From the NCBI RefSeq assembly GCF_002214505.1, contig NZ_CP015103.1, forward strand, positions 434,001 to 498,000: a DNA stretch of 64,000 nt, written 5' to 3'. A program made the translations under genes and the position numbers. Below, piece by piece: positions 1-64,000 of this stretch. Under the pieces are notes generated by a model. The model saw only the letters and a list, made by a program, of their open reading frames with translations. It was not told where the DNA came from and ran no database searches. Source of the DNA: Thermococcus siculi (lineage in GTDB: Archaea; Methanobacteriota_B; Thermococci; Thermococcales; Thermococcaceae). The first letter of the stretch is position 1. The number at the start of each line of letters is the position of its first letter.

Positions 1-151
1 ACCTCCCTTTACCAGCACCGAGCTGAAGGATGAGCCTTTCCAGCCTGCCGTTGTGAGGCCTGCCGCTCCAGGGTGGCTTGGCCACAGAGACGACGTTGGG
101 TGAGAAATCAATGCCAAATGATTGAGCGCTATCGTACACCACCTTCTCCAT
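1..151 (-). CDS. 5'-end of an unidentified protein gene (runs off the window)
   Basis: A reading frame of about 50 codons is open from an ATG at 151 to the window edge, starting MEKVVYDSAQSFGIDF and containing KPPWSGRPHNGRL. I do not recognise the family. A GGTGAT ribosome binding site lies a few bases upstream, and a TATA element (185-195) sits about 35-45 nt before the ATG, which supports this strand and start. A competing plus-strand frame is also open from the edge to a TGA near 110, so the strand is not certain. No function is proposed. Confidence 0.4.
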   Translation of the reverse strand, partial: MEKVVYDSAQSFGIDFSPNVVSVAKPPWSGRPHNGRLERLILQLGAGKGR

Positions 152-176
152 AGGACCATCACCGAAGGAGAATGGG

Positions 177-214
177 GCAAAATCGTATATATACTTTTTC
201 TATTCCGATTTTGC
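177..214 (-). promoter_or_regulatory. TATA promoter bracketed by a 9-bp inverted repeat
   Basis: GCAAAATCG at 177-185 and CGATTTTGC at 206-214 form a perfect 9-bp inverted repeat around a TATATATAC core at about 186-195. On the minus strand this is a good TATA box for the gene starting at 151. The placement suggests a regulator dimer that would cover the core promoter. Confidence 0.5.
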
Positions 215-254
215 ATACCACTGAAGAGAGTTTGCAAAAAATGGAAAATCCAGA

Positions 255-683
255 TCAGTCTTCGGGCACCAGTCTATCCCCCTCGATCCAGAAGGTACCC
301 TCGTCGGTGACCTCCTTCTTCCACACCGGAACGCGCCTCTTCACCTCATCGATCGCCCACGAGCAGGCCTCGAAGGCCTCCCTCCTGTGGCCGGCGCTGG
401 CAATGATGAGTATGGTATCCTCCCCAACGGGCAGCTCTCCGTAGCGGTGCCATATCAGCATGTCCAGTATCGGAAACCTCTCGAGGGCCTCCTCCCTGAT
501 GCGCTCCATCTCGGCCTCAGCCATCTCGGGATAGGCCTCGTAAATAAGCTTCTCCACCCTCCTCCCCTTGTTCTCGTTCCTGACCTTCCCGAGGAAGAAA
601 ACGTAGGCACCCGCCTCGGGGACGAGGAGGTAACCGAGGGCCTCGTTGAGGTCGAACGCTTCCTTCGTGAGCCTCACCTTCAT
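255..683 (-). CDS. moaE: Molybdopterin synthase large subunit MoaE
   Basis: MoaE is the catalytic large subunit of molybdopterin synthase. It converts precursor Z (cPMP) to molybdopterin using the thiocarboxylated C-terminus of MoaD. The 142-residue product has family hallmarks: a central FFLGKVRNENKGRRV stretch, a YEAYPEMAEAEMERI segment, the HRYGELPVGE turn, AGHRREAFEAC, and a late WKKE with the conserved lysine. I start at the internal ATG at 683, preceded by GGGGGA, rather than the upstream in-frame codon at 710, because family members begin near KVRLTKEAF. moaD lies nearby at 2340-2606 but on the far side of a plus-strand lipoprotein gene, so the two are not one operon here. Confidence 0.9.
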   Translation of the reverse strand: MKVRLTKEAFDLNEALGYLLVPEAGAYVFFLGKVRNENKGRRVEKLIYEAYPEMAEAEMERIREEALERFPILDMLIWHRYGELPVGEDTILIIASAGHRREAFEACSWAIDEVKRRVPVWKKEVTDEGTFWIEGDRLVPED

Positions 684-777
684 GGTCGTTCCCCCGTTGA
701 TGTACCGCACAGGGGATTAAAAACCGCGCGGTGGAAAGGTTTAAGTGGTTCGCCGGAGAGCGGTATTGGGTGAAAGG

Positions 778-1647
778 ATGAAGGGGTACGCGATACCGCT
801 CATCGCAATTCTTCTCATCGGATTCATTGGGGGCTGTCTGGGGGGGAACGGTGAAACCACTCCAACCGCCACGACCAGCGTTCACAACACCGGTAGTTCC
901 CAGAGCTTCACGCCTTCAACGACGCCAACCACAACGAGCGAGCCGACGACAACGACTCAAACACAAAAGGAACCCGACAGGGAGGAACTCCTTAAGAGCG
1001 TCTCCGAAATCAGACGGTTCACGTACACCGGCAACTCCACCCTCAGAATGGTGGTGACGATAGAGCAGGACAACGCCACGGAAACGGACAACGTGACCCT
1101 CAACATCGTTGAAAAGGGATACATCGACTACGAATCCTGGAGCGCGTGGGTGAACTCGACAAGCGTGAGCCTCCCGGATGGAGCTAGAACGAACACCTCG
1201 ATGATCGTGCTCAACAACGTGACCTACCTCAGCACCATGGTGGGCTGGGTGAAGACCGAGGATCCGGCCGCGAGCGAGGTGCTCTGGAGGTACAACATCG
1301 TCTCGCTTGCTAAGGAGTTCCTGAGGAAAAAGCCCGACTCAATCGAGGGCGGGGAAGTCCTCAGGCTCGTCTACCTCGTGCCGGACTACAAGCTGAAGGA
1401 CCTCGCGACGGTCTACTTCGCGGTATCACCGGACACCAGGATCAGCGTGGAAAAAGGAAAACTGGAGCTGTACTTCAGGGACGGCCGGCTTTCCGGCGGA
1501 AGGCTCCTCTTCACCGTCAGCTCGGAGACCCACGTGGACGACCCGACGCTGGGGGAGATGACCATAACTCAAAGCGGGAGCTGGGAGGAGACCTTCGAGA
1601 TAACGTCCATAAACGAGAAAAGAACCGTGAAGGCACCGATCACCTAA
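778..1647 (+). CDS. Membrane-anchored lipoprotein of unknown function
   Basis: The 289-residue product starts with a hydrophobic signal ending in a lipobox (IGGC, Cys20). A Thr/Ser-rich linker follows to about residue 75, then a soluble domain of about 210 residues. It should be exported and anchored to the outer face of the membrane. The ATG at 778 follows GGGTGAAAGG, and a TATA element (GGTTTAAG, about 738-745) lies upstream, so the longer frame from 745 is rejected. The domain has repeated Asn-Xaa-Ser/Thr sites as expected of a surface glycoprotein. It has no motif I can tie to a function. It is divergent from moaE and convergent with the E1-like gene, whose 3' end overlaps its own by 8 nt. 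Confidence 0.75.
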   Translation: MKGYAIPLIAILLIGFIGGCLGGNGETTPTATTSVHNTGSSQSFTPSTTPTTTSEPTTTTQTQKEPDREELLKSVSEIRRFTYTGNSTLRMVVTIEQDNATETDNVTLNIVEKGYIDYESWSAWVNSTSVSLPDGARTNTSMIVLNNVTYLSTMVGWVKTEDPAASEVLWRYNIVSLAKEFLRKKPDSIEGGEVLRLVYLVPDYKLKDLATVYFAVSPDTRISVEKGKLELYFRDGRLSGGRLLFTVSSETHVDDPTLGEMTITQSGSWEETFEITSINEKRTVKAPIT

Positions 1648-2338
1648 GCTCAACGACGTCGAAGGTGTTGAATGCCAGATCGACGATGAGGAGCCTGTTC
1701 AGGAGCGGCTCACCGATGCCGGTCAGGAGCTTTACGACCTCCATGGCCTGAATGGAGCCAACGACTCCTGCGGTTGCCCCGATTATGGGGAACTTTTCCC
1801 CGCTATCTTTAACCTTCGGGAATATCTCCCGAAGGCTCTTCGTTATGCCCGGAACTATAGTGGTTACCTGGCCGAAAGTGCCCTCCACCGCACCGTGGAC
1901 GAGGGGAATTCTTTTCCGCTGGGAGTAATCGTCGAGAAGGAACCTCGTCTCAAAGTTGTCGAGGCAGTCGACTATGATGTCGACACCGTCGAGAACCCCG
2001 TCGATGTTCTCCCCGGTCAGCCGGCCCACGAAGGTCTCGATCTTTATGTCGGAGTTGAAGCGCTCCAGCTTCCACCTGGCCGATTCAGGCTTTGGGTTTT
2101 TGCCGATGTCCTCTTCCCAGTGGAGTATCTGTCTGTTCAGGTTGCTCAGCTCCGGTTTCTGTTCGTCGATGAGGAGGAGCGTTCCTATGCCTGCGGCGGC
2201 CAGGTAGTATGCAACAGGGCTGCCGAGGCCACCCACGCCAACGACGGCAACCTTCGAGCGTTTCAGCTTCTCCTGGCCCTCCTTCCCGAATATCATTATC
2301 TGTCTGTCGTACCTCTCCAGTTCCCTCTCTCCCAGCAT
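1640..2338 (-). CDS. MoeB/ThiF/HesA-type E1-like sulfur-carrier adenylyltransferase
   Basis: This enzyme adenylates the C-terminal glycine of a MoaD/ThiS-type sulfur carrier using ATP. The 232-residue sequence has the Rossmann nucleotide motif VGVGGLGSPVA near the N-terminus, the LIDEQKPELSNLNRQ stretch with the Arg-finger type NLNRQ motif, and VDCLDNFETR. The two CxxC pairs that bind zinc in many MoeB/ThiF proteins are absent; the usual cysteine-rich stretch is replaced by IVPGITKSLREIFPK. It directly follows moaD on the same strand. The ATG at 2338 has GGTGG upstream; a GTG at 2347 would overlap moaD by 8 nt. It could serve molybdopterin, thiamine or tRNA thiolation. Confidence 0.85.
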   Translation of the reverse strand: MLGERELERYDRQIMIFGKEGQEKLKRSKVAVVGVGGLGSPVAYYLAAAGIGTLLLIDEQKPELSNLNRQILHWEEDIGKNPKPESARWKLERFNSDIKIETFVGRLTGENIDGVLDGVDIIVDCLDNFETRFLLDDYSQRKRIPLVHGAVEGTFGQVTTIVPGITKSLREIFPKVKDSGEKFPIIGATAGVVGSIQAMEVVKLLTGIGEPLLNRLLIVDLAFNTFDVVELR

Positions 2339-2339
2339 C

Positions 2340-2606
2340 TCAACCACCGCTCACAGGGGGAAACAGCGCGACGGTGTCTCCGTCGCGGAGAACCTCGTCA
2401 AAGCGGACGTATCGGCCGTTCCTCGAAACGTTAACATCGGCCAGGTCGTCGTCCTCCGCGAAGACCTCGTTCCTGAGAACCGGGTGCCTCTCCTTCAGGA
2501 TTTCAATCAGCTCTCCAACGGTTATCCCGTCGGGAACCTCAAGCTCCTCCTCCCCTTTTCCGACGAGCGAGCGGTATCTAGCGAAGTAGCGGACGGTTAT
2601 CTTCAT
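2340..2606 (-). CDS. moaD: MoaD-family sulfur carrier protein (ubiquitin-like)
   Basis: The 88-residue product has the beta-grasp pattern of MoaD: it starts MKITVRYFARYRSLVGK, has VPDGITVGELIEIL in the middle and DGDTVALFPPVSGG at the end. The terminal Gly-Gly is the site of adenylation and thiocarboxylation. It supplies sulfur to MoaE for molybdopterin and may also modify proteins or tRNA, as related carriers do in archaea. Its stop codon abuts the start of the E1-like gene, so the carrier and its activating enzyme are translationally linked. Confidence 0.88.
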   Translation of the reverse strand: MKITVRYFARYRSLVGKGEEELEVPDGITVGELIEILKERHPVLRNEVFAEDDDLADVNVSRNGRYVRFDEVLRDGDTVALFPPVSGG

Positions 2607-2664
2607 CTCACACCACCGGAGGGGGTTGGAAAAATGGGTTAAAAAGGGTTGCTGGGCATTTTCG

Positions 2665-3177
2665 CTACCAGGGCACGCTCTTCCAGCCCATCCTGTAGGC
2701 GAAGTAGTTGGCCCCCCAGTGGATGAAGGGGGTGACTATGAGAACGAAGAGCATCTGGCCGCTCGAGAGCGACATGACCGGGTAGGCGAACGCCAGAGCC
2801 GAGAGAAGGAAGCCAAGCTGATCGAGGCCTATTGCCGGAGCACCGCGCGGCAGGTTCGCCCGCCTCTTCATGAAGCTGCCGATTAAATCGCCGGTGAGTG
2901 CTCCGAAGGACAGGAGGAACGCGAGAAGGACGGCCGTCTTCAGGTCGCCGTAGAAGCCCGGCGTCAGAAAGTACTGAACAACCCCGGTCAGGGTTCCGAA
3001 GGCGACGCCACCTATGAAGCCCCTCCACGTCTTGCCATCACCGAGGAGCCTCTTTCCGTCCCTCCACTTCCTTCCGCCATCGATGGGTCTGCCTCCACCA
3101 ACGAGGACCGGCGAACCGTTGGCAACGTAAGCGGGAAGGATATACCACAAAGCCCACAGGATAGATGAGAGCGACAT
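2665..3177 (-). CDS. carS: CDP-archaeol synthase
   Basis: CarS transfers CTP to unsaturated archaetidic acid to make CDP-archaeol, the activated precursor of archaeal phospholipid head-group attachment. The 170-residue integral membrane protein has the family signature PIDGGRKWRDGKRLLGDGKTWRGF near residues 31-54, followed by GFIGGVAFGTLTG and several hydrophobic helices. The ATG at 3177 is preceded by GGGTGAAATAGTC, a normal ribosome binding site. The gene sits between the regulator gene and moaD, all on the minus strand, but it has no functional link to molybdopterin. Confidence 0.9.
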   Translation of the reverse strand: MSLSSILWALWYILPAYVANGSPVLVGGGRPIDGGRKWRDGKRLLGDGKTWRGFIGGVAFGTLTGVVQYFLTPGFYGDLKTAVLLAFLLSFGALTGDLIGSFMKRRANLPRGAPAIGLDQLGFLLSALAFAYPVMSLSSGQMLFVLIVTPFIHWGANYFAYRMGWKSVPW

Positions 3178-3219
3178 GACTATTTCACCCGGTCGTGATA
3201 TGAACGGCCGGTTTTAAAG

Positions 3220-3738
3220 CTACCGCCCGCTCTTTTCGAGGCAGTTGACGAGCCTCTCAAGAATCTCCTCGTCCCTGTGCTCCAGGATGAGGCGGATTAT
3301 TCTCTCCGCTATCTCGTTTCGTTTAATTGCGAACTCTATGCTCTCCCTTATGAACTCGGCCTCCTCGCCCTCCTCTCCTTCCAGTTCCTTCAAAGCTCTC
3401 TCAAGGTTTGTCCTCGTCTGCTGGATGTCCTCCACAATCCTGTTGTAATAAGCGACCTCTCTCCAGTCTTTCAGCATCTTGGTGGCCCTGAAGTAGGCCT
3501 TCTTATCGCCGGGCTTCTTTATCCTGACGACGAGACCTACCCTCTCCATGAACTTGAGGGCGCTGCTGATGTGGGAGAGCGAGTAACCGGTGGCCTCGGC
3601 TATCTCCGAGAGGCTCATAGGCTCCCTGGCCAGGAAGAGAACGCCGTAAATGTACCCGTAAAGCTCGTTGAAGCCGAAGCGCCTCGCCGCAGACGCGAAG
3701 TGGTTCATGACTATCCTCTTTGCTTCCTCAACCCCCAT
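3220..3738 (-). CDS. GbsR/MarR-type winged-helix transcriptional regulator
   Basis: The 172-residue protein has an N-terminal winged helix (residues about 25-90; PMSLSEIAEATGYSLSHISSALKFMERVGLV) followed by a long helical C-terminal part rich in Glu and Arg, as in the GbsR family. The ATG at 3738 follows GGTGTGGTGC. It is divergent from the RND/MMPL exporter gene. The only perfect palindrome in the shared promoter (3821-3846) overlaps the exporter transcription start region, so the simplest reading is a local repressor of the exporter operon. The ligand is unknown. Confidence 0.8.
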   Translation of the reverse strand: MGVEEAKRIVMNHFASAARRFGFNELYGYIYGVLFLAREPMSLSEIAEATGYSLSHISSALKFMERVGLVVRIKKPGDKKAYFRATKMLKDWREVAYYNRIVEDIQQTRTNLERALKELEGEEGEEAEFIRESIEFAIKRNEIAERIIRLILEHRDEEILERLVNCLEKSGR

Positions 3739-3820
3739 GCACCACACCCCTATTTTATGCCATCGCCGAAAGAGGGTATGCCAATCAACTTACAAAAGGT
3801 TTTTAAGTTCTTTGTATTTA

Positions 3821-3846
3821 AAACTTTCGGAAATTTCCGAAAGTTT
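3821..3846. promoter_or_regulatory. 26-bp perfect palindrome (operator candidate)
   Basis: The stretch is its own reverse complement over all 26 bases (half-site AAACTTTCGGAAA). It lies about 15 nt after a TATA element (TTTTTAAG, about 3800-3808) and ends 12 nt before the exporter ATG at 3859. A protein bound here would block transcription start of the plus-strand operon. The divergent winged-helix regulator is the obvious candidate to bind it. Confidence 0.65.
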
Positions 3847-3858
3847 GGGGGTAAACGC

Positions 3859-6126
3859 ATGGACCTGCTCAGGAAGGTGGCTGGGATAATCGTCAGGTAC
3901 AGAGTGGCATTCGCATTGATAGCCCTGTTCCTGATGGTGGTTTCGGTATACGGGATAGGACAGCTGCGCTTCGAGAGCGACCTGAGCACCATGCTCCCGG
4001 AGGGAACCCCCGCAATAGCGGACTACAACATTCTTCAGAACGAGTTCCAGAGCGGGGACAGCACAATAATAGCGGTCAAAATAGACTCCATAGAGCCAGG
4101 GGGCGTCTACGACATCCGCGATCCGGAGGTTATAGAGGCGGTTTACGAGCTGGAGCAGAGGCTGCGCCAGAGGGAGTATGTCACGGATACGGTGAGCATA
4201 GCCGACGTTTACATGCAGGTTCTCGGCAGACTTCCCCGAAGCGAGGAGGAGGCGAAGTTCGTCCTCGACATGCTCCCCCCGGAGCAGAGGTACTCCCTGG
4301 TCAGCAGAGACTACACGATGACGATGATAGTCGTCACGATAAGCAGGGAGAAGAAGACGGAGACCCTGGTGAGGGTCTATCAGGGCATACAGGAGGACAT
4401 GAAAAGCGTTAAGTTTCCGAAGAACGTGGAGGTAATCCAGACAGGGAACATAGGAATAACATACCGCATTCTCGAACTCCTCCAGAGCGACCTCAACAAG
4501 ACGATGGCGATATCATTCATCCTCGTCATAGCACTCCTGCTGTACTTCTACCGCTCACCGGTGAAGGCGATCATACCCCTCATACCCCTCATTTTCGGAG
4601 TCACCATGACCCTCGGCTTCATGGGGCTGGCCGGCATACCCCTCGACCTCGCGACGACTACCATAGGGGCGATGATAATTGGAATGGGAATCGACTATGG
4701 AATCCACATCACAAACCGCTACTACGAGGAGCGCAGGAACGGGAGGGACATAGAGGACGCCGCCGCCGAGGCCGTGGCCGAGACCGGGAAGGCCCTTCTG
4801 GGAGCGGCACTGACGACGATAGCGGGTTTTGCCGCCATGTATCTCTCCAGCCTGCCGATGCTTCACCATCTCGCCACCGCGCTGATACTCGGCCTCAGTC
4901 TCGCCGCCCTTAACGCGATCGTGATAACGCCGGCGGTCGTAATACTGGAGGAAGACGTGGTTAAGAAGCTAAAGGGTCACTACGTCCGCCCGGAGGTTCG
5001 CTCCGGCTCTGGATTCATAGGCGAGCTGTTCCACTCACTGGGGAGAACCATAAAGGCCAAACCCAGGGCCATCCTGGGGGCGGTTCTCCTCGTCACGCTC
5101 CTCTTTGCCTACGGCGTGACCCAGGTGACGACCGAGGTGAGGCTCGAGAAGTTCGTACCCGAGGGCATGCCCGAGATAGAGGCCCTTCTGGACATAAGGG
5201 GGGAGTTCGGTGGCCAGGATGAGATATACGTTCTGGTGAAGGCGGACGATGTGAGGGACCCCGCGGTCATGAGGGCAATGTACATCTTCGAGAAGCAGGT
5301 GAAAGCGGACTCCTACTACAACGGCGTCTTCAGCTCGGAAAGCCCCGCAGACACGGTTTACAGGGAGTACGGATACATACCAAACGACAGGGAGAAGATA
5401 AGGGCGGCCCTTGGTGAATACCAGGGGGTTCAGACGGTCTCCAACGACTACTCCATGGCACTGATCAAGTTCACAGGGGACTTCGGCGGGGCCAGCATGG
5501 ACGATTTCAGGAGAATAATGCGGTACTTTGAAGAGGAAACGAAGATGGCCCAGAGCACCGAGTTTCCGCCGGGCACGGAGCTGACCGTTACGGGGGACCT
5601 CTACCTGAACTACGTCCTGGATCAGATAACGAGCGTTGAGATAAACCGCATATCAACGTACGGAACGGTCTTCGTAGTCCTCATAGTTCTCCTCCTCTTC
5701 CGGCGGCCGAAGGTTTCCCTGGCAATGATAACGCCGATGTTCCTCGGGGCACTCTGGACGGTGGGCTTCATGGGGCTGGCTGGCATCCCCTTCACGCAGA
5801 GCCTCGCGGGGGTAATATCCATGATAGTCGGCCTTGGGGTTGATTACGGCATGCACCTGACCCACAGGTTCCTGGAGGAGATGAACGAGGGCAACCCCAG
5901 GCCGATAGTCACAGCCGTCGGGAGCGTCGGGCCGGGGATACTCGCGGGGGCTTTGACAACCGCGGGTGGCTTTCTGGCACTCCTGGCCGGGGAACTTCCG
6001 ACCATACACGACTTCGGCTTAACCCTCGCCTTCGGAATATTTGCCTCAATGACGGCCGCTTACTTCGTCACGCCCGCCCTGCTTCAAATATTCTACGGAA
6101 AGAAAGTTGGAGGTGGTTCGGAATGA
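3859..6126 (+). CDS. RND superfamily (MMPL/HAE3-type) membrane exporter
   Basis: The 755-residue protein has the two-fold RND architecture. A first transmembrane helix (residues about 14-34) precedes a large extracytoplasmic loop starting QLRFESDLSTMLPEGTPAI. A bundle of five helices follows (GMGIDYGIHITNRYYEE in it), and then the same plan repeats (RLEKFVPEGMPEIEAL; GLGVDYGMHLTHRFLEE). Such proteins use the ion gradient to export lipids or hydrophobic compounds. I use the ATG at 3859 with GGGGGT upstream. The open frame continues back to 3277 only because it overlaps the regulator gene. The last 4 nt overlap the next gene, which encodes a surface-exposed partner candidate. Confidence 0.88.
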   Translation: MDLLRKVAGIIVRYRVAFALIALFLMVVSVYGIGQLRFESDLSTMLPEGTPAIADYNILQNEFQSGDSTIIAVKIDSIEPGGVYDIRDPEVIEAVYELEQRLRQREYVTDTVSIADVYMQVLGRLPRSEEEAKFVLDMLPPEQRYSLVSRDYTMTMIVVTISREKKTETLVRVYQGIQEDMKSVKFPKNVEVIQTGNIGITYRILELLQSDLNKTMAISFILVIALLLYFYRSPVKAIIPLIPLIFGVTMTLGFMGLAGIPLDLATTTIGAMIIGMGIDYGIHITNRYYEERRNGRDIEDAAAEAVAETGKALLGAALTTIAGFAAMYLSSLPMLHHLATALILGLSLAALNAIVITPAVVILEEDVVKKLKGHYVRPEVRSGSGFIGELFHSLGRTIKAKPRAILGAVLLVTLLFAYGVTQVTTEVRLEKFVPEGMPEIEALLDIRGEFGGQDEIYVLVKADDVRDPAVMRAMYIFEKQVKADSYYNGVFSSESPADTVYREYGYIPNDREKIRAALGEYQGVQTVSNDYSMALIKFTGDFGGASMDDFRRIMRYFEEETKMAQSTEFPPGTELTVTGDLYLNYVLDQITSVEINRISTYGTVFVVLIVLLLFRRPKVSLAMITPMFLGALWTVGFMGLAGIPFTQSLAGVISMIVGLGVDYGMHLTHRFLEEMNEGNPRPIVTAVGSVGPGILAGALTTAGGFLALLAGELPTIHDFGLTLAFGIFASMTAAYFVTPALLQIFYGKKVGGGSE

Positions 6127-8501
6127 AGAGGTACGGCGCCCTGCTCGCACTCATACTCATCACCGGGACTCTGGGGGGAATGCCGGTGTTTGCGTCCGAC
6201 ACCGGCAGCCCCCTGTTCGAGGGTTACCTGAGCAAGGGGGAAGCGGTGCTCATAGGCCCGCTGATGATAACCCTCACGGACACCCAGAAGGACTACGGTA
6301 ACGGCGAGTACTACGCCATGCTGATGATAATGAAGGACGGGAAGATACTGAACGCGGAAGAGAAAACCATGCTCGTCCCGGATCCCAATAAGATACAGTT
6401 CCTTCTGCTGAATCCAAGGTTCCTCGTTGCCCTGGCCGAAACGCAGGGCTACGACCTGAGCGAGTGCGAGGAGTACGTCAACGACACTCCGGCGTTTAAC
6501 GCGTGCATCCTTGCCAACGCCTATGGCTTCTATCAATGGCTTCAAACCGCGCCGCCCAGAGTGCTGGCGGATGCGGTGATCCTGACGATAGAGACCCATC
6601 CCGAGCTGGGGATCAACGAAGAGGACGTCCTTATGGAGGTGACGTACCCCGAAGTGACCCCCGTGAGGGAGAACGAGACGATAGAGGTGGACGTGGACGG
6701 AAAGAAGGCGTACATTACTGTGAACGAGATATACCCCAATGGGGCGCGGATAAGCGTCAGCGGGCCGTCGGAGTGGAGAACGGCAACCCTCCCCGGACTG
6801 ATAATCAGCAGCGTCGAGATGCCCCCCACGGTTCATCCAGGGGAGACCGTAACGGTCAAGATCCACCTCAAGAACGAGGGGGCCATGAAGGTGCGCTACA
6901 TCAACGTCTTCGTCACCCCGACGCCGATGAGCTTCAACGAGAGTTCCTCGATAGCGAGCGCGGTCTCGATGGCGCTGAGCCAGAGTGGGGTGGCCCAGAG
7001 CGTCTTCTACCCTGAGGGTAGCGTAGTGAAATACCTGGAGTACCTCGAGGGCAAGGAGAACGCCACCGTGACGTTCAGAATAAAGATAAACCCGACCGCC
7101 GACGTCGGCACCTACCCCCTCTACGTAGGCGTCGTTTACACGACCGGTCTCGGGGCCAACATGAAGATGATCCAGAGCTACAACTTCGTTGCCCTCACCG
7201 TCAAGAAGAGCCGCATGGGCTTCATTGAGGTGACGAAGGTCGAGACGGAACCCGGGGAGATAAGCCCCGGCGATAGGTTCAAGGTGCGTTTCACGCTCGT
7301 CAACACCGGTGAAGAGCCGGTAAAGGCGCTCAGCCTGAGGATAAACTCCTACAAAACCCCAGTCCAGGGGCAGGTCGAGAACGTCGACCTTTCAACTCTC
7401 TCCCAGCTCCCGATACAGGGGGTGGAGGGCCTCAGCCAGAACCTCGAGGACTACCTCAACCAGCTGATGCAGTACCTGGCCAAGCAGAACGTTGAGGCCT
7501 TCCTGCCCGTGGGGGAGGACAACGTGAAGTACGAGGCCGAGCTTATGCCGGGCCAGAATGTGACGCTAGAATTCACGGTCAAGGCCAACGAGAGGCTCTC
7601 CAACGGCATCTACCCCCTCAGGGTGGAGCTAAAGTACACGAGCGAGCCGGACGAGAACGAGATAACGGACGAGAGGCTCGTGGGGATAGAGATAACGGGG
7701 AAGCCCAGGCTCCTGCTCTCCAGGGCATCCACTTCACCGAGCAAGGTTCTCCCGGGAACGGACAACGTCGAGATCGATTTCCAGATAGACAACGTCGGGA
7801 ACGGGGTGGCTAGAACGGTGATAGTAAAGCCCCTCCTGGAGTGGCCCTTCAGCTTCAGCGAGAGCAGCGACCAGCTGATCGGCCTTGGCAGCCTCGGAAA
7901 GGGGGATTCGGCCAAGGGTTCCTTCAGGGTGAACGTGGCCGAGAACGCCAGCTCCGGAACCTACGAGATACCACTCCTCATAACCTACACAAACGACCTG
8001 GGGATGGAGGGGAACGTCACCCTCAAGGTTCCGGTGATAATCGGCTCGAAGCCCAACATCGAAGTTGTCGGCGTCCGCTTTGAACCCGAGCCGAGGCAGG
8101 GAGAAACAGTCAACGTCTACATCACCCTGAAGAACACCGGTGGCGAGAAGGCGACGAGCGTTCTCATAGAGGGCATAGTGAAGGCGAACCAGCCCTTCAC
8201 CCTCGACAAGAGAACGGACTACGTCGGAGATCTGGCCCCCGGGGCAACGGGAGAGGGTGTCATAGCGCTCAAAATAGACAAAAACGCCATCCCGAAGGAC
8301 TACAGCATCCAGCTCCGTATAAGGGCCGTCGGAGATCCGAACCAGGGCGACGACAACGTCTACGTCTTTGAGAAGTCAATTCCGGTGGAGGTCCGTGAGA
8401 ACACCAGGACCGCGAGCAACTTCAGGAACCTGGCCATAGGAATGGGCATCATCGTGGTAGTCGTTGTTATCTACACCTACCTCAGGTCGAGAAGGGGGTG
8501 A
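6123..8501 (+). CDS. S-layer-like surface protein with CARDB/NEW3-type repeats
   Basis: The 792-residue product has a signal peptide (ATG at 6123; GMPVFA end). An N-terminal domain of about 210 residues is followed by at least four beta-sandwich repeats with the CARDB/NEW3 pattern (P-G-x-x-v/f-x-v-x-v-x-l-x-N-x-G), such as LKNEGAMKVRYINVF and LKNTGGEKATSVLIEG. A C-terminal membrane helix (LAIGMGIIVVVVVIYTYL) and an RSRRG tail close it. It matches COG1361-type proteins. The ATGA overlap with the exporter gene argues that the two act together, probably as transporter and extracytoplasmic domain partner. Confidence 0.82.
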   Translation: MKRYGALLALILITGTLGGMPVFASDTGSPLFEGYLSKGEAVLIGPLMITLTDTQKDYGNGEYYAMLMIMKDGKILNAEEKTMLVPDPNKIQFLLLNPRFLVALAETQGYDLSECEEYVNDTPAFNACILANAYGFYQWLQTAPPRVLADAVILTIETHPELGINEEDVLMEVTYPEVTPVRENETIEVDVDGKKAYITVNEIYPNGARISVSGPSEWRTATLPGLIISSVEMPPTVHPGETVTVKIHLKNEGAMKVRYINVFVTPTPMSFNESSSIASAVSMALSQSGVAQSVFYPEGSVVKYLEYLEGKENATVTFRIKINPTADVGTYPLYVGVVYTTGLGANMKMIQSYNFVALTVKKSRMGFIEVTKVETEPGEISPGDRFKVRFTLVNTGEEPVKALSLRINSYKTPVQGQVENVDLSTLSQLPIQGVEGLSQNLEDYLNQLMQYLAKQNVEAFLPVGEDNVKYEAELMPGQNVTLEFTVKANERLSNGIYPLRVELKYTSEPDENEITDERLVGIEITGKPRLLLSRASTSPSKVLPGTDNVEIDFQIDNVGNGVARTVIVKPLLEWPFSFSESSDQLIGLGSLGKGDSAKGSFRVNVAENASSGTYEIPLLITYTNDLGMEGNVTLKVPVIIGSKPNIEVVGVRFEPEPRQGETVNVYITLKNTGGEKATSVLIEGIVKANQPFTLDKRTDYVGDLAPGATGEGVIALKIDKNAIPKDYSIQLRIRAVGDPNQGDDNVYVFEKSIPVEVRENTRTASNFRNLAIGMGIIVVVVVIYTYLRSRRG

Positions 8502-8552
8502 GCTAGAAAGGTTTAAACACCCGTTGAAGAAAAGAGTACGACGGTGAGAAAA

Positions 8553-9458
8553 ATGAACCTGAAGCTCATAATTCTCGGAGTGATCCTCATCATCATAGCC
8601 TGGATAGGCTACGTAGCTTATGCCGCCTACACGGCGAGCCCCACCATCAACGCCCAGTGGGGCTACGTTGACGAGAAGACCACGGAGATATGGATAGACG
8701 CGAGGCTGAGCAAGCCGCTCCTCGTTCCAGCCTCCGTGGAGAACCTCACGATAGAGTTCATGGGTATACCCGTGGCAAGGGTCGCGAGGTTCGATTACAG
8801 TGCGACGAGCACTGACGTGAGCATGGCGCTGGCCATAGACAACCAGAACCTCGTGAACTCCCTGGTGAGGTACCTCGACAACGGGCAGAGAGGTACGGTG
8901 CTCATACTACTCAGGAGCAAACTGCTTGGGGTCATACCGATAAATGCAGACATAAAGGAGGAGATAAGCGAGAACGTTCTTGCATATCTCAACTTCACGG
9001 CCGAGAGCAAGGAGATAGCCAACGGCCTCGTCAAGACGCCGGAACTGGTCGAAACCACCTTTGACTGGGCCGGGGAGGAGGATGGAAAGGCCGTCCTCGT
9101 GGCCCACATGAAGTTCTACAACCCGAACGGCTTCCCCATACCCGTAGGAAACGTCAGCTTCGATGCATACGCCAACGACATCAAGATCGGCCACGGGAAG
9201 ACAGTCAACAGGATAACCATACCGGCAAAGGGCTATGCCACTCTTGACGTGGAGACCTACATCATCGAGGATGCACTTCCAAAGGTGTGGGCAACCCACA
9301 TCAAGAACGGCGAGGTCAGCAAAGTGAGGGCCGACATCTTCCTCGACATCGAGTTCATGGGGCAGGAGTACAGGGCCAAACTCGTCAGCTACGAGGAGAC
9401 GGTACAAACAGACATAATGGGAGAGCTCAACTCGATGCTGGACGACATGATCGGATGA
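8553..9458 (+). CDS. Membrane-anchored LEA14-like (WHy domain) protein
   Basis: The 301-residue protein has one N-terminal membrane helix (IILGVILIIIAWIGYVAYA) and an extracytoplasmic part with two weakly similar beta-rich halves. The second half (MKFYNPNGFPIPVGNVSFDAYANDI) fits the LEA14/water-stress WHy domain closely. The ATG at 8553 follows GGTGAGAAAA; the GTG at 8544 is less likely because it lies inside that ribosome binding site. A TATA element (GGTTTAAACAC, about 8510-8520) gives the gene its own promoter after the surface-protein gene. Role unknown; such domains are linked to desiccation and membrane stress tolerance. Confidence 0.75.
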   Translation: MNLKLIILGVILIIIAWIGYVAYAAYTASPTINAQWGYVDEKTTEIWIDARLSKPLLVPASVENLTIEFMGIPVARVARFDYSATSTDVSMALAIDNQNLVNSLVRYLDNGQRGTVLILLRSKLLGVIPINADIKEEISENVLAYLNFTAESKEIANGLVKTPELVETTFDWAGEEDGKAVLVAHMKFYNPNGFPIPVGNVSFDAYANDIKIGHGKTVNRITIPAKGYATLDVETYIIEDALPKVWATHIKNGEVSKVRADIFLDIEFMGQEYRAKLVSYEETVQTDIMGELNSMLDDMIG

Positions 9459-9502
9459 AGGTTTTTAAAGGCCTCCTCTTTTCCCATTTCGTGGTGAGAG
9501 AC

Positions 9503-10021
9503 ATGGACGTAAGAGAGGTTCACGAGTTTTTAAACGGCATGTGGGAGAGCATCTTCGCGCTCAACGAGGAACTGAGGGAAGAATTACCGCCCCTCGGCTT
9601 CAAGGTCGAGCCGGTCGAGGAGGTCTTCGGTGCGTACATCTTTCTGGACGGCGAGTGGAGGCAGATGAGCTATCCCCATCCAGCCTTCGAGATAAAGCCC
9701 CAAATGGAGGCAGGGGCAACGCCCGAGAGCTACTATCTGGTCGTTGCCGTGCCAAAGGAGAGGATAAGCGAGAACTTCGTGGGCCTCTTCCTGGAGATAT
9801 TCCCCAGGAGCTTCATCTACGGTTCCGAGAACTTCCTCAACGACCTCTACAACTGGAGGAGGGACGGGAGGATTTCCCCGACCGAAATACTGGAAAGGAT
9901 AGAGGAGAGCGACGAGAGGGTCTTCCAGTTTGAGGCCAACTTTGGAAGTGCCAAAGCCCTAAAGCAGGGAATAAAAAGGATCATTGACCTCGGAAAGCGC
10001 TTTGAAATCTTCGACCTCTGA
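9503..10021 (+). CDS. Conserved Thermococcales protein of unknown function (possibly DUF3201)
   Basis: The 172-residue soluble protein begins MDVREVHEFLNGMWESIFALNEELREELPP. It resembles the small Thermococcales family typified in my memory by PH1010 (DUF3201), but I hold this loosely. A TATA element (GTTTTTAAAG, about 9460-9470) and GGTGAGAGAC before the ATG at 9503 fix the start; the long upstream frame overlapping the previous gene is rejected. It has no membrane segment or catalytic motif I can name. The next gene begins 9 nt after its stop, so the two are probably co-transcribed. Confidence 0.7.
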   Translation: MDVREVHEFLNGMWESIFALNEELREELPPLGFKVEPVEEVFGAYIFLDGEWRQMSYPHPAFEIKPQMEAGATPESYYLVVAVPKERISENFVGLFLEIFPRSFIYGSENFLNDLYNWRRDGRISPTEILERIEESDERVFQFEANFGSAKALKQGIKRIIDLGKRFEIFDL

Positions 10022-10030
10022 GGTGTCTCC

Positions 10031-11182
10031 ATGGGGTACCAGGAAGCGTTTCCACAGGAGCTGAAGGAATACTATAGGAAACTCTTCGGAAGCGAAGCGG
10101 AGGAGATAATGGCCTCCCTCAGGACGCCGGTCGAGAAGTACTACATCAGGGTGAACACTCTCAAGACGAGCCGCTCGAAGCTCATGAGCATCCTCAGAAA
10201 GGAGGGCCTCAAGCCGAAGAGGAGTCCCTACCTCAAGGAGGGAATCTACTTCGAGAGGGAAGGCCCGAACTTCGAGGACGATTACGAGCCGGGCCTCCCG
10301 GTTGTCAGGGCCAACAAGTTCGCGGCCGAGAGCGTTTACCAGGGGGCGATGCTCTACGCTCCAGGGGTTCTTCAGGCTGATAAAAGGATAAAGCCCGGTG
10401 ACGAGGTCGAGATAAGGGACCCGAGGGGCCTTTTGGTAGGAATCGGAATAGCCAAGATGAGCGCCAAGGAGATGGTGGTTTCGACGAGGGGGATGGCGGT
10501 TGAGGTAACGCTCCCGAAGTTCAAACTGCCGAGTTTAAGCGAGCTGGAATCCTTCAGGGAGGGTCTCTTCTACGCCCAGAGTTTGCCCTCCATGGTGGTC
10601 GCCCACGTTCTTGAGCCGAGCGAGGAGGAGCTGATAATAGACATGGCCGCCGCCCCCGGAGGAAAAACCTCCCACATAGCCCAGCTCATGGAGAACAGGG
10701 GCGAGATAATAGCCCTCGACAAGTCGAGGAACAGGCTCAAAAAGATGGAGGAGGAGCTGAAGAGGCTCGGGGTCAAGAACGTCAAACCCATCAGGATGGA
10801 CGCGAGGAAACTTCCCGAACTCGGTATTGAGGCAGACAAGATACTCCTCGATGCGCCGTGCACGGCCCTCGGGATAAGGCCGAAGCTCTGGGAGAGCAGG
10901 ACGCCGAAGGACATAGAAGCAACTGCCAGATATCAGAGGGCCTTCATCTGGGCCGCCATAAAGTCTCTGAGGAAGGGCGGCGTTCTGGTTTACTCCACCT
11001 GCACGCTGAGTTACGAGGAGAACGAGGCCAACGTGAGGTACATCCTCTCGAAAGGGTTAAAGCTTGAGGAGCAGAACCTGTTTATAGGTTCCCACGGCAT
11101 AGGGATCGAGAACGTCCAGAGGTTTTACCCCAACAGACACCTCACCCAGGGCTTCTTCATAGCCCGTTTTAGGAAGGTGTAG
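10031..11182 (+). CDS. RNA m5C methyltransferase with PUA domain (NSUN6/RsmB-F type)
   Basis: This SAM-dependent enzyme methylates cytosine C5 in tRNA or rRNA. The 383-residue protein has an N-terminal RNA-binding part and a PUA domain (about 95-165; LQADKRIKPGDEVEIRDPRG). A Rossmann methyltransferase domain follows, with motif I (DMAAAPGGKTSHIAQ), motif IV with its catalytic-cycle Cys (LDAPCTALG) and motif VI with the nucleophile Cys (YSTCTLSYEENE). The inserted PUA matches the archaeal NSUN6-like group, suggesting tRNA as substrate. The flippase-like gene starts 2 nt after the stop. Confidence 0.88.
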   Translation: MGYQEAFPQELKEYYRKLFGSEAEEIMASLRTPVEKYYIRVNTLKTSRSKLMSILRKEGLKPKRSPYLKEGIYFEREGPNFEDDYEPGLPVVRANKFAAESVYQGAMLYAPGVLQADKRIKPGDEVEIRDPRGLLVGIGIAKMSAKEMVVSTRGMAVEVTLPKFKLPSLSELESFREGLFYAQSLPSMVVAHVLEPSEEELIIDMAAAPGGKTSHIAQLMENRGEIIALDKSRNRLKKMEEELKRLGVKNVKPIRMDARKLPELGIEADKILLDAPCTALGIRPKLWESRTPKDIEATARYQRAFIWAAIKSLRKGGVLVYSTCTLSYEENEANVRYILSKGLKLEEQNLFIGSHGIGIENVQRFYPNRHLTQGFFIARFRKV

Positions 11183-11184
11183 GG

Positions 11185-12243
11185 ATGAGCGCGAGGAAGT
11201 ACTCCCTCGTCGGGGTCGGAATCGTCATAATAATCCTGCTCCTCTGGTGGGCGGGGATAGGGGACGTCATCGAGATACTCAAGACGGCCAGACTGGACTA
11301 CTTCATCCTGGCGATCCTCGCCTACATCGCCTCCCTGCTGGCCTGGGCCCTCCGCTGGCGTGTCCTGCTCAAGAGCCTGAACATAAACGCCGGGTTCGGC
11401 ACGATAATAGGCGCCCTGTTTTCCGGCGTTTTCATAAACAACGTAACCCCCGGAGCGAGGGGCGGCGGGGAACCCGTGAGGATGTACTACATCTCAAAGA
11501 GAACAGGAGAGTCCTACGGCCACGTCTTCGCGACGGTGATGATGGACAGGATACTGGACGTCATCCCCGTCATCTTCATGCTCCTCTTCGCCACGGTTCA
11601 CGTCTACCGGCTCGGCTCCTTCACGCTCACGCTCACACTGCTGATACTCGACGCCTTCTTCGCCTTCGTTACCCTGACCACGGTGGGTATACTCCTCAGC
11701 GAGAAGAAAACGAAGGGAATCCTGTACTGGTTCTACCGCCGGTTCAAGAGGATAATGCCCAAGAAGGCCCTCAAGTACGAGGAGAAGTTCATAAGGGCTG
11801 TCGAGGTGGACGTGCCGCGCTTTCAGGAGAACTTCAAGGTGCTGATGAAGCACAGGAGGGCCTTCGCCCTGTCCCTCTTCTGGTCCTTCGTGACCTGGCT
11901 CTTCATACTCCTCCGCTCCTACTACATCTTCATCAGCATCAACAACCCGATAAGGCTGGTTGACGTGATGGTCGTCCAGATGATAGGCATCGTCATCGGA
12001 ATGTTCGCGGTCGTCCCGGGCGGGGCTGGCTTAATAGAGGCCATAAACTCCGCCGTTTACGTCCTGCTCGGCATAGACAAGGAAATAGCAGTTACGGCAA
12101 CGCTCCTCGAGAGGCTCATCTCATACTGGGCGCCAACGGTAATAGGGGCCGGCGTTATGACCCACTTCGGCATCAAGGTTGGGGAGGAGAAAAAGAAGGC
12201 CAACGACAAGGATATAAACGTGGAAAGCCAAGAGAAAGGTTAG
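11185..12243 (+). CDS. Flippase-like membrane protein (UPF0104/LPG-synthase TM-like), copy 1
   Basis: The 352-residue protein has about eight hydrophobic helices and the family signatures FINNVTPGARGGGEPVRMYYI and FAVVPGGAGLIEAINSAVYVLLG. Relatives (archaeal AglD-type region, the membrane half of lysylphosphatidylglycerol synthase) move or process lipid-linked substrates. The cytoplasmic tail is charged (GEEKKKANDKD). GGTGTAGGG before the ATG overlaps the previous stop, so it is in one operon with the methyltransferase. The next gene encodes a close paralog. Confidence 0.8.
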   Translation: MSARKYSLVGVGIVIIILLLWWAGIGDVIEILKTARLDYFILAILAYIASLLAWALRWRVLLKSLNINAGFGTIIGALFSGVFINNVTPGARGGGEPVRMYYISKRTGESYGHVFATVMMDRILDVIPVIFMLLFATVHVYRLGSFTLTLTLLILDAFFAFVTLTTVGILLSEKKTKGILYWFYRRFKRIMPKKALKYEEKFIRAVEVDVPRFQENFKVLMKHRRAFALSLFWSFVTWLFILLRSYYIFISINNPIRLVDVMVVQMIGIVIGMFAVVPGGAGLIEAINSAVYVLLGIDKEIAVTATLLERLISYWAPTVIGAGVMTHFGIKVGEEKKKANDKDINVESQEKG

Positions 12244-12255
12244 CGGTGCGTACAA

Positions 12256-13335
12256 ATGGACAAGAAAAGGGTGGCGTTTTTCATAGGCGCCCTCATAGTC
12301 ATAGGGGCACTCATCAACTGGGCGGGCGCCCAGGGAATAGCCGAAATCCTCAGGAACTCCGACGTAGAATACTTCCTCCTGGCGATTCTCGTCTACGTCG
12401 TGACCCTCCTGGCCTGGGCCTTCAGGTGGAAGATCCTCCTCAGGGGGCTGAATATAAGCGCCCCCCTCCAGACCGTCTTCAAGGCCATCTTCGTCGGCAT
12501 GTTCTTCAACAACATAAGCCCCGGCGCCAAGGGCCTCGGCGAGTTCATAAGGGTCTACTACCTCGCCAAGCAGACGAAGGAGCCCTACGGCCCAATGACG
12601 GCCAGCGTCATGATGGACAGGATGCTCGACCTCGTGCCAATCGCGGTGATGATGGTGATCGCGACGGCCCACGTATACCTCCTCGGCGAGACGACCCTCA
12701 CCGTCGTCATACTGATACTCGACGTGATCATGATAGGATTCTCCGGCCTCGTCATAGGCCTCCTCACGAGCGAGAAGAAGGCCCACGGGGCCATCTGGTG
12801 GATCTACAGGCAGTACCACAGGATATCTGCAAAGGGAGCCGAGAAGAGGAGGAAGGCCTTCGAAGAGATAGACACGGTTACCATACCCCGCTTCCAGTCG
12901 GACTTCAAAATTCTAACCCGGAGCAAGCTCTACACGACCATAGCAATCTTCTGGTCCTTCGTCTACTGGGGACTCACCATAGCGCGCTACTATCTTGTTT
13001 TCCTCGCCATAAAATACCCAATAAACCCCGTTGATATAACCGTCGTCCTAGTGGTATCGATGGTGGTGGGTATGTTTGCCATCGTCCCGGGCGGGGCGGG
13101 CATAATAGAGGCCGTCAACTCGGCGGTCTTCATAGCCCTCGGGATAGACCCGGAGTACGCCGTCACGGGAACCATACTCGAGAGGCTGATCTCCTACTGG
13201 GGGCCAACGGTGATAGGCTCCTTCGTGACGGCCGGCTTCAAGCCGGAGGAGGAAGAGGTGCCCGTTGCGGCCCCGGATAGGAGCGTCCTGGAGGAGAAGG
13301 CCGGTATGGAAGAGGCAGGGAGTGATGAGTCATGA
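12256..13335 (+). CDS. Flippase-like membrane protein (UPF0104/LPG-synthase TM-like), copy 2
   Basis: The 359-residue product aligns with copy 1 over nearly its full length. The same landmarks occur in the same order: SLLAWALRWRVLL-type (here [13 protein letters not shown]), [55 protein letters not shown] and [14 protein letters not shown]. The pair therefore arose by tandem duplication and has diverged. The tail is acidic ([13 protein letters not shown]). The stop overlaps the NAD kinase start by 4 nt (ATGA). The specific lipid or glycan substrate cannot be read from sequence. Confidence 0.8.
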
Positions 13336-14151
13336 GGTTCGGTGTCGTCGCCAGGAGGGACAAGGAGACCGCCCTCAAGCTGGCGTACAGGGTGTACGAC
13401 TTCCTAAAGGTGAGCGGCTACGAGGTCTTCGTTGACTCGGAAACCTACAGCTATCTCCAAGAGTTCAATGAGGAGGACGTTCTCCCGCTGGAGGACTTCG
13501 ACGTGGACTTCATAATAGTCATAGGCGGCGACGGGACGATACTGCGCGTGGAGCACAGAACAAGGAAGGACGCGCCCATCCTCGGAATAAACATGGGCAC
13601 CCTCGGCTTCCTCACCGAGGTCGAACCCCACGAGGCATTCTTCGCCCTCAGCAAGCTCCTCGAGGGAGAATACCACATAGACGAGCGCATAAAACTGAGG
13701 ACGTACCTGAACGGTGAGAACCGCGTTCCCGATGCACTCAACGAGGTCGCCGTTCTGACGGGCATACCCGGAAAGATAATCCACCTGAAGTACTACATCG
13801 ACGGAGGCCTTGCGGACGAGATAAGGGCCGATGGGCTGATAATATCGACCCCAACAGGCTCGACCGGCTACGCCATGAGCGCCGGGGGACCATTCGTCGA
13901 TCCAAGGCTCAACGTGGTTGTGATAGCTCCCCTTGCACCCATAGCCCTCAGCTCAAGGCCGATGGTAGTTCCGGCAACTAGCAGAATAGACGTTCGGAAC
14001 CTGGCCCTGACTAGAGAGATCATACTGGCGATAGACGGTCAGTTCTACACACACCTCGACCCGGAGACGGAGATAAGGGTGGAACTCTCACCCAGAAGGG
14101 CCAGATTCGTGCGCTTCACCGACGAGGTGTACCCGAAGTACACGATGAGGA

Positions 14152-14168
<17 letters not shown>
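13332..14168 (+). CDS. nadK: NAD kinase
   Basis: NadK phosphorylates NAD (with ATP or polyphosphate in archaea) to make NADP. The 278-residue protein has the glycine-rich GGDGTILR motif near residue 60, the [11 protein letters not shown] segment and the [12 protein letters not shown] region with the conserved NE. It also has [21 protein letters not shown], the diacylglycerol-kinase-like nucleotide site. Length and motif order are normal. It overlaps the preceding flippase-like gene by 4 nt, and its 3' end overlaps the convergent DUF835 gene by 17 nt. Confidence 0.93.
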
Positions 14169-16511
<2,343 letters not shown>

Positions 16512-17828
16512 TCAGCGCCTGGAGAGCCAGAAGAGCGCTCTCGCCGCCCTCTCCGGCGTCGGGAAGTTCTTTATCCCGCTCTTTTCGAGCAGTTCAATCC
16601 CGTCTCTAACAAGCTCGCCGGCCATGAAGTTGACTATAACCGGCTTGTCGCATTCGGCATCGATCACCGCTCTGGCAATCTCCTCGCTGGGAATGAATAT
16701 CGGGGGCACGCAGATGACGAGGAGCGAGTCAACGTTCTCATCCCCGCAGGTTATCTCGATGGTTTTCTTATAGCGCTCGTAGTCCGCATCTGCTATGAGA
16801 TCTATGGGATTCTTCACGGAGCACTGGGGCGGAAGGAAGGATTTCAGCCTTTCAACGGTTTCATCACTCAGCCTCGCGATCTCGAGACCGAGCCTCTCAA
16901 GCTTGTCCGTCGCGAGAACGCCCGGCCCTCCGGAGTTCGTGATGACCGCGACCCTCTTCCCGGCTTTTTTGTACATCTCAAAGGCCTTTGCCGCGTCGAA
17001 GACCTCCTCCATCTCCTCGACCTCTATGGCTCCCGCCTGCCTAAAGGCGGCGCGGTAGATCTCATAACTCCCCGCCAGTGAGCCGGTGTGTGAAGCAGCG
17101 GCTTTAGCCCCGCTCGCGCTCTTTCCGGCCTTGAGGACTATGACGGGCTTCCTTGAGGTGGCGTAGCGGAGCGCCATCAAAAAGCGCCTCCCGTCCTTAA
17201 CCCCCTCGATGTAGAGGGCTATGGCTCTGGTATTGGGATCGTCGGCGAAATACTCCAGGAAGTCGCTCTCGTTCAAATCGGAGGCATTCCCATAGGAAAC
17301 GAAGGCCGAGAAGCCAACCCCCTCGTCGTTGCCCATCGCCAAAGCCGCCCCTCCAAAGGCGCCGCTCTGGCTTATCAGGGCCAGCCCGCCGGGTTTAACG
17401 CGAACCTCGAACGACCCGAAGAACTTTCCGTGGACGCCGAAGATGCCGGCGCAGTTGGGGCCAATCAAGCGAACGCCGTGTTTTCTGGCCCTCTCAACCA
17501 GCTCGCGTTCAAGCTCCTCGTTGCCGACCTCGGAGAAGCCCGCGGAGATGACGACGGCGCCCTTTATGAGAGGACCGATCTCGTCGATAAGATCGGGGAC
17601 GATTTTAGCGGGAACCGCGATTATGGCGGTATCAACTGGCTCTTCCAGCTTTTCGCGAATTTCAAAGCGCCTTCCAGCAACCTCAACGGTTCCTCCCTTC
17701 GGATTCACTGGGACTATCCTGCCCTCAAAGCCGCCTTCGACGATGTTCCTGAGTATTTCGTGGGCTATGGCGCCCTCCTTGAAGGACCCAAACACCGCGA
17801 CGCTCGAAGGGTAAAAGAAGAAGTCCAT
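16512..17828 (-). CDS. ADP-forming acyl-CoA synthetase alpha subunit paralog
   Basis: ADP-forming acyl-CoA synthetases turn acyl-CoA, ADP and phosphate into acid, CoA and ATP, a main ATP source in peptide and sugar fermentation. The 438-residue alpha-type chain has an N-terminal CoA-binding Rossmann domain (FFYPSSVAVFGSFKEG), a ligase domain (LIGPNCAGIFG, LISQSGAFGGAAL) and the KAAASHTGSLAGSYE segment carrying the phosphorylated histidine. The ATP-grasp beta subunit is not adjacent. It is clearly divergent from the alpha subunit at 49925-51331, so it likely serves another acyl substrate, as isoenzyme alphas do in Thermococcales. Confidence 0.82.
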   Translation of the reverse strand: MDFFFYPSSVAVFGSFKEGAIAHEILRNIVEGGFEGRIVPVNPKGGTVEVAGRRFEIREKLEEPVDTAIIAVPAKIVPDLIDEIGPLIKGAVVISAGFSEVGNEELERELVERARKHGVRLIGPNCAGIFGVHGKFFGSFEVRVKPGGLALISQSGAFGGAALAMGNDEGVGFSAFVSYGNASDLNESDFLEYFADDPNTRAIALYIEGVKDGRRFLMALRYATSRKPVIVLKAGKSASGAKAAASHTGSLAGSYEIYRAAFRQAGAIEVEEMEEVFDAAKAFEMYKKAGKRVAVITNSGGPGVLATDKLERLGLEIARLSDETVERLKSFLPPQCSVKNPIDLIADADYERYKKTIEITCGDENVDSLLVICVPPIFIPSEEIARAVIDAECDKPVIVNFMAGELVRDGIELLEKSGIKNFPTPERAARALFWLSRR

Positions 17829-19052
17829 TCAATCACCCTCCTCAAGAGGAATAAGGTCAACGCCGAGGTCTTCCCCCGGTTCCCCTTCTCCAGAATCCCC
17901 GGATCCGTCGCCGGATTCTTTGGATTCTTCTCCAAAGGACTCCCCTTCTTCTTCCCCTCCGGAGGAGCCGCGCTTCTTCCACAGGAACACTGCCACCAGA
18001 GCCACCAAAACGAGGCCACCAACCACGTAGGGGAGCTTGCTCGGCTTCTCCTCCTCAACGGTGATTATGACCGTGTTGTCCGGGGCGATCTGATACGTGC
18101 CGGTGGTGACCTCAACCTCATCGAAGCGACCGGGGAGCTTTATCATCGCCTTCCATATCCTCTTGTCGGAGGTCTCCTGATATGCAACATCGGGCTTCGC
18201 GACACCGATAATAAGCAGGGTTCCGTTCCTCTCGGAGGTGTCTATGCTGACGATATCCATTGTGTTCCTGAAGCTCTGGAGCAGGTAATCAACGCTGGAA
18301 TCGTACTCGGGGGCCGGGCTGAAGGTGGCGTTAAACTGGACGTAGCCCCCGTTGGGATCGAAGGAGAGCGTTATGGCCCTGTGGGTGGAGTTTATGTAGC
18401 GCAGGAAAGTGTAGGTCGGGGTGTAAAGCTCTATTAGGGGAATGTAGCTACCGTTCGTCCAGATTGCGACGTTGTCGGAGAAATCGTCGGGCTTCGGGGC
18501 CAGGTTCTTAAGCTCGTAACCCTCCGGAAGAATGAGCGTCATTTTATTCCACCTATAATCAAACACATGCCCCTTGAAAACGAATTCCATGTCACCGGTT
18601 AGCGGGCACCTCAGAACCTTTCCGTCCGTGCTTATCAGGAAGTTGGTCAGCACGAACGTGACCCTGGCCGACCAGTTGTCGAGAACCCTGACGGGACCGC
18701 CCTCCGGCAGGTATATAGTGCTTGAGACGTTGGCCGCTTCAAACCTCCTCTCGAGGTTGTCCTTGAGGTTCTCGTATACCAGCTGGCGCACGAAGTCTCC
18801 GAACTCCTCGTTGGCCCTGGTAGTGTTGTTTACAGCGAGGGCATTAAAGTACGCCCTGTACGTGGGATCCTTGAGAACGGCCAGCACCTTAAACGTTGCC
18901 ATCCAGACCTGGGAGCCGTTCACCTCGGCCGGGGCCACTTTAATGAGGACGTCGATGTCGAAGAGGGGCTGTGGATTGTCCGCGGCGGCAACCCGTCCGA
19001 ACATGGATGAGACGATGAGAACCGTCAGAATGAACGCGATGAGCCTCTTCAT
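17829..19052 (-). CDS. Secreted membrane-anchored protein of unknown function
   Basis: The 407-residue protein has a signal peptide (FILTVLIVSSMFGRVAAA), an extracytoplasmic region of about 320 residues with many Asn-Xaa-Thr/Ser sites, and a C-terminal membrane helix (YVVGGLVLVALVAVFLW). A short acidic, Gly/Ser/Glu-rich cytoplasmic tail ends it. The ATG at 19052 follows GGAGGTGAT; the longer open frame to 19187 runs into the divergent adenylyltransferase gene and is rejected. The shared promoter region is only about 70 nt. I do not recognise the domain. The stop codon abuts the start of the acyl-CoA synthetase paralog. Confidence 0.7.
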   Translation of the reverse strand: MKRLIAFILTVLIVSSMFGRVAAADNPQPLFDIDVLIKVAPAEVNGSQVWMATFKVLAVLKDPTYRAYFNALAVNNTTRANEEFGDFVRQLVYENLKDNLERRFEAANVSSTIYLPEGGPVRVLDNWSARVTFVLTNFLISTDGKVLRCPLTGDMEFVFKGHVFDYRWNKMTLILPEGYELKNLAPKPDDFSDNVAIWTNGSYIPLIELYTPTYTFLRYINSTHRAITLSFDPNGGYVQFNATFSPAPEYDSSVDYLLQSFRNTMDIVSIDTSERNGTLLIIGVAKPDVAYQETSDKRIWKAMIKLPGRFDEVEVTTGTYQIAPDNTVIITVEEEKPSKLPYVVGGLVLVALVAVFLWKKRGSSGGEEEGESFGEESKESGDGSGDSGEGEPGEDLGVDLIPLEEGD

Positions 19053-19122
19053 TCCATCACCTCCGGAAAAATCTCCGCAGGCAATAAAAAAGCTTATTGG
19101 TTCAGACGCCCAAACCAAGGGT

Positions 19123-20335
<1,213 letters not shown>

Positions 20336-20377
20336 GATTCCCCTATTTTTCTTACATCCACTCTAGGCCAAGACTTA

Positions 20378-20413
20378 AGATTTATAAGCCCGGAAAGTTC
20401 TCTTCTATCGGGC
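20378..20413 (+). promoter_or_regulatory. TATA promoter of tRNA-Gln
   Basis: GATTTATAAG at about 20379-20388 is a strong TATA box. It is centred about 30 nt before the first base of the tRNA, at the usual spacing for a stable-RNA promoter with a very short leader. Confidence 0.7.
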
Positions 20414-20489
20414 AGCCCCGTGGTGTAGCGGCCAAGCATGCGGGACTTTGGATCCCGCGACCCGGGTTCGAATCCCGGCGGGGCTACCA
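20414..20489 (+). tRNA. tRNA-Gln (anticodon TTG), CCA encoded
   Basis: The acceptor stem AGCCCCG (20414-20420) pairs with CGGGGCT (20479-20485), followed by discriminator A and encoded CCA. The anticodon stem CGGGA/TCCCG encloses loop CTTTGGA, giving anticodon TTG for Gln CAA codons. The T arm has GGTTCGAATCC. The D arm reads GTGTAGCGGCCAAGCAT. No intron is present. Confidence 0.95.
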
Positions 20490-20748
20490 TATAACAGCTT
20501 GGTTATACTAGTGTTAGCTGAATGTTGTTAATTGTATTTTAACCTATTTTAAGTAAACGTTAATGACCATAACTACCTAAATGTTTCTATTGGATTTTTA
20601 AACCAACAGCCAAATAATATCTTTTCCAGAGGACTTATGAGGAGTATTACAAAAATGGAGCTTAAAACATCCGCCGGATTTATTATTTGTGCCATATTTG
20701 GAAAACAAATATAAACATTGTTTACGAAAATATTCAAGGTGGTTTCCC
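20490..20748. other. AT-rich gap between tRNA-Gln and the DUF262 gene
   Basis: About 260 nt of low-GC DNA unlike the preceding backbone. It contains scattered TTTTAA runs and a TATA-like AATATAAAC (about 20708-20716) suited to the downstream gene. I see no gene and no second copy of the tRNA 3' end in the 2 kb downstream. Confidence 0.5.
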
Positions 20749-22488
20749 ATGAAGATCTTTCTCAAGCCAGAAGTGTGGCCAATCCAGCAATTTATTGAGA
20801 ACATAACTGAGAGAGACAATTATTATCTCCCATCTTTCCAGAGGGATTATGTCTGGGATGAAGACGATGTAAAGTCCCTTATTGATTCAATAATCCGAGG
20901 ATATCCGATTGGTGCAATAATATTATGGAAGCCATCAGATAAAGATTTCATTAAAGGCGATCCTTTCTCCATTCCACTTATTGATACGGATGGAGACAAT
21001 GGTGGTGATTACTACTACGTTATTGATGGTCAACAGAGGTTAACGTCATTGTTACTACTTTTTAATGAGTGGAAGATTCAGAGAAACGGAGAAGAGATAT
21101 CTCTCGAACCAATTTCACTTTATCCAACCCCCAACGGCGGTTACAGATTGTACAAAAGCGACAAACGTGGAATTGATATTTCTCTTTTACTCAAAGTCTT
21201 TGCAGAGCCTGGAATGAGCTCCTTGCAGATCTACAACAAACTTATTGCCAAATACAGTGAAGACTACATCAAAAAAGCAGAACCAATTATCAAGCGGATT
21301 CTTGAATACAAGATTCCAGTCTACATCATGAGTACGACCAGAGAAGACCCTGAAACTGTAATGGAAATGGCTCAGGCATTCATACGAATAAATAAGGAAG
21401 GAGTACGCATTGGGAATGTCGAACTCATGCTTTCCCTTCTCGCTGGAAAGATGGGTGGACTGATACGTGATACCATATACACGAGCTACAAGGAAATAAG
21501 AGATACTGGCTTTGAGATTCAAATTCAGCCACTTATCAGACTGGTTCTCTCAAACTTTGGTTTTGGTCAGTCCCAGATCTCTCATGTTGAAAGATTTGCC
21601 TCAAGTCTTGACACACTCGCCAAGTATCCGGCCGACCAAATAAAGCCAACACTGGACAAATCGGTTAATGCGTTTAAACTTGCAGTCAGATTTATACAGA
21701 GAGAACTGCCACTGCCAAGTGCCCAGCTCCTCCCATCCCAACAAACACTGGTCCCACTCGCAAAGTACTTTTACACTGAAGACATCGCCGAGTTTAACAA
21801 TCTGTCCACTGAGGAAATTGGCAAAATAAAACACTGGTTCATTCTGTTAAACTTCATCGGATACTACTCCACCAGCCCTGACTCAAAACTTGAAGCAGAC
21901 TTAAGGGCAATCACTGAAAGTAGCGGCGTATTTCCATATCACGAACTCCTAAGGAATGTTGAACAAAGAAAATACCCAACAAAAATCAAGAAAGACCACT
22001 TTATGAGGGGCCGCAATGTGAATGTGTTAAAGAGAAGCGGAAGGCAGTATCTATTCATTCTTTACCTCCTTATGGCTCAGAATGACGCCGATGATTGGGC
22101 CGGCCATCCGATTACAAGAGTCCCTTACAAGGACCTTGCCCGCCACCATATATTTCCGAAGGAATTCCTTAACCAGAATCTGGTGATTGATGATCCAACA
22201 GACAAGGAGATTGCAATAAACAATCTGGGCAATATAACCCTTATTGACAAACACATGAACTCTGAAATTGGTGATCTGCCTCTTCACGATGAAGACGCAC
22301 AGAGATACTCTGGAGAAGACAGAGGATACATATCGAAAATCGGCCTGAGCGAGAGTACCCTGGAGAAACACTTCATCCCCCTGGATCCAGACCTCTGGAA
22401 ACTGGAGAATTATGAAGAATTCCTGAGAGAAAGAATGGAATTGATATATTTCACTTTAAGAAGGGCATATCCAAGGATCATCGGATGA
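20749..22488 (+). CDS. GmrSD/SspE-like protein: DUF262 plus DUF1524 (HNH)
   Basis: The 579-residue protein has an N-terminal DUF262 ParB-like domain (LPSFQRDYVWDEDDV, then YVIDGQQRLTSLLLL with the DGQQR nucleotide-binding motif near residue 95). Its C-terminal DUF1524 nuclease-like domain has RHHIFPKEFLNQN and a following INNLGNITLIDKHMNSEIGD, the usual beta-beta-alpha metal pattern. Such fusions act in modification-dependent DNA restriction and other antiphage defence. GGTGG lies before the ATG at 20749. The gene is clearly AT-richer than its neighbours, stands alone after a tRNA, and was probably acquired by transfer. Confidence 0.85.
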   Translation: MKIFLKPEVWPIQQFIENITERDNYYLPSFQRDYVWDEDDVKSLIDSIIRGYPIGAIILWKPSDKDFIKGDPFSIPLIDTDGDNGGDYYYVIDGQQRLTSLLLLFNEWKIQRNGEEISLEPISLYPTPNGGYRLYKSDKRGIDISLLLKVFAEPGMSSLQIYNKLIAKYSEDYIKKAEPIIKRILEYKIPVYIMSTTREDPETVMEMAQAFIRINKEGVRIGNVELMLSLLAGKMGGLIRDTIYTSYKEIRDTGFEIQIQPLIRLVLSNFGFGQSQISHVERFASSLDTLAKYPADQIKPTLDKSVNAFKLAVRFIQRELPLPSAQLLPSQQTLVPLAKYFYTEDIAEFNNLSTEEIGKIKHWFILLNFIGYYSTSPDSKLEADLRAITESSGVFPYHELLRNVEQRKYPTKIKKDHFMRGRNVNVLKRSGRQYLFILYLLMAQNDADDWAGHPITRVPYKDLARHHIFPKEFLNQNLVIDDPTDKEIAINNLGNITLIDKHMNSEIGDLPLHDEDAQRYSGEDRGYISKIGLSESTLEKHFIPLDPDLWKLENYEEFLRERMELIYFTLRRAYPRIIG

Positions 22489-22554
22489 TTCATAACATTT
22501 TTTGTTTTTACACGACATCTCAAGAGCTAAAGTGACAAAAGTATAAATATCAAC

Positions 22555-23238
22555 TCAAAACGCAAACTCCTCGACCGTGAAGGTCTCCATGACCCTCTCG
22601 AAGTCGTGCTCCGGAGCGTAGGTGAAGCCGCAGGAAGAGCACTTCAAAACCCCGTTCTCCTCGTGGAGTGGTGAGAAGCAGACCGGACAGCGGTACTCCT
22701 CGCGGGACAGCTTGTCATAAATTTCATCGCGCATGACGAGGAGGTTAAGCTCACTCTCCCAGTCCTCGTGGAGCATGCCCCAATAGGGCGTCTCAATCGG
22801 GTAGAAGTCCTCCAGAATGAGGGCGTTTATTCCTATTCCCCTTACTCCCGGTGGGAGCTTTCCGGTCGGCTCTATCGAGACGACGTACTGGTCGTAGAAG
22901 TCGATGTGCTCGGTTCTAACGGTTAAACCGCGTGATAGTTTAGAGCGAAGCGGAATTATCTGAAGGAAGAGGCTCTCCCTCTCAACGTCCCAGCTCGCGC
23001 TTATCGAGGTGCTCCCCTTCGTGAAGAACTGAGTTATGAAGTGATCGTCCCGCTCCTCTCCGGTTAGATGGAAGCCCAGCTTTCCCATGGCCCTTCCCAG
23101 AAAGTTAGGCCTTGGAAGCCTCTGATAGTTGATTAGATACTCGCCTATCCATCCCGCGAGGGGCATGGAGTAACCGACGAAGGCCTGCCTTTGAACGCGG
23201 AGGTATGCCACGCTGGGCACCAATTTGAACTGGGACAT
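22555..23238 (-). CDS. Protein of unknown function with C-terminal zinc ribbon
   Basis: The 227-residue product has an uncharacterised N-terminal region (residues 1-175) and a C-terminal zinc ribbon of two CxxC pairs (CPVCFSPLHEENGVLKCSSC, about 182-201). The ATG at 23238 follows GGTGG. A TATA-like CATATATATC (about 23265) lies upstream. The ribbon suggests nucleic-acid or protein binding. I do not recognise the N-terminal region. It shares the strand of the DNA polymerase genes but has its own promoter. Confidence 0.65.
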   Translation of the reverse strand: MSQFKLVPSVAYLRVQRQAFVGYSMPLAGWIGEYLINYQRLPRPNFLGRAMGKLGFHLTGEERDDHFITQFFTKGSTSISASWDVERESLFLQIIPLRSKLSRGLTVRTEHIDFYDQYVVSIEPTGKLPPGVRGIGINALILEDFYPIETPYWGMLHEDWESELNLLVMRDEIYDKLSREEYRCPVCFSPLHEENGVLKCSSCGFTYAPEHDFERVMETFTVEEFAF

Positions 23239-23314
23239 TTCCACCGGAAATAGAACGGCGTTATGATATATATGATTAACGGAAAGGGGACAGAAGCAAG
23301 TGGAAGGAAGAACA

Positions 23315-26300
23315 TTATGAACCGAAGAACTCGTCGAGGCTGATGCCCTTCTTTTTCTTCTTTTTAGCCTTCTCTTCTTCCTTCTTCCTGTTCGCTATGT
23401 ACTCCTTTTTGGCCGCTTTCTCGAACCCGGTGAGGGGCTTTATCTTCTTCTCGGAGCGCTTTGGCGTTTCGGGTTTTTTGACTTTTTTAGGGGTCTCTCC
23501 TTTGGGTTCGGGGGCAGTTTTGGCCTTACTTTTCTTCCCGTTCGCCGCCTTGAACTCGTCGAGGTAGCCATTCCTGCCGTTGGATTTCCCGGTGCGCTCC
23601 TTGATCATCTTCTCGCAGACGTCAGCTGAGAAGCCCATGAGCGTCCTCTGCCTCTCCGGGAAGACGTTCTCGAAGAGGCTCTTTATGTCCTTCTCGGTTA
23701 TGCATATCCTCTGGCGCGTGTAGTCGAGAACCTGGTACTTGGTAACGAGCATCTTTGCGGTCGGAAGGTATTTCTCTATTGCACCCTTGCTCACGGTCAG
23801 GACTATCTTGCCGCCGCACTTGGGGCACTTCCCGCCTAACGGGGGCCTTCTGTACTTGGTGTTGCACTTGACGCACCTGAACTCCTGCCTGGTGAAGCTC
23901 CTCAGGTTGCCCCTAAGATCTGGAACAAGGTGAGAGTTGATAATCGTTTCAGCAACGTGGTGCTCGTCAACGGCCCTTATGCGCTCCGCCAGGGCGAGCT
24001 GCCTCTCGACCTTCTCGACCATATCGCCGAGCTGCTTGTACAGGCTCATCTTTGGACCGAGGCCTATATCGTCGGTGTCGTGAGTGAACTTGATCCCCTC
24101 GTACATCTCAGGTTTCCCGAGCCTGTCCTCAACGCGCTCGATGAACTTTATCGACTTCGGTGATTTCAGCTCGTAGGTGGCTTCGTAGAACTCGAGCGGG
24201 TAGTACCTCACCACGTCCATGTTGTGGACCTCGCTGTCGACCTCCCTGGGGTCGAGCCTCGTGGTGACGACCAGCGGGGCGTCCATCTTGCCGCCGCGCT
24301 TTTCCGGGAGGTAGTACTTGCTGAAGTTAAGGAGGGCATCGAGGAGGAGCATAACAGCGTCTTCGTCGCCGTCGCATTGATGTGTTACGATATTCTCGTT
24401 AATTATAATATTGTGATAACTTTTGGCATTAAGTGAGAACACAAAATCGTCCTTAGGCGTCACGTATTCAACGCGCCTGACCTTCACCAACCAGCCATTT
24501 TCCGAGGAGTATTTATCGTGGCTTGAAATCCTGTCAGCGTGAAGAGCATATACTGAGTTCTTGCGCCCACTGGTGAAGCCAATATCCTTGAAAAACCTGT
24601 GATAATGCTCGCCAGCAATGTTGAGGGCGTACACCGTTGAAACCGGGGGTTCTGACCCACGTTCAATGTGATATAGCCTGCCACGGGCGTTGCCCCTGTT
24701 GGCGTTCTTGTCGAGGGTGTAGTAACCGCGAATACCAAACTTCGAGAGCAGCAAGGTCTCGATGTCCTCAAGGAGGGCCTTGTTCACGCTGTAAACTACG
24801 ACACGAGGCACAGTTTTAAGAGCACTCCCATCACCCTCAAAGTAGGCCCTGAGCATCTCCGCAACAGCTTCGTCGGGTAAAGTGAAAACCAATGGAGGAA
24901 CACGCTTGCTGTAGGCGTTCTTTCCGGCTTTCAGAACTTCAGTGAAGAGCAGATAAAGAATGCGTGAACCTACTGTAACTTTCTCTCCCCGCTCATGAAT
25001 ACCAAAGCCGTCCCCGAATGCCTCTCTGAGCGCCTTCTTAAGGTCTTCCCTGGCATCTTCATCCGCGATCGAAAAGCTCAGCTGGTAAACACTGTCACTT
25101 TCTCTGGCATAGCCTTCCGCGAGGTAGTAGCCTAGAACCCTCATGAGGGGCTTTATCGGGACGAAGCGCTTTATTCTGACCTTATCACGCTTGAAACCAA
25201 TATATGCATTTGGAACGCTGGAAAGCGCAATGTTCTTCTTATGAAGGAATTCCATGAGCACCCCAAGCGGAACCGAATCCCTGCGCAGGTAGTCCCCATT
25301 TACCTTAACTCCAATTGAGTGAAGCCATCCCGCGATTCCACGAACCATAATCCTGTCCCAGAGCCCCCTAAACTCATTCCTGGAGAACTCCCCAAGGAGG
25401 TCAAGATGCTCAACCTCAACCTCCGGCAGTTCGAGCTTGGGAACCAGGATTCTGTCTCCTTCCCCAACCTCAAAGGCCCTCTTCTCAACGAACTCTCCGT
25501 TCTCATAGACGAGCACAGGATGGTCAACCGTTGTTTCAAAGCTCCTGCCGAGTTCAAGCTCAAACTTTATCAGGTGGTCAGTCGAGGGAGCCTTTATGAC
25601 GTCCTCGATGTCCGTAAGGACAACCTTTCCGCTCGTGGGATCAAAAGAGTAAACCTTAACCTCAACCTTCGGCTTCCTCCTCACGTAGACCATGTTCTCA
25701 TAGCGTTCATCCTCAAAGAGCTCGTAGAGTTCTTTCAGGGTTATCCTCTGAGGGAAGCCGTTGATCTGAACAAGTATCCTAGTGTCGCCCGGGAAGCAGT
25801 TCCTCCTCTTCGCCGCATGGAAGTAGGGATGGGCGTAGCCGACGAGGACATCGGAGAAGCCGATTATCCTCCCTATAATTCCGGCAGAGGTGTGGGGGGC
25901 CAGGCCGATGACGAGGTGGCCCACCAAATCCTCCATCTTCTCGGCGTTGTAGAACCTCTGGAGGCCGTAGAACTTCTCCAGCAGGTCATCGATGAAGCGC
26001 GCGACCTTGAGGAGGTACCTTCCGGCCTCGTAGGGAAGGATTACATCCTGGACTTTGAGTTCAAGTATCTGGTCGTCCCTCTCGAGGGGCCTGCCCTCGA
26101 AGTCGTGGGTGTAACCCAGTTCCCTAAGCTTCTCAACGCTCGTCCCAATCTCCCTCGGCTTGAAGTGGGTTATGGGGGCATCGGTTGCGTCGAAACGGAT
26201 CGTGCCATCTTTGAAGACGTAGACGTCGTTTTTAGCCCTCAGAAGGCCCTTCTCAAGGGGTTCGGCCATCTTGTAGCCGGAGGTCATTCCCTGGACGCCC

Positions 26301-28684
26301 TTCAGCCTGTCGATTCCGTAAACTTTGACGTTCTCCATTGCGGTCCTGAGCAGCTCGGAGGGCTTTATCGTCCTTCTCGCGTAGGGCTTCAGCTCGACGC
26401 CGCACTTCGGACAGCGGAAGTCGAAGTTCTCGGCCTCGCCCTGGGGATAATCAACGTTGCACTTGGGGCAGTGCCAGAGAAGCTCCTTCCTGGTGCCGCA
26501 GCGCGGGCAGAGGTGCTCGGGGCCGACGTGGCCGCAACTCGGACACTTAAAGAAAGCCACCTCGACGCTGGCAATCTTGCCCTCTTCCGCGGCCTTCTTG
26601 ATATCCCTGCTGGAGCCGCCGGCAAGGCCTATCGGGAAGAGCACCTGGACTGGCGGCTTCATCTTCCTCTCCTTGGCCTTCTCGGGCCTTCCCATTCTGG
26701 CCCCGATCCAGCTTATGCCCCTGTCGCGGAGCTTTATCCCGTTGTTCTCGTTTATGATGTCAATGACGGTGTGGAAGGGTTTGGCTTTGAACTCCCACTC
26801 AAGGTTGCCGAGGGGGATGAGTAAGGCCGCGCTCCAGGGATACTCAACGACGATTACCTTCCTCCGGTCCTCGGTGCGCTCAAGCCTGTGGGGAAGGCCG
26901 AGAAGTTCAAGGTAGCGTTTGACCGTTTTATCGTTGTCGAGAACGAGCTTCCTCGCGAACTTTATCTTCCTGAACTCGTCCCACTCGATCTGGGCGTTGA
27001 TGAGTGCCCTCTGGAGTTCCTCGACCTCCTCGGGCTTGAGGGTGTTCCAGTAGAGCGTGTAGTACGGGTGAAGGGGAACGTCGAGAACCTTGGAGAGGTG
27101 TATGGCCGTCTCGACGTCCGGCCTAACTCGGAGCGGATCGTGGAGGAGCCTATGGAGAAAGTCGGGATCGACCTCGATGTATTCTGCCGCCTCCTCAACG
27201 GCCTCCAGGGGGTTCTCCTCGAAGGGCTTAAGCTCAACCTCGTAGGTCTCGGCTATCGCCTTCACTAGCTCCTGAATCCACCATTCCTCGACGTAGTTAG
27301 CTGGAAGAAGCGTCTGGTTGTTCTCGACGAAGTCGCCGAAGTTAACCAGGGCGTCGCCCACGTAGAGTATCTCCTCCAGCTCGTTCCTAACCTTGAGGGC
27401 CGTCTCGTAGTCGTCGACCCGTATCACGCTCCCGTTCTTGAGCTTGACTATCGGCCCCTCAACGGTTGTGGCCGGCGTCACTATACAGCCCTTTCCTGGA
27501 CGTTCGGTCTTCATCTGGGTTCCTATCGCTATGAACTCGTCGAGGAGGAGCATGGTGGCGGGATTGACGCTCCAGGTGGCAAAGCCGGAAACGCGGGAGC
27601 GGCCGTACCTGAGGCGGAAGCCGCCGTTCTCGGAGGGTTCTGCAAAGAGCGGCCTGCCGCCGATGATCTCCTTAGTGTACTTCTTATTGGGTGCGATGTT
27701 GGCCCTAAACTTCTCGTATAGCTCGTAGTAGAAGCCTCTCCCGATCTCCTCCTTAACCTCGTCGGAGCCACTCTCTTCAGCCTTGGAATCCCCGGCTTTC
27801 TTCTCATCCTTCCCGGATTTACCCTTCTCCTTCGCGTCGACGAACTCCTTTATCCAGTCCCAGCCATCAACGCCCATCTTGTCTATGTACTTGACGAGCT
27901 TCTTGGCCTTCTGGAGAACACCCTCCGCGAGAACCAGTATGGCACCGCCGCGCAGGTGGTTGGTCTCAACGCCAGGAACGTTGCGGTGCGAGACTTCAAC
28001 CTTGTCGGTCTCTTCACCGGTTATCTCTATCGGGATGTTCTCCATGGCGAGTCTAACTTCGTCGGCCTCAGGGTGATACTGAAGGCGCGTGACGGCACGG
28101 TGGTAGAGGTCAACTTCCTCAACCATTCTCTCGATGTGCTCCTTGCTAGGCTTGAAGCGGTCGAGGCCGAGCTTCTTCCTCACGTAATCGCCGACGAGAA
28201 CGCTCAACGCCTGCGCCGTTCCGCCGGAACTCCTTATCGGGCCGGCGTAGTAGAGCGCTAAATATTCGCTCCCGTCGGCCCACTCGTTGCGTTTGATTTT
28301 AACGTCGGCTATACCTTCCAGCGGGGCGGAAACGATACCCTCGGTGAGGATGGCCAGGGCCGTCCTGACCGCCTGTTCGGCGTAGCGCTCCTTGCTTCCG
28401 AGGTCTCCGAATTTTCCGTCGATTATCTCATCGACCACCTTGAGTGCCGCCAGCTCCTTGCCGTACTCCTTCACGAGAACCCTTATGCGTTCTGCAACTC
28501 CCGGGGGGCCAACGAGGCTCTCTACACGGCCGGCCATATCCGTTGCCTGCGGAACCTCAACCTCGAGGCTCGGGTCTTTACCCTGGGCGCGGGCCTTTCT
28601 CGCTATCTCGTAGGCCCTGTCTATCTCGCGCTGGAGCCATTCAAAGTAAGCCTTCATCTCGGGTGAGTAAAGCTCTTCCCCCAT
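23315..28684 (-). CDS. polC: DNA polymerase D large subunit DP2, intein-containing precursor
   Basis: DP2 is the polymerase subunit of the archaeal replicative family D enzyme. The precursor is 1789 residues; removing the 474-residue intein leaves 1315, normal for the family. It has an N-terminal zone ending in IRSSGGTAQALSVL, a zinc cluster around residues 705-765 (several CPxC pairs), then the catalytic CDGDED motif split from RRN by the intein. A second zinc finger follows near 1600-1625 (CVKC...CPKC). The C-terminal tail is Lys-rich and ends GISLDEFFGS, a PCNA-interaction box. The ATG directly follows the DP1 stop codon, so expression is coupled. Confidence 0.96.
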   Translation of the reverse strand: MGEELYSPEMKAYFEWLQREIDRAYEIARKARAQGKDPSLEVEVPQATDMAGRVESLVGPPGVAERIRVLVKEYGKELAALKVVDEIIDGKFGDLGSKERYAEQAVRTALAILTEGIVSAPLEGIADVKIKRNEWADGSEYLALYYAGPIRSSGGTAQALSVLVGDYVRKKLGLDRFKPSKEHIERMVEEVDLYHRAVTRLQYHPEADEVRLAMENIPIEITGEETDKVEVSHRNVPGVETNHLRGGAILVLAEGVLQKAKKLVKYIDKMGVDGWDWIKEFVDAKEKGKSGKDEKKAGDSKAEESGSDEVKEEIGRGFYYELYEKFRANIAPNKKYTKEIIGGRPLFAEPSENGGFRLRYGRSRVSGFATWSVNPATMLLLDEFIAIGTQMKTERPGKGCIVTPATTVEGPIVKLKNGSVIRVDDYETALKVRNELEEILYVGDALVNFGDFVENNQTLLPANYVEEWWIQELVKAIAETYEVELKPFEENPLEAVEEAAEYIEVDPDFLHRLLHDPLRVRPDVETAIHLSKVLDVPLHPYYTLYWNTLKPEEVEELQRALINAQIEWDEFRKIKFARKLVLDNDKTVKRYLELLGLPHRLERTEDRRKVIVVEYPWSAALLIPLGNLEWEFKAKPFHTVIDIINENNGIKLRDRGISWIGARMGRPEKAKERKMKPPVQVLFPIGLAGGSSRDIKKAAEEGKIASVEVAFFKCPSCGHVGPEHLCPRCGTRKELLWHCPKCNVDYPQGEAENFDFRCPKCGVELKPYARRTIKPSELLRTAMENVKVYGIDRLKGVQGMTSGYKMAEPLEKGLLRAKNDVYVFKDGTIRFDATDAPITHFKPREIGTSVEKLRELGYTHDFEGRPLERDDQILELKVQDVILPYEAGRYLLKVARFIDDLLEKFYGLQRFYNAEKMEDLVGHLVIGLAPHTSAGIIGRIIGFSDVLVGYAHPYFHAAKRRNCFPGDTRILVQINGFPQRITLKELYELFEDERYENMVYVRRKPKVEVKVYSFDPTSGKVVLTDIEDVIKAPSTDHLIKFELELGRSFETTVDHPVLVYENGEFVEKRAFEVGEGDRILVPKLELPEVEVEHLDLLGEFSRNEFRGLWDRIMVRGIAGWLHSIGVKVNGDYLRRDSVPLGVLMEFLHKKNIALSSVPNAYIGFKRDKVRIKRFVPIKPLMRVLGYYLAEGYARESDSVYQLSFSIADEDAREDLKKALREAFGDGFGIHERGEKVTVGSRILYLLFTEVLKAGKNAYSKRVPPLVFTLPDEAVAEMLRAYFEGDGSALKTVPRVVVYSVNKALLEDIETLLLSKFGIRGYYTLDKNANRGNARGRLYHIERGSEPPVSTVYALNIAGEHYHRFFKDIGFTSGRKNSVYALHADRISSHDKYSSENGWLVKVRRVEYVTPKDDFVFSLNAKSYHNIIINENIVTHQCDGDEDAVMLLLDALLNFSKYYLPEKRGGKMDAPLVVTTRLDPREVDSEVHNMDVVRYYPLEFYEATYELKSPKSIKFIERVEDRLGKPEMYEGIKFTHDTDDIGLGPKMSLYKQLGDMVEKVERQLALAERIRAVDEHHVAETIINSHLVPDLRGNLRSFTRQEFRCVKCNTKYRRPPLGGKCPKCGGKIVLTVSKGAIEKYLPTAKMLVTKYQVLDYTRQRICITEKDIKSLFENVFPERQRTLMGFSADVCEKMIKERTGKSNGRNGYLDEFKAANGKKSKAKTAPEPKGETPKKVKKPETPKRSEKKIKPLTGFEKAAKKEYIANRKKEEEKAKKKKKKGISLDEFFGS
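24377..25798 (-). other. Intein (PolII type) with LAGLIDADG homing endonuclease
   Basis: The 474-residue intein covers precursor residues 963-1436. It starts with Cys (CFPGDTRILVQINGF), has the block B-like TTVDHPVLVYENG, and carries two DOD endonuclease motifs (VLGYYLAEGYARE and MLRAYFEGDGSAL). It ends NENIVTHQ before the extein Cys of CDGDED. The last intein residue is Gln instead of the usual Asn, as known for the Pyrococcus PolII inteins. The insertion point lies directly before the two catalytic Asp of the polymerase, a classic highly conserved intein site. Confidence 0.95.
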
Positions 28685-30883
28685 TCAAATCCCCTCGCAG
28701 AACTGGTCAAAGCTCACAACGGCCCTAAGGCGAGCGGTCTCAACGTCTATTATCGGAACCCTTGCCGGGGTCGGAACGATGTTTACCATCTTCTGGAACT
28801 CAGTCTGGGCCTGCCAGGTGCCACTGTTTATCAGGAAGACGCCGTTGTACATCTTGTATTCCATAACGTGGACGTGACCGGCCTGGAAGAGGTCGGGGAC
28901 GGACTCTATAACCAATGTATCCTCCGGATCGGGCGCTATCGGCACCTTCTCGCCGAAGGTCGGTGCCAGATGGCGAAGCTTGAGGAGATCCAGCATCGCC
29001 TCCGCCGGCCTGTGGTGGCTCCTGTTGGGGATAACGTTAACCACGTCCTCTATTCCCCTACCGTGGGCTATTAGGAAGTCCCTGCCGTGGAGCCTTATGA
29101 CCGCGGGGTTGCTTATCATGACCGCGTTCTTGAGCTTCCTGAGGGGCCTGGCGTACTCATCGTAGAATCCCGGCTGCGGGAGAGCGGTTCTTGCCGCGTC
29201 GTGGTTGCCGGGGCCGATGAACATCGTGATGTGGTCGGGAACGTTCCGCAGGAGGTTGTAGAGGGCCTCGTACTGGTCGAATATATCCGGAATCTCCAGT
29301 TCGTTGTACTGGCCGGGGTAGATGCCGATTCCATCGACGACATCGCCAGCCAGTACCATATACTTAATCCTGCTCACCAGCTCCTCCTCTTTCCTGTTGT
29401 TGACCTCACCGTTGAGCCACTCAAGAAACTTCTCGAAGGCCTTCTCGCAGAACTTGTTCGAACCGACGTGAATGTCGCTGAGCAGAACCGCGTAGACCTT
29501 CTCCTCAAGAGGGGGCTTCTCGCGCTTGAACTTCGGGACATCGGGGAGGAAAATTCTATTGGCGAAGAATATGCCCCTGCCGGAGTAGCGGCCGCGGAAG
29601 CCGATAACCGAATCGGGCATTATCTGGAAGAACTTCTTGCTCTCCTCGTTGTTCCGGTTTATGAAAACCTTGATTATCCCGGTGTTGTCCTCTACTTCGA
29701 ACATGTAGCCCTTTGCAGTCTCGCGCTTGCTGTTTATGAGGCCGATTATTGTAACCTCGTCCTCATCGCGGACGTAGCTGAGCTTGCCGATGTCAATGAC
29801 GCTGCCTAGCTCCGGGTTCTCGCGGAGGATCCTGCGCATCTTCCTCAGTCTCGAACGGAAGTAGTCGGCGTAGACCTTGATTATAATCTCGCCCTCCTTG
29901 CTCGCGGCGCTCTTAACCTTGGGAACCTCAAACTTTACGTTCTTGACATCGAAGGCTATCTCCCACTCGTCCGGGATATCCTTGGCTTTGTAGTGGAAGC
30001 CCTCCTTCGGGGTTATCACGACGTCGCGGTAGACAGAGTAGCTCTTCTCTTCCTCGGGAACCTCCTCACCCACGTAGGCTATCGGGACGCCATAGTCGCC
30101 GTAGATTATCTTGGGCTTCACACCGTTGCCGTTCTCTTCGTAGTACTCCTCGGAATCCGCATAGCCGTTTCCGTTCTCAGGAACCGATTCCAGCGGAACG
30201 GCATTCCCAGAGGATTCCATCCCGGAGGAAGACTGTTCAATGGGGATGCTTTCTGTTTCAGCGACGCCTTCGGGGGTTTCTTCAACAAAGCCTCCGGTTT
30301 CCACTGGAAGAACCTCACCAGCCGCCGTCCCGGTAGTGCCTTCCGCGGGGGTGGTTTCAACGGGGGAGGGTTCGGGGGCAGCTTTGGGTTCCACAGTTCC
30401 AGTGGAAATGAAACTCTTCCCCTCCGAAAACTCGGGTTCTTCTTGCTCAGATTCATCAGAAGAGACCGTCTGAGGGACGCTTTTGCCGGGAGTTCCAGTG
30501 GAAATATAAGTATCGCCGACAGTTTCAGAAGAAGCAACCATGGTGGCATTCTCGACCGTATCGGAGCTGACGGCGTCAAATTCACCGATTTCTGACACAT
30601 CAGAACTCATCTCACCTTCAGGGGAAATCTCCTCCGAAAACTCAGCTTCAGATTCCGCGGTCTCACGGGCACCTTCTTCAACTGGAACTTCCACTGAAAG
30701 CAGGCCCCTCTCCCTAAGGAACTCCTCGGCCAGGGCAGAGTCTATCACGAAGGTGCCCCTCGCCTTGGCGAACTTTATCAGCTCGGCCAGCGTGAAGTCC
30801 TTCTTGTACGAATCCGAGAGAAGGTAATAGGCGGACGGTGTTATCAGGTACTTATTGGAGAGCAGATCCTCAACGAGTCCCAT
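28685..30883 (-). CDS. polB: DNA polymerase D small subunit DP1 (Mre11-like 3'-5' exonuclease)
   Basis: DP1 is the proofreading subunit of DNA polymerase D. The 732-residue protein has a small helical N-terminal domain (1-65) and an unusually long acidic Ser/Thr/Glu/Pro-rich linker (about 70-290). An OB-fold follows (about 300-425; EDEVTIIGLINSKRETAKGYMFEVEDNTG), then a calcineurin-like phosphoesterase domain with SDIHVGSNKF, GDVVDGIG, GPGNHDAART, IAHGRG and QAGHVHV. The start overlaps the cdc6 stop (TAATG). The linker DNA carries repeated ORB-like sequences encoding the peptide ISTGT. Confidence 0.95.
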   Translation of the reverse strand: MGLVEDLLSNKYLITPSAYYLLSDSYKKDFTLAELIKFAKARGTFVIDSALAEEFLRERGLLSVEVPVEEGARETAESEAEFSEEISPEGEMSSDVSEIGEFDAVSSDTVENATMVASSETVGDTYISTGTPGKSVPQTVSSDESEQEEPEFSEGKSFISTGTVEPKAAPEPSPVETTPAEGTTGTAAGEVLPVETGGFVEETPEGVAETESIPIEQSSSGMESSGNAVPLESVPENGNGYADSEEYYEENGNGVKPKIIYGDYGVPIAYVGEEVPEEEKSYSVYRDVVITPKEGFHYKAKDIPDEWEIAFDVKNVKFEVPKVKSAASKEGEIIIKVYADYFRSRLRKMRRILRENPELGSVIDIGKLSYVRDEDEVTIIGLINSKRETAKGYMFEVEDNTGIIKVFINRNNEESKKFFQIMPDSVIGFRGRYSGRGIFFANRIFLPDVPKFKREKPPLEEKVYAVLLSDIHVGSNKFCEKAFEKFLEWLNGEVNNRKEEELVSRIKYMVLAGDVVDGIGIYPGQYNELEIPDIFDQYEALYNLLRNVPDHITMFIGPGNHDAARTALPQPGFYDEYARPLRKLKNAVMISNPAVIRLHGRDFLIAHGRGIEDVVNVIPNRSHHRPAEAMLDLLKLRHLAPTFGEKVPIAPDPEDTLVIESVPDLFQAGHVHVMEYKMYNGVFLINSGTWQAQTEFQKMVNIVPTPARVPIIDVETARLRAVVSFDQFCEGI
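30298..30505 (+). repeat. Three ORB-core sequences inside the DP1 linker coding region
   Basis: The 11-base core TTCCAGTGGAA or its complement occurs at 30299-30309, 30397-30407 and 30493-30503. The middle copy extends to 22 bases identical with the origin ORB (30396-30417 against 34402-34423). A degenerate pair lies near 30677-30700. Read on the coding strand, two of the copies give ISTGT in the low-complexity linker. Confidence 0.7.
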
Positions 30884-32130
30884 TAGAGCAGCCTCCTCTG
30901 GCGGGACATGCTTATCGTGAGCATGGTCTGGAGCTGCGGATCATGGCGGTATATGTTCTTGACCTTATAAGGTGTTACGTTCAAACGAATCTCCTTTGTT
31001 CTTCCATAGCGACCCTTGCTGACCACCTTGGCGTTGATGATGCCCAGCATGTCAAGCTCGTTGATGAGGTCGCTGACGCGCCTCTGGGTGAGGGGTTCGA
31101 GATCTATGTGGTCGCAGAGGGACTTGTAAACCGAGTAAACGTCGCCCGTGTTGGCGGGCAGCTCACCGTTCTCGTCGAGGAGGACTATCGCGTAGAGGAG
31201 GACCTTCGAGTGGAGGGGGAGCGTCTTTATGACCTCCTCCATTGTATCTTGCTCTATCTTCTCCTGGGCCTTCCAGACGTGCCTTTCCGTTACCTTGCTC
31301 GCCCCCTCGCGCTCGGCTATCTCGCCGGCGACACGGAGCAGGTCGAGGGCGCGCCTCGCGTCGCCGTGCTCCCTCGCTGCGAGGGCAGCACAGAGGGGAA
31401 CAACCCCATCGTCAAGAACACCTTCGTTGAAGGCGTTGGCAGCACGCTGCATGAGAATATCCCTGAGCTGGTTGGCATCGTACGGGGGAAATACAACCTC
31501 CTCCTCACTCAAACTCGACAGAACGCGCGCATCCAGATACTCCTTGAACTTGAGGTCGTTGGATATGCCGATTATGCTGACCTTTGCCCTCGAAAGCTCG
31601 GTGTTTATCCTCGTGAGGGAGTAGAGTATGTCGTCGCCGCTCTTCTTGATGAGCTTGTCTATCTCGTCGAGGACTATTATAACGAAGCGCTCGCGGGCGT
31701 CTATTACCTCTTTGAGCTTCGCGTAGACCTCATCCGTCGGCCAGCCGACGAGCGGAACCTCGACGCCGCTCTCGGGCTTGAAGTAGTTGACGATGTTGGC
31801 CAGAACGCGGTACTGCGTGTCCACAATCTCGCAGTTGATGTATATAACGTCAACGGGAATCTCGTACTTATCTGATATCTTCTTCAGCTCCTCGGTAACG
31901 AACTTGATGGTAACGGTCTTGCCGGTACCGGTCTTCCCATATACAAAAACGTTAGAAGGCGTCTCTCCGCGGAGAACGGGAACGAGGATGTGGGCAAGCT
32001 CCTCGATCTGCTCGCGCCTGTGGGGAAGCTCCTTGGGGGTATAACTGTGCCTGAGAACCTCCTTATTCTTAAAGATCTTCTTGGCGTGAAGGTACTTCTC
32101 GAAGATTGAATCGAGGTAGTTATCGTCCAT
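30883..32130 (-). CDS. cdc6: Orc1/Cdc6 replication initiator
   Basis: This AAA+ protein binds origin recognition boxes and loads the MCM helicase. The 415-residue protein has Walker A (VYGKTGTGKTVTIKF, about residues 58-70), Walker B (IIVLDEIDKL, about 150), sensor 1 (SIIGISNDLKF), the arginine-rich GDARRALDLLRVAGEIAE sensor 2 region, and a C-terminal winged helix. The ATG at 32130 follows GGTGGTGCTT; the longer frame to 32310 has no support. A perfect ORB core lies 12 nt upstream of the ATG (32143-32153), suggesting autoregulation. It is the first gene of the cdc6-polB-polC operon. Confidence 0.95.
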   Translation of the reverse strand: MDDNYLDSIFEKYLHAKKIFKNKEVLRHSYTPKELPHRREQIEELAHILVPVLRGETPSNVFVYGKTGTGKTVTIKFVTEELKKISDKYEIPVDVIYINCEIVDTQYRVLANIVNYFKPESGVEVPLVGWPTDEVYAKLKEVIDARERFVIIVLDEIDKLIKKSGDDILYSLTRINTELSRAKVSIIGISNDLKFKEYLDARVLSSLSEEEVVFPPYDANQLRDILMQRAANAFNEGVLDDGVVPLCAALAAREHGDARRALDLLRVAGEIAEREGASKVTERHVWKAQEKIEQDTMEEVIKTLPLHSKVLLYAIVLLDENGELPANTGDVYSVYKSLCDHIDLEPLTQRRVSDLINELDMLGIINAKVVSKGRYGRTKEIRLNVTPYKVKNIYRHDPQLQTMLTISMSRQRRLL

Positions 32131-32408
32131 AAGCACCACCCATTCCACTGGAAATCCAGGCCGGTTGTGGACTATTGTACCAATCAGTTGGTTATTTTTT
32201 GCCATCGAGACAATTTTAATCATAATTATTGGCAATTCCACATGACTATCCGAGTTAGTATGGACGCCATCCATACACTCCAGAGGAAGCACCGGATGCA
32301 TAGGAAGCATAGATACTCGAGGTCAAGGGTTTATATGCATTGTTGAACAGGAGAATGTAAAAAGGAACGAAGAACGAGAAGAAGATAATCAAAGAAAATC
32401 CGGGAGAA
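32131..32408. promoter_or_regulatory. cdc6 upstream region with an ORB core
   Basis: This 278-nt AT-rich gap holds TTCCACTGGAAA at 32143-32154, inside the cdc6 leader. TATA-like stretches on the minus strand lie at about 32330-32338 (CATATAAAC) and near 32216 (TTAAAATTG). I see no gene in it. An initiator site at this position would let Orc1/Cdc6 regulate its own operon. Confidence 0.5.
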
Positions 32409-33029
32409 TCACTCTCCCGCTTCTGCCTCTTCTTCTTCCCCCTCTTCCAGGGCTTCCATGACAGCGTCAAGGAGCTTCTTAGCATCCTCTTCGTCGAGGC
32501 CAACCCTGACGGTGAGGAACTCCATGAGCTGGTCGTAGGTCCATCCCTCTGCTATCCTCTCAAGAAGCATGGCGAGGATGCGGTCGAATACCTTGTCGAT
32601 GAATTCCTCCTCAAGCCCAAGGGCGGAAACTCCCGAGAGAAGCCCTATCACCAAGGCGGTTAGAGCGTTGTTGAACTCCTCCTTGCCGAGGGTCTTCTTA
32701 TCAAGGTCAACGCGGATGTTGACGGCATCGTTGGGCTGCCCCAAGCTGAACTTCATCATGTAAACCTTGTTGTTGAGCTGCAGAAGGGTGTGGTACACGT
32801 ACAGCTTGTCCTCGTCGCTAAGTCCATAGGTCTCAAGGCTGGTCGGGATGATCAGGTGGACGAACTCATCGGAGAACATCACGACGAGGGTGAATGGCAT
32901 CTTCGGATGCTCTGCAACGTACATACCCTCTTCAATCTGCTTCACATCCCACGGAAGGTCGACTATGTCGGCGGCATCCTCACTGCCAGACCTAAGCCAC
33001 TCAAGAATCTGGGCCTCAATATCACTCAT
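32409..33029 (-). CDS. Origin-adjacent protein of unknown function, paralog A
   Basis: The 206-residue acidic protein has an N-terminal alpha/beta part (1-110; DIVDLPWDVKQIEEGMYVAEHPKMPF) with a layout like the type III secretion chaperone/YbjN fold, by inspection only. A short hydrophobic stretch (ALTALVIGLLSGVSALGL) follows, then a helical tail. An AAATCACCTCA leader gives a good ribosome binding site (GAGGTGATTTGTT) before the ATG, and a TATA-like CTTTATTAAG lies upstream. It is a tandem duplicate of paralog B and lies between cdc6 and the origin. Function unknown. Confidence 0.7.
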   Translation of the reverse strand: MSDIEAQILEWLRSGSEDAADIVDLPWDVKQIEEGMYVAEHPKMPFTLVVMFSDEFVHLIIPTSLETYGLSDEDKLYVYHTLLQLNNKVYMMKFSLGQPNDAVNIRVDLDKKTLGKEEFNNALTALVIGLLSGVSALGLEEEFIDKVFDRILAMLLERIAEGWTYDQLMEFLTVRVGLDEEDAKKLLDAVMEALEEGEEEEAEAGE

Positions 33030-33199
33030 AACAAATCACCTCAGTAAATTATGACATCATGACCCTTAATAAAGGTTTCGATCTCCGAACCACAGAATAG
33101 CGTGCATCAAAGTCCACCGTTCAAAAAAAGGCCAGATGAATGCATGAAGACGTGAAGTCATCGGCAGGAAACAAAACTTAAAAGGGGAGGAACCCGGCG

Positions 33200-33823
33200 T
33201 CAGAAGTATCCCACGTCCAGTTCACCACCTTCCATTGAGTGCTTGGCCTCGAAGACCTGATCCAATAGGGCCTTCGCATCCTCAACGCTCATACCCACCT
33301 TGACCGTCAGAAATCTCATGAGTTCCTCCCTAGTGGCACCCCTCTGCATCCTCTCAACCACCATCCCGACGATACGGTCAAACACCTCCTGCGCGAATTC
33401 CTCTTCGAGACCGAGGACTGAAACCGCGGATAGAAGACCTATCAGGAGCGCCGTGAGCGCGTCGTTGAACTCTTCCTTACCGAGGGTCTTCTTGTCGAGG
33501 TCAACGCGAAGGTAGACGTCATCGTTCATTCCGGAGAGGGTGAACTTCATCATGTTGACCTGCTCGTTGAGGCGAAGCAGGGTGTGGTACACCTTGAGCT
33601 TGTCGTCCTTGACCATGGAGAACGTCTCCAGGCCCAGCGGAACCACGAGATGAATGAAGCCTTCGGAGAAACTCACGAGGAGGGAAAACGGCATCCTCGG
33701 GTGTTCTGCAACGTAAGTTCCGGGCTGAATCTGCTGGACCGACCAGGGGAGGTCGACTATGTCCTGTGCCTCATCGTTTCCGCTCCTCAACCACTCAAGA
33801 ACCTGGGTCTCTATATCCGCCAT
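33200..33823 (-). CDS. Origin-adjacent protein of unknown function, paralog B
   Basis: The 207-residue protein aligns without gaps to paralog A over about 190 residues at roughly 60 percent identity by eye. The central MMKF...RVDLDKKTLGKEEFN block and the LEEEF segment are nearly invariant, while the tail differs (MEGGELDVGYF). Its start lies at the left edge of the origin, and its promoter would be inside the origin region. Close conservation of two copies next to cdc6 and the origin hints at a replication-linked role, but no motif proves it. Confidence 0.7.
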   Translation of the reverse strand: MADIETQVLEWLRSGNDEAQDIVDLPWSVQQIQPGTYVAEHPRMPFSLLVSFSEGFIHLVVPLGLETFSMVKDDKLKVYHTLLRLNEQVNMMKFTLSGMNDDVYLRVDLDKKTLGKEEFNDALTALLIGLLSAVSVLGLEEEFAQEVFDRIVGMVVERMQRGATREELMRFLTVKVGMSVEDAKALLDQVFEAKHSMEGGELDVGYF

Positions 33824-33915
33824 GGTACCACCGTATAGTGATGGGGCTTAGGGTTAATTAACCTTGCACTGGAAACCTCGGAGGAACTTTGGGAAGTTCA
33901 CTGGAAATATATGCC

Positions 33916-33936
33916 CTCCACAGGAAACGAAGGGGG
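33916..33936 (+). repeat. ORB element 1 of oriC
   Basis: CTCCACAGGAAACGAAGGGG plus one further G. It has the dyad core, the GAAAC segment and the G-run in the order and spacing of the classical archaeal origin recognition box. Confidence 0.85.
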
Positions 33937-34001
33937 ATAACGCACACATATGTATATCAAAATTTTATGTTTGAAAATAGACAAACGGATTCAAAGATAC
34001 A

Positions 34002-34015
34002 TTTCCACTGGGAGG
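34002..34015. repeat. Mini-ORB in oriC
   Basis: TTTCCACTGGGAGG keeps the dyad half-site TTTCCACTGG and is followed by a GGAGG run, without the AAAC segment. It lies to the right of the first AT-rich stretch. Confidence 0.55.
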
Positions 34016-34122
34016 TGAATGCACAGTAATGTACGTGAAAACGGGGACATTGAAGGACATCTATGGACATTTAGGGCAAACATATCTGTTGTAGAATTTG
34101 AGAATATTTAAACAGAACTGTA

Positions 34123-34151
34123 CCCCCAGGGAGTTTTGTTTCCTGTGGAAC
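34123..34151 (-). repeat. ORB element 2 of oriC (reverse orientation)
   Basis: On the minus strand it reads GTTCCACAGGAAACAAAACT followed by CCCTGGGGG. It has core, AAAC segment and G-run like the other ORBs but points the opposite way to elements 1 and 3, as at origins with converging initiator arrays. Confidence 0.85.
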
Positions 34152-34401
34152 GCGGTTTTGGTTACTCCACATTTTTTGCTTGATTCTTGGTGAAACTCTC
34201 CCATTCTCTCTACGAGTTCTGATATTTATATTTTTTCATGAACAATGTTCATAATATTGTTTTTATGCATGATATTAATGAATACCAATACAAAAAATCC
34301 ATCAGCAGCTTAAAAATCGATTGATTTTCTATTTGTAAGTGGACTTATAAACCGTGCTTTCCATTGTTTCTCGGGTCTGATCCATCCATTTCCAAAACTG
34401 G

Positions 34402-34429
34402 GTTCCAGTGGAAATGAAACTCTGGGGGG
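34402..34429 (+). repeat. ORB element 3 of oriC
   Basis: GTTCCAGTGGAAATGAAACT, then CT and a six-base G-run. It sits right of the large AT-rich stretch. Its first 22 bases recur exactly inside the DP1 gene. Confidence 0.85.
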
Positions 34430-34473
34430 TCTTTTCGATGGCTATCGAAAAAGACCTGTGTTTCCACTGGAAA
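34428..34473. other. Stem-loop and mini-ORB next to ORB element 3
   Basis: GGTCTTTTCGAT (34428-34439) pairs with ATCGAAAAAGACC (34444-34456) around a 4-nt loop with one bulged base. The palindromic mini-ORB TTTCCACTGGAAA follows at 34461-34473. The hairpin therefore separates a long and a short initiator site. Confidence 0.55.
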
Positions 34474-34543
34474 AAGTGCTCCATCGGTGAACTTCGGTGA
34501 GCAGCGATGATAGGTTTTTAAAACCTCTGGAGTACTCCAGAAC

Positions 34544-35563
34544 ATGATACCAGTACCCCTGGTTAGGCGGCTCCTTCAGGTAAAAATCAAAGTGAGCAGA
34601 AACCGCCTCATCCAGATAGCCGTGGCGGTTGTTCTTCTGGCGGTACTTTTCGCGATTCTCTTCGCTTACTTCGAGGGCGTCGGCCTTTACACCGCTTTTT
34701 ACTGGGCCATAATTACCATGGCGACCATCGGGTACGGCGATGTGACCCCGCAAACAGGTGCTGGAAGGGCTGTCGCCATGGTCGCCGCCGTGGCCGGTAT
34801 TTCGACTTTCACGGCCCTCGTGTCCATTCTGGCCGAGTACTTCATATCTTCGTCTTTAAGGAGGATGATGGGAATGCACCGTGTTAAATACTCTGGTCAC
34901 TGCGTCGTCATCGGCCAGGGGAGCAGCATACCGAGCTGTGTGGACGAACTCCTCCTGGCGATTTCCAGTGGAGAGGCCGAGCTGAGGCCCATTGTCGTGG
35001 TATTTCCGAGCGAGGACGAGCGCAAGAAAGTCGAACTTCCGGAGGAGGTGGAGGTTCTCATCGGTGATCCCACCAACCCTGAGACCCTTGAGCGCGCCCA
35101 CGTCAAAGAAGCATCGAACGTCATCCTGGCCCTGGAAGATGATTCGAAGTCAGTCTTTGCTGTCCTGATGATAAAGCGCACGTCGAAGGCCAGGGTCCTC
35201 GTTGAGGCCCTCAACGCTGAGAGCGTTGAACTTCTCAAACAGGCCGGTGCCGACAGGGTTATCCTCAGCAGGAGCTTCGCGGGCAGACTGCTGGCGAGTG
35301 CGATCTTCGAGCCGGAGGTCGTGGACGTCATAGATGATCTCACCACCGCTCTCGGCCGCTACGACATCTCCGTCCTCCTCCGCGAGGATCTCTGGGATCT
35401 TAGCTACGTCGAGGCCCTCAGAAAGCTCCAGTCTGAATGCGGCTGTTTCCTCCTCGGTTACTACACTGATCGACCGGTTCTAAGTCCGCCGCTGGACGAG
35501 AAGATACCCCATGGGGCGAAGCTGATAGTCATAAAGCCCTCGGTTTCCAGTGGAAATGATTGA
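34544..35563 (+). CDS. MthK-type potassium channel with RCK domain
   Basis: The 339-residue protein has two membrane helices (residues about 21-45 and 75-100) around a pore loop with the K+ selectivity filter TIGYGD (about 60-66). A cytoplasmic RCK/TrkA-N domain (HCVVIGQGSSIPSCVDEL, LIGDPTNPETLERAHV) and a TrkA-C-like tail follow. It should be a ligand-gated K+ channel used in ion homeostasis. The gene lies at the right edge of the origin, with a TATA box (GGTTTTTAAAAC, about 34512-34523) about 25-30 nt before the ATG, so a nearly leaderless message. ORB cores occur in its coding sequence at 34962-34975 (degenerate) and 35543-35558 (perfect). Confidence 0.88.
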   Translation: MIPVPLVRRLLQVKIKVSRNRLIQIAVAVVLLAVLFAILFAYFEGVGLYTAFYWAIITMATIGYGDVTPQTGAGRAVAMVAAVAGISTFTALVSILAEYFISSSLRRMMGMHRVKYSGHCVVIGQGSSIPSCVDELLLAISSGEAELRPIVVVFPSEDERKKVELPEEVEVLIGDPTNPETLERAHVKEASNVILALEDDSKSVFAVLMIKRTSKARVLVEALNAESVELLKQAGADRVILSRSFAGRLLASAIFEPEVVDVIDDLTTALGRYDISVLLREDLWDLSYVEALRKLQSECGCFLLGYYTDRPVLSPPLDEKIPHGAKLIVIKPSVSSGND

Positions 35564-35682
35564 CTGCGTAGCCTTCTATATTTTTGTGCCTCGCCTCGGT
35601 AACTCGTGAAACTCGGCGGTTTTATTCCTTTTCGTTAAACTTCCCCCTCTCCTGACCTTCCCGTTGCCCCGTATCCGGGAAG

Positions 35683-35695
35683 AAAAGTATATAAC
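35683..35695 (+). promoter_or_regulatory. TATA box of radA
   Basis: AAAAGTATATAACC is a strong archaeal core promoter about 50-60 nt before the radA ATG at 35744. It lies in a 180-nt gap with no other gene. Confidence 0.6.
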
Positions 35696-35743
35696 CCTTC
35701 GACTTTTTACCCCTATGAAAGGTATCGATGTTGGGTGATGTTC

Positions 35744-36808
35744 ATGGCGAGGAAAAAGAAGGCTGACGATGAAATAAAGGAGCTCGAGGAGTTTGAGGAG
35801 CTCGAAGTCGCTGAGGAGTCACCATCAAGCTCAACCAAGAAAAAGAAGGAGAAGGAAATAAAGACCCTTGAGGATCTCCCCGGCGTTGGGCCTGCCACTG
35901 CTGAAAAGCTCCGCGAGGCCGGTTACGACAGCATCGAGGCCATAGCCGTTGCCTCTCCGATGGAGCTGAAGGAGATAGCGGGAATAAGCGAGGGCGCGGC
36001 ACTCAAGATAATCCAGGCGGCGAGGGAAGCAGCTAACATAGGAACCTTCATGCGCGCCGACGAGTACATGGAGAAGAGGAGCATCATAGGTAAGATTTCC
36101 ACTGGAAGCAAGAGCCTCGACAAGCTCATCGGCGGCGGCGTTGAGACCCAGGCCATCACTGAGGTCTTCGGCGAGTTCGGAAGCGGAAAGACCCAGCTGG
36201 CCCACACTCTCGCGGTTATGGTTCAGCTTCCCAGGGAAGAAGGGGGCCTTCACGGCTCGGTAATCTGGATTGATACCGAGAACACCTTCAGGCCCGAGAG
36301 GATAAAGCAGATAGCTGAGAATAGAGGCCTTGATCCCGAGGAAACCCTGAAGAACATCTATGTTGCGAGGGCCTTCAACAGCAACCACCAGATGCTCCTC
36401 GTGGAGAGGGCGGAGGAGATCATCAAGGAGAGGGCCGAGACCGACAGGCCAGTTAAGCTTCTCGTCGTGGACTCGCTCATGGCCCACTTCAGGAGCGAGT
36501 ACGTTGGCAGGGGGACCCTCGCTGAGAGGCAGCAGAAGCTCGCGAAGCACCTATCGGACCTCCATAGAATAGCGGACCTGTACGACATAGCCGTCTTTGT
36601 CACAAACCAGGTTCAGGCGAAGCCGGATGCGTTCTTCGGCGACCCAACGAGGCCGGTCGGTGGTCACATCCTGGCACACAGCGCCACGCTCAGGATATAC
36701 CTCAGGAAGGGTAAAGCCGGAAAGAGGGTCGCCAGGCTCATAGACAGCCCGCACCTGCCCGAGGGCGAGGCGATATTCCGCATCACCGACAAGGGAGTGG
36801 AAGACTGA
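35744..36808 (+). CDS. radA: RadA recombinase (archaeal RecA/Rad51)
   Basis: RadA forms filaments on single-stranded DNA and catalyses strand exchange in recombination and fork repair. The 354-residue protein has an acidic/Lys-rich N-terminus and a helix-hairpin-helix domain (about 40-90; [19 protein letters not shown]). The ATPase core has Walker A (GEFGSGKTQ, about 142-150), Walker B ([11 protein letters not shown]), the L1/L2 region and [20 protein letters not shown]. No intein is present. The ATG at 35744 follows GGTGATGTTC. The codons for its conserved [12 protein letters not shown] contain an ORB core (36096-36108). Confidence 0.96.
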
Positions 36809-36843
36809 GTTAGCTTTTTAACCCCTCTTCTTTACCCCGTTTC

Positions 36844-37596
36844 ATGTCAAAAGTTGACGCGATGGTTAATCCCTCACCGGACTACGTCAAGAGGCTCGTG
36901 GATGCGGCCCTGTCGAGTGAGGCGGTGCTCACGATTTTCGCCCGCTGTAAGGTTCACTACGACGGCAGGGCCAAGAGCGAGCTGGGGCCAGGGGACAGGG
37001 TCATAATAATCAAACCGGATGGGGCTTTTCTCATCCACCAGAACCGGAAGAGGGAACCTGTCAACTGGCAACCCCCGGGGAGTTTCGTAACACTTGAAGA
37101 GAGGGGAGATATCTTGGTTCTCCGCTCGGTCAGGAGGAAACCGAAGGAGGTTCTGGAGGTTGAGCTTGAGGATGTTTACCTCGTCTCCGTTTTCAAGGCG
37201 GAGGACTACGAAGAGCTGGCTTTAACCGGCAGCGAGGCAGAGATGGCCGAGATGATATTCAACAATCCTGGACTCATAGAGCCGGGCTTCAGGCCCCTCT
37301 TCAGGGAGAAGGACATCGGGCACGGAATAGTGGACATCCTCGGCAGAGATGAAAGCGGCAATCTCGTTGTTCTTGAGCTAAAGCGAAGGAAGGCTGACCT
37401 CCACGCAGTAAGCCAGCTGAAGCGCTATGTCGAGGCGCTTAAGAAGGAGTACGGGAGAGTTCGCGGTATCCTCGTCGCCCCGTCCCTGACTTCGGGGGCC
37501 AAAAAGCTCCTGGAAAAGGAGGGCCTGGAGTTCAAAAAGGTTGAGCCGCCGAAGAGGGAATCCTCTGGTAGGGGGAGGCAGACAACCCTCCTTTAG
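36844..37596 (+). CDS. nucS: NucS/EndoMS mismatch-specific endonuclease
   Basis: NucS cuts both strands at mismatched base pairs and substitutes for MutS/L repair in many archaea and actinobacteria. The 250-residue protein has an N-terminal DNA-binding domain (CKVHYDGRAKSELGPGDR, GAFLIHQNRKREPVNWQPPG). Its C-terminal RecB-like nuclease domain has GIVDILGRDESGNLVVLELK with the PD-(D/E)xK residues, and it ends in RQTTLL, a short PCNA-interaction box. It follows radA after 35 nt with a TATA-like element between, so both shared and own transcription are possible. It joins a replication-repair cluster around the origin. Confidence 0.92.
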   Translation: MSKVDAMVNPSPDYVKRLVDAALSSEAVLTIFARCKVHYDGRAKSELGPGDRVIIIKPDGAFLIHQNRKREPVNWQPPGSFVTLEERGDILVLRSVRRKPKEVLEVELEDVYLVSVFKAEDYEELALTGSEAEMAEMIFNNPGLIEPGFRPLFREKDIGHGIVDILGRDESGNLVVLELKRRKADLHAVSQLKRYVEALKKEYGRVRGILVAPSLTSGAKKLLEKEGLEFKKVEPPKRESSGRGRQTTLL

Positions 37597-37976
37597 CCCA
37601 TCCCCATCTCCTGGGGCATCAGCTCGCGGACGCGGACGATCAGGAGTCCCCTCTCATTCTCAACCTCGACCACCCTGCCGAGGCCGACCAGCCGCACCTT
37701 TGCCCTGCATACCGTTATCTCCCTCTCGTCGCTCTCCTCCCAGGGAATTCTCGTCTCCAGCTCCTCTGCACCAAGAAGCTCCGCCAGCAGCCCCTCCGTG
37801 CCGACTCCGACATCACTGAACGGGTCGTAGGTCAGGAACAGTCTCATTGCCCTCTCTATGGCCTCCTCAACGGCCACTACGTTCCTCGCCCCCCTCAGCT
37901 CGATCGTCCTGTAAGGATTTCTCATCAGCTCGTCGAGGACGCGCCTCGCGATGCCGGCCAGCACGACCGCCTCCAT
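37593..37976 (-). CDS. Conserved archaeal protein of unknown function (possibly DUF473)
   Basis: The 127-residue soluble protein starts MEAVVLAGIARRVLDELMRNPYRTIELR and reads like the archaeal DUF473 family, a loose match from memory. The ATG at 37976 follows GGTGGTGGCG. Its stop overlaps the nucS stop by 3 nt on the opposite strand. The PAC2-type gene ends about 10 nt upstream of its start on the same strand, so the two form one operon. No catalytic motif is visible. Confidence 0.65.
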   Translation of the reverse strand: MEAVVLAGIARRVLDELMRNPYRTIELRGARNVVAVEEAIERAMRLFLTYDPFSDVGVGTEGLLAELLGAEELETRIPWEESDEREITVCRAKVRLVGLGRVVEVENERGLLIVRVRELMPQEMGMG

Positions 37977-37986
37977 CGCCACCACC

Positions 37987-38715
37987 TCACAGGTAGATGC
38001 TCTCGTACTGCTTCTCTGCCCTCTGTCTCGCCTGCTCCATCTGCTCGTGCATCCTCCTCAGCTGCTCCTCTATGGCCCTGGCCTCCTGGAGGAGAGGCTC
38101 CGTCGAAACCTCTATTCCGGTCAGCTTTTTGAGGGCCTCTATGACGTTGGCGGCTGCCCTTGGATCGGGCCTGTCCCCGAAGGTCTCCCCTAAAAGGACG
38201 TATGCATCCAGCCCGTTTTTGCTTGCCTCCCAGAGGAGCCTTCCACTCATCCCCATTATCGAGCCGTACTGCAGTATCTTCACTCCCTTTTCTTCAAGCT
38301 CCCTGTTGAGTTCCTTCCTCGTTCCCACGCCCCATACGTCCATCTGGTCCTTGAAGAAGCCTATCCCTATGCCGCCCATGGAGACGACCTTTCGGGCGTT
38401 CATCTCCTTGAGATAATCGACCAGCTCCCTCGCTATCTCGTTGACGAGCGTTGGCGGGACGTAGATGTCTGCTACAGCAACTATCAGGTTGTCCTTTCCG
38501 TAGAAGCGCAGAGGGGGGTTGGGCTTTCCCTCCAGGATGAGCGCCATGGGGGGAATGAACTGGCTCTCGACGTAGCCTATCATGTCCATTTTGAGTTCCT
38601 TCGCCAGGAAGTTGGCCGCTATGTGACCGACGAGGCCGACCCCGGGGTAGCCCTCCACAAGGACGGGATTCTTTATCTCGGGCAGGACTATCCTGACTGG
38701 CTTTCCGTTCTCCAT
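37987..38715 (-). CDS. PAC2-family proteasome assembly chaperone homolog
   Basis: The 242-residue protein has the PAC2 pattern (VLVEGYPGVGLVGHIAANFLAKEL, GKDNLIVAVADIYVPP, VVSMGGIGIGF, GSIMGMSGRLLWEASKNGLDAYVLLGET) and a C-terminal coiled coil (about 200-235). Archaeal PbaA/PbaB proteins of this family help assemble or cap the 20S proteasome. The last three residues, Ile-Tyr-Leu, fit the HbYX motif that docks into proteasome alpha-ring pockets. The ATG at 38715 follows GGGGTGGGAAC; the upstream extension to 38778 is rejected. Confidence 0.82.
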   Translation of the reverse strand: MENGKPVRIVLPEIKNPVLVEGYPGVGLVGHIAANFLAKELKMDMIGYVESQFIPPMALILEGKPNPPLRFYGKDNLIVAVADIYVPPTLVNEIARELVDYLKEMNARKVVSMGGIGIGFFKDQMDVWGVGTRKELNRELEEKGVKILQYGSIMGMSGRLLWEASKNGLDAYVLLGETFGDRPDPRAAANVIEALKKLTGIEVSTEPLLQEARAIEEQLRRMHEQMEQARQRAEKQYESIYL

Positions 38716-38770
38716 GTTCCCACCCCGAGAACACTTTAGTTCCCAAAGGTTATTAAATTTTCGGAGCTTG

Positions 38771-38784
38771 GTTTCCACTGGAAC
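38771..38784. promoter_or_regulatory. ORB core in the promoter region of the phosphorylase gene
   Basis: GTTTCCACTGGAAC is a 14-base perfect copy of the initiator core, identical to the one at 52131-52144. It lies just upstream of a TATA-like CCTTAAATAA (about 38790) and 47 nt before the ATG at 38831. Confidence 0.5.
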
Positions 38785-38830
38785 GGCAACCCTTAAATAA
38801 CTCAGTCTCTATTTTTACAGGGTGATGTCT

Positions 38831-39604
38831 ATGGTGAAGATCGGTATCATCGGCGGTTCAGGGGTTTACGGCGTCTTCGAACCCAAGGAGACCGTCAAGG
38901 TGCACACTCCCTACGGAAGGCCGTCAGCGCCTGTGGAAATTGGGGAGATAGAAGGAGTTGAGGTGGCATTCATCCCGCGCCACGGGAAGCACCACGAGTT
39001 CCCGCCGCATGAAGTTCCCTACAGGGCCAACATCTGGGCGCTCAAGGAGCTGGGCGTCGAGCGCGTTATTGGAGTTACCGCCGTCGGCTCGCTCCGCGAG
39101 GAGTACAAGCCGGGCGACATCGTTATAACCGACCAGTTCATCGACTTTACCAAAAAGCGCGACTACACATTCTACGACGGGCCGCGCGTTGCCCACGTCT
39201 CCATGGCCGACCCCTTCTGCCCCGAGATGAGAAGAATCTTCTACGAGACGGCTAGGGAGCTTGGCTTCCCTGTCCACGAGAAGGGTACCTACGTCTGCAT
39301 CGAGGGGCCGAGGTTTTCCACGAGGGCCGAGAGCTTCATGTTTAGGCAGTACGCCCACATCATCGGGATGACCCTCGTCCCGGAGATAAATCTGGCCAGG
39401 GAGTTAGGAATGTGCTACGTCAACATAGCGACCGTTACGGACTACGACGTCTGGGCAGACAAGCCCGTCGATGCCCAGGAAGTCCTCAAGGTCATGGCCG
39501 AGAACAACTACAAGGTCCAGGAACTTCTCAAGAAGGGCATTCCGCGCATTCCCGAGGAGAGGAACTGCGGCTGTGCTGACGTTCTCAAGACGATGTTTGT
39601 CTGA
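38831..39604 (+). CDS. mtnP: 5'-deoxy-5'-methylthioadenosine phosphorylase
   Basis: This enzyme splits methylthioadenosine (a polyamine-synthesis by-product) into adenine and methylthioribose-1-phosphate. The 257-residue protein has the PNP/MTAP signatures: [60 protein letters not shown] and VTDYDVWAD. The C-terminal CGC pair matches the CxC disulfide motif of the Pyrococcus enzyme. The ATG at 38831 follows GGTGATGTCT. With the amidohydrolase at 41411 it forms a local methylthioadenosine/SAH salvage set. Confidence 0.93.
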
Positions 39605-39700
39605 GCCTTCTGGTTTTTCTTTTTGAGTCTTGGTATTGATTCATAATGCCTTTCTCAATTTTAGCTTAGGGTTTTTGGTGTGCCAACCTCTCCTTATTTT

Positions 39701-39928
39701 TCAGTTAGGTTCAGTGTCACTTTCAGTGAGTCTCCCACCTCCTTCTAATTTGACCCAGAACCTGTTGAACCCCTGCAGGTCGCGTTTGAGTTTTTCGTCG
39801 TTCATGAGCGCTGTGAACAGATACTCCACAAATTGTTCGTGGAATGTGGGTTGTAAAAGTCTGCGTAATGTGGAAGGGACGATGTCCATATTTTTCCGGT
39901 CCTGAGGGTAGAGTTCTTGTTTTATCAA
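39701..39928 (-). CDS. Small protein of unknown function, coupled to the AN1-finger gene
   Basis: A 75-codon frame begins with TTG at 39928 overlapping the TGA of the upstream gene. The product (LYPQDRKNMDIVPSTLRRLL, then a helical FVEYLFTALMNDEKLKRDL part) has protein-like composition. An internal ATG at 39889 would give a shorter form. The region is AT-rich like the gene before it. No family recognised; a weak start leaves it uncertain. Confidence 0.4.
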   Translation of the reverse strand: MIKQELYPQDRKNMDIVPSTLRRLLQPTFHEQFVEYLFTALMNDEKLKRDLQGFNRFWVKLEGGGRLTESDTEPN

Positions 39929-41202
39929 TTTCCCAAGAAGGGTAGCCCAATGTTATTGAAACTTCCCTGGGAGTACAAATAACCGGCTAAAATTAGTATC
40001 AGGACTGCGATTCCAATAAGTGCGTACTTCTTGATGTATTTCCTTGTTTTGTATTTTCTATTTGAAGTGTACGCTTTGAAATATAGGTTTTCAGGTATAA
40101 TGATCCAGCGTTTTCCATCTCTGATCTCGAATCTAATTGAGGGTGAACGCGGGATCACCTTTTTGATGTTTGAGGTCTCTATCTGAATCTCTCTGGGAGT
40201 TACGTAAATACTTCCCCAGTCTTTAAATCTATTTTTGACGTTTATGATTACGTGGTCATAGTGAGTGTAGTCTTTGGGCGTCCATGTTCCATAACTTGTT
40301 GAAACTTTGGGTTCTATCCAGGATCTACTTCCGGGGGATGTTCTCACTACCTCCCTTCTCGAAATGTTTATCTTTCCAGCCCCCACCGGGATTTTTTGGG
40401 CATTGTAAAATCTCTTCTTTTTGCCCTCGTATTCTTCCCAGAACTTTCGAGTGTAGGGATAACACGGATGACCATCCTCACGGTGCCATTCCTCTTCCAG
40501 AAACTCTCTCAACTCCAAATGCTTCTTCCAGAGTTCTTGATATTTATCAAACGTTAATACAAGAGTGGGTTTAACGTGTTTTTCACAAAACCATTCACCA
40601 CAGTATGGGCACTGATAGAGCTTCTTTTCACTTTTATCACCGTCGTAAACGGCACATCTTGGGCAGATGCCAAAACCTTTGGCATCCTCTCCAGGGGATT
40701 TATCATCGCTACTTGTCACAATATCTGTGGTTTCCACTTCTTTCGGATGGTTATTGTTGTTAGTCTCTTTCGGCTCTTTTGTCTCGTTTTTTTCGAATTC
40801 AAACGTGAAACCCGAGAACATCTCAATTTTTCCTGTTAGATACTCTTCGAGCTTCTGTCCGAGGAGTATCATGTCAGCCCCAACTTCTTTGGTCTTGTTC
40901 TTGTTTATATGGTGGAGACGGCGGTATATGTAGTTTATTGTCTCCATGTAGTCGTACAGGATGTCCTCTGAAACGTCTGTTAGGTTTTTTCCCGAGTACT
41001 TATACCATAGTTCGTCTCTCCAGTCCGCCAAAAACCTAGCCATCAACTCGGGGGTGGAGTACTCGGTGACGTCAACTGTTCCGTCTCGATAGTATACAAT
41101 GGAACCGTCGTGTAAGGTGGCGATTATAGAGTTTAGAATTGGGTTGATAATACGGGTGATGAGATAATGAAGATCCTTGGGGGTCTCAGGACTTTCTTCC
41201 AT
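39925..41202 (-). CDS. Membrane protein with an AN1-type zinc finger
   Basis: The 425-residue protein has an N-terminal helical domain (1-140), a low-complexity Asn/Glu/Lys/Ser linker, and an AN1-like zinc finger (CPRC..YQCPYCGEWFCEKHVKP, about 180-215). A basic region follows, then one C-terminal membrane helix (IGIAVLILILAGYLY). AN1 fingers bind protein partners or ubiquitin-like pathways in eukaryotes and occur in Thermococcales membrane proteins. The ATG at 41202 follows GGTGAGAGTC. The gene is clearly AT-richer than its neighbours and uses more A/T-ending codons, a sign of transfer or lineage-specific origin. Function unknown. Confidence 0.75.
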   Translation of the reverse strand: MEESPETPKDLHYLITRIINPILNSIIATLHDGSIVYYRDGTVDVTEYSTPELMARFLADWRDELWYKYSGKNLTDVSEDILYDYMETINYIYRRLHHINKNKTKEVGADMILLGQKLEEYLTGKIEMFSGFTFEFEKNETKEPKETNNNNHPKEVETTDIVTSSDDKSPGEDAKGFGICPRCAVYDGDKSEKKLYQCPYCGEWFCEKHVKPTLVLTFDKYQELWKKHLELREFLEEEWHREDGHPCYPYTRKFWEEYEGKKKRFYNAQKIPVGAGKINISRREVVRTSPGSRSWIEPKVSTSYGTWTPKDYTHYDHVIINVKNRFKDWGSIYVTPREIQIETSNIKKVIPRSPSIRFEIRDGKRWIIIPENLYFKAYTSNRKYKTRKYIKKYALIGIAVLILILAGYLYSQGSFNNIGLPFLGN

Positions 41203-41410
41203 GACTCTCACCAAGATTCTTTTTTAGACTTTCTGGCCTACTCTATATTAAATTTTTGGCGAAGTGAGACAATTTTGTTGGACACACCCCAATATGTTAA
41301 AAATGCCGGCAAAAGTGATATTGCCTTTTAGTGTGTCGTCATGTTTTCCATAATTCCAACACCTTTTTAACTTCCACCGGAAACACACCTCTTTAAAAGG
41401 GGTGGTGCTC

Positions 41411-42685
41411 ATGAGCATTCTCATCAAGAACGGCCGAGTTATCTACGGCGAGAACTTCGAGGTTGTTGAAGCTGACGTTCTCATCGAGGGGAACCGGATC
41501 GTCAGGGTGGCCAAGGGAATAAGCGAGGCCGCCGATACGGTGATAGATGCCGGGGGAAGGGTGGTTTCTCCCGCCTTCGTCAACCTTCACACCCACTCGC
41601 CTATGGGCCTCTTCCGGGGCCTCGCCGACGACCTTCCGCTGATGGACTGGCTCCAGAACCACATCTGGCCGCGGGAGGCGAAGCTGACGAGGGAGTACAC
41701 GAAGGTTGGGGCATATCTCGGCGCCCTAGAGATGATAAAGACCGGCACGGGAACCTTCCTGGACATGTACTTCTTCATGGACGGTGTTGCGGAGGTGACC
41801 CTTGAGAGCGGCCTGAGAGGTTATCTCAGCTACGGTATGATAGACTTAGGCGACCCGGAGAAGACGGAGAAGGAGATAAAGGAGGCCCTCCGCACGATGG
41901 AGTTCATAGAAAAGCTCGGCTCCGACAGGGTTCACTTCGTCTTTGGGCCTCATGCTCCTTACACCTGCTCGATTGCCCTCCTAAAGGAGGTTCGGAGACT
42001 CGCGGATGAGCACAACAAGCTAATAACAATCCACGTGAGCGAGACGATGGCAGAGATAGGACAGATAACCGAGCGCTACGGCAAGAGTCCGGTCGTCCTC
42101 CTCGATGACATAGGCTTCCTCGGAAACGATGTCATCATAGCCCACGGCGTCTGGCTCGACAGCAGGGACACCCAGATTTTGGCCCGCGAGGGAGTAACCG
42201 TCGCCCACAACCCGGGGAGCAACATGAAGCTAGCGAGCGGGGTGATGCCCATCCAGAGGCTCCTGAATGCGGGCGTCAACGTCGGCCTCGGCACCGACGG
42301 GGCAGCGAGCAACAACAACCTCGACATGCTTGAGGAGATGAAGTTAGCTGCTCTGCTCCACAAGGTTCACAACCTCGACCCGACGGTGGCTGATGCCAAA
42401 ACCGTCTTTAGAATGGCCACCCTGAACGGTGCGAGGGCCCTGCGCCTCAAAGCGGGGGTCATAAAGGAGGGCTACCTGGCGGACATCGCGGTAATAAACT
42501 TCAACCAGCCGCACCTGAGGCCTATTAACAACGTTATCAGCCATCTGGTCTACTCGGCCAACGGAAACGACGTGGAGACGACGATAGTGGACGGAAAAAT
42601 CCTGATGCTCGACCGTGAGGTTCTCACGCTCGACGAGGAGAGGATAATTGACGAAGCCGAAAAAACGATAGAGAAGCTGGCCTGA
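41411..42685 (+). CDS. 5-methylthioadenosine/S-adenosylhomocysteine deaminase-type amidohydrolase
   Basis: The 424-residue TIM-barrel amidohydrolase has the metal ligands NLHTHSPMGLFRGL, FGPHAPYTCS, ITIHVSETMAE, IAHGVWLD and GLGTDGAASNNN, the pattern of the MtaD/DadD deaminases. It likely deaminates methylthioadenosine, S-adenosylhomocysteine or deoxyadenosine to the inosine form. The ATG at 41411 follows GGTGGTGCTC, with a TATA element (CTTTTTAAC, about 41363-41371) upstream. Its metabolic link with the phosphorylase at 38831 makes a purine-nucleoside salvage group. Confidence 0.88.
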   Translation: MSILIKNGRVIYGENFEVVEADVLIEGNRIVRVAKGISEAADTVIDAGGRVVSPAFVNLHTHSPMGLFRGLADDLPLMDWLQNHIWPREAKLTREYTKVGAYLGALEMIKTGTGTFLDMYFFMDGVAEVTLESGLRGYLSYGMIDLGDPEKTEKEIKEALRTMEFIEKLGSDRVHFVFGPHAPYTCSIALLKEVRRLADEHNKLITIHVSETMAEIGQITERYGKSPVVLLDDIGFLGNDVIIAHGVWLDSRDTQILAREGVTVAHNPGSNMKLASGVMPIQRLLNAGVNVGLGTDGAASNNNLDMLEEMKLAALLHKVHNLDPTVADAKTVFRMATLNGARALRLKAGVIKEGYLADIAVINFNQPHLRPINNVISHLVYSANGNDVETTIVDGKILMLDREVLTLDEERIIDEAEKTIEKLA

Positions 42686-42730
42686 GTTAGGGTTAAATCT
42701 TCCTTCTCCTACTCTTTCCAGGTGGTGGCT

Positions 42731-43276
42731 GTGGAGTTCGAGATTGTCCGCGGCGACATAACCCGCTTTCCGGCTGAGGCCATAGTCAACGCAGCCAACA
42801 AATACCTGGAGCACGGCGGGGGCGTCGCCTACGCGATAGCGAAGGCCGCCGCCGGAAACGCCCGCGAGTACATCAGGATAAGCAAGGAGGCCATGCGCGA
42901 GCAGCTTGGAAAAGACCACATCGATCACGGGGAGGTCGTTGTAACCCCAGGGATGAGACTGGAAAAATACGGCATCCGCTACGTCATCCACACGGTCGGT
43001 CCCTACTGCGGTGGAATTTGGGATGATGAGAAGAAGGGGAAGCTAAGAAAGGCTATCATCGGGGCGCTGAGGAAGGCCGAGGAGCTTGGAGTCAAAACGA
43101 TAGCCTCCCCAGCCATAAGCGCCGGCATCTACGGCTGTCCGCTTGAGGAGGTCGTGAAGACATTCAAGGAGGTCGTCGAGGAGTTCAAGGCGGAAACGAG
43201 AGGCGTTGAGAAGGTCTATCTCGTGCTGTACTCTGAGGATGCTTACAGAACCGCCTTAAAGGCCGTAACTTCTTGA
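42731..43276 (+). CDS. Macro domain protein (ADP-ribose binding or hydrolase)
   Basis: Macro domains bind ADP-ribose and related nucleotides and often remove ADP-ribose from proteins or cleave O-acetyl-ADP-ribose. The 181-residue single-domain protein has GDITRFPAEAIVNAANKYLEHGGGVAYAI at the start, VIHTVGPYCGG, and the phosphate-binding loop ASPAISAGIYGCPLEE. I start at the GTG at 42731 after GGTGGTGGCT; an upstream GTG at 42722 would add three residues. It follows the amidohydrolase after 45 nt and shares its strand. Confidence 0.88.
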   Translation: MEFEIVRGDITRFPAEAIVNAANKYLEHGGGVAYAIAKAAAGNAREYIRISKEAMREQLGKDHIDHGEVVVTPGMRLEKYGIRYVIHTVGPYCGGIWDDEKKGKLRKAIIGALRKAEELGVKTIASPAISAGIYGCPLEEVVKTFKEVVEEFKAETRGVEKVYLVLYSEDAYRTALKAVTS

Positions 43277-43358
43277 TGGTTTTCTCCCCTATTTCTAACA
43301 CGTCTGGAGATGGAAAAACATATAACTTTTTGGAGTTAAACATTGTAGGGAGGTACCG

Positions 43359-43604
43359 ATGTCGTGCGAGAATGTTGAGCGGCTGATTAGGGGGCTTGCC
43401 CTCGGGTTTGCGGTACTCTTTGTATCCGGTTTCCTTGTGCTCTACTACGCGATCAGGAAGGTGGCATGTGTGGAGGGTCTCTGCTCTGGCTACCGCGCGG
43501 AGATCGGGAGTATGGATATGCTCGTTGTCGTCTTCGTTACATCGGTGCTGTTCATTTCCATTCTGAGTTATGTTTCATCTCGGGGTGAGGTAGATTCCAG
43601 TTGA
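43359..43604 (+). CDS. Small two-helix membrane protein of unknown function
   Basis: The 81-residue product has two hydrophobic helices (about 12-30 and 53-70) joined by a loop with two cysteines (VACVEGLCSG), and a short polar tail. The ATG follows GGAGGTACCG, and a TATA element (ACATATAACTTT) lies at about 43318-43330, so it is a real transcription unit. No homolog is recognised. Confidence 0.6.
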   Translation: MSCENVERLIRGLALGFAVLFVSGFLVLYYAIRKVACVEGLCSGYRAEIGSMDMLVVVFVTSVLFISILSYVSSRGEVDSS

Positions 43605-43652
43605 GGCTATCTTTCCCAGTACCTGGCAGCTCTGGTGGGCTTTGGACTTGCT

Positions 43653-44465
43653 TTAAGCACTGCTCGCTGTTCTTCCGGAGCGTGAGAGGTTCTCCCACCC
43701 GAACAGGGCCACGACGATAACCGCCGCTACAAACGTCACAAGGGCCGTGTAGGGGATGGCTCCCGGAATGTCCACACCTTCTCCCAAAAAGCCGGCCGTC
43801 GCGTTTCCTGCGGCGTGAAAGAGCGTGACCAGGAGCAGGCTTCCCCCCGTGCCGTTGAATATCCACGTGTAGAGCACCGACGCCGCGATGATCCCCACGA
43901 AGAATGGAACCGGGGGATAGCTCGCCATGGGGTAGCCCTTCATCAGGAGGAGCGGAAGGTGCCACAGGCCCCAGAGGACGCCCACTATGAGGCTCGATGC
44001 GAGTGCGCTGTAACGGGCCTGAAGCCTGGGCAGTGCAAAGTCCCTCCACCCGATTTCCTCCCAGACGTTCATGAGTACGCTGGAGATGAAGAGGGGGATG
44101 ATCATGGCCGGATTGAGGTTCTCCACGTCCAGCGAGACGTCCCCCGGCAGATACACCGCCACGAGCCAGATCGCCGGATATGCGAGGAGGGCCACGATGT
44201 ACCACAGAACACCCACGCGCCAGCGGGTGAGTGGCCTGAACAGTTCTTTCGGACCGTCCTTGCCGTGGAGCATATAGACAACCGCGACGGCCGCCAGAGT
44301 TGGCCCCACGCCGCCGAGTACGAAGAAGAGAGCGCTTTGAAACGGGAAGAGGCCGTGGGTGTATGCCAGCCCTGGGAGGTAGCCCGCCCACGAGATGGCG
44401 AAGGCCAGGATGTAGAAGGCCAGAACAGGATGCTCTTTAACCCACTTTGAGGCGCGGCTTGTCAT
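43653..44465 (-). CDS. CPBP (CAAX/Abi) family intramembrane protease
   Basis: The roughly 270-residue membrane protein has seven or eight helices and the family motifs EEIGWRDFALPRLQ (double Glu and Arg) and GVLWGLWHLPLLL (His), and a later GSLLLVTLFHAAGN (His). In this family these residues form a glutamate-type metallo-intramembrane protease active site. The start is uncertain: the ATG at 44465 has GGAG 6 nt upstream; codons at 44471 or 44477 would add two or four residues. It faces the NAD(P)HX gene across a short divergent promoter. Substrate unknown. Confidence 0.82.
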   Translation of the reverse strand: MTSRASKWVKEHPVLAFYILAFAISWAGYLPGLAYTHGLFPFQSALFFVLGGVGPTLAAVAVVYMLHGKDGPKELFRPLTRWRVGVLWYIVALLAYPAIWLVAVYLPGDVSLDVENLNPAMIIPLFISSVLMNVWEEIGWRDFALPRLQARYSALASSLIVGVLWGLWHLPLLLMKGYPMASYPPVPFFVGIIAASVLYTWIFNGTGGSLLLVTLFHAAGNATAGFLGEGVDIPGAIPYTALVTFVAAVIVVALFGWENLSRSGRTASSA

Positions 44466-44607
44466 TGGCATCTCCACGGGTGAGGGCTATACTCCCACTT
44501 CGCCTTCATTCTATAATAACCTTTGGAAAGCCCTGCTGGGTCTCACGACTTCAGAACTGCGGCAAAAGGATTTAACCTTCCATATCCTAAATCCATCGGG
44601 GGTAATC

Positions 44608-46050
44608 ATGAGAATCGAGGACGTCTACATCTGGGACATCAACGCGAAGTGGCTCGGTATAACCCCTTATCAGCTCATGGAGAACGCGGGGGCTGGTGTC
44701 GCGAGAGCAATAGAGGAGCGCTTTGGAACGGGACTTAAGATAGCGGTCTTCTCCGGAACGGGAAACAACGGCGGGGATGGCTTTGTCGCTGCAAGGCACC
44801 TCAGCTTCGAAAACAACGTTACCCTCTTTCTGATCGGCGACGAGGCGAGGATAAGGAGTGAGGAAGCGAGACACAACTGGGAGATTCTGAAGAAGCTAGA
44901 TTTCGTAAAAATCAAGGTTCTCAAGGACTCCTCGCAGATAAAGCCCCTCGACCTTTCTGGCTTTGACGTCATAGTTGACGCCCTCCTCGGGGCCGGAACT
45001 AAGGGCGAGCCGAGGGAGCCAATCCGCTCTGCCGTCGAAAAGATAAACGAGTACGCTGGAAAAACCAAGATAGTAAGCGTTGACCTGCCGAGCGGCTATC
45101 CGAGTGGAATTTGGGTTAAGGCCGACTTCGCCGTAACATTTCAGTGGGACAAGGAGGAATACGAGGGCTTCGAGAGAGTAATAGTCAAGATAGGCTATCC
45201 GAGGGAGCTTTACCACCTCGTCGGGCCTGGCGATGCCAAGTTCGCGCTGAGGAAGAAGGGCGAGCACAAGGGACAGAACGGGAAACTTCTCGTCATAGGT
45301 GGAAGCGAGGACTACTTCGGGGCGCCGTATCTGGCGGCGAAAGCGGCTAGCTACCTCGTGGACTTGGTTTATCTTGCAATGCCTGAATATTCAGCGAGGA
45401 GGATAAACGACCCAGACGTAATCCTGCGTCCCTTTGAGGGCAGGAACTTCGGGAAAAAAGACGTGGAAGACGTTTTAGCGCTTGCTGAGGGCGTTGATGC
45501 GGTCGTAATCGGTCCCGGGATTGGAACTAGGGCAGAGACAAAGGAGTTCGTCCTTGAGTTCCTCCGCTGGTGCGAGAAGCCTGTTGTCATAGATGCAGAC
45601 GCTCTAAAGGCCGTTGCCGAGGACTTGGAGGCAATCAAAGGCAGAAAGTTCGTGTTGACGCCTCACGCCGGCGAGTTCAGGATACTGTTTGGGAAGAAGC
45701 CCGAAGGGAGCCTCGAAGAGAAAGCGAAGCTTGTTATGGAGAAGGCCAAGGCCGTCGGGGGAACGGTTCTCCTTAAAGGGGTCTACGACATCATCAGTGA
45801 CGGAAATGTCTGGAAGTATAACAAGACCGGCAACAGGGGAATGACTACCGGCGGAACTGGCGATGTTTTGGCCGGCCTCGTCGGAGCTTTGCTCGCGTTC
45901 GGCAACGAACCACTGAGGGCCGCTTCCGTTGGGGCGTTCCTCAACGGCATGGCTGGCGACATGGTGAAGGAGGAGGTGGGGGAGAACTTCACAGCTCTGG
46001 AGATCGCTAGAAAAGTGCCCTATGCCGTGAAATGGGTCCTGGAGTTCTGA
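44608..46050 (+). CDS. nnr: Bifunctional NAD(P)HX epimerase/dehydratase
   Basis: This enzyme repairs hydrated NADH/NADPH. The 480-residue protein joins a YjeF-N epimerase domain (residues 1-210; AVFSGTGNNGGDGFVAARHL, DVIVDALLGAGTKGEPREP) to an ADP-dependent dehydratase domain of the ribokinase fold (about 220-480; VIGPGIGT, LTPHAGEF and NRGMTTGGTGDVLAGLVGAL with the catalytic GTGD). The ATG follows GGGGGTAATC. The length is typical of fused bacterial and archaeal forms. Confidence 0.93.
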   Translation: MRIEDVYIWDINAKWLGITPYQLMENAGAGVARAIEERFGTGLKIAVFSGTGNNGGDGFVAARHLSFENNVTLFLIGDEARIRSEEARHNWEILKKLDFVKIKVLKDSSQIKPLDLSGFDVIVDALLGAGTKGEPREPIRSAVEKINEYAGKTKIVSVDLPSGYPSGIWVKADFAVTFQWDKEEYEGFERVIVKIGYPRELYHLVGPGDAKFALRKKGEHKGQNGKLLVIGGSEDYFGAPYLAAKAASYLVDLVYLAMPEYSARRINDPDVILRPFEGRNFGKKDVEDVLALAEGVDAVVIGPGIGTRAETKEFVLEFLRWCEKPVVIDADALKAVAEDLEAIKGRKFVLTPHAGEFRILFGKKPEGSLEEKAKLVMEKAKAVGGTVLLKGVYDIISDGNVWKYNKTGNRGMTTGGTGDVLAGLVGALLAFGNEPLRAASVGAFLNGMAGDMVKEEVGENFTALEIARKVPYAVKWVLEF

Positions 46051-46059
46051 GGTGGTCTC

Positions 46060-46689
46060 ATGAAACGAACCATTGGGCTTTTCCTGTTTTTCTTCCTCAT
46101 CGTGTCCATCGTCTTTCTCCTCTTTCTCTCGTCCCCTGAGAGGTACCTCGTCCAGCTTCACGCGGAGTTCCCCAAACCGGTCGAGTTCAGGGGCACGGAT
46201 TTCCTTTCCAGCTATCCGAACGATGTGACCCACGTTGCGATTTTCCGTTTCAGGGAGTCTTCCAAGGGAAAGGCAGTCTGGGACATCAACGGGACTTTTG
46301 AAGCTCCCCCGGATTACGTCATAATTGAGCTTGAGAACGGTTCCACGCTCTACTGTCGGGCGAACAATCGTGAAGGATACTTCGTATTCCACCCGGAGAA
46401 CTGCTACAAGAGCCTAGATGGGGCTTTAACCAGGCACATAACCTTAACGGGCTGCATAAACGCCACATACACCGGTTACCGTCTCGAAAGGAAGGCGATA
46501 CTCGTCTTCGAGTTTAGGGCCTCGAACAAAACAACATGCGTGAACGAGACCGTTGAGGTGAAAGGACGGCTGTGGGAAGTCTCGGCTGAGATTGAAACCG
46601 ATAACGGGACGGTTGAGTGTCCCCTCAGCCGCGTTAGGGACAGTCACCTTGCCGACGAGGTCTTCAGGATTGAAGGTCACTGCGGATGA
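46060..46689 (+). CDS. Membrane-anchored exported protein of unknown function
   Basis: The 209-residue protein has one N-terminal membrane helix rich in Phe and Leu (LFLFFFLIVSIVFLLFLSS) and an extracytoplasmic domain with several Cys and Asn-Xaa-Thr sites. The domain has four or more cysteines (LYCRAN, PENCYKS, TGCINAT, TTCVNE, VECPLS), which could form disulfides outside the cell. GAGGTGGTCTC before the ATG starts it 9 nt after the previous stop, so it is in one operon with the repair enzyme. No family recognised. Confidence 0.65.
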   Translation: MKRTIGLFLFFFLIVSIVFLLFLSSPERYLVQLHAEFPKPVEFRGTDFLSSYPNDVTHVAIFRFRESSKGKAVWDINGTFEAPPDYVIIELENGSTLYCRANNREGYFVFHPENCYKSLDGALTRHITLTGCINATYTGYRLERKAILVFEFRASNKTTCVNETVEVKGRLWEVSAEIETDNGTVECPLSRVRDSHLADEVFRIEGHCG

Positions 46690-46706
46690 AAATAAGGAAA
46701 GAAAGG

Positions 46707-48089
46707 TCACCCGACACCGCAGTAGCTCCACACCGAATAGCCGTACTGGCCGTTGGCAGGGTCGTGGGCTGGAGCTTCGAGGTAGACCCAGCCGCCTGAG
46801 TCCACCCACTTGTCGACCCAGCCGCCGAGGTTTCCGGTGTACTCGTGGATGCACGAGCCGGCGAACTTGGGAACGTAGACCCACCTTCCTGCTTTGCTCG
46901 AGCCGAGGTTGATGTAGGTTATCAGTCCGGGTCTGTCCCCATAGCCGTTTCTCACGAATATCAGTTCGTCGCTGTCGTAGTAGACTATGCTCGTGCTTCC
47001 TCCGGCCAGGTGGTCGTGTATCCAGATGAGGTTCTTGAGCCTGTCCTTGTTGAGCCACTCTTCATAATCGCGGTAGAAGATGACCGGCTGGCCCTCGTAG
47101 GTGAGGATGAAGGCGTAGGCCGGATACTTGTTCCAGATTATATCGGTGTCGTGGTTTGCAACGAACGTGACAGCTTTGAACGGGTCGCGGCTGACCACCG
47201 TTTGGCCGTATCTCAGGGCATCCACGAGGGCCGGGATGTTCTTGTTATCGAAGGCCTCGTCCATCTTGTAGTAGAGCGGGAAGTCGAAGACTTTAGCGTT
47301 GCTGTTGTAGGCCCAGTTGAGGAGGGCGTCAACGTTCGTGTCCCAGTACTCGCCGACTGCCCAGCCGCCCCACCAGTCGAGCCAATCCTTGATGACCCAA
47401 GCGCCGTAGCCCTTCACGTAGTCGAAGCGCCAGGCATCGACGCCGATGCTTCTGAGATAGGCGGCGTAGCTCTCATCGCTCGCCCAGAGCCAGTGCTGGT
47501 CCCAGCTCTTCTCGTGGGCTATGTCGGGATAATCTCCAAAGGTGCCCTCGTCGCAGCACTTGACCTCGTTGGGGTGGAAGTCGAGGTAGTTGGCGGTGTA
47601 TTTACCCGATGCAACACCTGAGAAGTCCGTCCAGGTGTAGTCCCCGACGAATGGGTTCCACTCACGGTCTCCTCCGGCGCGGTGGTTGATTACTATGTCG
47701 GCTATGACTTTTATGCCGTAGGCGTGGGCGGTGTTTATCATGTTCACAAGCTCTTCCTTGGAGCCGAACCTCGTTTCTACCGTTCCCTTCTGGTAGTACT
47801 CGCCGAGGTCAAAGAAGTCGTAGGGGTCGTAACCCATCGAATAGCCGCCGCTCATGCCCTTGCTCGCCGGTGGAATCCATATCGCCGAGATTCCAGCGTC
47901 GTACCAGTCGGGTATCTTGCTCCTTATGGTGTCCCACCAGATTCCCCCTCCCGGGACGTCCCAGTAGAAGGCCTGCATTATGACGCCGCCTTCCTCAAGC
48001 TCCAAGTACTTCGCCGCGTGGGCCGGGGTGGCCAGAACACTCAGGGCCACTAAGAGCATCAACAGCACGACAACCGCTTTCCTTGCCAT
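46707..48089 (-). CDS. Secreted alpha-amylase, GH13
   Basis: This extracellular enzyme hydrolyses alpha-1,4 bonds in starch and glycogen. The 460-residue precursor has a signal peptide ([20 protein letters not shown]) and a GH13 barrel with the four conserved regions: [24 protein letters not shown] (nucleophile Asp), AVGEYWDTN (acid/base Glu) and [10 protein letters not shown]. The C-terminal part has a small beta domain with two Cys near the end. The ATG at 48089 follows GGTGGTTGGC; the frame to 48164 is rejected. Its promoter holds a glycolytic motif placed for repression when sugar is absent. Confidence 0.95.
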
Positions 48090-48130
48090 GCCAACCACCC
48101 GTGCACCTGGATGGGCATGTGCCCAGATTA

Positions 48131-48155
48131 TATCACCGACGGTGAAATATTTAAG
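48131..48155 (-). promoter_or_regulatory. Amylase promoter with Thermococcales glycolytic motif
   Basis: TATCAC-CGACG-GTGAAA at 48131-48147 fits the motif TATCAC-N5-GTGATA with one mismatch. On the minus strand it lies just downstream of the TATA element TTAAATATTT (about 48146-48155). TrmBL1/Tgr-type regulators repress genes when the motif is downstream of TATA and are released by maltodextrins. Confidence 0.75.
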
Positions 48156-48245
48156 CTTTGCCACTAATGTTCATTGAAGAACGTAAAAGAACACTAACAA
48201 AGCGCCAGAAAACGGAACATCGTGTTCCAAACTCCGGAGGAGACT

Positions 48246-48803
48246 TCAGAGCTCCAGCAGCTCACTCGCCCTTCTGGCCCTCTCGCAAAGTTCGCAGCTT
48301 TGCATGAAGACCAGCATGTTGAGGAGGTGGAATAGCTCCACCTCTGTGAGGTCTATGTCCGCCTGGGAGATTCTCTTCAGCACAGGCTGGGAGCGTATCT
48401 CTATCTCGTCGAGGACTTCCTTGGCGAGCCTCGCCAGTTCGGTCCGGTTCTTTATCTTGAACCCTGCTTTCTCCAGTATCTGGACGAGCTTCTCGGCCTC
48501 CACCTGGAGGTAGGCCTGCCTGAACTGCTCGATGCTCTCGTCCGGCTCGGCCTTTATGAGGAAAATCCTGGCGCTTCTGGAGTAAACCTTCTCGTTCCCC
48601 TGGCTCTCGAGTTCTTCAACGAGGCCCGCTTTTTCGAGGGTCTTGACGTGGCGGTAGACCGTCGTCCTGTCCTTCCCGATGACTTCACTTAGCTCGCTGA
48701 TGGTCATTGGTCTCATCCTGAGGAGCTGGAGTATCTTGAAGCGGGTCTCCTCGGAGAGCACCCTAACCTTCTCCGGCTCCGTAATAATCAAAACTTCCCT
48801 CAC
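48246..48803 (-). CDS. ArsR-type winged-helix transcriptional regulator
   Basis: The 185-residue protein has an N-terminal winged helix (about 15-80; RFKILQLLRMRPMTISELSEVIGKDRTTVYRHVKTLEKAGLV) and a C-terminal helical region with a CxxC pair (SCELCERARRASEL), possibly metal- or redox-sensing. The stop of the upstream DUF211 gene abuts its start, so the two and probably the second regulator form one operon. Confidence 0.75.
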   Translation of the reverse strand: MREVLIITEPEKVRVLSEETRFKILQLLRMRPMTISELSEVIGKDRTTVYRHVKTLEKAGLVEELESQGNEKVYSRSARIFLIKAEPDESIEQFRQAYLQVEAEKLVQILEKAGFKIKNRTELARLAKEVLDEIEIRSQPVLKRISQADIDLTEVELFHLLNMLVFMQSCELCERARRASELLEL

Positions 48804-49109
48804 TCAGTACTCCTCCAGCTTATCCTGGGGGGTTTCGCCTTCCTCAACGATCTTCTTTCCGGCAGCCACCATGTCTATGCTGTGCACCACACCGCCGAAT
48901 TCCTCTATGGTCCTGACTATCTCGTCGTAGTCGAGGTTGTCGCCGACCATGGTTATCTTGACGTTCTCGGTCTCCTTGTCTATCTCCACCAGCGTTATGT
49001 TGACGCCGTCAACGCCCTCAAGCTCGCTGAGTCCGAGGGCCAGCTCGGTCACTATGGGCTGGTGTGGTTTAAGCACATCCAGAACCAGCAGCCTTATACC
49101 CTTTGCCAT
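48804..49109 (-). CDS. DUF211 family protein
   Basis: The 101-residue protein has the DUF211 ferredoxin-like pattern (RLLVLDVLKPHQPIVTELALGLSELEGVDGVNITLVEIDKETENVKITMVG split into shorter motifs), found widely in archaea with unknown function. It lies between two regulator genes on the same strand and may form a ligand-binding partner. It begins about 25 nt after the end of the PH1932-like regulator gene. Confidence 0.82.
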   Translation of the reverse strand: MAKGIRLLVLDVLKPHQPIVTELALGLSELEGVDGVNITLVEIDKETENVKITMVGDNLDYDEIVRTIEEFGGVVHSIDMVAAGKKIVEEGETPQDKLEEY

Positions 49110-49133
49110 ATCCCATCGCTTCCCCTTTCGAAG

Positions 49134-49709
49134 TCATTTTTTAAGTATTTCCCCGAGCCTCTTGAGCAGCGCGAGGGTCTCCTCGTCACGGCCCATCTTG
49201 GCCATGGCGAGCCACTCTATGGCGTGAATTATGTCCTCGTTGGAGAAGTCCTTGAGGGCCTCCTCGTTCTCCTCGATCTCCTTTGATATCTCGGTCTTGT
49301 ACTCGTGCTCTTTCTTGAGGAGTTCGTCCATGGTGTTGAGTAGCTCGTCGTCGTTGAACTCGTAGCCCAAAGCCTTGAATATCTCCAGCTTTATCTTGAG
49401 CCTTGAGCGCGCGAAGTAGCGCAGCTCCTCGTCGCCCAGGTAGAGGTTTATGTAGAAGGCATCCGCGGTCCTTCCGTAGTACTTCTCGACGAGGTTGCCC
49501 TTCATCTCCGTCCTCTTGACCTCTACCAGACCGGCCTCCTTGAGCTTCTCGATGTGGTGGTATATCGTCTGCGGGGTCTTGCCGAGGATTTCGCTGAGCT
49601 GGGATATAGTCATCTCCTTGCTGCGGAGGAGGCTCAGTATCTTCCTCCTGGTGTCCTCGAGCATCAGCTTTATTACTTCCGGATCCGTTATGACCTTCAC
49701 CTTCGCCAT
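49134..49709 (-). CDS. Winged-helix regulator, PH1932-like (ArsR family)
   Basis: The 191-residue protein is nearly the sequence I remember for Pyrococcus horikoshii PH1932, whose structure is known: VITDPEVIKLMLEDTRRKIL, then EMTISQLSEILGKTPQTIYHHIEKLKEAGLVEV and the VEKYYGRTADAFYINLYLGDEEL segment. It should bind DNA as a dimer; target and signal are unknown. The ATG at 49709 follows GGTGGTGGAA. Its promoter region shows AACGTT at 49727 and GAACGTTC at 49746-49753, two possible operator half-sites. It is divergent from the acetyl-CoA synthetase gene. Confidence 0.82.
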   Translation of the reverse strand: MAKVKVITDPEVIKLMLEDTRRKILSLLRSKEMTISQLSEILGKTPQTIYHHIEKLKEAGLVEVKRTEMKGNLVEKYYGRTADAFYINLYLGDEELRYFARSRLKIKLEIFKALGYEFNDDELLNTMDELLKKEHEYKTEISKEIEENEEALKDFSNEDIIHAIEWLAMAKMGRDEETLALLKRLGEILKK

Positions 49710-49924
49710 TTCCACCACCCAATTTTAACGTTTTAATGGTTCTTTGAACGTTCGAGGATTTAACTCTTTTGCTCTGGTTCGTGGCAGGAACCCGGTAGCT
49801 TTATATACGTAAACGTGGCTTCTCCTGAGGGACCAATGGACAAAATATCCACATTCGTGGATGTATCCATCTGGGGAGGAAGGCTTAAATACGGACTCCC
49901 GAAAAACCTTCGGAGGTGGTTGGC

Positions 49925-51331
49925 ATGGCCGAGAACCTGGACTTCCTGTTTTACCCGAAGAGCGTCGCGGTCATTGGGGCATCGAACGTGCCCGGAAAGA
50001 TAGGGAACGCCATAATGCGCTCGATAACCCTCCGCTTTGACGGAAAGGTCTACCCCGTCAACGTGAAGGGCGGCGAGATAGAGGTCAACGGAAAGAAGTT
50101 CACCGTTTACAGGAGCGTTAAGGAGATACCCGACGAGGTAGACGTCGCGGTGATAGCCGTTCCGGCGAAGTTCGTGCCGGATGTGATAGACGAGTGTGGC
50201 GAGAAGGGCGTTAAGGCGACGGTGGTTATAAGCGCTGGCTTCAAGGAGGCCGGTAGGGCCGACCTCGAGGAGGAGCTGGTTAAGAGGGCCAAGAAGTGGG
50301 GCATCCGCGTTGTCGGCCCGAACTGCCTCGGCGTAACCAACCTCGAGAACGGCTTCGACTGCAACTTCAACCCGCCGGAGAGGCAGGCCCGGCCGCCCTT
50401 CGGAAAGGTCGCCTTCATGAGTCAGAGCGGTGCTTTTGGAGCGGCCATCCTCGACTGGGCCGCGAGCCACAAGATTGGAATGAGCAAGTTCATCAGCCTC
50501 GGAAACATGGCCGACCTCGACGAGAGTGACTTCATGGCCTACCTCGGCGACGATCCCAAGACCGGTGTCATAACCGGCTACATCGAGGGCGTCAAGGACG
50601 GAAGGAAGTTCTTCAACACGGCGAAGGAAGTCACACTCAAGAAGCCGGTCGTGATCCTCAAGTCGGGAAGGACCGAGGCCGGAGCTAAAGCTGCCGCGAG
50701 CCACACCGGGTCCCTCGCTGGCTCCTACAGGATATACCAGGCCGCCTTTGAGCAGGCGGGCGTTCTGGAAGCCAGGAGCATGAGGCAGCTCTTCAACTAC
50801 GCCAAGGCCCTCGCCATGCAGGCCCCCGCCAAGGGCAACCGCGTTGCGATAGTCACCAACGGCGGCGGTGCCGGAGTTATGATGAGCGACGGCCTCCTTG
50901 AGAAGGGTATGAAGCTCGCCGAGCTGAGTGAAGAAACCAACGAGAAGTTCAGGAAGGCCATAACGGAGGGCAAACTCCCGCACCACATGAGCTACAAGAA
51001 TCCGATCGACATCATCGGAGACGCCCCCTCCAGCAGGTACGAGGTTGCCATGCGCTACGCTCTGGAGGATGAGAACGTCGACGTTCTCGTGGTTATAGCG
51101 CTCTTCCAGAGTCCGGCTCTGGACGAGGGAATAGTCGAGGCGATGGAGAGGATGAAGGTCTACGGCAAGCCGATAGTCTTCGTCGCCCCTGGAGGAGCCT
51201 ACTCACACAAGATGGCCAGAAACATCGAGCTTAAGGGAGTCCCCGTCTACGAGACGGTCGAAGACGGTGTCGATGCCGTCTACGCCCTCGTCAAGTACGG
51301 CGAGTGGTTGAGGGAGAATGGAAAACTTTAA
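49925..51331 (+). CDS. acdA: Acetyl-CoA synthetase (ADP-forming) alpha subunit
   Basis: This subunit conserves energy by forming acetate and ATP from acetyl-CoA at the end of peptide and sugar fermentation. The 468-residue chain has the CoA-binding domain (FYPKSVAVIGASNVPGKIG), ligase segments (VVGPNCLGVTN, FMSQSGAFGAAILDW) and the histidine phosphorylation site KAAASHTGSLAGSYR. Two TATA elements lie upstream (CTTTATATAC about 49799, GGCTTAAATAC about 49880), and the ATG at 49925 follows GGAGGTGGTTGGC. The ATP-grasp beta subunit is not in the window. It matches the acetate-type isoenzyme I alpha better than the paralog at 16512. Confidence 0.92.
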   Translation: MAENLDFLFYPKSVAVIGASNVPGKIGNAIMRSITLRFDGKVYPVNVKGGEIEVNGKKFTVYRSVKEIPDEVDVAVIAVPAKFVPDVIDECGEKGVKATVVISAGFKEAGRADLEEELVKRAKKWGIRVVGPNCLGVTNLENGFDCNFNPPERQARPPFGKVAFMSQSGAFGAAILDWAASHKIGMSKFISLGNMADLDESDFMAYLGDDPKTGVITGYIEGVKDGRKFFNTAKEVTLKKPVVILKSGRTEAGAKAAASHTGSLAGSYRIYQAAFEQAGVLEARSMRQLFNYAKALAMQAPAKGNRVAIVTNGGGAGVMMSDGLLEKGMKLAELSEETNEKFRKAITEGKLPHHMSYKNPIDIIGDAPSSRYEVAMRYALEDENVDVLVVIALFQSPALDEGIVEAMERMKVYGKPIVFVAPGGAYSHKMARNIELKGVPVYETVEDGVDAVYALVKYGEWLRENGKL

Positions 51332-51354
51332 TTTCTTTTCCCCTCGCCTTTGTT

Positions 51355-51798
51355 TCATATGTCCTCTAGACTTTGGATTGTTTTGAGGCCGTGTACTCGC
51401 TTAAAGTCATCATCAAAAGTCGCCAGCATTGGAATCCCATAAAAACTGCAGGTGGAAGCAATTAATGCATCGTTAGGCAGAAGCATGCTGTTTTCAATGT
51501 AGTGTCTAGATTCTTTAACTATGTCTGAATTCAAGTCGAGGATTTTAAAGACTGAGAACAGTTCAAAAACGGGTTCTAAATCAAGCTTGGAGAGAGTTTC
51601 CGGGTGTTTTTTCAGTTCATATGATTTCATCCCTGTGTTAGCTTTGATGTAAAAGAAAAGAACTTCGGATGTCACTATGGGGTTGATAAAGCCATTGATC
51701 ACCCCATCTTCAGCTGCTTGGACTAGGGCTTTTGCCTTGCTTATTCCACTTAAGTGGTATATCAAAACGTTTGAATCAAAGAAGACGTTACCACTCAT
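51355..51798 (-). CDS. vapC: VapC-type PIN domain toxin
   Basis: The 147-residue protein has the PIN ribonuclease pattern: N-terminal FFDSNVLIYHL with the first Asp, a central VTSEVLFF with Glu, and a C-terminal NDALIASTCSFYGIPMLATFDDDF carrying the remaining acidic residues. Such proteins cut RNA, often tRNA, when freed from antitoxin. It overlaps the antitoxin gene by 11 nt, the normal VapBC arrangement. The pair is more AT-rich than the surrounding backbone. Confidence 0.88.
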   Translation of the reverse strand: MSGNVFFDSNVLIYHLSGISKAKALVQAAEDGVINGFINPIVTSEVLFFYIKANTGMKSYELKKHPETLSKLDLEPVFELFSVFKILDLNSDIVKESRHYIENSMLLPNDALIASTCSFYGIPMLATFDDDFKRVHGLKTIQSLEDI

Positions 51799-51976
51799 CT
51801 TCTATCTCCTCAATAATCCTGTCGACATCCTCTTTCTTCAGTTTTACGATTCCAAAGGTTTTTTCTGATACCCTCTTTGGGATGAGCCTAACGCTGACTT
51901 CCGTGCCGTTCGGTAGATTAAGCTTTTTCTTGAGCTTGAGAACGCCATTTTCGTAGACTGCCTCAACAACTTCCAT
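51788..51976 (-). CDS. vapB: VapB-type antitoxin (DUF104/AF2212-like)
   Basis: The 62-residue protein matches the archaeal AF2212-like antitoxins: VVEAVYENGVLKLKKKLNLPNGTEVSVRLI, then a charged tail that would wrap the toxin (EDVDRIIEEIEDEW). It is the first gene of the pair and should repress the operon with the toxin. Confidence 0.88.
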   Translation of the reverse strand: MEVVEAVYENGVLKLKKKLNLPNGTEVSVRLIPKRVSEKTFGIVKLKKEDVDRIIEEIEDEW

Positions 51977-52033
51977 ACTCTCACCGGTTGGGGGTACTCA
52001 CTTTTCCTACAAAACACTTTCGCACCCAAAAAC

Positions 52034-52158
52034 TTTAAATCCTCCTTCCCCCTTTCTCTCCCCATGCGCGGTGGTCGCTTTTGGCCCTGGTAAAGCCGAC
52101 CTCTTCTTGACCGCCTTAGTCTGGAGTTTCGTTTCCACTGGAACCGGAGGTGCTTTGA
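52034..52158 (+). promoter_or_regulatory. trpS promoter and structured leader
   Basis: A TATA element (CTTTAAAT, 52034-52041) places transcription start at about 52062-52066, at the ATG of a leader peptide. Inside the leader, GGTCGCTTT (52073-52081) can pair with AAAGCCGACC (52092-52101) with one bulged C, leaving a 10-nt loop TGGCCCTGGT. ACCTC (99-103 of this kilobase) can also pair with GAGGT of the trpS ribosome binding site (52147-52151), so the two pairings share bases and compete. The leader also holds a 14-base ORB core at 52131-52144. Confidence 0.55.
52064..52093 (+). CDS. Candidate Trp-rich leader peptide of trpS (MRGGRFWPW)
   Basis: ATG at 52064 opens a nine-codon frame that ends at TAA 52091-52093 and encodes Met-Arg-Gly-Gly-Arg-Phe-Trp-Pro-Trp. 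Two of nine residues are Trp, the amino acid used by the enzyme encoded 65 nt downstream. The predicted transcription start falls at the ATG, so translation would be leaderless. Both Trp codons lie in the loop of the leader hairpin. A regulatory role in sensing charged tRNA-Trp is inferred from composition and position only. Confidence 0.5.
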   Translation: MRGGRFWPW

Positions 52159-53313
52159 ATGGACGACTTTAAGGTCACCCCATGGGACGTTGAGGGTGTT
52201 GTGGACTACGCGAAGCTGATAGAGCAGTTCGGAACCAGCCCGCTGACGGACGAGCTTATAGAGAAAACCGCTCAACTAACGAAGAGCGAACTCCCGATAT
52301 TCTTCAGGAGGAAGTTCTTCTTTTCCCACAGGGACTACGACAAGGTTTTAGCCGACTACGAGGCCGGAAGGGGATTCTTCCTCTACACCGGCAGGGGCCC
52401 GAGCGGTCCGATGCACATAGGGCACATTATCCCCTTCTACGCCACCAAGTGGCTGCAGGAGAACTTCGATGTCAACCTCTACGTCCAGATAACCGACGAC
52501 GAGAAGTTCCTCTTCAAGGAGAAGCTGAGCTTCGACGACACGAAGAGATGGGCCTACGATAACATCCTCGACATCATAGCGGTCGGCTTCGACCCGGACA
52601 AGACCTTCATCTTCCAGAACAGCGAGTTCACGAAGATATACGAGATGGCCATTCCGATAGCCAAGAAGATAAACTACTCGATGGCCCGCGCGGTGTTCGG
52701 CTTCACCGACCAGAGCAAGATTGGGATGATTTTCTACCCTGCCATACAGGCTGCTCCTACCTTCTTCGAAAAGAAGCGCTGTTTGATTCCGGCGGCTATC
52801 GACCAGGACCCCTATTGGAGGCTCCAGAGGGACTTCGCTGAAAGCCTGGGCTACTACAAGACTGCGGCGATACACAGCAAGTTCGTGCCGGGTTTAACCA
52901 GCCTCAGCGGAAAGATGAGTGCCTCGAAGCCGGAGACGGCCGTTTACCTCACAGACGATCCGGAAGAGGCGGGCAAGAAGATATGGAAGTTCGCTCTCAC
53001 CGGTGGGAGGGCGACGGCAAAGGAGCAGCGCGAGAAAGGCGGAGAGCCTGAGAAGTGCGTCGTCTTCAAGTGGTTCGAGATATTCTTTGAACCAGACGAC
53101 GAGAAGCTGATGGAGCGTTACCGCGCCTGTAAGAGCGGAGAGCTTCTCTGCGGCCAGTGCAAGCGCGAGCTGATAGAGAGGGTCCAAAAGTTCCTCAAGG
53201 AGCACCAGGAGAGGAGGAAGAGGGCCGAGAGGGAGATAGAGAAGTTCAAGTACACCGGCGAACTTGCTCAGGAGCAGTGGGATAAGGCTATTCCTGAGGC
53301 GTTGAAGGGCTGA
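52159..53313 (+). CDS. trpS: Tryptophanyl-tRNA synthetase
   Basis: This class I synthetase charges tRNA-Trp. The 384-residue protein has the archaeal/eukaryotic-type N-terminus, the HIGH motif in TGRGPSGPMHIGHIIPFY (about residue 80), a central AIDQDPYWRLQRDFAE region and the KMSAS signature in SLSGKMSASKPETAVY (about 254), then a C-terminal helical domain with a CxxC (LLCGQCKRE). The ATG follows GGAGGTGCTTTGA. No other trp gene is nearby. Its leader encodes a Trp-rich peptide. Confidence 0.95.
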   Translation: MDDFKVTPWDVEGVVDYAKLIEQFGTSPLTDELIEKTAQLTKSELPIFFRRKFFFSHRDYDKVLADYEAGRGFFLYTGRGPSGPMHIGHIIPFYATKWLQENFDVNLYVQITDDEKFLFKEKLSFDDTKRWAYDNILDIIAVGFDPDKTFIFQNSEFTKIYEMAIPIAKKINYSMARAVFGFTDQSKIGMIFYPAIQAAPTFFEKKRCLIPAAIDQDPYWRLQRDFAESLGYYKTAAIHSKFVPGLTSLSGKMSASKPETAVYLTDDPEEAGKKIWKFALTGGRATAKEQREKGGEPEKCVVFKWFEIFFEPDDEKLMERYRACKSGELLCGQCKRELIERVQKFLKEHQERRKRAEREIEKFKYTGELAQEQWDKAIPEALKG

Positions 53314-53383
53314 AACGGATTTTTAATCCCTTTCTCGAAACCTTTTTATACTTGGGTGGGTTGTATTTTTATCGTGGTGTAAC

Positions 53384-55189
53384 ATGCGGAAGGGCATTCT
53401 GGCCTTTCTCATAATTCTGATCGTTCTTGTAAGCGGTTGTCTCGGTGGTGGCAGCACATCGACGACGTCGAGTTCTCCATCGAAAACCACTCCCTTGGCC
53501 ACTAAGTCGCCCATAAAAGAAAAACCAGCCCCCTTAAAGTTTCTCTATCCTGAATCGCCAAAGGTTGTCAACTGGAGCTATGAAGAAGCCTACCGGTTTT
53601 TCGCTAACAACTACTCTAAGGTTCCATACTCCCAGTACGGCAACATAACGGTTAACTACTCGGACGGCACCTTCCACGGGAGGTACGAGTTCGTTCTCAC
53701 AAACTTCACCTCGGGGGTTCTCTATCTGGCACGTCTCGTAACTCCAAAGGACCCACTAACCCTCAAAATCACCATAGGAGGAGTCCCCCTCAACCTCTCT
53801 CGCGTTAACGCCTATCGCTGGACGTTCAGTAACGGTGCGGGCATAGAGTTCTACGCGGTTAACGTCTCCACGAACCTGACCGAGCTACACGGTGTCGCCA
53901 CCTACGAGTTTCGCTACCTGCCAAACGAGGACTACATCTTTGAACTCATATCGAACGATATTCACTTCGGGACGGATTTCTCGTGGTGGGAATTTGCCTC
54001 CAGAAATGTAAGCGTAAAGGTTCTCGTTAGATTCCCGGAAAACACGATTTTCGTGCTGTTTGGCTATGGCATAGTCCGCTCCGGAATGGAGGTCACTTAT
54101 GACTCTGCATCCCAGGGGGGCTTCATTCTCTACCTCCCCAACTTGGAGTGGAAGACATTCGAAATCGGTGGGACGAACTACACCGTTTACTTCCCCTCCG
54201 ACAAGTACAGTGAGGAAGGTTTCAACATCCTCAAGGCAGAGCTGGCTTTTGCCATGAACCTCTACGCCAACATGACGGGTATTTCCCCTGCCAGAAAGTT
54301 CGACGTGGTGTTCTATCCCGACTACCAGAGGATGATGTACAAGCGCTTTGGATCGGCCCCCTTCGCCGTCAACCGGGGGCACGTGATTATAGTCAACTGT
54401 CCAGTTGATATCAGGGACTCGGCGGTTAACTACGCATCGGTCATCTTCCACGAGGTGGCGCACGAATGGGCCGGCTACTACGCGCGGTTCAGGTTCATAC
54501 ATGAGCCACTGGCGACCTTCATGCAGATGGAAGCCTACGGGAAGTGGGATCCTGAGGGATATCCCCTCTGGCTGGACAACAACGAACACGGAACGGTTCT
54601 CTATGGAAACACCGTATCCTTCTACGAGCTCCTCCACCTCATCGAGGAAAGATCGAGATCGTCATATTCCTCCACTAGCTGGAGAGCGAACCCATACTTC
54701 TACACCCTCTACTGGAAGGGGGCCTTCGTGATCCGTTCCCTCCGCCTGGTTATCGGCGAGGAGAAGTTCTCCAAGGGGTTCAAAGAGCTATTCCACAGAT
54801 GTCATGACTCCTGGTGCAATGTTACTGACTTCCAGCGGACGTTTGAGGATGTTAGCGGTGAGAACCTCACCTGGTTCTTCAACGAGTGGTTCAACTCAAC
54901 ACTGGTGCCGGACTACAACGTCACCAACCTAAGCGTCGAGAGTAACGGCAACGGCTACACCCTTACTTTCACTATAACCGACGTCAGCAACTTCACGATG
55001 CCCGTTCCGATACGGATATACCTCGAGGACGGAAGCCACGTTGATAGAACCGTCTGGGTGAACGACACCGCCACGGTGAACATTGAACTGCCGCAAAAAC
55101 CAGTCGAAATCGTTATCGACCCGAACGAGGTCATGGTAAACGTGAACAGGGAGTTCGAAGTGGATGGGATAAAGGTGAGGGTCAATTAG
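53384..55189 (+). CDS. Lipoprotein metallopeptidase, M1-like (gluzincin)
   Basis: The 601-residue protein has a lipoprotein signal (FLIILIVLVSGC, Cys about 19) and a Ser/Thr-rich linker. A beta-rich region (about 50-270) precedes a zinc peptidase domain with IFHEVAHEWAGYY (HExxH near 356) and a downstream Glu in FIHEPLATFMQMEAY. A C-terminal beta domain (about 515-601) follows. It should act outside the cell on peptides as an M1-type aminopeptidase-like enzyme. A TATA element (CTTTTTATAC) at about 53342-53351 precedes the ATG by about 35 nt. Its stop is 2 nt from the convergent membrane-protein stop. Confidence 0.82.
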   Translation: MRKGILAFLIILIVLVSGCLGGGSTSTTSSSPSKTTPLATKSPIKEKPAPLKFLYPESPKVVNWSYEEAYRFFANNYSKVPYSQYGNITVNYSDGTFHGRYEFVLTNFTSGVLYLARLVTPKDPLTLKITIGGVPLNLSRVNAYRWTFSNGAGIEFYAVNVSTNLTELHGVATYEFRYLPNEDYIFELISNDIHFGTDFSWWEFASRNVSVKVLVRFPENTIFVLFGYGIVRSGMEVTYDSASQGGFILYLPNLEWKTFEIGGTNYTVYFPSDKYSEEGFNILKAELAFAMNLYANMTGISPARKFDVVFYPDYQRMMYKRFGSAPFAVNRGHVIIVNCPVDIRDSAVNYASVIFHEVAHEWAGYYARFRFIHEPLATFMQMEAYGKWDPEGYPLWLDNNEHGTVLYGNTVSFYELLHLIEERSRSSYSSTSWRANPYFYTLYWKGAFVIRSLRLVIGEEKFSKGFKELFHRCHDSWCNVTDFQRTFEDVSGENLTWFFNEWFNSTLVPDYNVTNLSVESNGNGYTLTFTITDVSNFTMPVPIRIYLEDGSHVDRTVWVNDTATVNIELPQKPVEIVIDPNEVMVNVNREFEVDGIKVRVN

Positions 55190-55191
55190 GG

Positions 55192-56160
55192 CTAAAACAC
55201 GCCCCATTCCTCTTCAAATTCCTTTTCTTCCCTTTCTCCTTCCGCTCTTTCCCTCAGCTCAACTCTGAAGCTCTCCTCCGCCTTGATGTCTGGCCTCAGC
55301 GGTATGTCGAGGATGGCCCTTATCCTGAACTCTCCGTGCCCCATAACGACTGTTTCACCGTTGAAGCCGCTGAGAATCAGCTTGGGGGAGACGGTTCCGT
55401 AGGTTCCCACCATTATAACCTTCTCCTCAGGGAGCATCGGCTCCCTGAACTCGAAGCTCTTGCCTTTACCGATGACCTTCTCGTAGTCGAAGCCTTTTGC
55501 CGTCAGGGCGACTTTGACCCTTCTGGCCTTATTGAGAGAAGAATAAACCGTCCCCGTTATGAACCTCCCCTCGCCCCTGAAGTTCACCTGGGCGGAGTCC
55601 CTATCCGTGCTAACCGTAACCGTTCCCGCGCCCTTTACCTCCCCCTCATCGGTGAAGAAGAGCACCACGATGTCCCTGTAAAGTTCATCTGTTATCCTCA
55701 CAGCGGGAACGCTCACCTTCCCAGTTCCATCGAAGGCCACCGTCGCTTTGAACCCCTCCTCAGGGAAGGCGACGTTCGAAGCCCTGCTCTTTTTGGAGGG
55801 AGTGAACTCTCTCTCAACGTGGTAGCTCCTGTTCTTCCCGCTCCCGACCCAGTAGCCCCTCAATTCGAGCGTTCCATACTCGAACTCGAGGCTCTCCGGG
55901 AACGAGACGCCAGAATCAGAGAAGGTGCAGGCATCTGCGAATCTCTGGGCCCTCCCGTATTCCCTTCGCTTTTTAACCAGGGCGTAGATTCCAAAGAACA
56001 CTATCGCCATGAAGAACGCGAAGAAACCGAGGACTATCAACTCGCCGCCCTGAACGCTGAAGAGCATGAAGCCGAATATGGCCGCAAATATCATCAGGAA
56101 TATCACCATGAACGCCAGGGCCAGCGCACTGCCACTCTCTTTGAGGACGACGACTTTCAT
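55192..56160 (-). CDS. Two-helix membrane protein of unknown function
   Basis: The 322-residue protein has two N-terminal helices (about 12-38 and 45-68) followed by a basic KKRREYGRAQR stretch and a cytoplasmic beta-rich region of about 240 residues, ending in a Glu-rich tail. The ATG at 56160 follows GGTGAGTCCG. The beta region has repeated G-x-V-x-V strands like an arrestin or fibronectin fold. I do not recognise the family. Confidence 0.65.
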   Translation of the reverse strand: MKVVVLKESGSALALAFMVIFLMIFAAIFGFMLFSVQGGELIVLGFFAFFMAIVFFGIYALVKKRREYGRAQRFADACTFSDSGVSFPESLEFEYGTLELRGYWVGSGKNRSYHVEREFTPSKKSRASNVAFPEEGFKATVAFDGTGKVSVPAVRITDELYRDIVVLFFTDEGEVKGAGTVTVSTDRDSAQVNFRGEGRFITGTVYSSLNKARRVKVALTAKGFDYEKVIGKGKSFEFREPMLPEEKVIMVGTYGTVSPKLILSGFNGETVVMGHGEFRIRAILDIPLRPDIKAEESFRVELRERAEGEREEKEFEEEWGVF

Positions 56161-56291
56161 CGGACTCACCGCTGGTATGTTTGTCTTCGAATCCTTATTA
56201 TGTTTCCTGAGTCACTCTAAAATTCGTAAAGAGCGAATGTTGGGAGGTCTGCGGGGACAAAAGAAAATTGGGGCTGTTGGCCCGACTTTGG

Positions 56292-57008
56292 TCAGTCTAG
56301 TATTACCTTTGATGTTTCATTTCTAAGCTTGAGCACTTTGAGGTATACCTCTTTCGTGGCCTCCACTTCTCTCCAAGTTCTATTTTTGATTTTCTCGTAG
56401 TCACCACTATCATAGAGTTCCCACACGGTGGTTCCGCTTGGTTTTCTGTCCTCTTCTTTGAGCAAGTTTTTAACCGTCCAGTTTTGTGATACTGGGCCTA
56501 GGATTCTGTGGTATTTTCGCTCTGGAATCAAAGGTGAGGCGGCAATGCTCAGGTCAAACTGTCTCAGCTTGAAGTACGTCTCGTAGAGCTTAGCTGGATC
56601 GGCTATTTCGTGCTTTAGACTCCTGACGAAGAGCACAGGAATATCGAAGCGCGAGATTCCAAAGCCTACGGCTATCGGTTCCGTGAGATTGGGATTCTTA
56701 TCGAGAACTTGGCCGAGGACTTCCCACCTCGTCCAGCTTTCCCGAATGTAGAAGTAAACCTTTTCCAAGAGCTTTTTCTCACGTTCTTCGATGCTACCAC
56801 CTTCTTGATCCCATATCCAGAACTCTTTCTTGGGTTCCCAGTTGTTGCTTTTGTCGAGTGGGAAGTATCTCTGAAAGACCCCTCCTATTACAAAGCCCCC
56901 GCTATCGTAGGGGTTGGCTTTGAGACCGGGTCTGTCTCTATATTCCGGTGGGACGTAGTATTCAATGTCGAAAAATATCAGATGGGTGGCTCCAGGCTTA
57001 AACCTCAT
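56292..57008 (-). CDS. DEDD-like nuclease (RNase H fold) coupled to viperin
   Basis: The 238-residue protein reads like a DnaQ/YprB-type exonuclease. Motif I is LIFFDIEYYVPP (Asp and Glu near residues 14-16), motif II is GFGISRFDIPVLF (Asp about 126), and a C-terminal helix WREVEATKEVYLKVL sits where motif III Asp is expected but has Glu. The ATG at 57008 (GGAGGGCTGAAG upstream) lies 11 nt inside the viperin gene end, so it is translationally coupled. Loss or change of motif III could mean an altered or structural role. The substrate is unknown. Confidence 0.6.
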   Translation of the reverse strand: MRFKPGATHLIFFDIEYYVPPEYRDRPGLKANPYDSGGFVIGGVFQRYFPLDKSNNWEPKKEFWIWDQEGGSIEEREKKLLEKVYFYIRESWTRWEVLGQVLDKNPNLTEPIAVGFGISRFDIPVLFVRSLKHEIADPAKLYETYFKLRQFDLSIAASPLIPERKYHRILGPVSQNWTVKNLLKEEDRKPSGTTVWELYDSGDYEKIKNRTWREVEATKEVYLKVLKLRNETSKVILD

Positions 57009-57882
57009 CTTCAGCCCTCCTCCAGTTGTAGATTCCTCCTCTGAGAACGAATTTCGAAAAATCAAACTTTACGCCACTTATTGCCTCCTCAAATGGTGCG
57101 TCGAGAAGTGATGGCCTGATGTTCTCCAACTGGGATTCCTCGTCATAGAATCTCCCGTATGGATCCATCATGAGGTAGGATTCAGTCATCAGATTGTTGT
57201 CTTCTGCTATCGGATTCAGGTCCTCGTGGCGTTCAATGAATTCTCTGAACTCCTCTTCCGTAACTCCCAGGGGTTTGCTCCCCTCGTTTACTCCTGAGAT
57301 GATCTTTAACTGGAATACCTTCCACCTGTCCGGTGAGATTCGTTTGATGACCCAGTGCATGTCCTCTTGGTGGTTCAGCTTCGTCACAACGGTGTTTATC
57401 TTTATCCCAATGTGAGGATAAAGGGTTCTTATCAGGTCTACAGCCTCAATGACTCTTCTAACGTGATCTCCATGGCCCCGTCCCAGTGCTTTTTCCACTT
57501 CCTCCCTTCCGCTGTCGAGGCTGATGCCGATCCAGTCGAGGTATTTGCCGTAGTTTTTCAGGAATTCTCTTCCCGCGCTCTCCGTCAAGTAATAGCCGTT
57601 GGTGACTATTGAAGTTGCCATTCCAAGTTCCTTGGCATACTTCACGAGTTCTCCAAGGTTTCTGCAGAGCAGAGGCTCACCACCAGTAAAGTTTATCTTC
57701 TCTACCCCGGCCTCCTTAAGTTTCGTTAGAATCAACTTTGATTTCTCGGGGTCGTTGCATATCTCTGGAACCTCTTTGAACTTTGCGAAGCAGAAACTGC
57801 AGCGGTAGTTGCACCTCTCGAGCATGTGCCAGTTGACCGCGAGTGGTGCCTTTGAAAAAGAAATAGAGAAGGGGACCTTCAT
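56998..57882 (-). CDS. Prokaryotic viperin (pVip), antiviral radical SAM enzyme
   Basis: Viperins use radical SAM chemistry to turn a nucleotide triphosphate into a 3'-deoxy-3',4'-didehydro chain terminator. The 294-residue protein has the iron-sulfur motif CNYRCSFCFA (Cys 24, 28, 31). Viperin-specific blocks follow in order: EKINFTGGEPLL, IVTNGY, YGKYLDWIGISLDS, ALGRGHGDH, INTVVTKLNHQEDM, ISPDRWKVFQLKII, FIERHEDLNP, ESYLMMDPYGRF and FVLRGGIYNW. It lacks the amphipathic ER helix of animal viperin. Its start overlaps the small SMP-like gene (ATGA), and the nuclease-like gene follows with overlap. It is AT-richer than the backbone. Confidence 0.9.
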   Translation of the reverse strand: MKVPFSISFSKAPLAVNWHMLERCNYRCSFCFAKFKEVPEICNDPEKSKLILTKLKEAGVEKINFTGGEPLLCRNLGELVKYAKELGMATSIVTNGYYLTESAGREFLKNYGKYLDWIGISLDSGREEVEKALGRGHGDHVRRVIEAVDLIRTLYPHIGIKINTVVTKLNHQEDMHWVIKRISPDRWKVFQLKIISGVNEGSKPLGVTEEEFREFIERHEDLNPIAEDNNLMTESYLMMDPYGRFYDEESQLENIRPSLLDAPFEEAISGVKFDFSKFVLRGGIYNWRRAEDEV

Positions 57883-58031
57883 TTCTTGCCCCCCTTAGAG
57901 TTCCTCGCGGCAGCGCTCATGGCCCTGCTCTTGAAGCCCCCGTCAGCTTTGACGGCCCTTCCGCTGTCCACGGCGCTCTGAATTCTCCTTGCGGCATCCC
58001 AGGTCATGGGCTTGGAACCCTTCTTGCCCAT
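57879..58031 (-). CDS. SMP-like small basic protein, first gene of the viperin operon
   Basis: A 50-residue frame starts with ATG at 58031 after GGAGGTGATCTCG and ends in TGA overlapping the viperin ATG by 4 nt. The product (KPMTWDAARRIQSAVDSGRA, GGFKSRAMSAAARNSKGGKK) resembles the seed-maturation-protein (SMP) type small domain found in bacteria and archaea. It has no catalytic motif and may bind nucleic acid or be a folding helper. Overlap with viperin makes co-translation likely. Confidence 0.65.
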   Translation of the reverse strand: MGKKGSKPMTWDAARRIQSAVDSGRAVKADGGFKSRAMSAAARNSKGGKK

Positions 58032-58098
58032 CGAGATCACCTCCAGATGGTTGTCAGTATGTTCTCTGCTCTTTTGTTGACTTGTAGATTATTGGAAC

Positions 58099-58115
58099 CA
58101 AATATTGAATATTTG
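58099..58115. promoter_or_regulatory. 17-bp palindrome in the viperin divergent promoter
   Basis: CAAATATT-G-AATATTTG is a perfect inverted repeat with one central base. It lies between the viperin operon start (58031) and the RHH-protein start (58167), just upstream of a TATA element (CTTTTATGG, about 58127-58135) of the latter. It is a natural operator for the RHH domain. Confidence 0.55.
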
Positions 58116-58166
58116 ATTCACAAAATCTTTTATGGGCAAGTAGAGAAATGGAGCGTGGGTGGTACA

Positions 58167-60443
58167 ATGGAAGAAAATGGTAGCTCATCTAAGAGAGAAT
58201 GGACAACCCTAAAAGTCCCTCCAGAGATCCACGATGCGTTTAAGGAAATCAAAAAATCACTCAAGGACAAACACGGCAAATCCTTAAACAACGGGGACGT
58301 CATGAGGTTCCTCCTTTATCTCGCTAAGATCGCCCTTGAGCTTGAAGGGAATCCCAAACTAGATGGTGTTGCAGAACCAATATCCTATGAGACCTTGAAG
58401 AAGTTGGAAAACTATTCTCAGCATATCTCTGAGAATTTTGGCATACCTGTGGAATACGTAAGGGGAGGCGTCCTCTGGGGCTTACTAGAGATTTCCAAGG
58501 ATAACCTTGACAACTGGAGGGTCGCCGAGTACTATCTCAAATTAGCTAAAGAGTGGGTAGGGACATACACTGTCAATGTTTATTCCGATGAAGTATCCAG
58601 TACTTTGGCCTCTATAATTGAACTCATATCCAGGATTGGCCAGAACAATCCACACCGAAAAGAAATACAGCGGAGACTGTTTCAAAGTGTGGAAGAGATC
58701 GTAGTAATTGCTTTCTTGGAGTCCCCAAGCAGAGTAATAAAAGCGCTGATTTTGAACAGATTACATACTCGAGACCTAGAGGGAGCTTTGGGAACTTTAA
58801 AGAGGGCATTGAAACAGGGGGTTTTCAAAGAGACCTCAGAATTGGAAGAACTAGTTCTCAAGTTTTTAGGGGAGGCTAATAGAGTCGGAGGGGATGAAAT
58901 ACTCTTTGAATTTGTGAAAGACCTTCAGAGAGCTTGTTCTTCATTAGAGACAGAGCTTCTGATTGTCGAAAATGCCGCTAGGTACATTGACGTAAAACCA
59001 TTCTATGAAGACCTCTCTGATAGGGGATATCTGCTCCCAGAAGATAGACTTGAAGTTGTCCGCTCCATGATTCGGTCTGCATCGCTGAGGAATGACGAAG
59101 AGCTTCTGTCCTACGCCATCAAACTCGCCAAAGAAGAACTGGAGAAACTCCGACAGAGCGATGTTCCTTCATTTAGATTCGAAAGAAGACATATTGTAGA
59201 GGAACTTGCCAAGAACGGCTTGGAGGACAAAGTAATTGAGCTAAAGTTTGAAGATGAGGTTCCATCTATCGGATACTACACCATAGTGACATTATCTAAG
59301 CTAAAAAGAGAGTTCCATGAGGGTTGGAGGGAGTTTAAACGTCTCTTAAATCTGGGATGCAAAGTCAACAAAAAATGTCCTGAGATAAAGCCATTCGAGA
59401 TCTTTGTACATAAAAATTGGGTTGATATAAGAGCAGAGTGTCTTGAGTTGAGTGGGACGGAGGAAGATTTAACCCAATTCGCAGTTTATGTATGGGGTGA
59501 CCTTTATGACCTTAAGACGGCAAGAATTGACGTTCGTTGTAACAATCAGCAAATTATATCTCTTGGGCTTTCAACTGGACTTCCAGAGGGCGTTCTTGCA
59601 AAATTGCTTGGGGCACTAATAAAGGAAGGATCCACTCCTATGGGAGACAAAATTTTAGCCGCACGGCTTCTCTCCTCCGTAGATAGTGAAAAAGACTTAG
59701 CTAGAAACATTTTGAAAGACGCTATAAACAGCATGAACTCTCACCAAATCCTTTACTTCATGGGGGATTCAGCTTTCCTTCAATTACTCAACGACTTGGA
59801 TTTTGATCCTCTCGAACTATTAAACAAAGCCTTAGGAGAATTTTTTAGTGAAAACAACAAATATTTCCCTTACACATATCTTAAAGCATTTATCAATGCC
59901 CTGGTTTTTACTAGATCTCCTTCAGAGGCGTTCGAGATTATTGAGAACGGAAGAATACTTGATGTGATTGATAAAACTATGGACAACACCCTCGCCGGCA
60001 AACTTCATACCCAGGAGCTTGGATGGACTAAAACTGAAATGATTGATTGGTTCGTTGAGGCAATGTTACAAAAGATGGGTCCTAGATATACTGCCAAGTT
60101 TATTTTAGAACAAGAAATTGCCACATCCCGCCTTCCGTGGTTGATCGAAATGACAATTGCTGAAGGAGACTTTGAAACGGCTTCCAAGCTTGCATCACGT
60201 TTTGGCCTCGGCTGGTTCGGGCAGCGTGACCTTCAGGCTCTGCTCGAGTATCGGACTGAAGAGTGCATCAACGAGCTTAAGGGGGCTATTCATGCAGACC
60301 ACAAAGACAAAGAACAGGAAGTTCCTGAATGCTATAAAGCTGTTATGTCTCTTCTAAGAAACTCCAAGAAAAAGGTGGATAAAGTGCTGATTGGAAAGCT
60401 TGCTGGAAGGCTTCTTTCATGGTGGGCTAGAATGGAAGTTTGA
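58167..60443 (+). CDS. RHH domain plus helical-repeat protein, divergent from viperin
   Basis: The 758-residue protein has an N-terminal ribbon-helix-helix-like segment (about 8-60; WTTLKVPPEIHDAFKEIKKSL, NNGDVMRFLLYLAKIAL). About 690 residues of alpha-helical, repeat-like sequence follow without transmembrane segments or a catalytic motif I can name. Helix pairs of about 35 residues with Leu-Glu-Lys composition suggest an ARM/TPR-like superhelix. The ATG at 58167 follows GGTGGTACA. GC is much lower than flanking genes. Divergence from the viperin operon and a shared palindrome point to joint regulation. Function unknown. Confidence 0.6.
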   Translation: MEENGSSSKREWTTLKVPPEIHDAFKEIKKSLKDKHGKSLNNGDVMRFLLYLAKIALELEGNPKLDGVAEPISYETLKKLENYSQHISENFGIPVEYVRGGVLWGLLEISKDNLDNWRVAEYYLKLAKEWVGTYTVNVYSDEVSSTLASIIELISRIGQNNPHRKEIQRRLFQSVEEIVVIAFLESPSRVIKALILNRLHTRDLEGALGTLKRALKQGVFKETSELEELVLKFLGEANRVGGDEILFEFVKDLQRACSSLETELLIVENAARYIDVKPFYEDLSDRGYLLPEDRLEVVRSMIRSASLRNDEELLSYAIKLAKEELEKLRQSDVPSFRFERRHIVEELAKNGLEDKVIELKFEDEVPSIGYYTIVTLSKLKREFHEGWREFKRLLNLGCKVNKKCPEIKPFEIFVHKNWVDIRAECLELSGTEEDLTQFAVYVWGDLYDLKTARIDVRCNNQQIISLGLSTGLPEGVLAKLLGALIKEGSTPMGDKILAARLLSSVDSEKDLARNILKDAINSMNSHQILYFMGDSAFLQLLNDLDFDPLELLNKALGEFFSENNKYFPYTYLKAFINALVFTRSPSEAFEIIENGRILDVIDKTMDNTLAGKLHTQELGWTKTEMIDWFVEAMLQKMGPRYTAKFILEQEIATSRLPWLIEMTIAEGDFETASKLASRFGLGWFGQRDLQALLEYRTEECINELKGAIHADHKDKEQEVPECYKAVMSLLRNSKKKVDKVLIGKLAGRLLSWWARMEV

Positions 60444-60518
60444 TGTTTTCCTCTTATCTTTCTCTAACCCCAGCAGTTTTATACTCTTTTTTGAGAATTG
60501 TTGTTCGGTGTTGCCAAT

Positions 60519-61196
60519 ATGGTCCGCCTCCCCTTCCGCGATGGCTTTTACGAGCTTCGCCCGAGCAAGATAGTCGCCCTCGCCAAAAACTACGCTGAAC
60601 ACGCCAAGGAGATGGAGAGCGACGTCCCTGAAAAGCCGATCTTCTTTCTCAAGCCGCCTAGCTCACTCATCGGACCCGGAGACCCCATAATTCTTCCGAG
60701 GATGAGCAAGCGCGTTGACCACGAGGTCGAGCTGGCAGTCATCATCGGAAAGCACGCGAAGCGCGTCCCTGCCGAGAAGGCCATGGACTACGTCCTCGGC
60801 TACACGATCCTGCTCGACATAACCGCCAGAGACCTGCAGTGGGAGGCCAAGAAGAATGGCCTTCCCTGGACCGTCGCCAAGGGCTTCGACACCTTCGCCC
60901 CGGTGGGTCCGAGGGTTGTTGACAGGCGGGAGTTGAAGATAGACGATCTCGAAATCGGTCTCAAGGTGAACGGCGAGGTGAAGCAGCTGGCAAGGACGAG
61001 TGAGATGATATTCAAGGTTCTCGAGATAATCGAGTACGTCTTGAGTATAATGACCCTCGAACCTGGTGACATAATTGCCACCGGAACTCCGGCCGGTGTC
61101 GGCCCGCTCAGGCACGGCGACCACATCGAGGCCTGGATAGAGGGGATAGGAAAGGTCGAGTTCGACGTTTTGAGCGAGGGGTCTATCCTCTGCTGA
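60519..61196 (+). CDS. Fumarylacetoacetate hydrolase (FAH) family protein
   Basis: The 225-residue protein has the FAH fold pattern: VALAKNYAEHAKEM, FFLKPPSSLIGPGDPIILP, the metal-binding DHEVELAVIIGK, LGYTILLDITARDLQW, then GLPWTVAKGFDTFAPVGP and GDIIATGTPAGVGPLR. Family members cleave C-C bonds or act as oxaloacetate decarboxylases or isomerases on 2-oxo acids; the substrate cannot be fixed. The ATG at 60519 follows CGGTGTTGCC. It marks the return from the AT-rich island to the backbone. Confidence 0.87.
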   Translation: MVRLPFRDGFYELRPSKIVALAKNYAEHAKEMESDVPEKPIFFLKPPSSLIGPGDPIILPRMSKRVDHEVELAVIIGKHAKRVPAEKAMDYVLGYTILLDITARDLQWEAKKNGLPWTVAKGFDTFAPVGPRVVDRRELKIDDLEIGLKVNGEVKQLARTSEMIFKVLEIIEYVLSIMTLEPGDIIATGTPAGVGPLRHGDHIEAWIEGIGKVEFDVLSEGSILC

Positions 61197-61247
61197 GATT
61201 GAAAAACTTTTTTAAGTTCTTTTTATCTGACGCTGTATGGTGGTATC

Positions 61248-61595
61248 ATGCGTAGAGGGGCCTCGCTTCTCCTTGCGGTTCTGGTTCTGCTCTCTGTCGT
61301 CTCGGCAGGATGTATTGGGGGCGGCAACTTCGTCTACTCGAAGGGCAAGACGATATCCCCTGGGGAGACCCGGGAGTGGCCTTTCAAGGGTCCTGTGAAC
61401 CTGACCATAAAGATCAGCTCCAGCGCTCCGGTGTCTGTAAAGATAGTCGGAGCTGACGGTTCGATTTTCAGGGACTTTGGGAAAACCCGGGACGTTGACA
61501 TCACCGTTGACCTCCCAAAGGGACGCTGGAAGGTCGTGGTGGAGAATCCCGGGGACGAAAAGGCTGTCCTGGACATCGAAATAAGGGGCCGTTAA
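61248..61595 (+). CDS. Small lipoprotein of unknown function
   Basis: The 115-residue protein has a signal peptide and lipobox (VVSAGC, Cys 22) and one small beta domain (TREWPFKGPVNLTIKIS, LPKGRWKVVVENPGDEKAVLDIEIRG), possibly a jelly-roll or PPC-like fold. A TATA element (CTTTTTTAAG, about 61207-61216) precedes the ATG. It would be anchored outside the membrane. Function unknown. Confidence 0.65.
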   Translation: MRRGASLLLAVLVLLSVVSAGCIGGGNFVYSKGKTISPGETREWPFKGPVNLTIKISSSAPVSVKIVGADGSIFRDFGKTRDVDITVDLPKGRWKVVVENPGDEKAVLDIEIRGR

Positions 61596-61942
61596 TGTCT
61601 CTACCTTCGTCCTTTATTCCGTTTTCCCCAAATTCATTCAGTTTTTCCAACTTCCACTGAGTATCGTTCGAACCCTTAAACTCGGGGTCAAAGCTCCTTC
61701 GAGACCATGATGTCGTAATGTGCGTTGGTGTCCACTTGTTCATTCTATTGATGAATTTATATTCATGCTGGTCCTAAAAATGTCGTAGAGGTCTTTTTTG
61801 AGTCGTTTCTGGATGTATGGGGGCCATCTTGGCTTTTACAAGCCTGAAAAACTTTATATTTTGGAAAGGGCCAATATCGAAGGATTGCACGTACCGATAT
61901 GATATGGACATGAATGCTCACAACTGTACAGGGGGTTGAGAG
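61596..61942. other. Intergenic region with the OPT transporter promoter
   Basis: No gene is supported in this 347-nt gap. A strong TATA element (AACTTTATATTTT, about 61850-61862) lies about 85 nt before the transporter ATG, giving a leader of roughly 55 nt. A small inverted repeat ATGAAT-TTAT-ATTCAT occurs at 61751-61766, and a degenerate ORB-like TTCCACTGAG near 61651. I see nothing else. Confidence 0.5.
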
Positions 61943-63694
61943 ATGGCTGATGCCAACTGGAAACTGGGAGAAGCAACCTGGAAGCGTGCTGATTCAGAGG
62001 AAACCTACCGCGAAATAACTCCCGCGGCGGTAATCCTCGGTGTTATCTGGGGCGCCTTCATGGCGGCCAGCTTCACCTACGCGGGAATGATAATGGGCTT
62101 CACCTCCGGCGGTTCGGCCATAGCGGCCATAGTCGGATGGGGAGTCCTCAGGGGAATCCTCAAGAAGGGAACCGTCGTCGAGAACAACATAGTCCAAACG
62201 ATCGCTTCGGCGGTCAACATCTCGGTCTCGGGAGTCATCTTCACCATCCCTGCCCTCTACATCATGGGCCTGCACCAGGAGATAAACACCACCTACTTCT
62301 TCCTCGCGACCGCTGCCGGAGCCATACTCGGAATCACCTTCATCATCCCGCTGAGGAAGCAGATGATTGAGATAGACCGCCTCCGCTTCCCGACCGGAAC
62401 CGCGGTTGCCACCGTCCTCAAGACCCCGGGAAGCGGAATCGAGAAGGCAAGGCTGCTCTTCCTCGGCATGGGAATCAGCGCTGCTGTCTACCTCGTCCAG
62501 CAGTTCCCGGTGCTCGGCCTCCCCGAGATAATCCCCGAGTACATTGACATCGGCGCCATCCTTCACCTTCCCGAGTGGGTGAGCCTCGCCATGGCCCTCT
62601 CGCTCATGGTCTTCGGTATGGGACTCATCACCGGAAGGAACGGCCTCATAGTCCTCGCCGGTGGAGTGCTCTCCTACTACATCATAACCCCAATCGTCAA
62701 GAGCCTCGGCTGGCTTCCGAGCGACGTCACCGGCGGTGCCATCAGCGGCTTCGTCTACGCCAACATGACCAGGCCTCTCGGTATCGGCATGCTCCTCGGC
62801 GGTTCGATAGCCGGTCTTATCCTCTCAATGCCGGTCATCGTAGTCGCCCTCAGGAGCATATCCAACGCGAGCAAGCTCGACTCGAGCAGGAACGAGGAAC
62901 TTCCGATCAAGTACCTCTACGCCGGAATAACCCTCGCCTTCCTGCTGCTCCTGGTCACGACCTACAGGCTCGGCAACCTCGGCATCGGCAGGAGCCTCCT
63001 GACTGCCGTCGTCGGCGTCGCCTGGATATTCGTCGCCTCGCTGCTCGTGGCAATGTCCACCGGAATGACCGACTGGAGCCCGGTCTCGGGCCTCTCGCTC
63101 GTGTCGGTCATGATACTCCTCTACCTCACCGGCAAGCAGGTGCCGCTCACCATCCTCCTCGGCGCCACCGTCGGCGTTGCCATCTCCGGTGCCGCAGACA
63201 TGATGCAGGACCTCAAGACCGGCCACCTCGTCGGCGGCATACCCTCCAGGCAGCAGAAGGTCGAGCTTCTCACAGCGTGGCTCGGCCCGATAATAGCCCT
63301 CACCGTCGTCGGCCTCATCTGGAAGGCCTACGGCATAGGAAACGAGACCGTCCCAGCCCCGCAGGCCATGGCCCTCAAATCCATGGTCGACGCCATCCTC
63401 GGTGGAAACGTTCCGATCGACAAGTTCATCGCCGGCGGAATCCTCGGCTTTGTCCTCTCGCTCAGCGGAATACCGGGACTCGGCGTCCTCGTCGGACTCT
63501 CGATGTACCTGCCGATGCTCTACATCCTGCCCTACGGACTCGGCTGCATAGTCAACGAGGTCGTCAGGAGGAAGAAGGGCAGCGAGTTCATAACCGAGAA
63601 GGTCCTTCCGGTTGCGGCGGGGCTTATGGTCGGTGAGGCCGCCATGACCCTCCTCTTCGCGGTGCTCACCGTCGCAGGAGTCATCCACCCGTGA
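61943..63694 (+). CDS. OPT-family oligopeptide transporter
   Basis: The 583-residue integral membrane protein has about 14-16 hydrophobic helices and OPT landmarks (YREITPAAVILGVIWGAFM, YAGMIMGFTSGGSAIAA, LRFPTGTAVATVLKTPG, GTAVATVL, and GMTDWSPVSGLSLVSV in the second half). OPT transporters move oligopeptides or metal-siderophore complexes with protons, which suits a peptide fermenter. The ATG at 61943 follows GGGGGTTGAG. A small membrane-protein gene follows 10 nt after the stop. Confidence 0.88.
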   Translation: MADANWKLGEATWKRADSEETYREITPAAVILGVIWGAFMAASFTYAGMIMGFTSGGSAIAAIVGWGVLRGILKKGTVVENNIVQTIASAVNISVSGVIFTIPALYIMGLHQEINTTYFFLATAAGAILGITFIIPLRKQMIEIDRLRFPTGTAVATVLKTPGSGIEKARLLFLGMGISAAVYLVQQFPVLGLPEIIPEYIDIGAILHLPEWVSLAMALSLMVFGMGLITGRNGLIVLAGGVLSYYIITPIVKSLGWLPSDVTGGAISGFVYANMTRPLGIGMLLGGSIAGLILSMPVIVVALRSISNASKLDSSRNEELPIKYLYAGITLAFLLLLVTTYRLGNLGIGRSLLTAVVGVAWIFVASLLVAMSTGMTDWSPVSGLSLVSVMILLYLTGKQVPLTILLGATVGVAISGAADMMQDLKTGHLVGGIPSRQQKVELLTAWLGPIIALTVVGLIWKAYGIGNETVPAPQAMALKSMVDAILGGNVPIDKFIAGGILGFVLSLSGIPGLGVLVGLSMYLPMLYILPYGLGCIVNEVVRRKKGSEFITEKVLPVAAGLMVGEAAMTLLFAVLTVAGVIHP

Positions 63695-63704
63695 GGTGAT
63701 GGAG

Positions 63705-64000
63705 ATGAAGAAGCTCATCGGAAACGTACTCCTAACAGTCGGCCTCGTCGGGGGCGCGATAACCGCCGCCAGGATACCGCCCATGTGGGGCGGTCTGGCC
63801 GCTTCCCTTGCCGTTATGGGGGCTGGAATATTCCTCAGGCGCCAGGGAGCCAGGGAGGAACTCCACAGGGCGGCAGAGAGCGGAACCGGTGGGGTTAAGG
63901 AGCTTGAGAGGCTCCTCACCGACGCCCTTGCCAGGATAGAGGGCCTCATGGAGGCCCCCGGTGAGAAGGTCGTCGCCGAACTCACCAAGATCCTCGAGGA
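63705..64000 (+). CDS. Small membrane protein downstream of the OPT transporter (partial)
   Basis: The frame is cut by the window end after 98 codons. It has two hydrophobic helices (LIGNVLLTVGLVGGAITAA, MWGGLAASLAVMGAGIFL) and a charged helical tail (ELERLLTDALARIEGLME). The ATG at 63705 follows GGTGATGGAG. It is in one operon with the transporter and may be its accessory subunit, by position only. Confidence 0.65.
   Translation, partial: MKKLIGNVLLTVGLVGGAITAARIPPMWGGLAASLAVMGAGIFLRRQGAREELHRAAESGTGGVKELERLLTDALARIEGLMEAPGEKVVAELTKILE

Follow-up and report, generated by a model that had tools for sequence, protein, structure and literature searches.

A candidate +1 frameshift element sensing charged tRNA-Trp upstream of trpS in Thermococcus siculi, with related cassettes at other amino-acid genes

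Hungry-codon frameshifting has reportedly been under study since Gallant's group. On frameshift products of this kind that are specific for starvation, the 2016 review by Atkins states that 'no examples are known' (PMC5009743), and the sole archaeal programmed frameshift listed in a 2021 review is the -1 event of fucA1 (PMC8211752). Among described systems, a close counterpart of the locus analysed here is prfB, the gene for release factor 2, with which it shares a Shine-Dalgarno (SD)-like hexamer, a 3-nt spacer and a CTTT (rarely TTTT) slippery site (PMC12421855), together with a short zero-frame ORF and a slow A-site codon whose decoding needs the gene's own product. A search of the open-access literature found no prior report of frameshifting with aminoacyl-tRNA synthetases, Thermococcales or trp genes. 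To our knowledge, no +1 programmed frameshift has previously been described in a cellular archaeal gene. The cassette presented below reads as a variant of programmed +1 frameshifting in which a sense codon takes the place of the stop codon.

The window, a 64,000-nt stretch of the T. siculi genome (a single contig of 2.03 Mb), contains trpS preceded by a short leader frame (Table 1). Rereading of the window gives ATG CGC GGT GGT CGC TTT TGG CCC TGG TAA for 52064-52093. The earlier note was therefore correct in sequence and coordinates when it placed a Trp-codon frame, MRGGRFWPW followed by a stop, 65 nt before the trpS ATG (52159), and the downstream gene is confirmed as TrpRS by NF008924. A TATA-like TTTAAA at 52034-52039 stands about 30 nt 5' of the leader ATG, and the CTTTAAA of the trpS promoter is almost unvarying in an alignment of 30 genomes. 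Given archaeal promoter geometry, transcription is thus expected to start near the leader ATG; the trpS transcript would be leaderless or nearly so, with its 5' end near 52064, and the MRGGRFWPW frame itself is probably leaderless. Divergent from trpS on the minus strand lie a PIN-domain gene and an AF2212-like gene (51355-51798 and 51788-51976), a VapBC-like toxin-antitoxin pair that is missing 5' of trpS in many relatives, whose match to the leader region starts at the promoter. The sequence GGAGTTTCGTTTCCACTGGAA (52123-52147), which we take to resemble an origin recognition box (ORB), recurs in relatives beside an orc1/cdc6-looking gene and upstream of a triosephosphate-isomerase-like gene, and the inverted repeat TTTCCACTGGAA is also part of an ORB-like sequence beside an origin-recognition gene.

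Table 1. Features of the trpS leader region, in window coordinates
Feature	Position	Strand	Basis
Promoter element, A-rich BRE and TATA-like box (CCAAAAACTTTAAA)	52027..52040	+	Alignment; archaeal promoter anatomy
Zero-frame leader ORF, MRGGRFWPW-stop	52064..52093	+	ATG in frame with TGG in 92/92 trpS cassettes counted
Internal SD-like GGTGGT	52070..52075	+	3 nt 5' of the slippery codon; GGTGRN in 92/92 trpS and 14/14 trpC cassettes
Putative slippery TTT-T	52079..52082	+	[CT]TTT in 106/106 trpS and trpC cassettes counted
Putative hungry Trp codon TGG (A site)	52082..52084	+	TGG in all trpS, trpC and trpB2 cassettes
+1 frame, GPGKADLFLTALVWSFVSTGTGGALNGRL-stop	52083..52172	+	Crosses the trpS SD and trpS start; TAA at 52170-52172
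Inverted repeat TTTCCACTGGAA, conserved	52132..52143	+	Directly 5' of the trpS SD; alignment
trpS ribosome-binding site GGAGGTG	52146..52152	+	Kept in the 30-genome alignment
trpS, tryptophanyl-tRNA synthetase, 384 aa	52159..53313	+	NCBIfam NF008924, 742 bits against a cut-off of 644

By DNA search, nearly every congeneric genome of good quality was found to have the leader. The pattern ATGNNNGGTGRTNGYTTTTGG, scanned with 0-2 mismatches permitted, was matched in 58 of 61 congeneric genomes, mostly by a single and exact match, and it stood before trpS wherever this was checked. Pattern scans of the T. siculi genome itself returned 32 and 11 matches, with the full architecture present only before trpS. 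The 30-genome alignment shows that the ATG, the GGTG, the TTTGG that includes the first Trp codon, and the trpS SD are all kept, conservation of the leader start codon and first Trp codon being far above chance. The second Trp codon is variable (e.g. MPGDCFWP and MQGGRFWRS, each followed by a stop). When 128 distinct trpS upstream regions were considered, the cassette was found in 92, always in the order ATG, GGTGRN, 3 nt, YTT, TGG and a close zero-frame stop, the last falling 1-6 codons past the slippery codon. The regions without a cassette belong to distant archaea, one contig end and two loci with a longer start-to-site distance. Taking these leaders together with the trpC cassettes described below, GGTGRN at -9 to -4 and a TTTT or CTTT slippery site are present in 106 of 106. 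In the window GGT, TTT and CTT are minority codons (15% of Gly, 24% of Phe and 16% of Leu codons, respectively), yet their choice in the trpS and trpC cassettes counted is exceptionless. The genomes are related, so the leader counts do not represent independent events. A TTG-started frame (MALVK..SSAPP-stop) that appeared conserved in some Thermococcus was rejected because it is broken in others (e.g. MA-stop).

The earlier note had read the leader as a device of competing hairpins in which the translation state of the Trp codons governs access to the trpS ribosome-binding site. The more general form of this idea is classical leader-peptide attenuation, whereby stalling on the Trp codon refolds the RNA around the ribosome-binding site with no frameshift. 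Such a scheme would fit a short frame with one or more Trp codons preceding a Trp gene, an arrangement shared with bacterial trp leaders, and folding of the leader RNA does leave the trpS SD partly paired. The hairpin formed by GGTCGCTTT and AAAGCCGACC is indeed present in this genome, but just 2 of 30 relatives can form all nine pairs and most lose the central ones, while the ACCTC held to mask the ribosome-binding site occurs in only 4 of 30 relatives, which speaks against that masking. Folding at 37, 60 and 80 C did not yield clearly distinct ON and OFF states around the trpS SD, and the leader matched no T-box or other Rfam family, even at E <= 5. Alignment across relatives therefore upholds the ATG and the first Trp codon, and not the second Trp codon or the stem; a regulatory Trp-codon leader is supported by the comparison, but the hairpin device proposed to act through it is not. 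In most trpS leaders, moreover, there are no more than two Trp codons. Stalling on its own would leave unexplained the invariant slippery YTTT, the SD-like element at fixed spacing, a +1 frame that in five gene families stays open as far as the gene start, and the location of TrpS and TrpC in that frame. Since the same cassette precedes trpC, trpB2, ileS and leuS, a hairpin private to this genome cannot explain it, and we consider attenuation very unlikely.

The reading frames instead suggest a +1 shift. Past the TGG, the +1 frame is open in every trpS cassette counted and in each of the 77 distinct Thermococcaceae leaders it reaches or crosses the trpS start, with its stop at -21 to +25 nt relative to the VTPW codon, whereas the -1 frame closes mostly well upstream. 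The +1 peptide is unconserved in amino-acid sequence and lacks third-position bias, which implies that it is only the openness of the frame that is kept. Spacing is constrained: YTT and the trpS SD GGAGGTG are separated by 58, 61, 64 or 67 nt in all but one of 30 leaders, and the ATG-to-motif distance changes by whole codons only. On a pause at the Trp codon, a +1 slip at TTT-T-GGC would place the ribosome in a frame with no stop codon before or within the trpS ribosome-binding site; a shortage of Trp should accordingly raise, rather than lower, expression. The direction of control, which had earlier been left unsettled, would thereby be settled by the frames themselves.

Distant archaea retain GGTGR-N4-YTTTGG and an in-frame ATG despite an altered leader peptide (MTGDLLWP, MPSGDVFW, MGEYLWL, MGGYLW and MAGGSLWTAQKQ, each followed by a stop). 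In 15 of these distant trpS leaders the +1 frame is fused in frame to TrpS itself, as in VTSFGPDLKEGNRMSLNQEFRVTPWE. Several metagenome-assembled genomes (MAGs) labelled Thermoproteota or Crenarchaeota carry a TrpS 74-78% identical to that of Thermococcus, with the cassette fused in frame; these may reflect gene transfer or mislabelled bins.

Matches of the pattern elsewhere than at trpS pointed to trpC, with which the trp operon begins. TrpC was matched in 15 Thermococcaceae genomes and the cassette is present at 14 of the loci; the fifteenth, which encodes the most divergent TrpC (65% identity), has no recognisable cassette. In all 14 cassettes, the start codon opens a frame of the form MGDGFW..stop or MTGDGFW..stop (e.g. 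MGDGFWIEQGY and MTGDGFWPEQGN, each followed by a stop) and TrpC itself lies in the +1 frame. The zero-frame start is usually equipped with an SD 6-7 nt 5' and the zero-frame stop follows 3-10 codons after the slippery codon. An inverted repeat, TGGACA-N8-TGTCCA, situated about 60-70 nt 5' of the trpC leader corresponds to the published Tar operator (PMC6737238).

An enzyme encoded in the +1 frame might also be reached by ordinary initiation, if that frame used a start codon of its own (the GTG within GGTG, or the ATG within GTGATGG in trpC) and the zero-frame ATG were incidental. The +1 frames of trpS and trpC do begin with GTG (e.g. VVAFGPG.. and VMAFGLSR..), from which TrpC and the distant TrpS proteins could be annotated. 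However, every cassette has its zero-frame ATG or GTG in frame with TGG, the SD of trpC (GGTGA-6 nt-ATG) is spaced for the zero-frame start and not for the +1 starts, and neither the nearby zero-frame stop nor the match between codon and amino acid would be accounted for. The ileS and leuS cassettes described below bear on the same question.

The leaders of trpB2, which encodes a TrpB-like enzyme, contain 2-3 cassettes in series in 36 of 37 cases. One example, with > marking a +1 shift at TTT/TGG, reads MMVRSDCF>GFEGRFSSPGIAVRRDCF>GADMRGDCF>GRALLSLK...EEVLE-stop. Each zero frame ends soon after its shift site, and the final +1 frame overlaps the trpB2 start as ATGA. For leaders with three sites, only (+1,+1,+1) of the 27 possible shift combinations is open (29/29, compared with 0-1 for the others), and (+1,+1) is open in 7/7 leaders with two. 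A -1 control is passed by 0-1 of 37 leaders, and shuffles that keep the cassettes pass in a mean of 6.5 and a maximum of 13 cases against the 36 observed, a test in which the start giving the most +1 shifts was chosen, introducing a mild bias. The trpB2 leaders fall into 14 clusters below 72% identity. If each site acts as proposed, the triple cassette would form a natural series gate.

Cassettes with a different A-site codon precede two further synthetase genes. In this genome, ATGAGGGGGGAGTGTTTTATC is found upstream of ileS and ATGAGGGGGGAGTGTCTTCTC upstream of leuS, both near-invariant across relatives. The ileS cassette has TTT-ATC, with an Ile codon, in 47 of 47 distinct leaders and the leuS cassette has [CG]TT-CTC, with a Leu codon, in 50 of 50; relative to the gene start, the +1 stop lies at -4 to +22 and -15 to +23, respectively, in all leaders. 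The SD-like element in ileS, leuS and trpB2 cassettes is the purine-rich AGGGGGGA. The fourth slippery base also differs, being TTTA in ileS and [CG]TTC in leuS as opposed to YTTT in trpS and trpC, and re-pairing in the +1 frame is imperfect for ileS (UUU A) and for 15 of the leuS leaders (GUU C). A +1-frame start codon inside the cassette is found in 0 of 47 ileS leaders and 1 of 50 leuS leaders, nor does one occur in trpB2 cassettes 2-3. The open +1 frame of ileS and leuS is therefore not accounted for by initiation within the cassette, and internal GTG initiation is rejected as a general explanation. Taken with the trpC evidence, this makes ordinary initiation extremely unlikely.

The A-site codon matches the gene throughout: Trp in trpS, trpC and trpB2, Ile (ATC) in ileS and Leu (CTC) in leuS. 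This correspondence provides the strongest evidence that tRNA charging is the sensed signal. It also weighs upon a third alternative, in which a conserved RNA or DNA element, such as a protein-binding site or an initiator, merely resembles coding sequence. That proposal would suit the nucleotide-level conservation of GGTG and YTTTGG as well as the ORB-like repeat nearby, but it does not predict that the ATG-to-motif and YTT-to-SD distances should move in steps of three, nor that the A-site codon should switch between Trp, Ile and Leu according to the gene. Only decoding explains whole-codon spacing together with a gene-matched codon, and a non-coding element is scarcely credible. No similar leader was found in this genome before serS, proS, thrS, glyS, hisS or metS. 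Upstream of valS lies a conserved leader of considerable length, in most Thermococcus with an inverted repeat, GGTGGTGCC/GGCACCACC, that is perfect; no cassette could be defined in it, and it may be a different device, possibly of a structural kind.

We propose, with a probability of about 0.88, that the trpS leader is a programmed +1 ribosomal frameshift element which senses charged tRNA-Trp at a 'hungry codon'. From the anatomy, frames, conservation and codon-gene match observed, we infer slippage, its dependence on tRNA charging and a subsequent coupling step, as follows. The ribosome would initiate at the 5' ATG and translate MRGGRF. With ample Trp-tRNA-Trp, TGG would be decoded and termination would occur two codons on at TAA, leaving trpS unreached. 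When Trp-tRNA-Trp is scarce, owing to low Trp or low TrpRS, the A site would stand empty at UGG; during the pause the upstream GGUGGU would pair with the anti-SD of 16S rRNA, and the P-site tRNA-Phe would move from UUU to the overlapping UUU, such that reading goes on in the +1 frame. In Thermococcaceae trpS, ileS, leuS and trpB2, ribosomes in the +1 frame would then cross the SD of the gene and stop at or near its start codon, and this arrival would favour translation of the gene by coupling. Translation of the +1 frame may perhaps also prevent FttA-dependent transcription termination on naked RNA, although the source presents the connection of FttA with lost coupling as a hypothesis (PMC11616081). 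For trpC and the trpS of distant archaea, the +1 frame is the enzyme itself. In each case, starvation would lead to higher expression of the downstream gene. The trpS gene has a strong SD of its own which allows for basal initiation, and frameshifting would thus not be obligatory in Thermococcus. The GGTG lies 5 nt from the P-site codon, as compared with the 5-6 nt that commonly separate GGTG from a start codon, and the SD-like element is therefore at about normal initiation spacing and is not compressed as in prfB.

It is very probable that trpS, ileS, leuS, the trpC operon and trpB2 of Thermococcales are gated by 1-3 +1 frameshifts, each at a codon specifying the amino acid that is sensed. 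This would amount to a new, general class of control by amino acids, with the ribosome itself gauging tRNA charging. With the same confidence, we extend this reading to trpS of several other archaeal lineages, where a starved ribosome would likewise slip into the productive frame. If correct, this would be the first known case in nature of hungry-codon frameshifting being put to use. The presence of the cassette in five gene families, each with a gene-matched stalling codon, makes the question directly testable. It would also demonstrate archaeal amino-acid sensing without a T-box or attenuator, extend the principle of prfB from stop to sense codons and offer portable amino-acid-responsive switches. 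Gene annotation would be affected too, since TrpC and some of the TrpS proteins would in truth begin with trans-frame sequence.

Comparison with known systems helps to place the cassette. The frameshift of Saccharolobus fucA1 differs in its -1 direction, its A-AAA-AAT heptamer and its product, a sugar-degrading enzyme, with no amino-acid sensing involved. Tar (TK0271) acts on the same Thermococcales trpC operon, but it is a DNA-binding transcription activator and would operate before and besides a translational cassette; the text of the paper describing it makes no mention of attenuation (PMC6737238). The yeast Ty1, ABP140 and EST3 sites (CUU AGG C) share a P-site CUU slip at a slow sense codon and a +1 codon of the GGC type. 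In those eukaryotic examples, however, the codon is slow on account of a rare tRNA rather than starvation for the gene's own amino acid, and there is no SD. With trp-type attenuation the cassette has in common a short leader ORF containing codons for the regulated amino acid and charged tRNA as the sensor, but it has a single critical codon and no conserved, mutually exclusive hairpins, and its readout would be the reading frame instead of RNA folding around a terminator. In prfB the product is encoded in the +1 frame, just as it is for trpC (14/14) and the 15 distant trpS genes, whereas in Thermococcaceae trpS, ileS, leuS and trpB2 that frame closes where the gene begins and does not encode the product. 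The cassette and prfB differ further in host, the cassette being archaeal and serving at least five genes, in the less compressed register of its SD, and in their sensors, which would be charged tRNA in one case and is the release factor in the other. Moreover, the A-site codon of the cassette is a sense codon (TGG, ATC or CTC) where prfB has UGA followed by C, and on this basis the cassette would work like prfB without being a prfB element.
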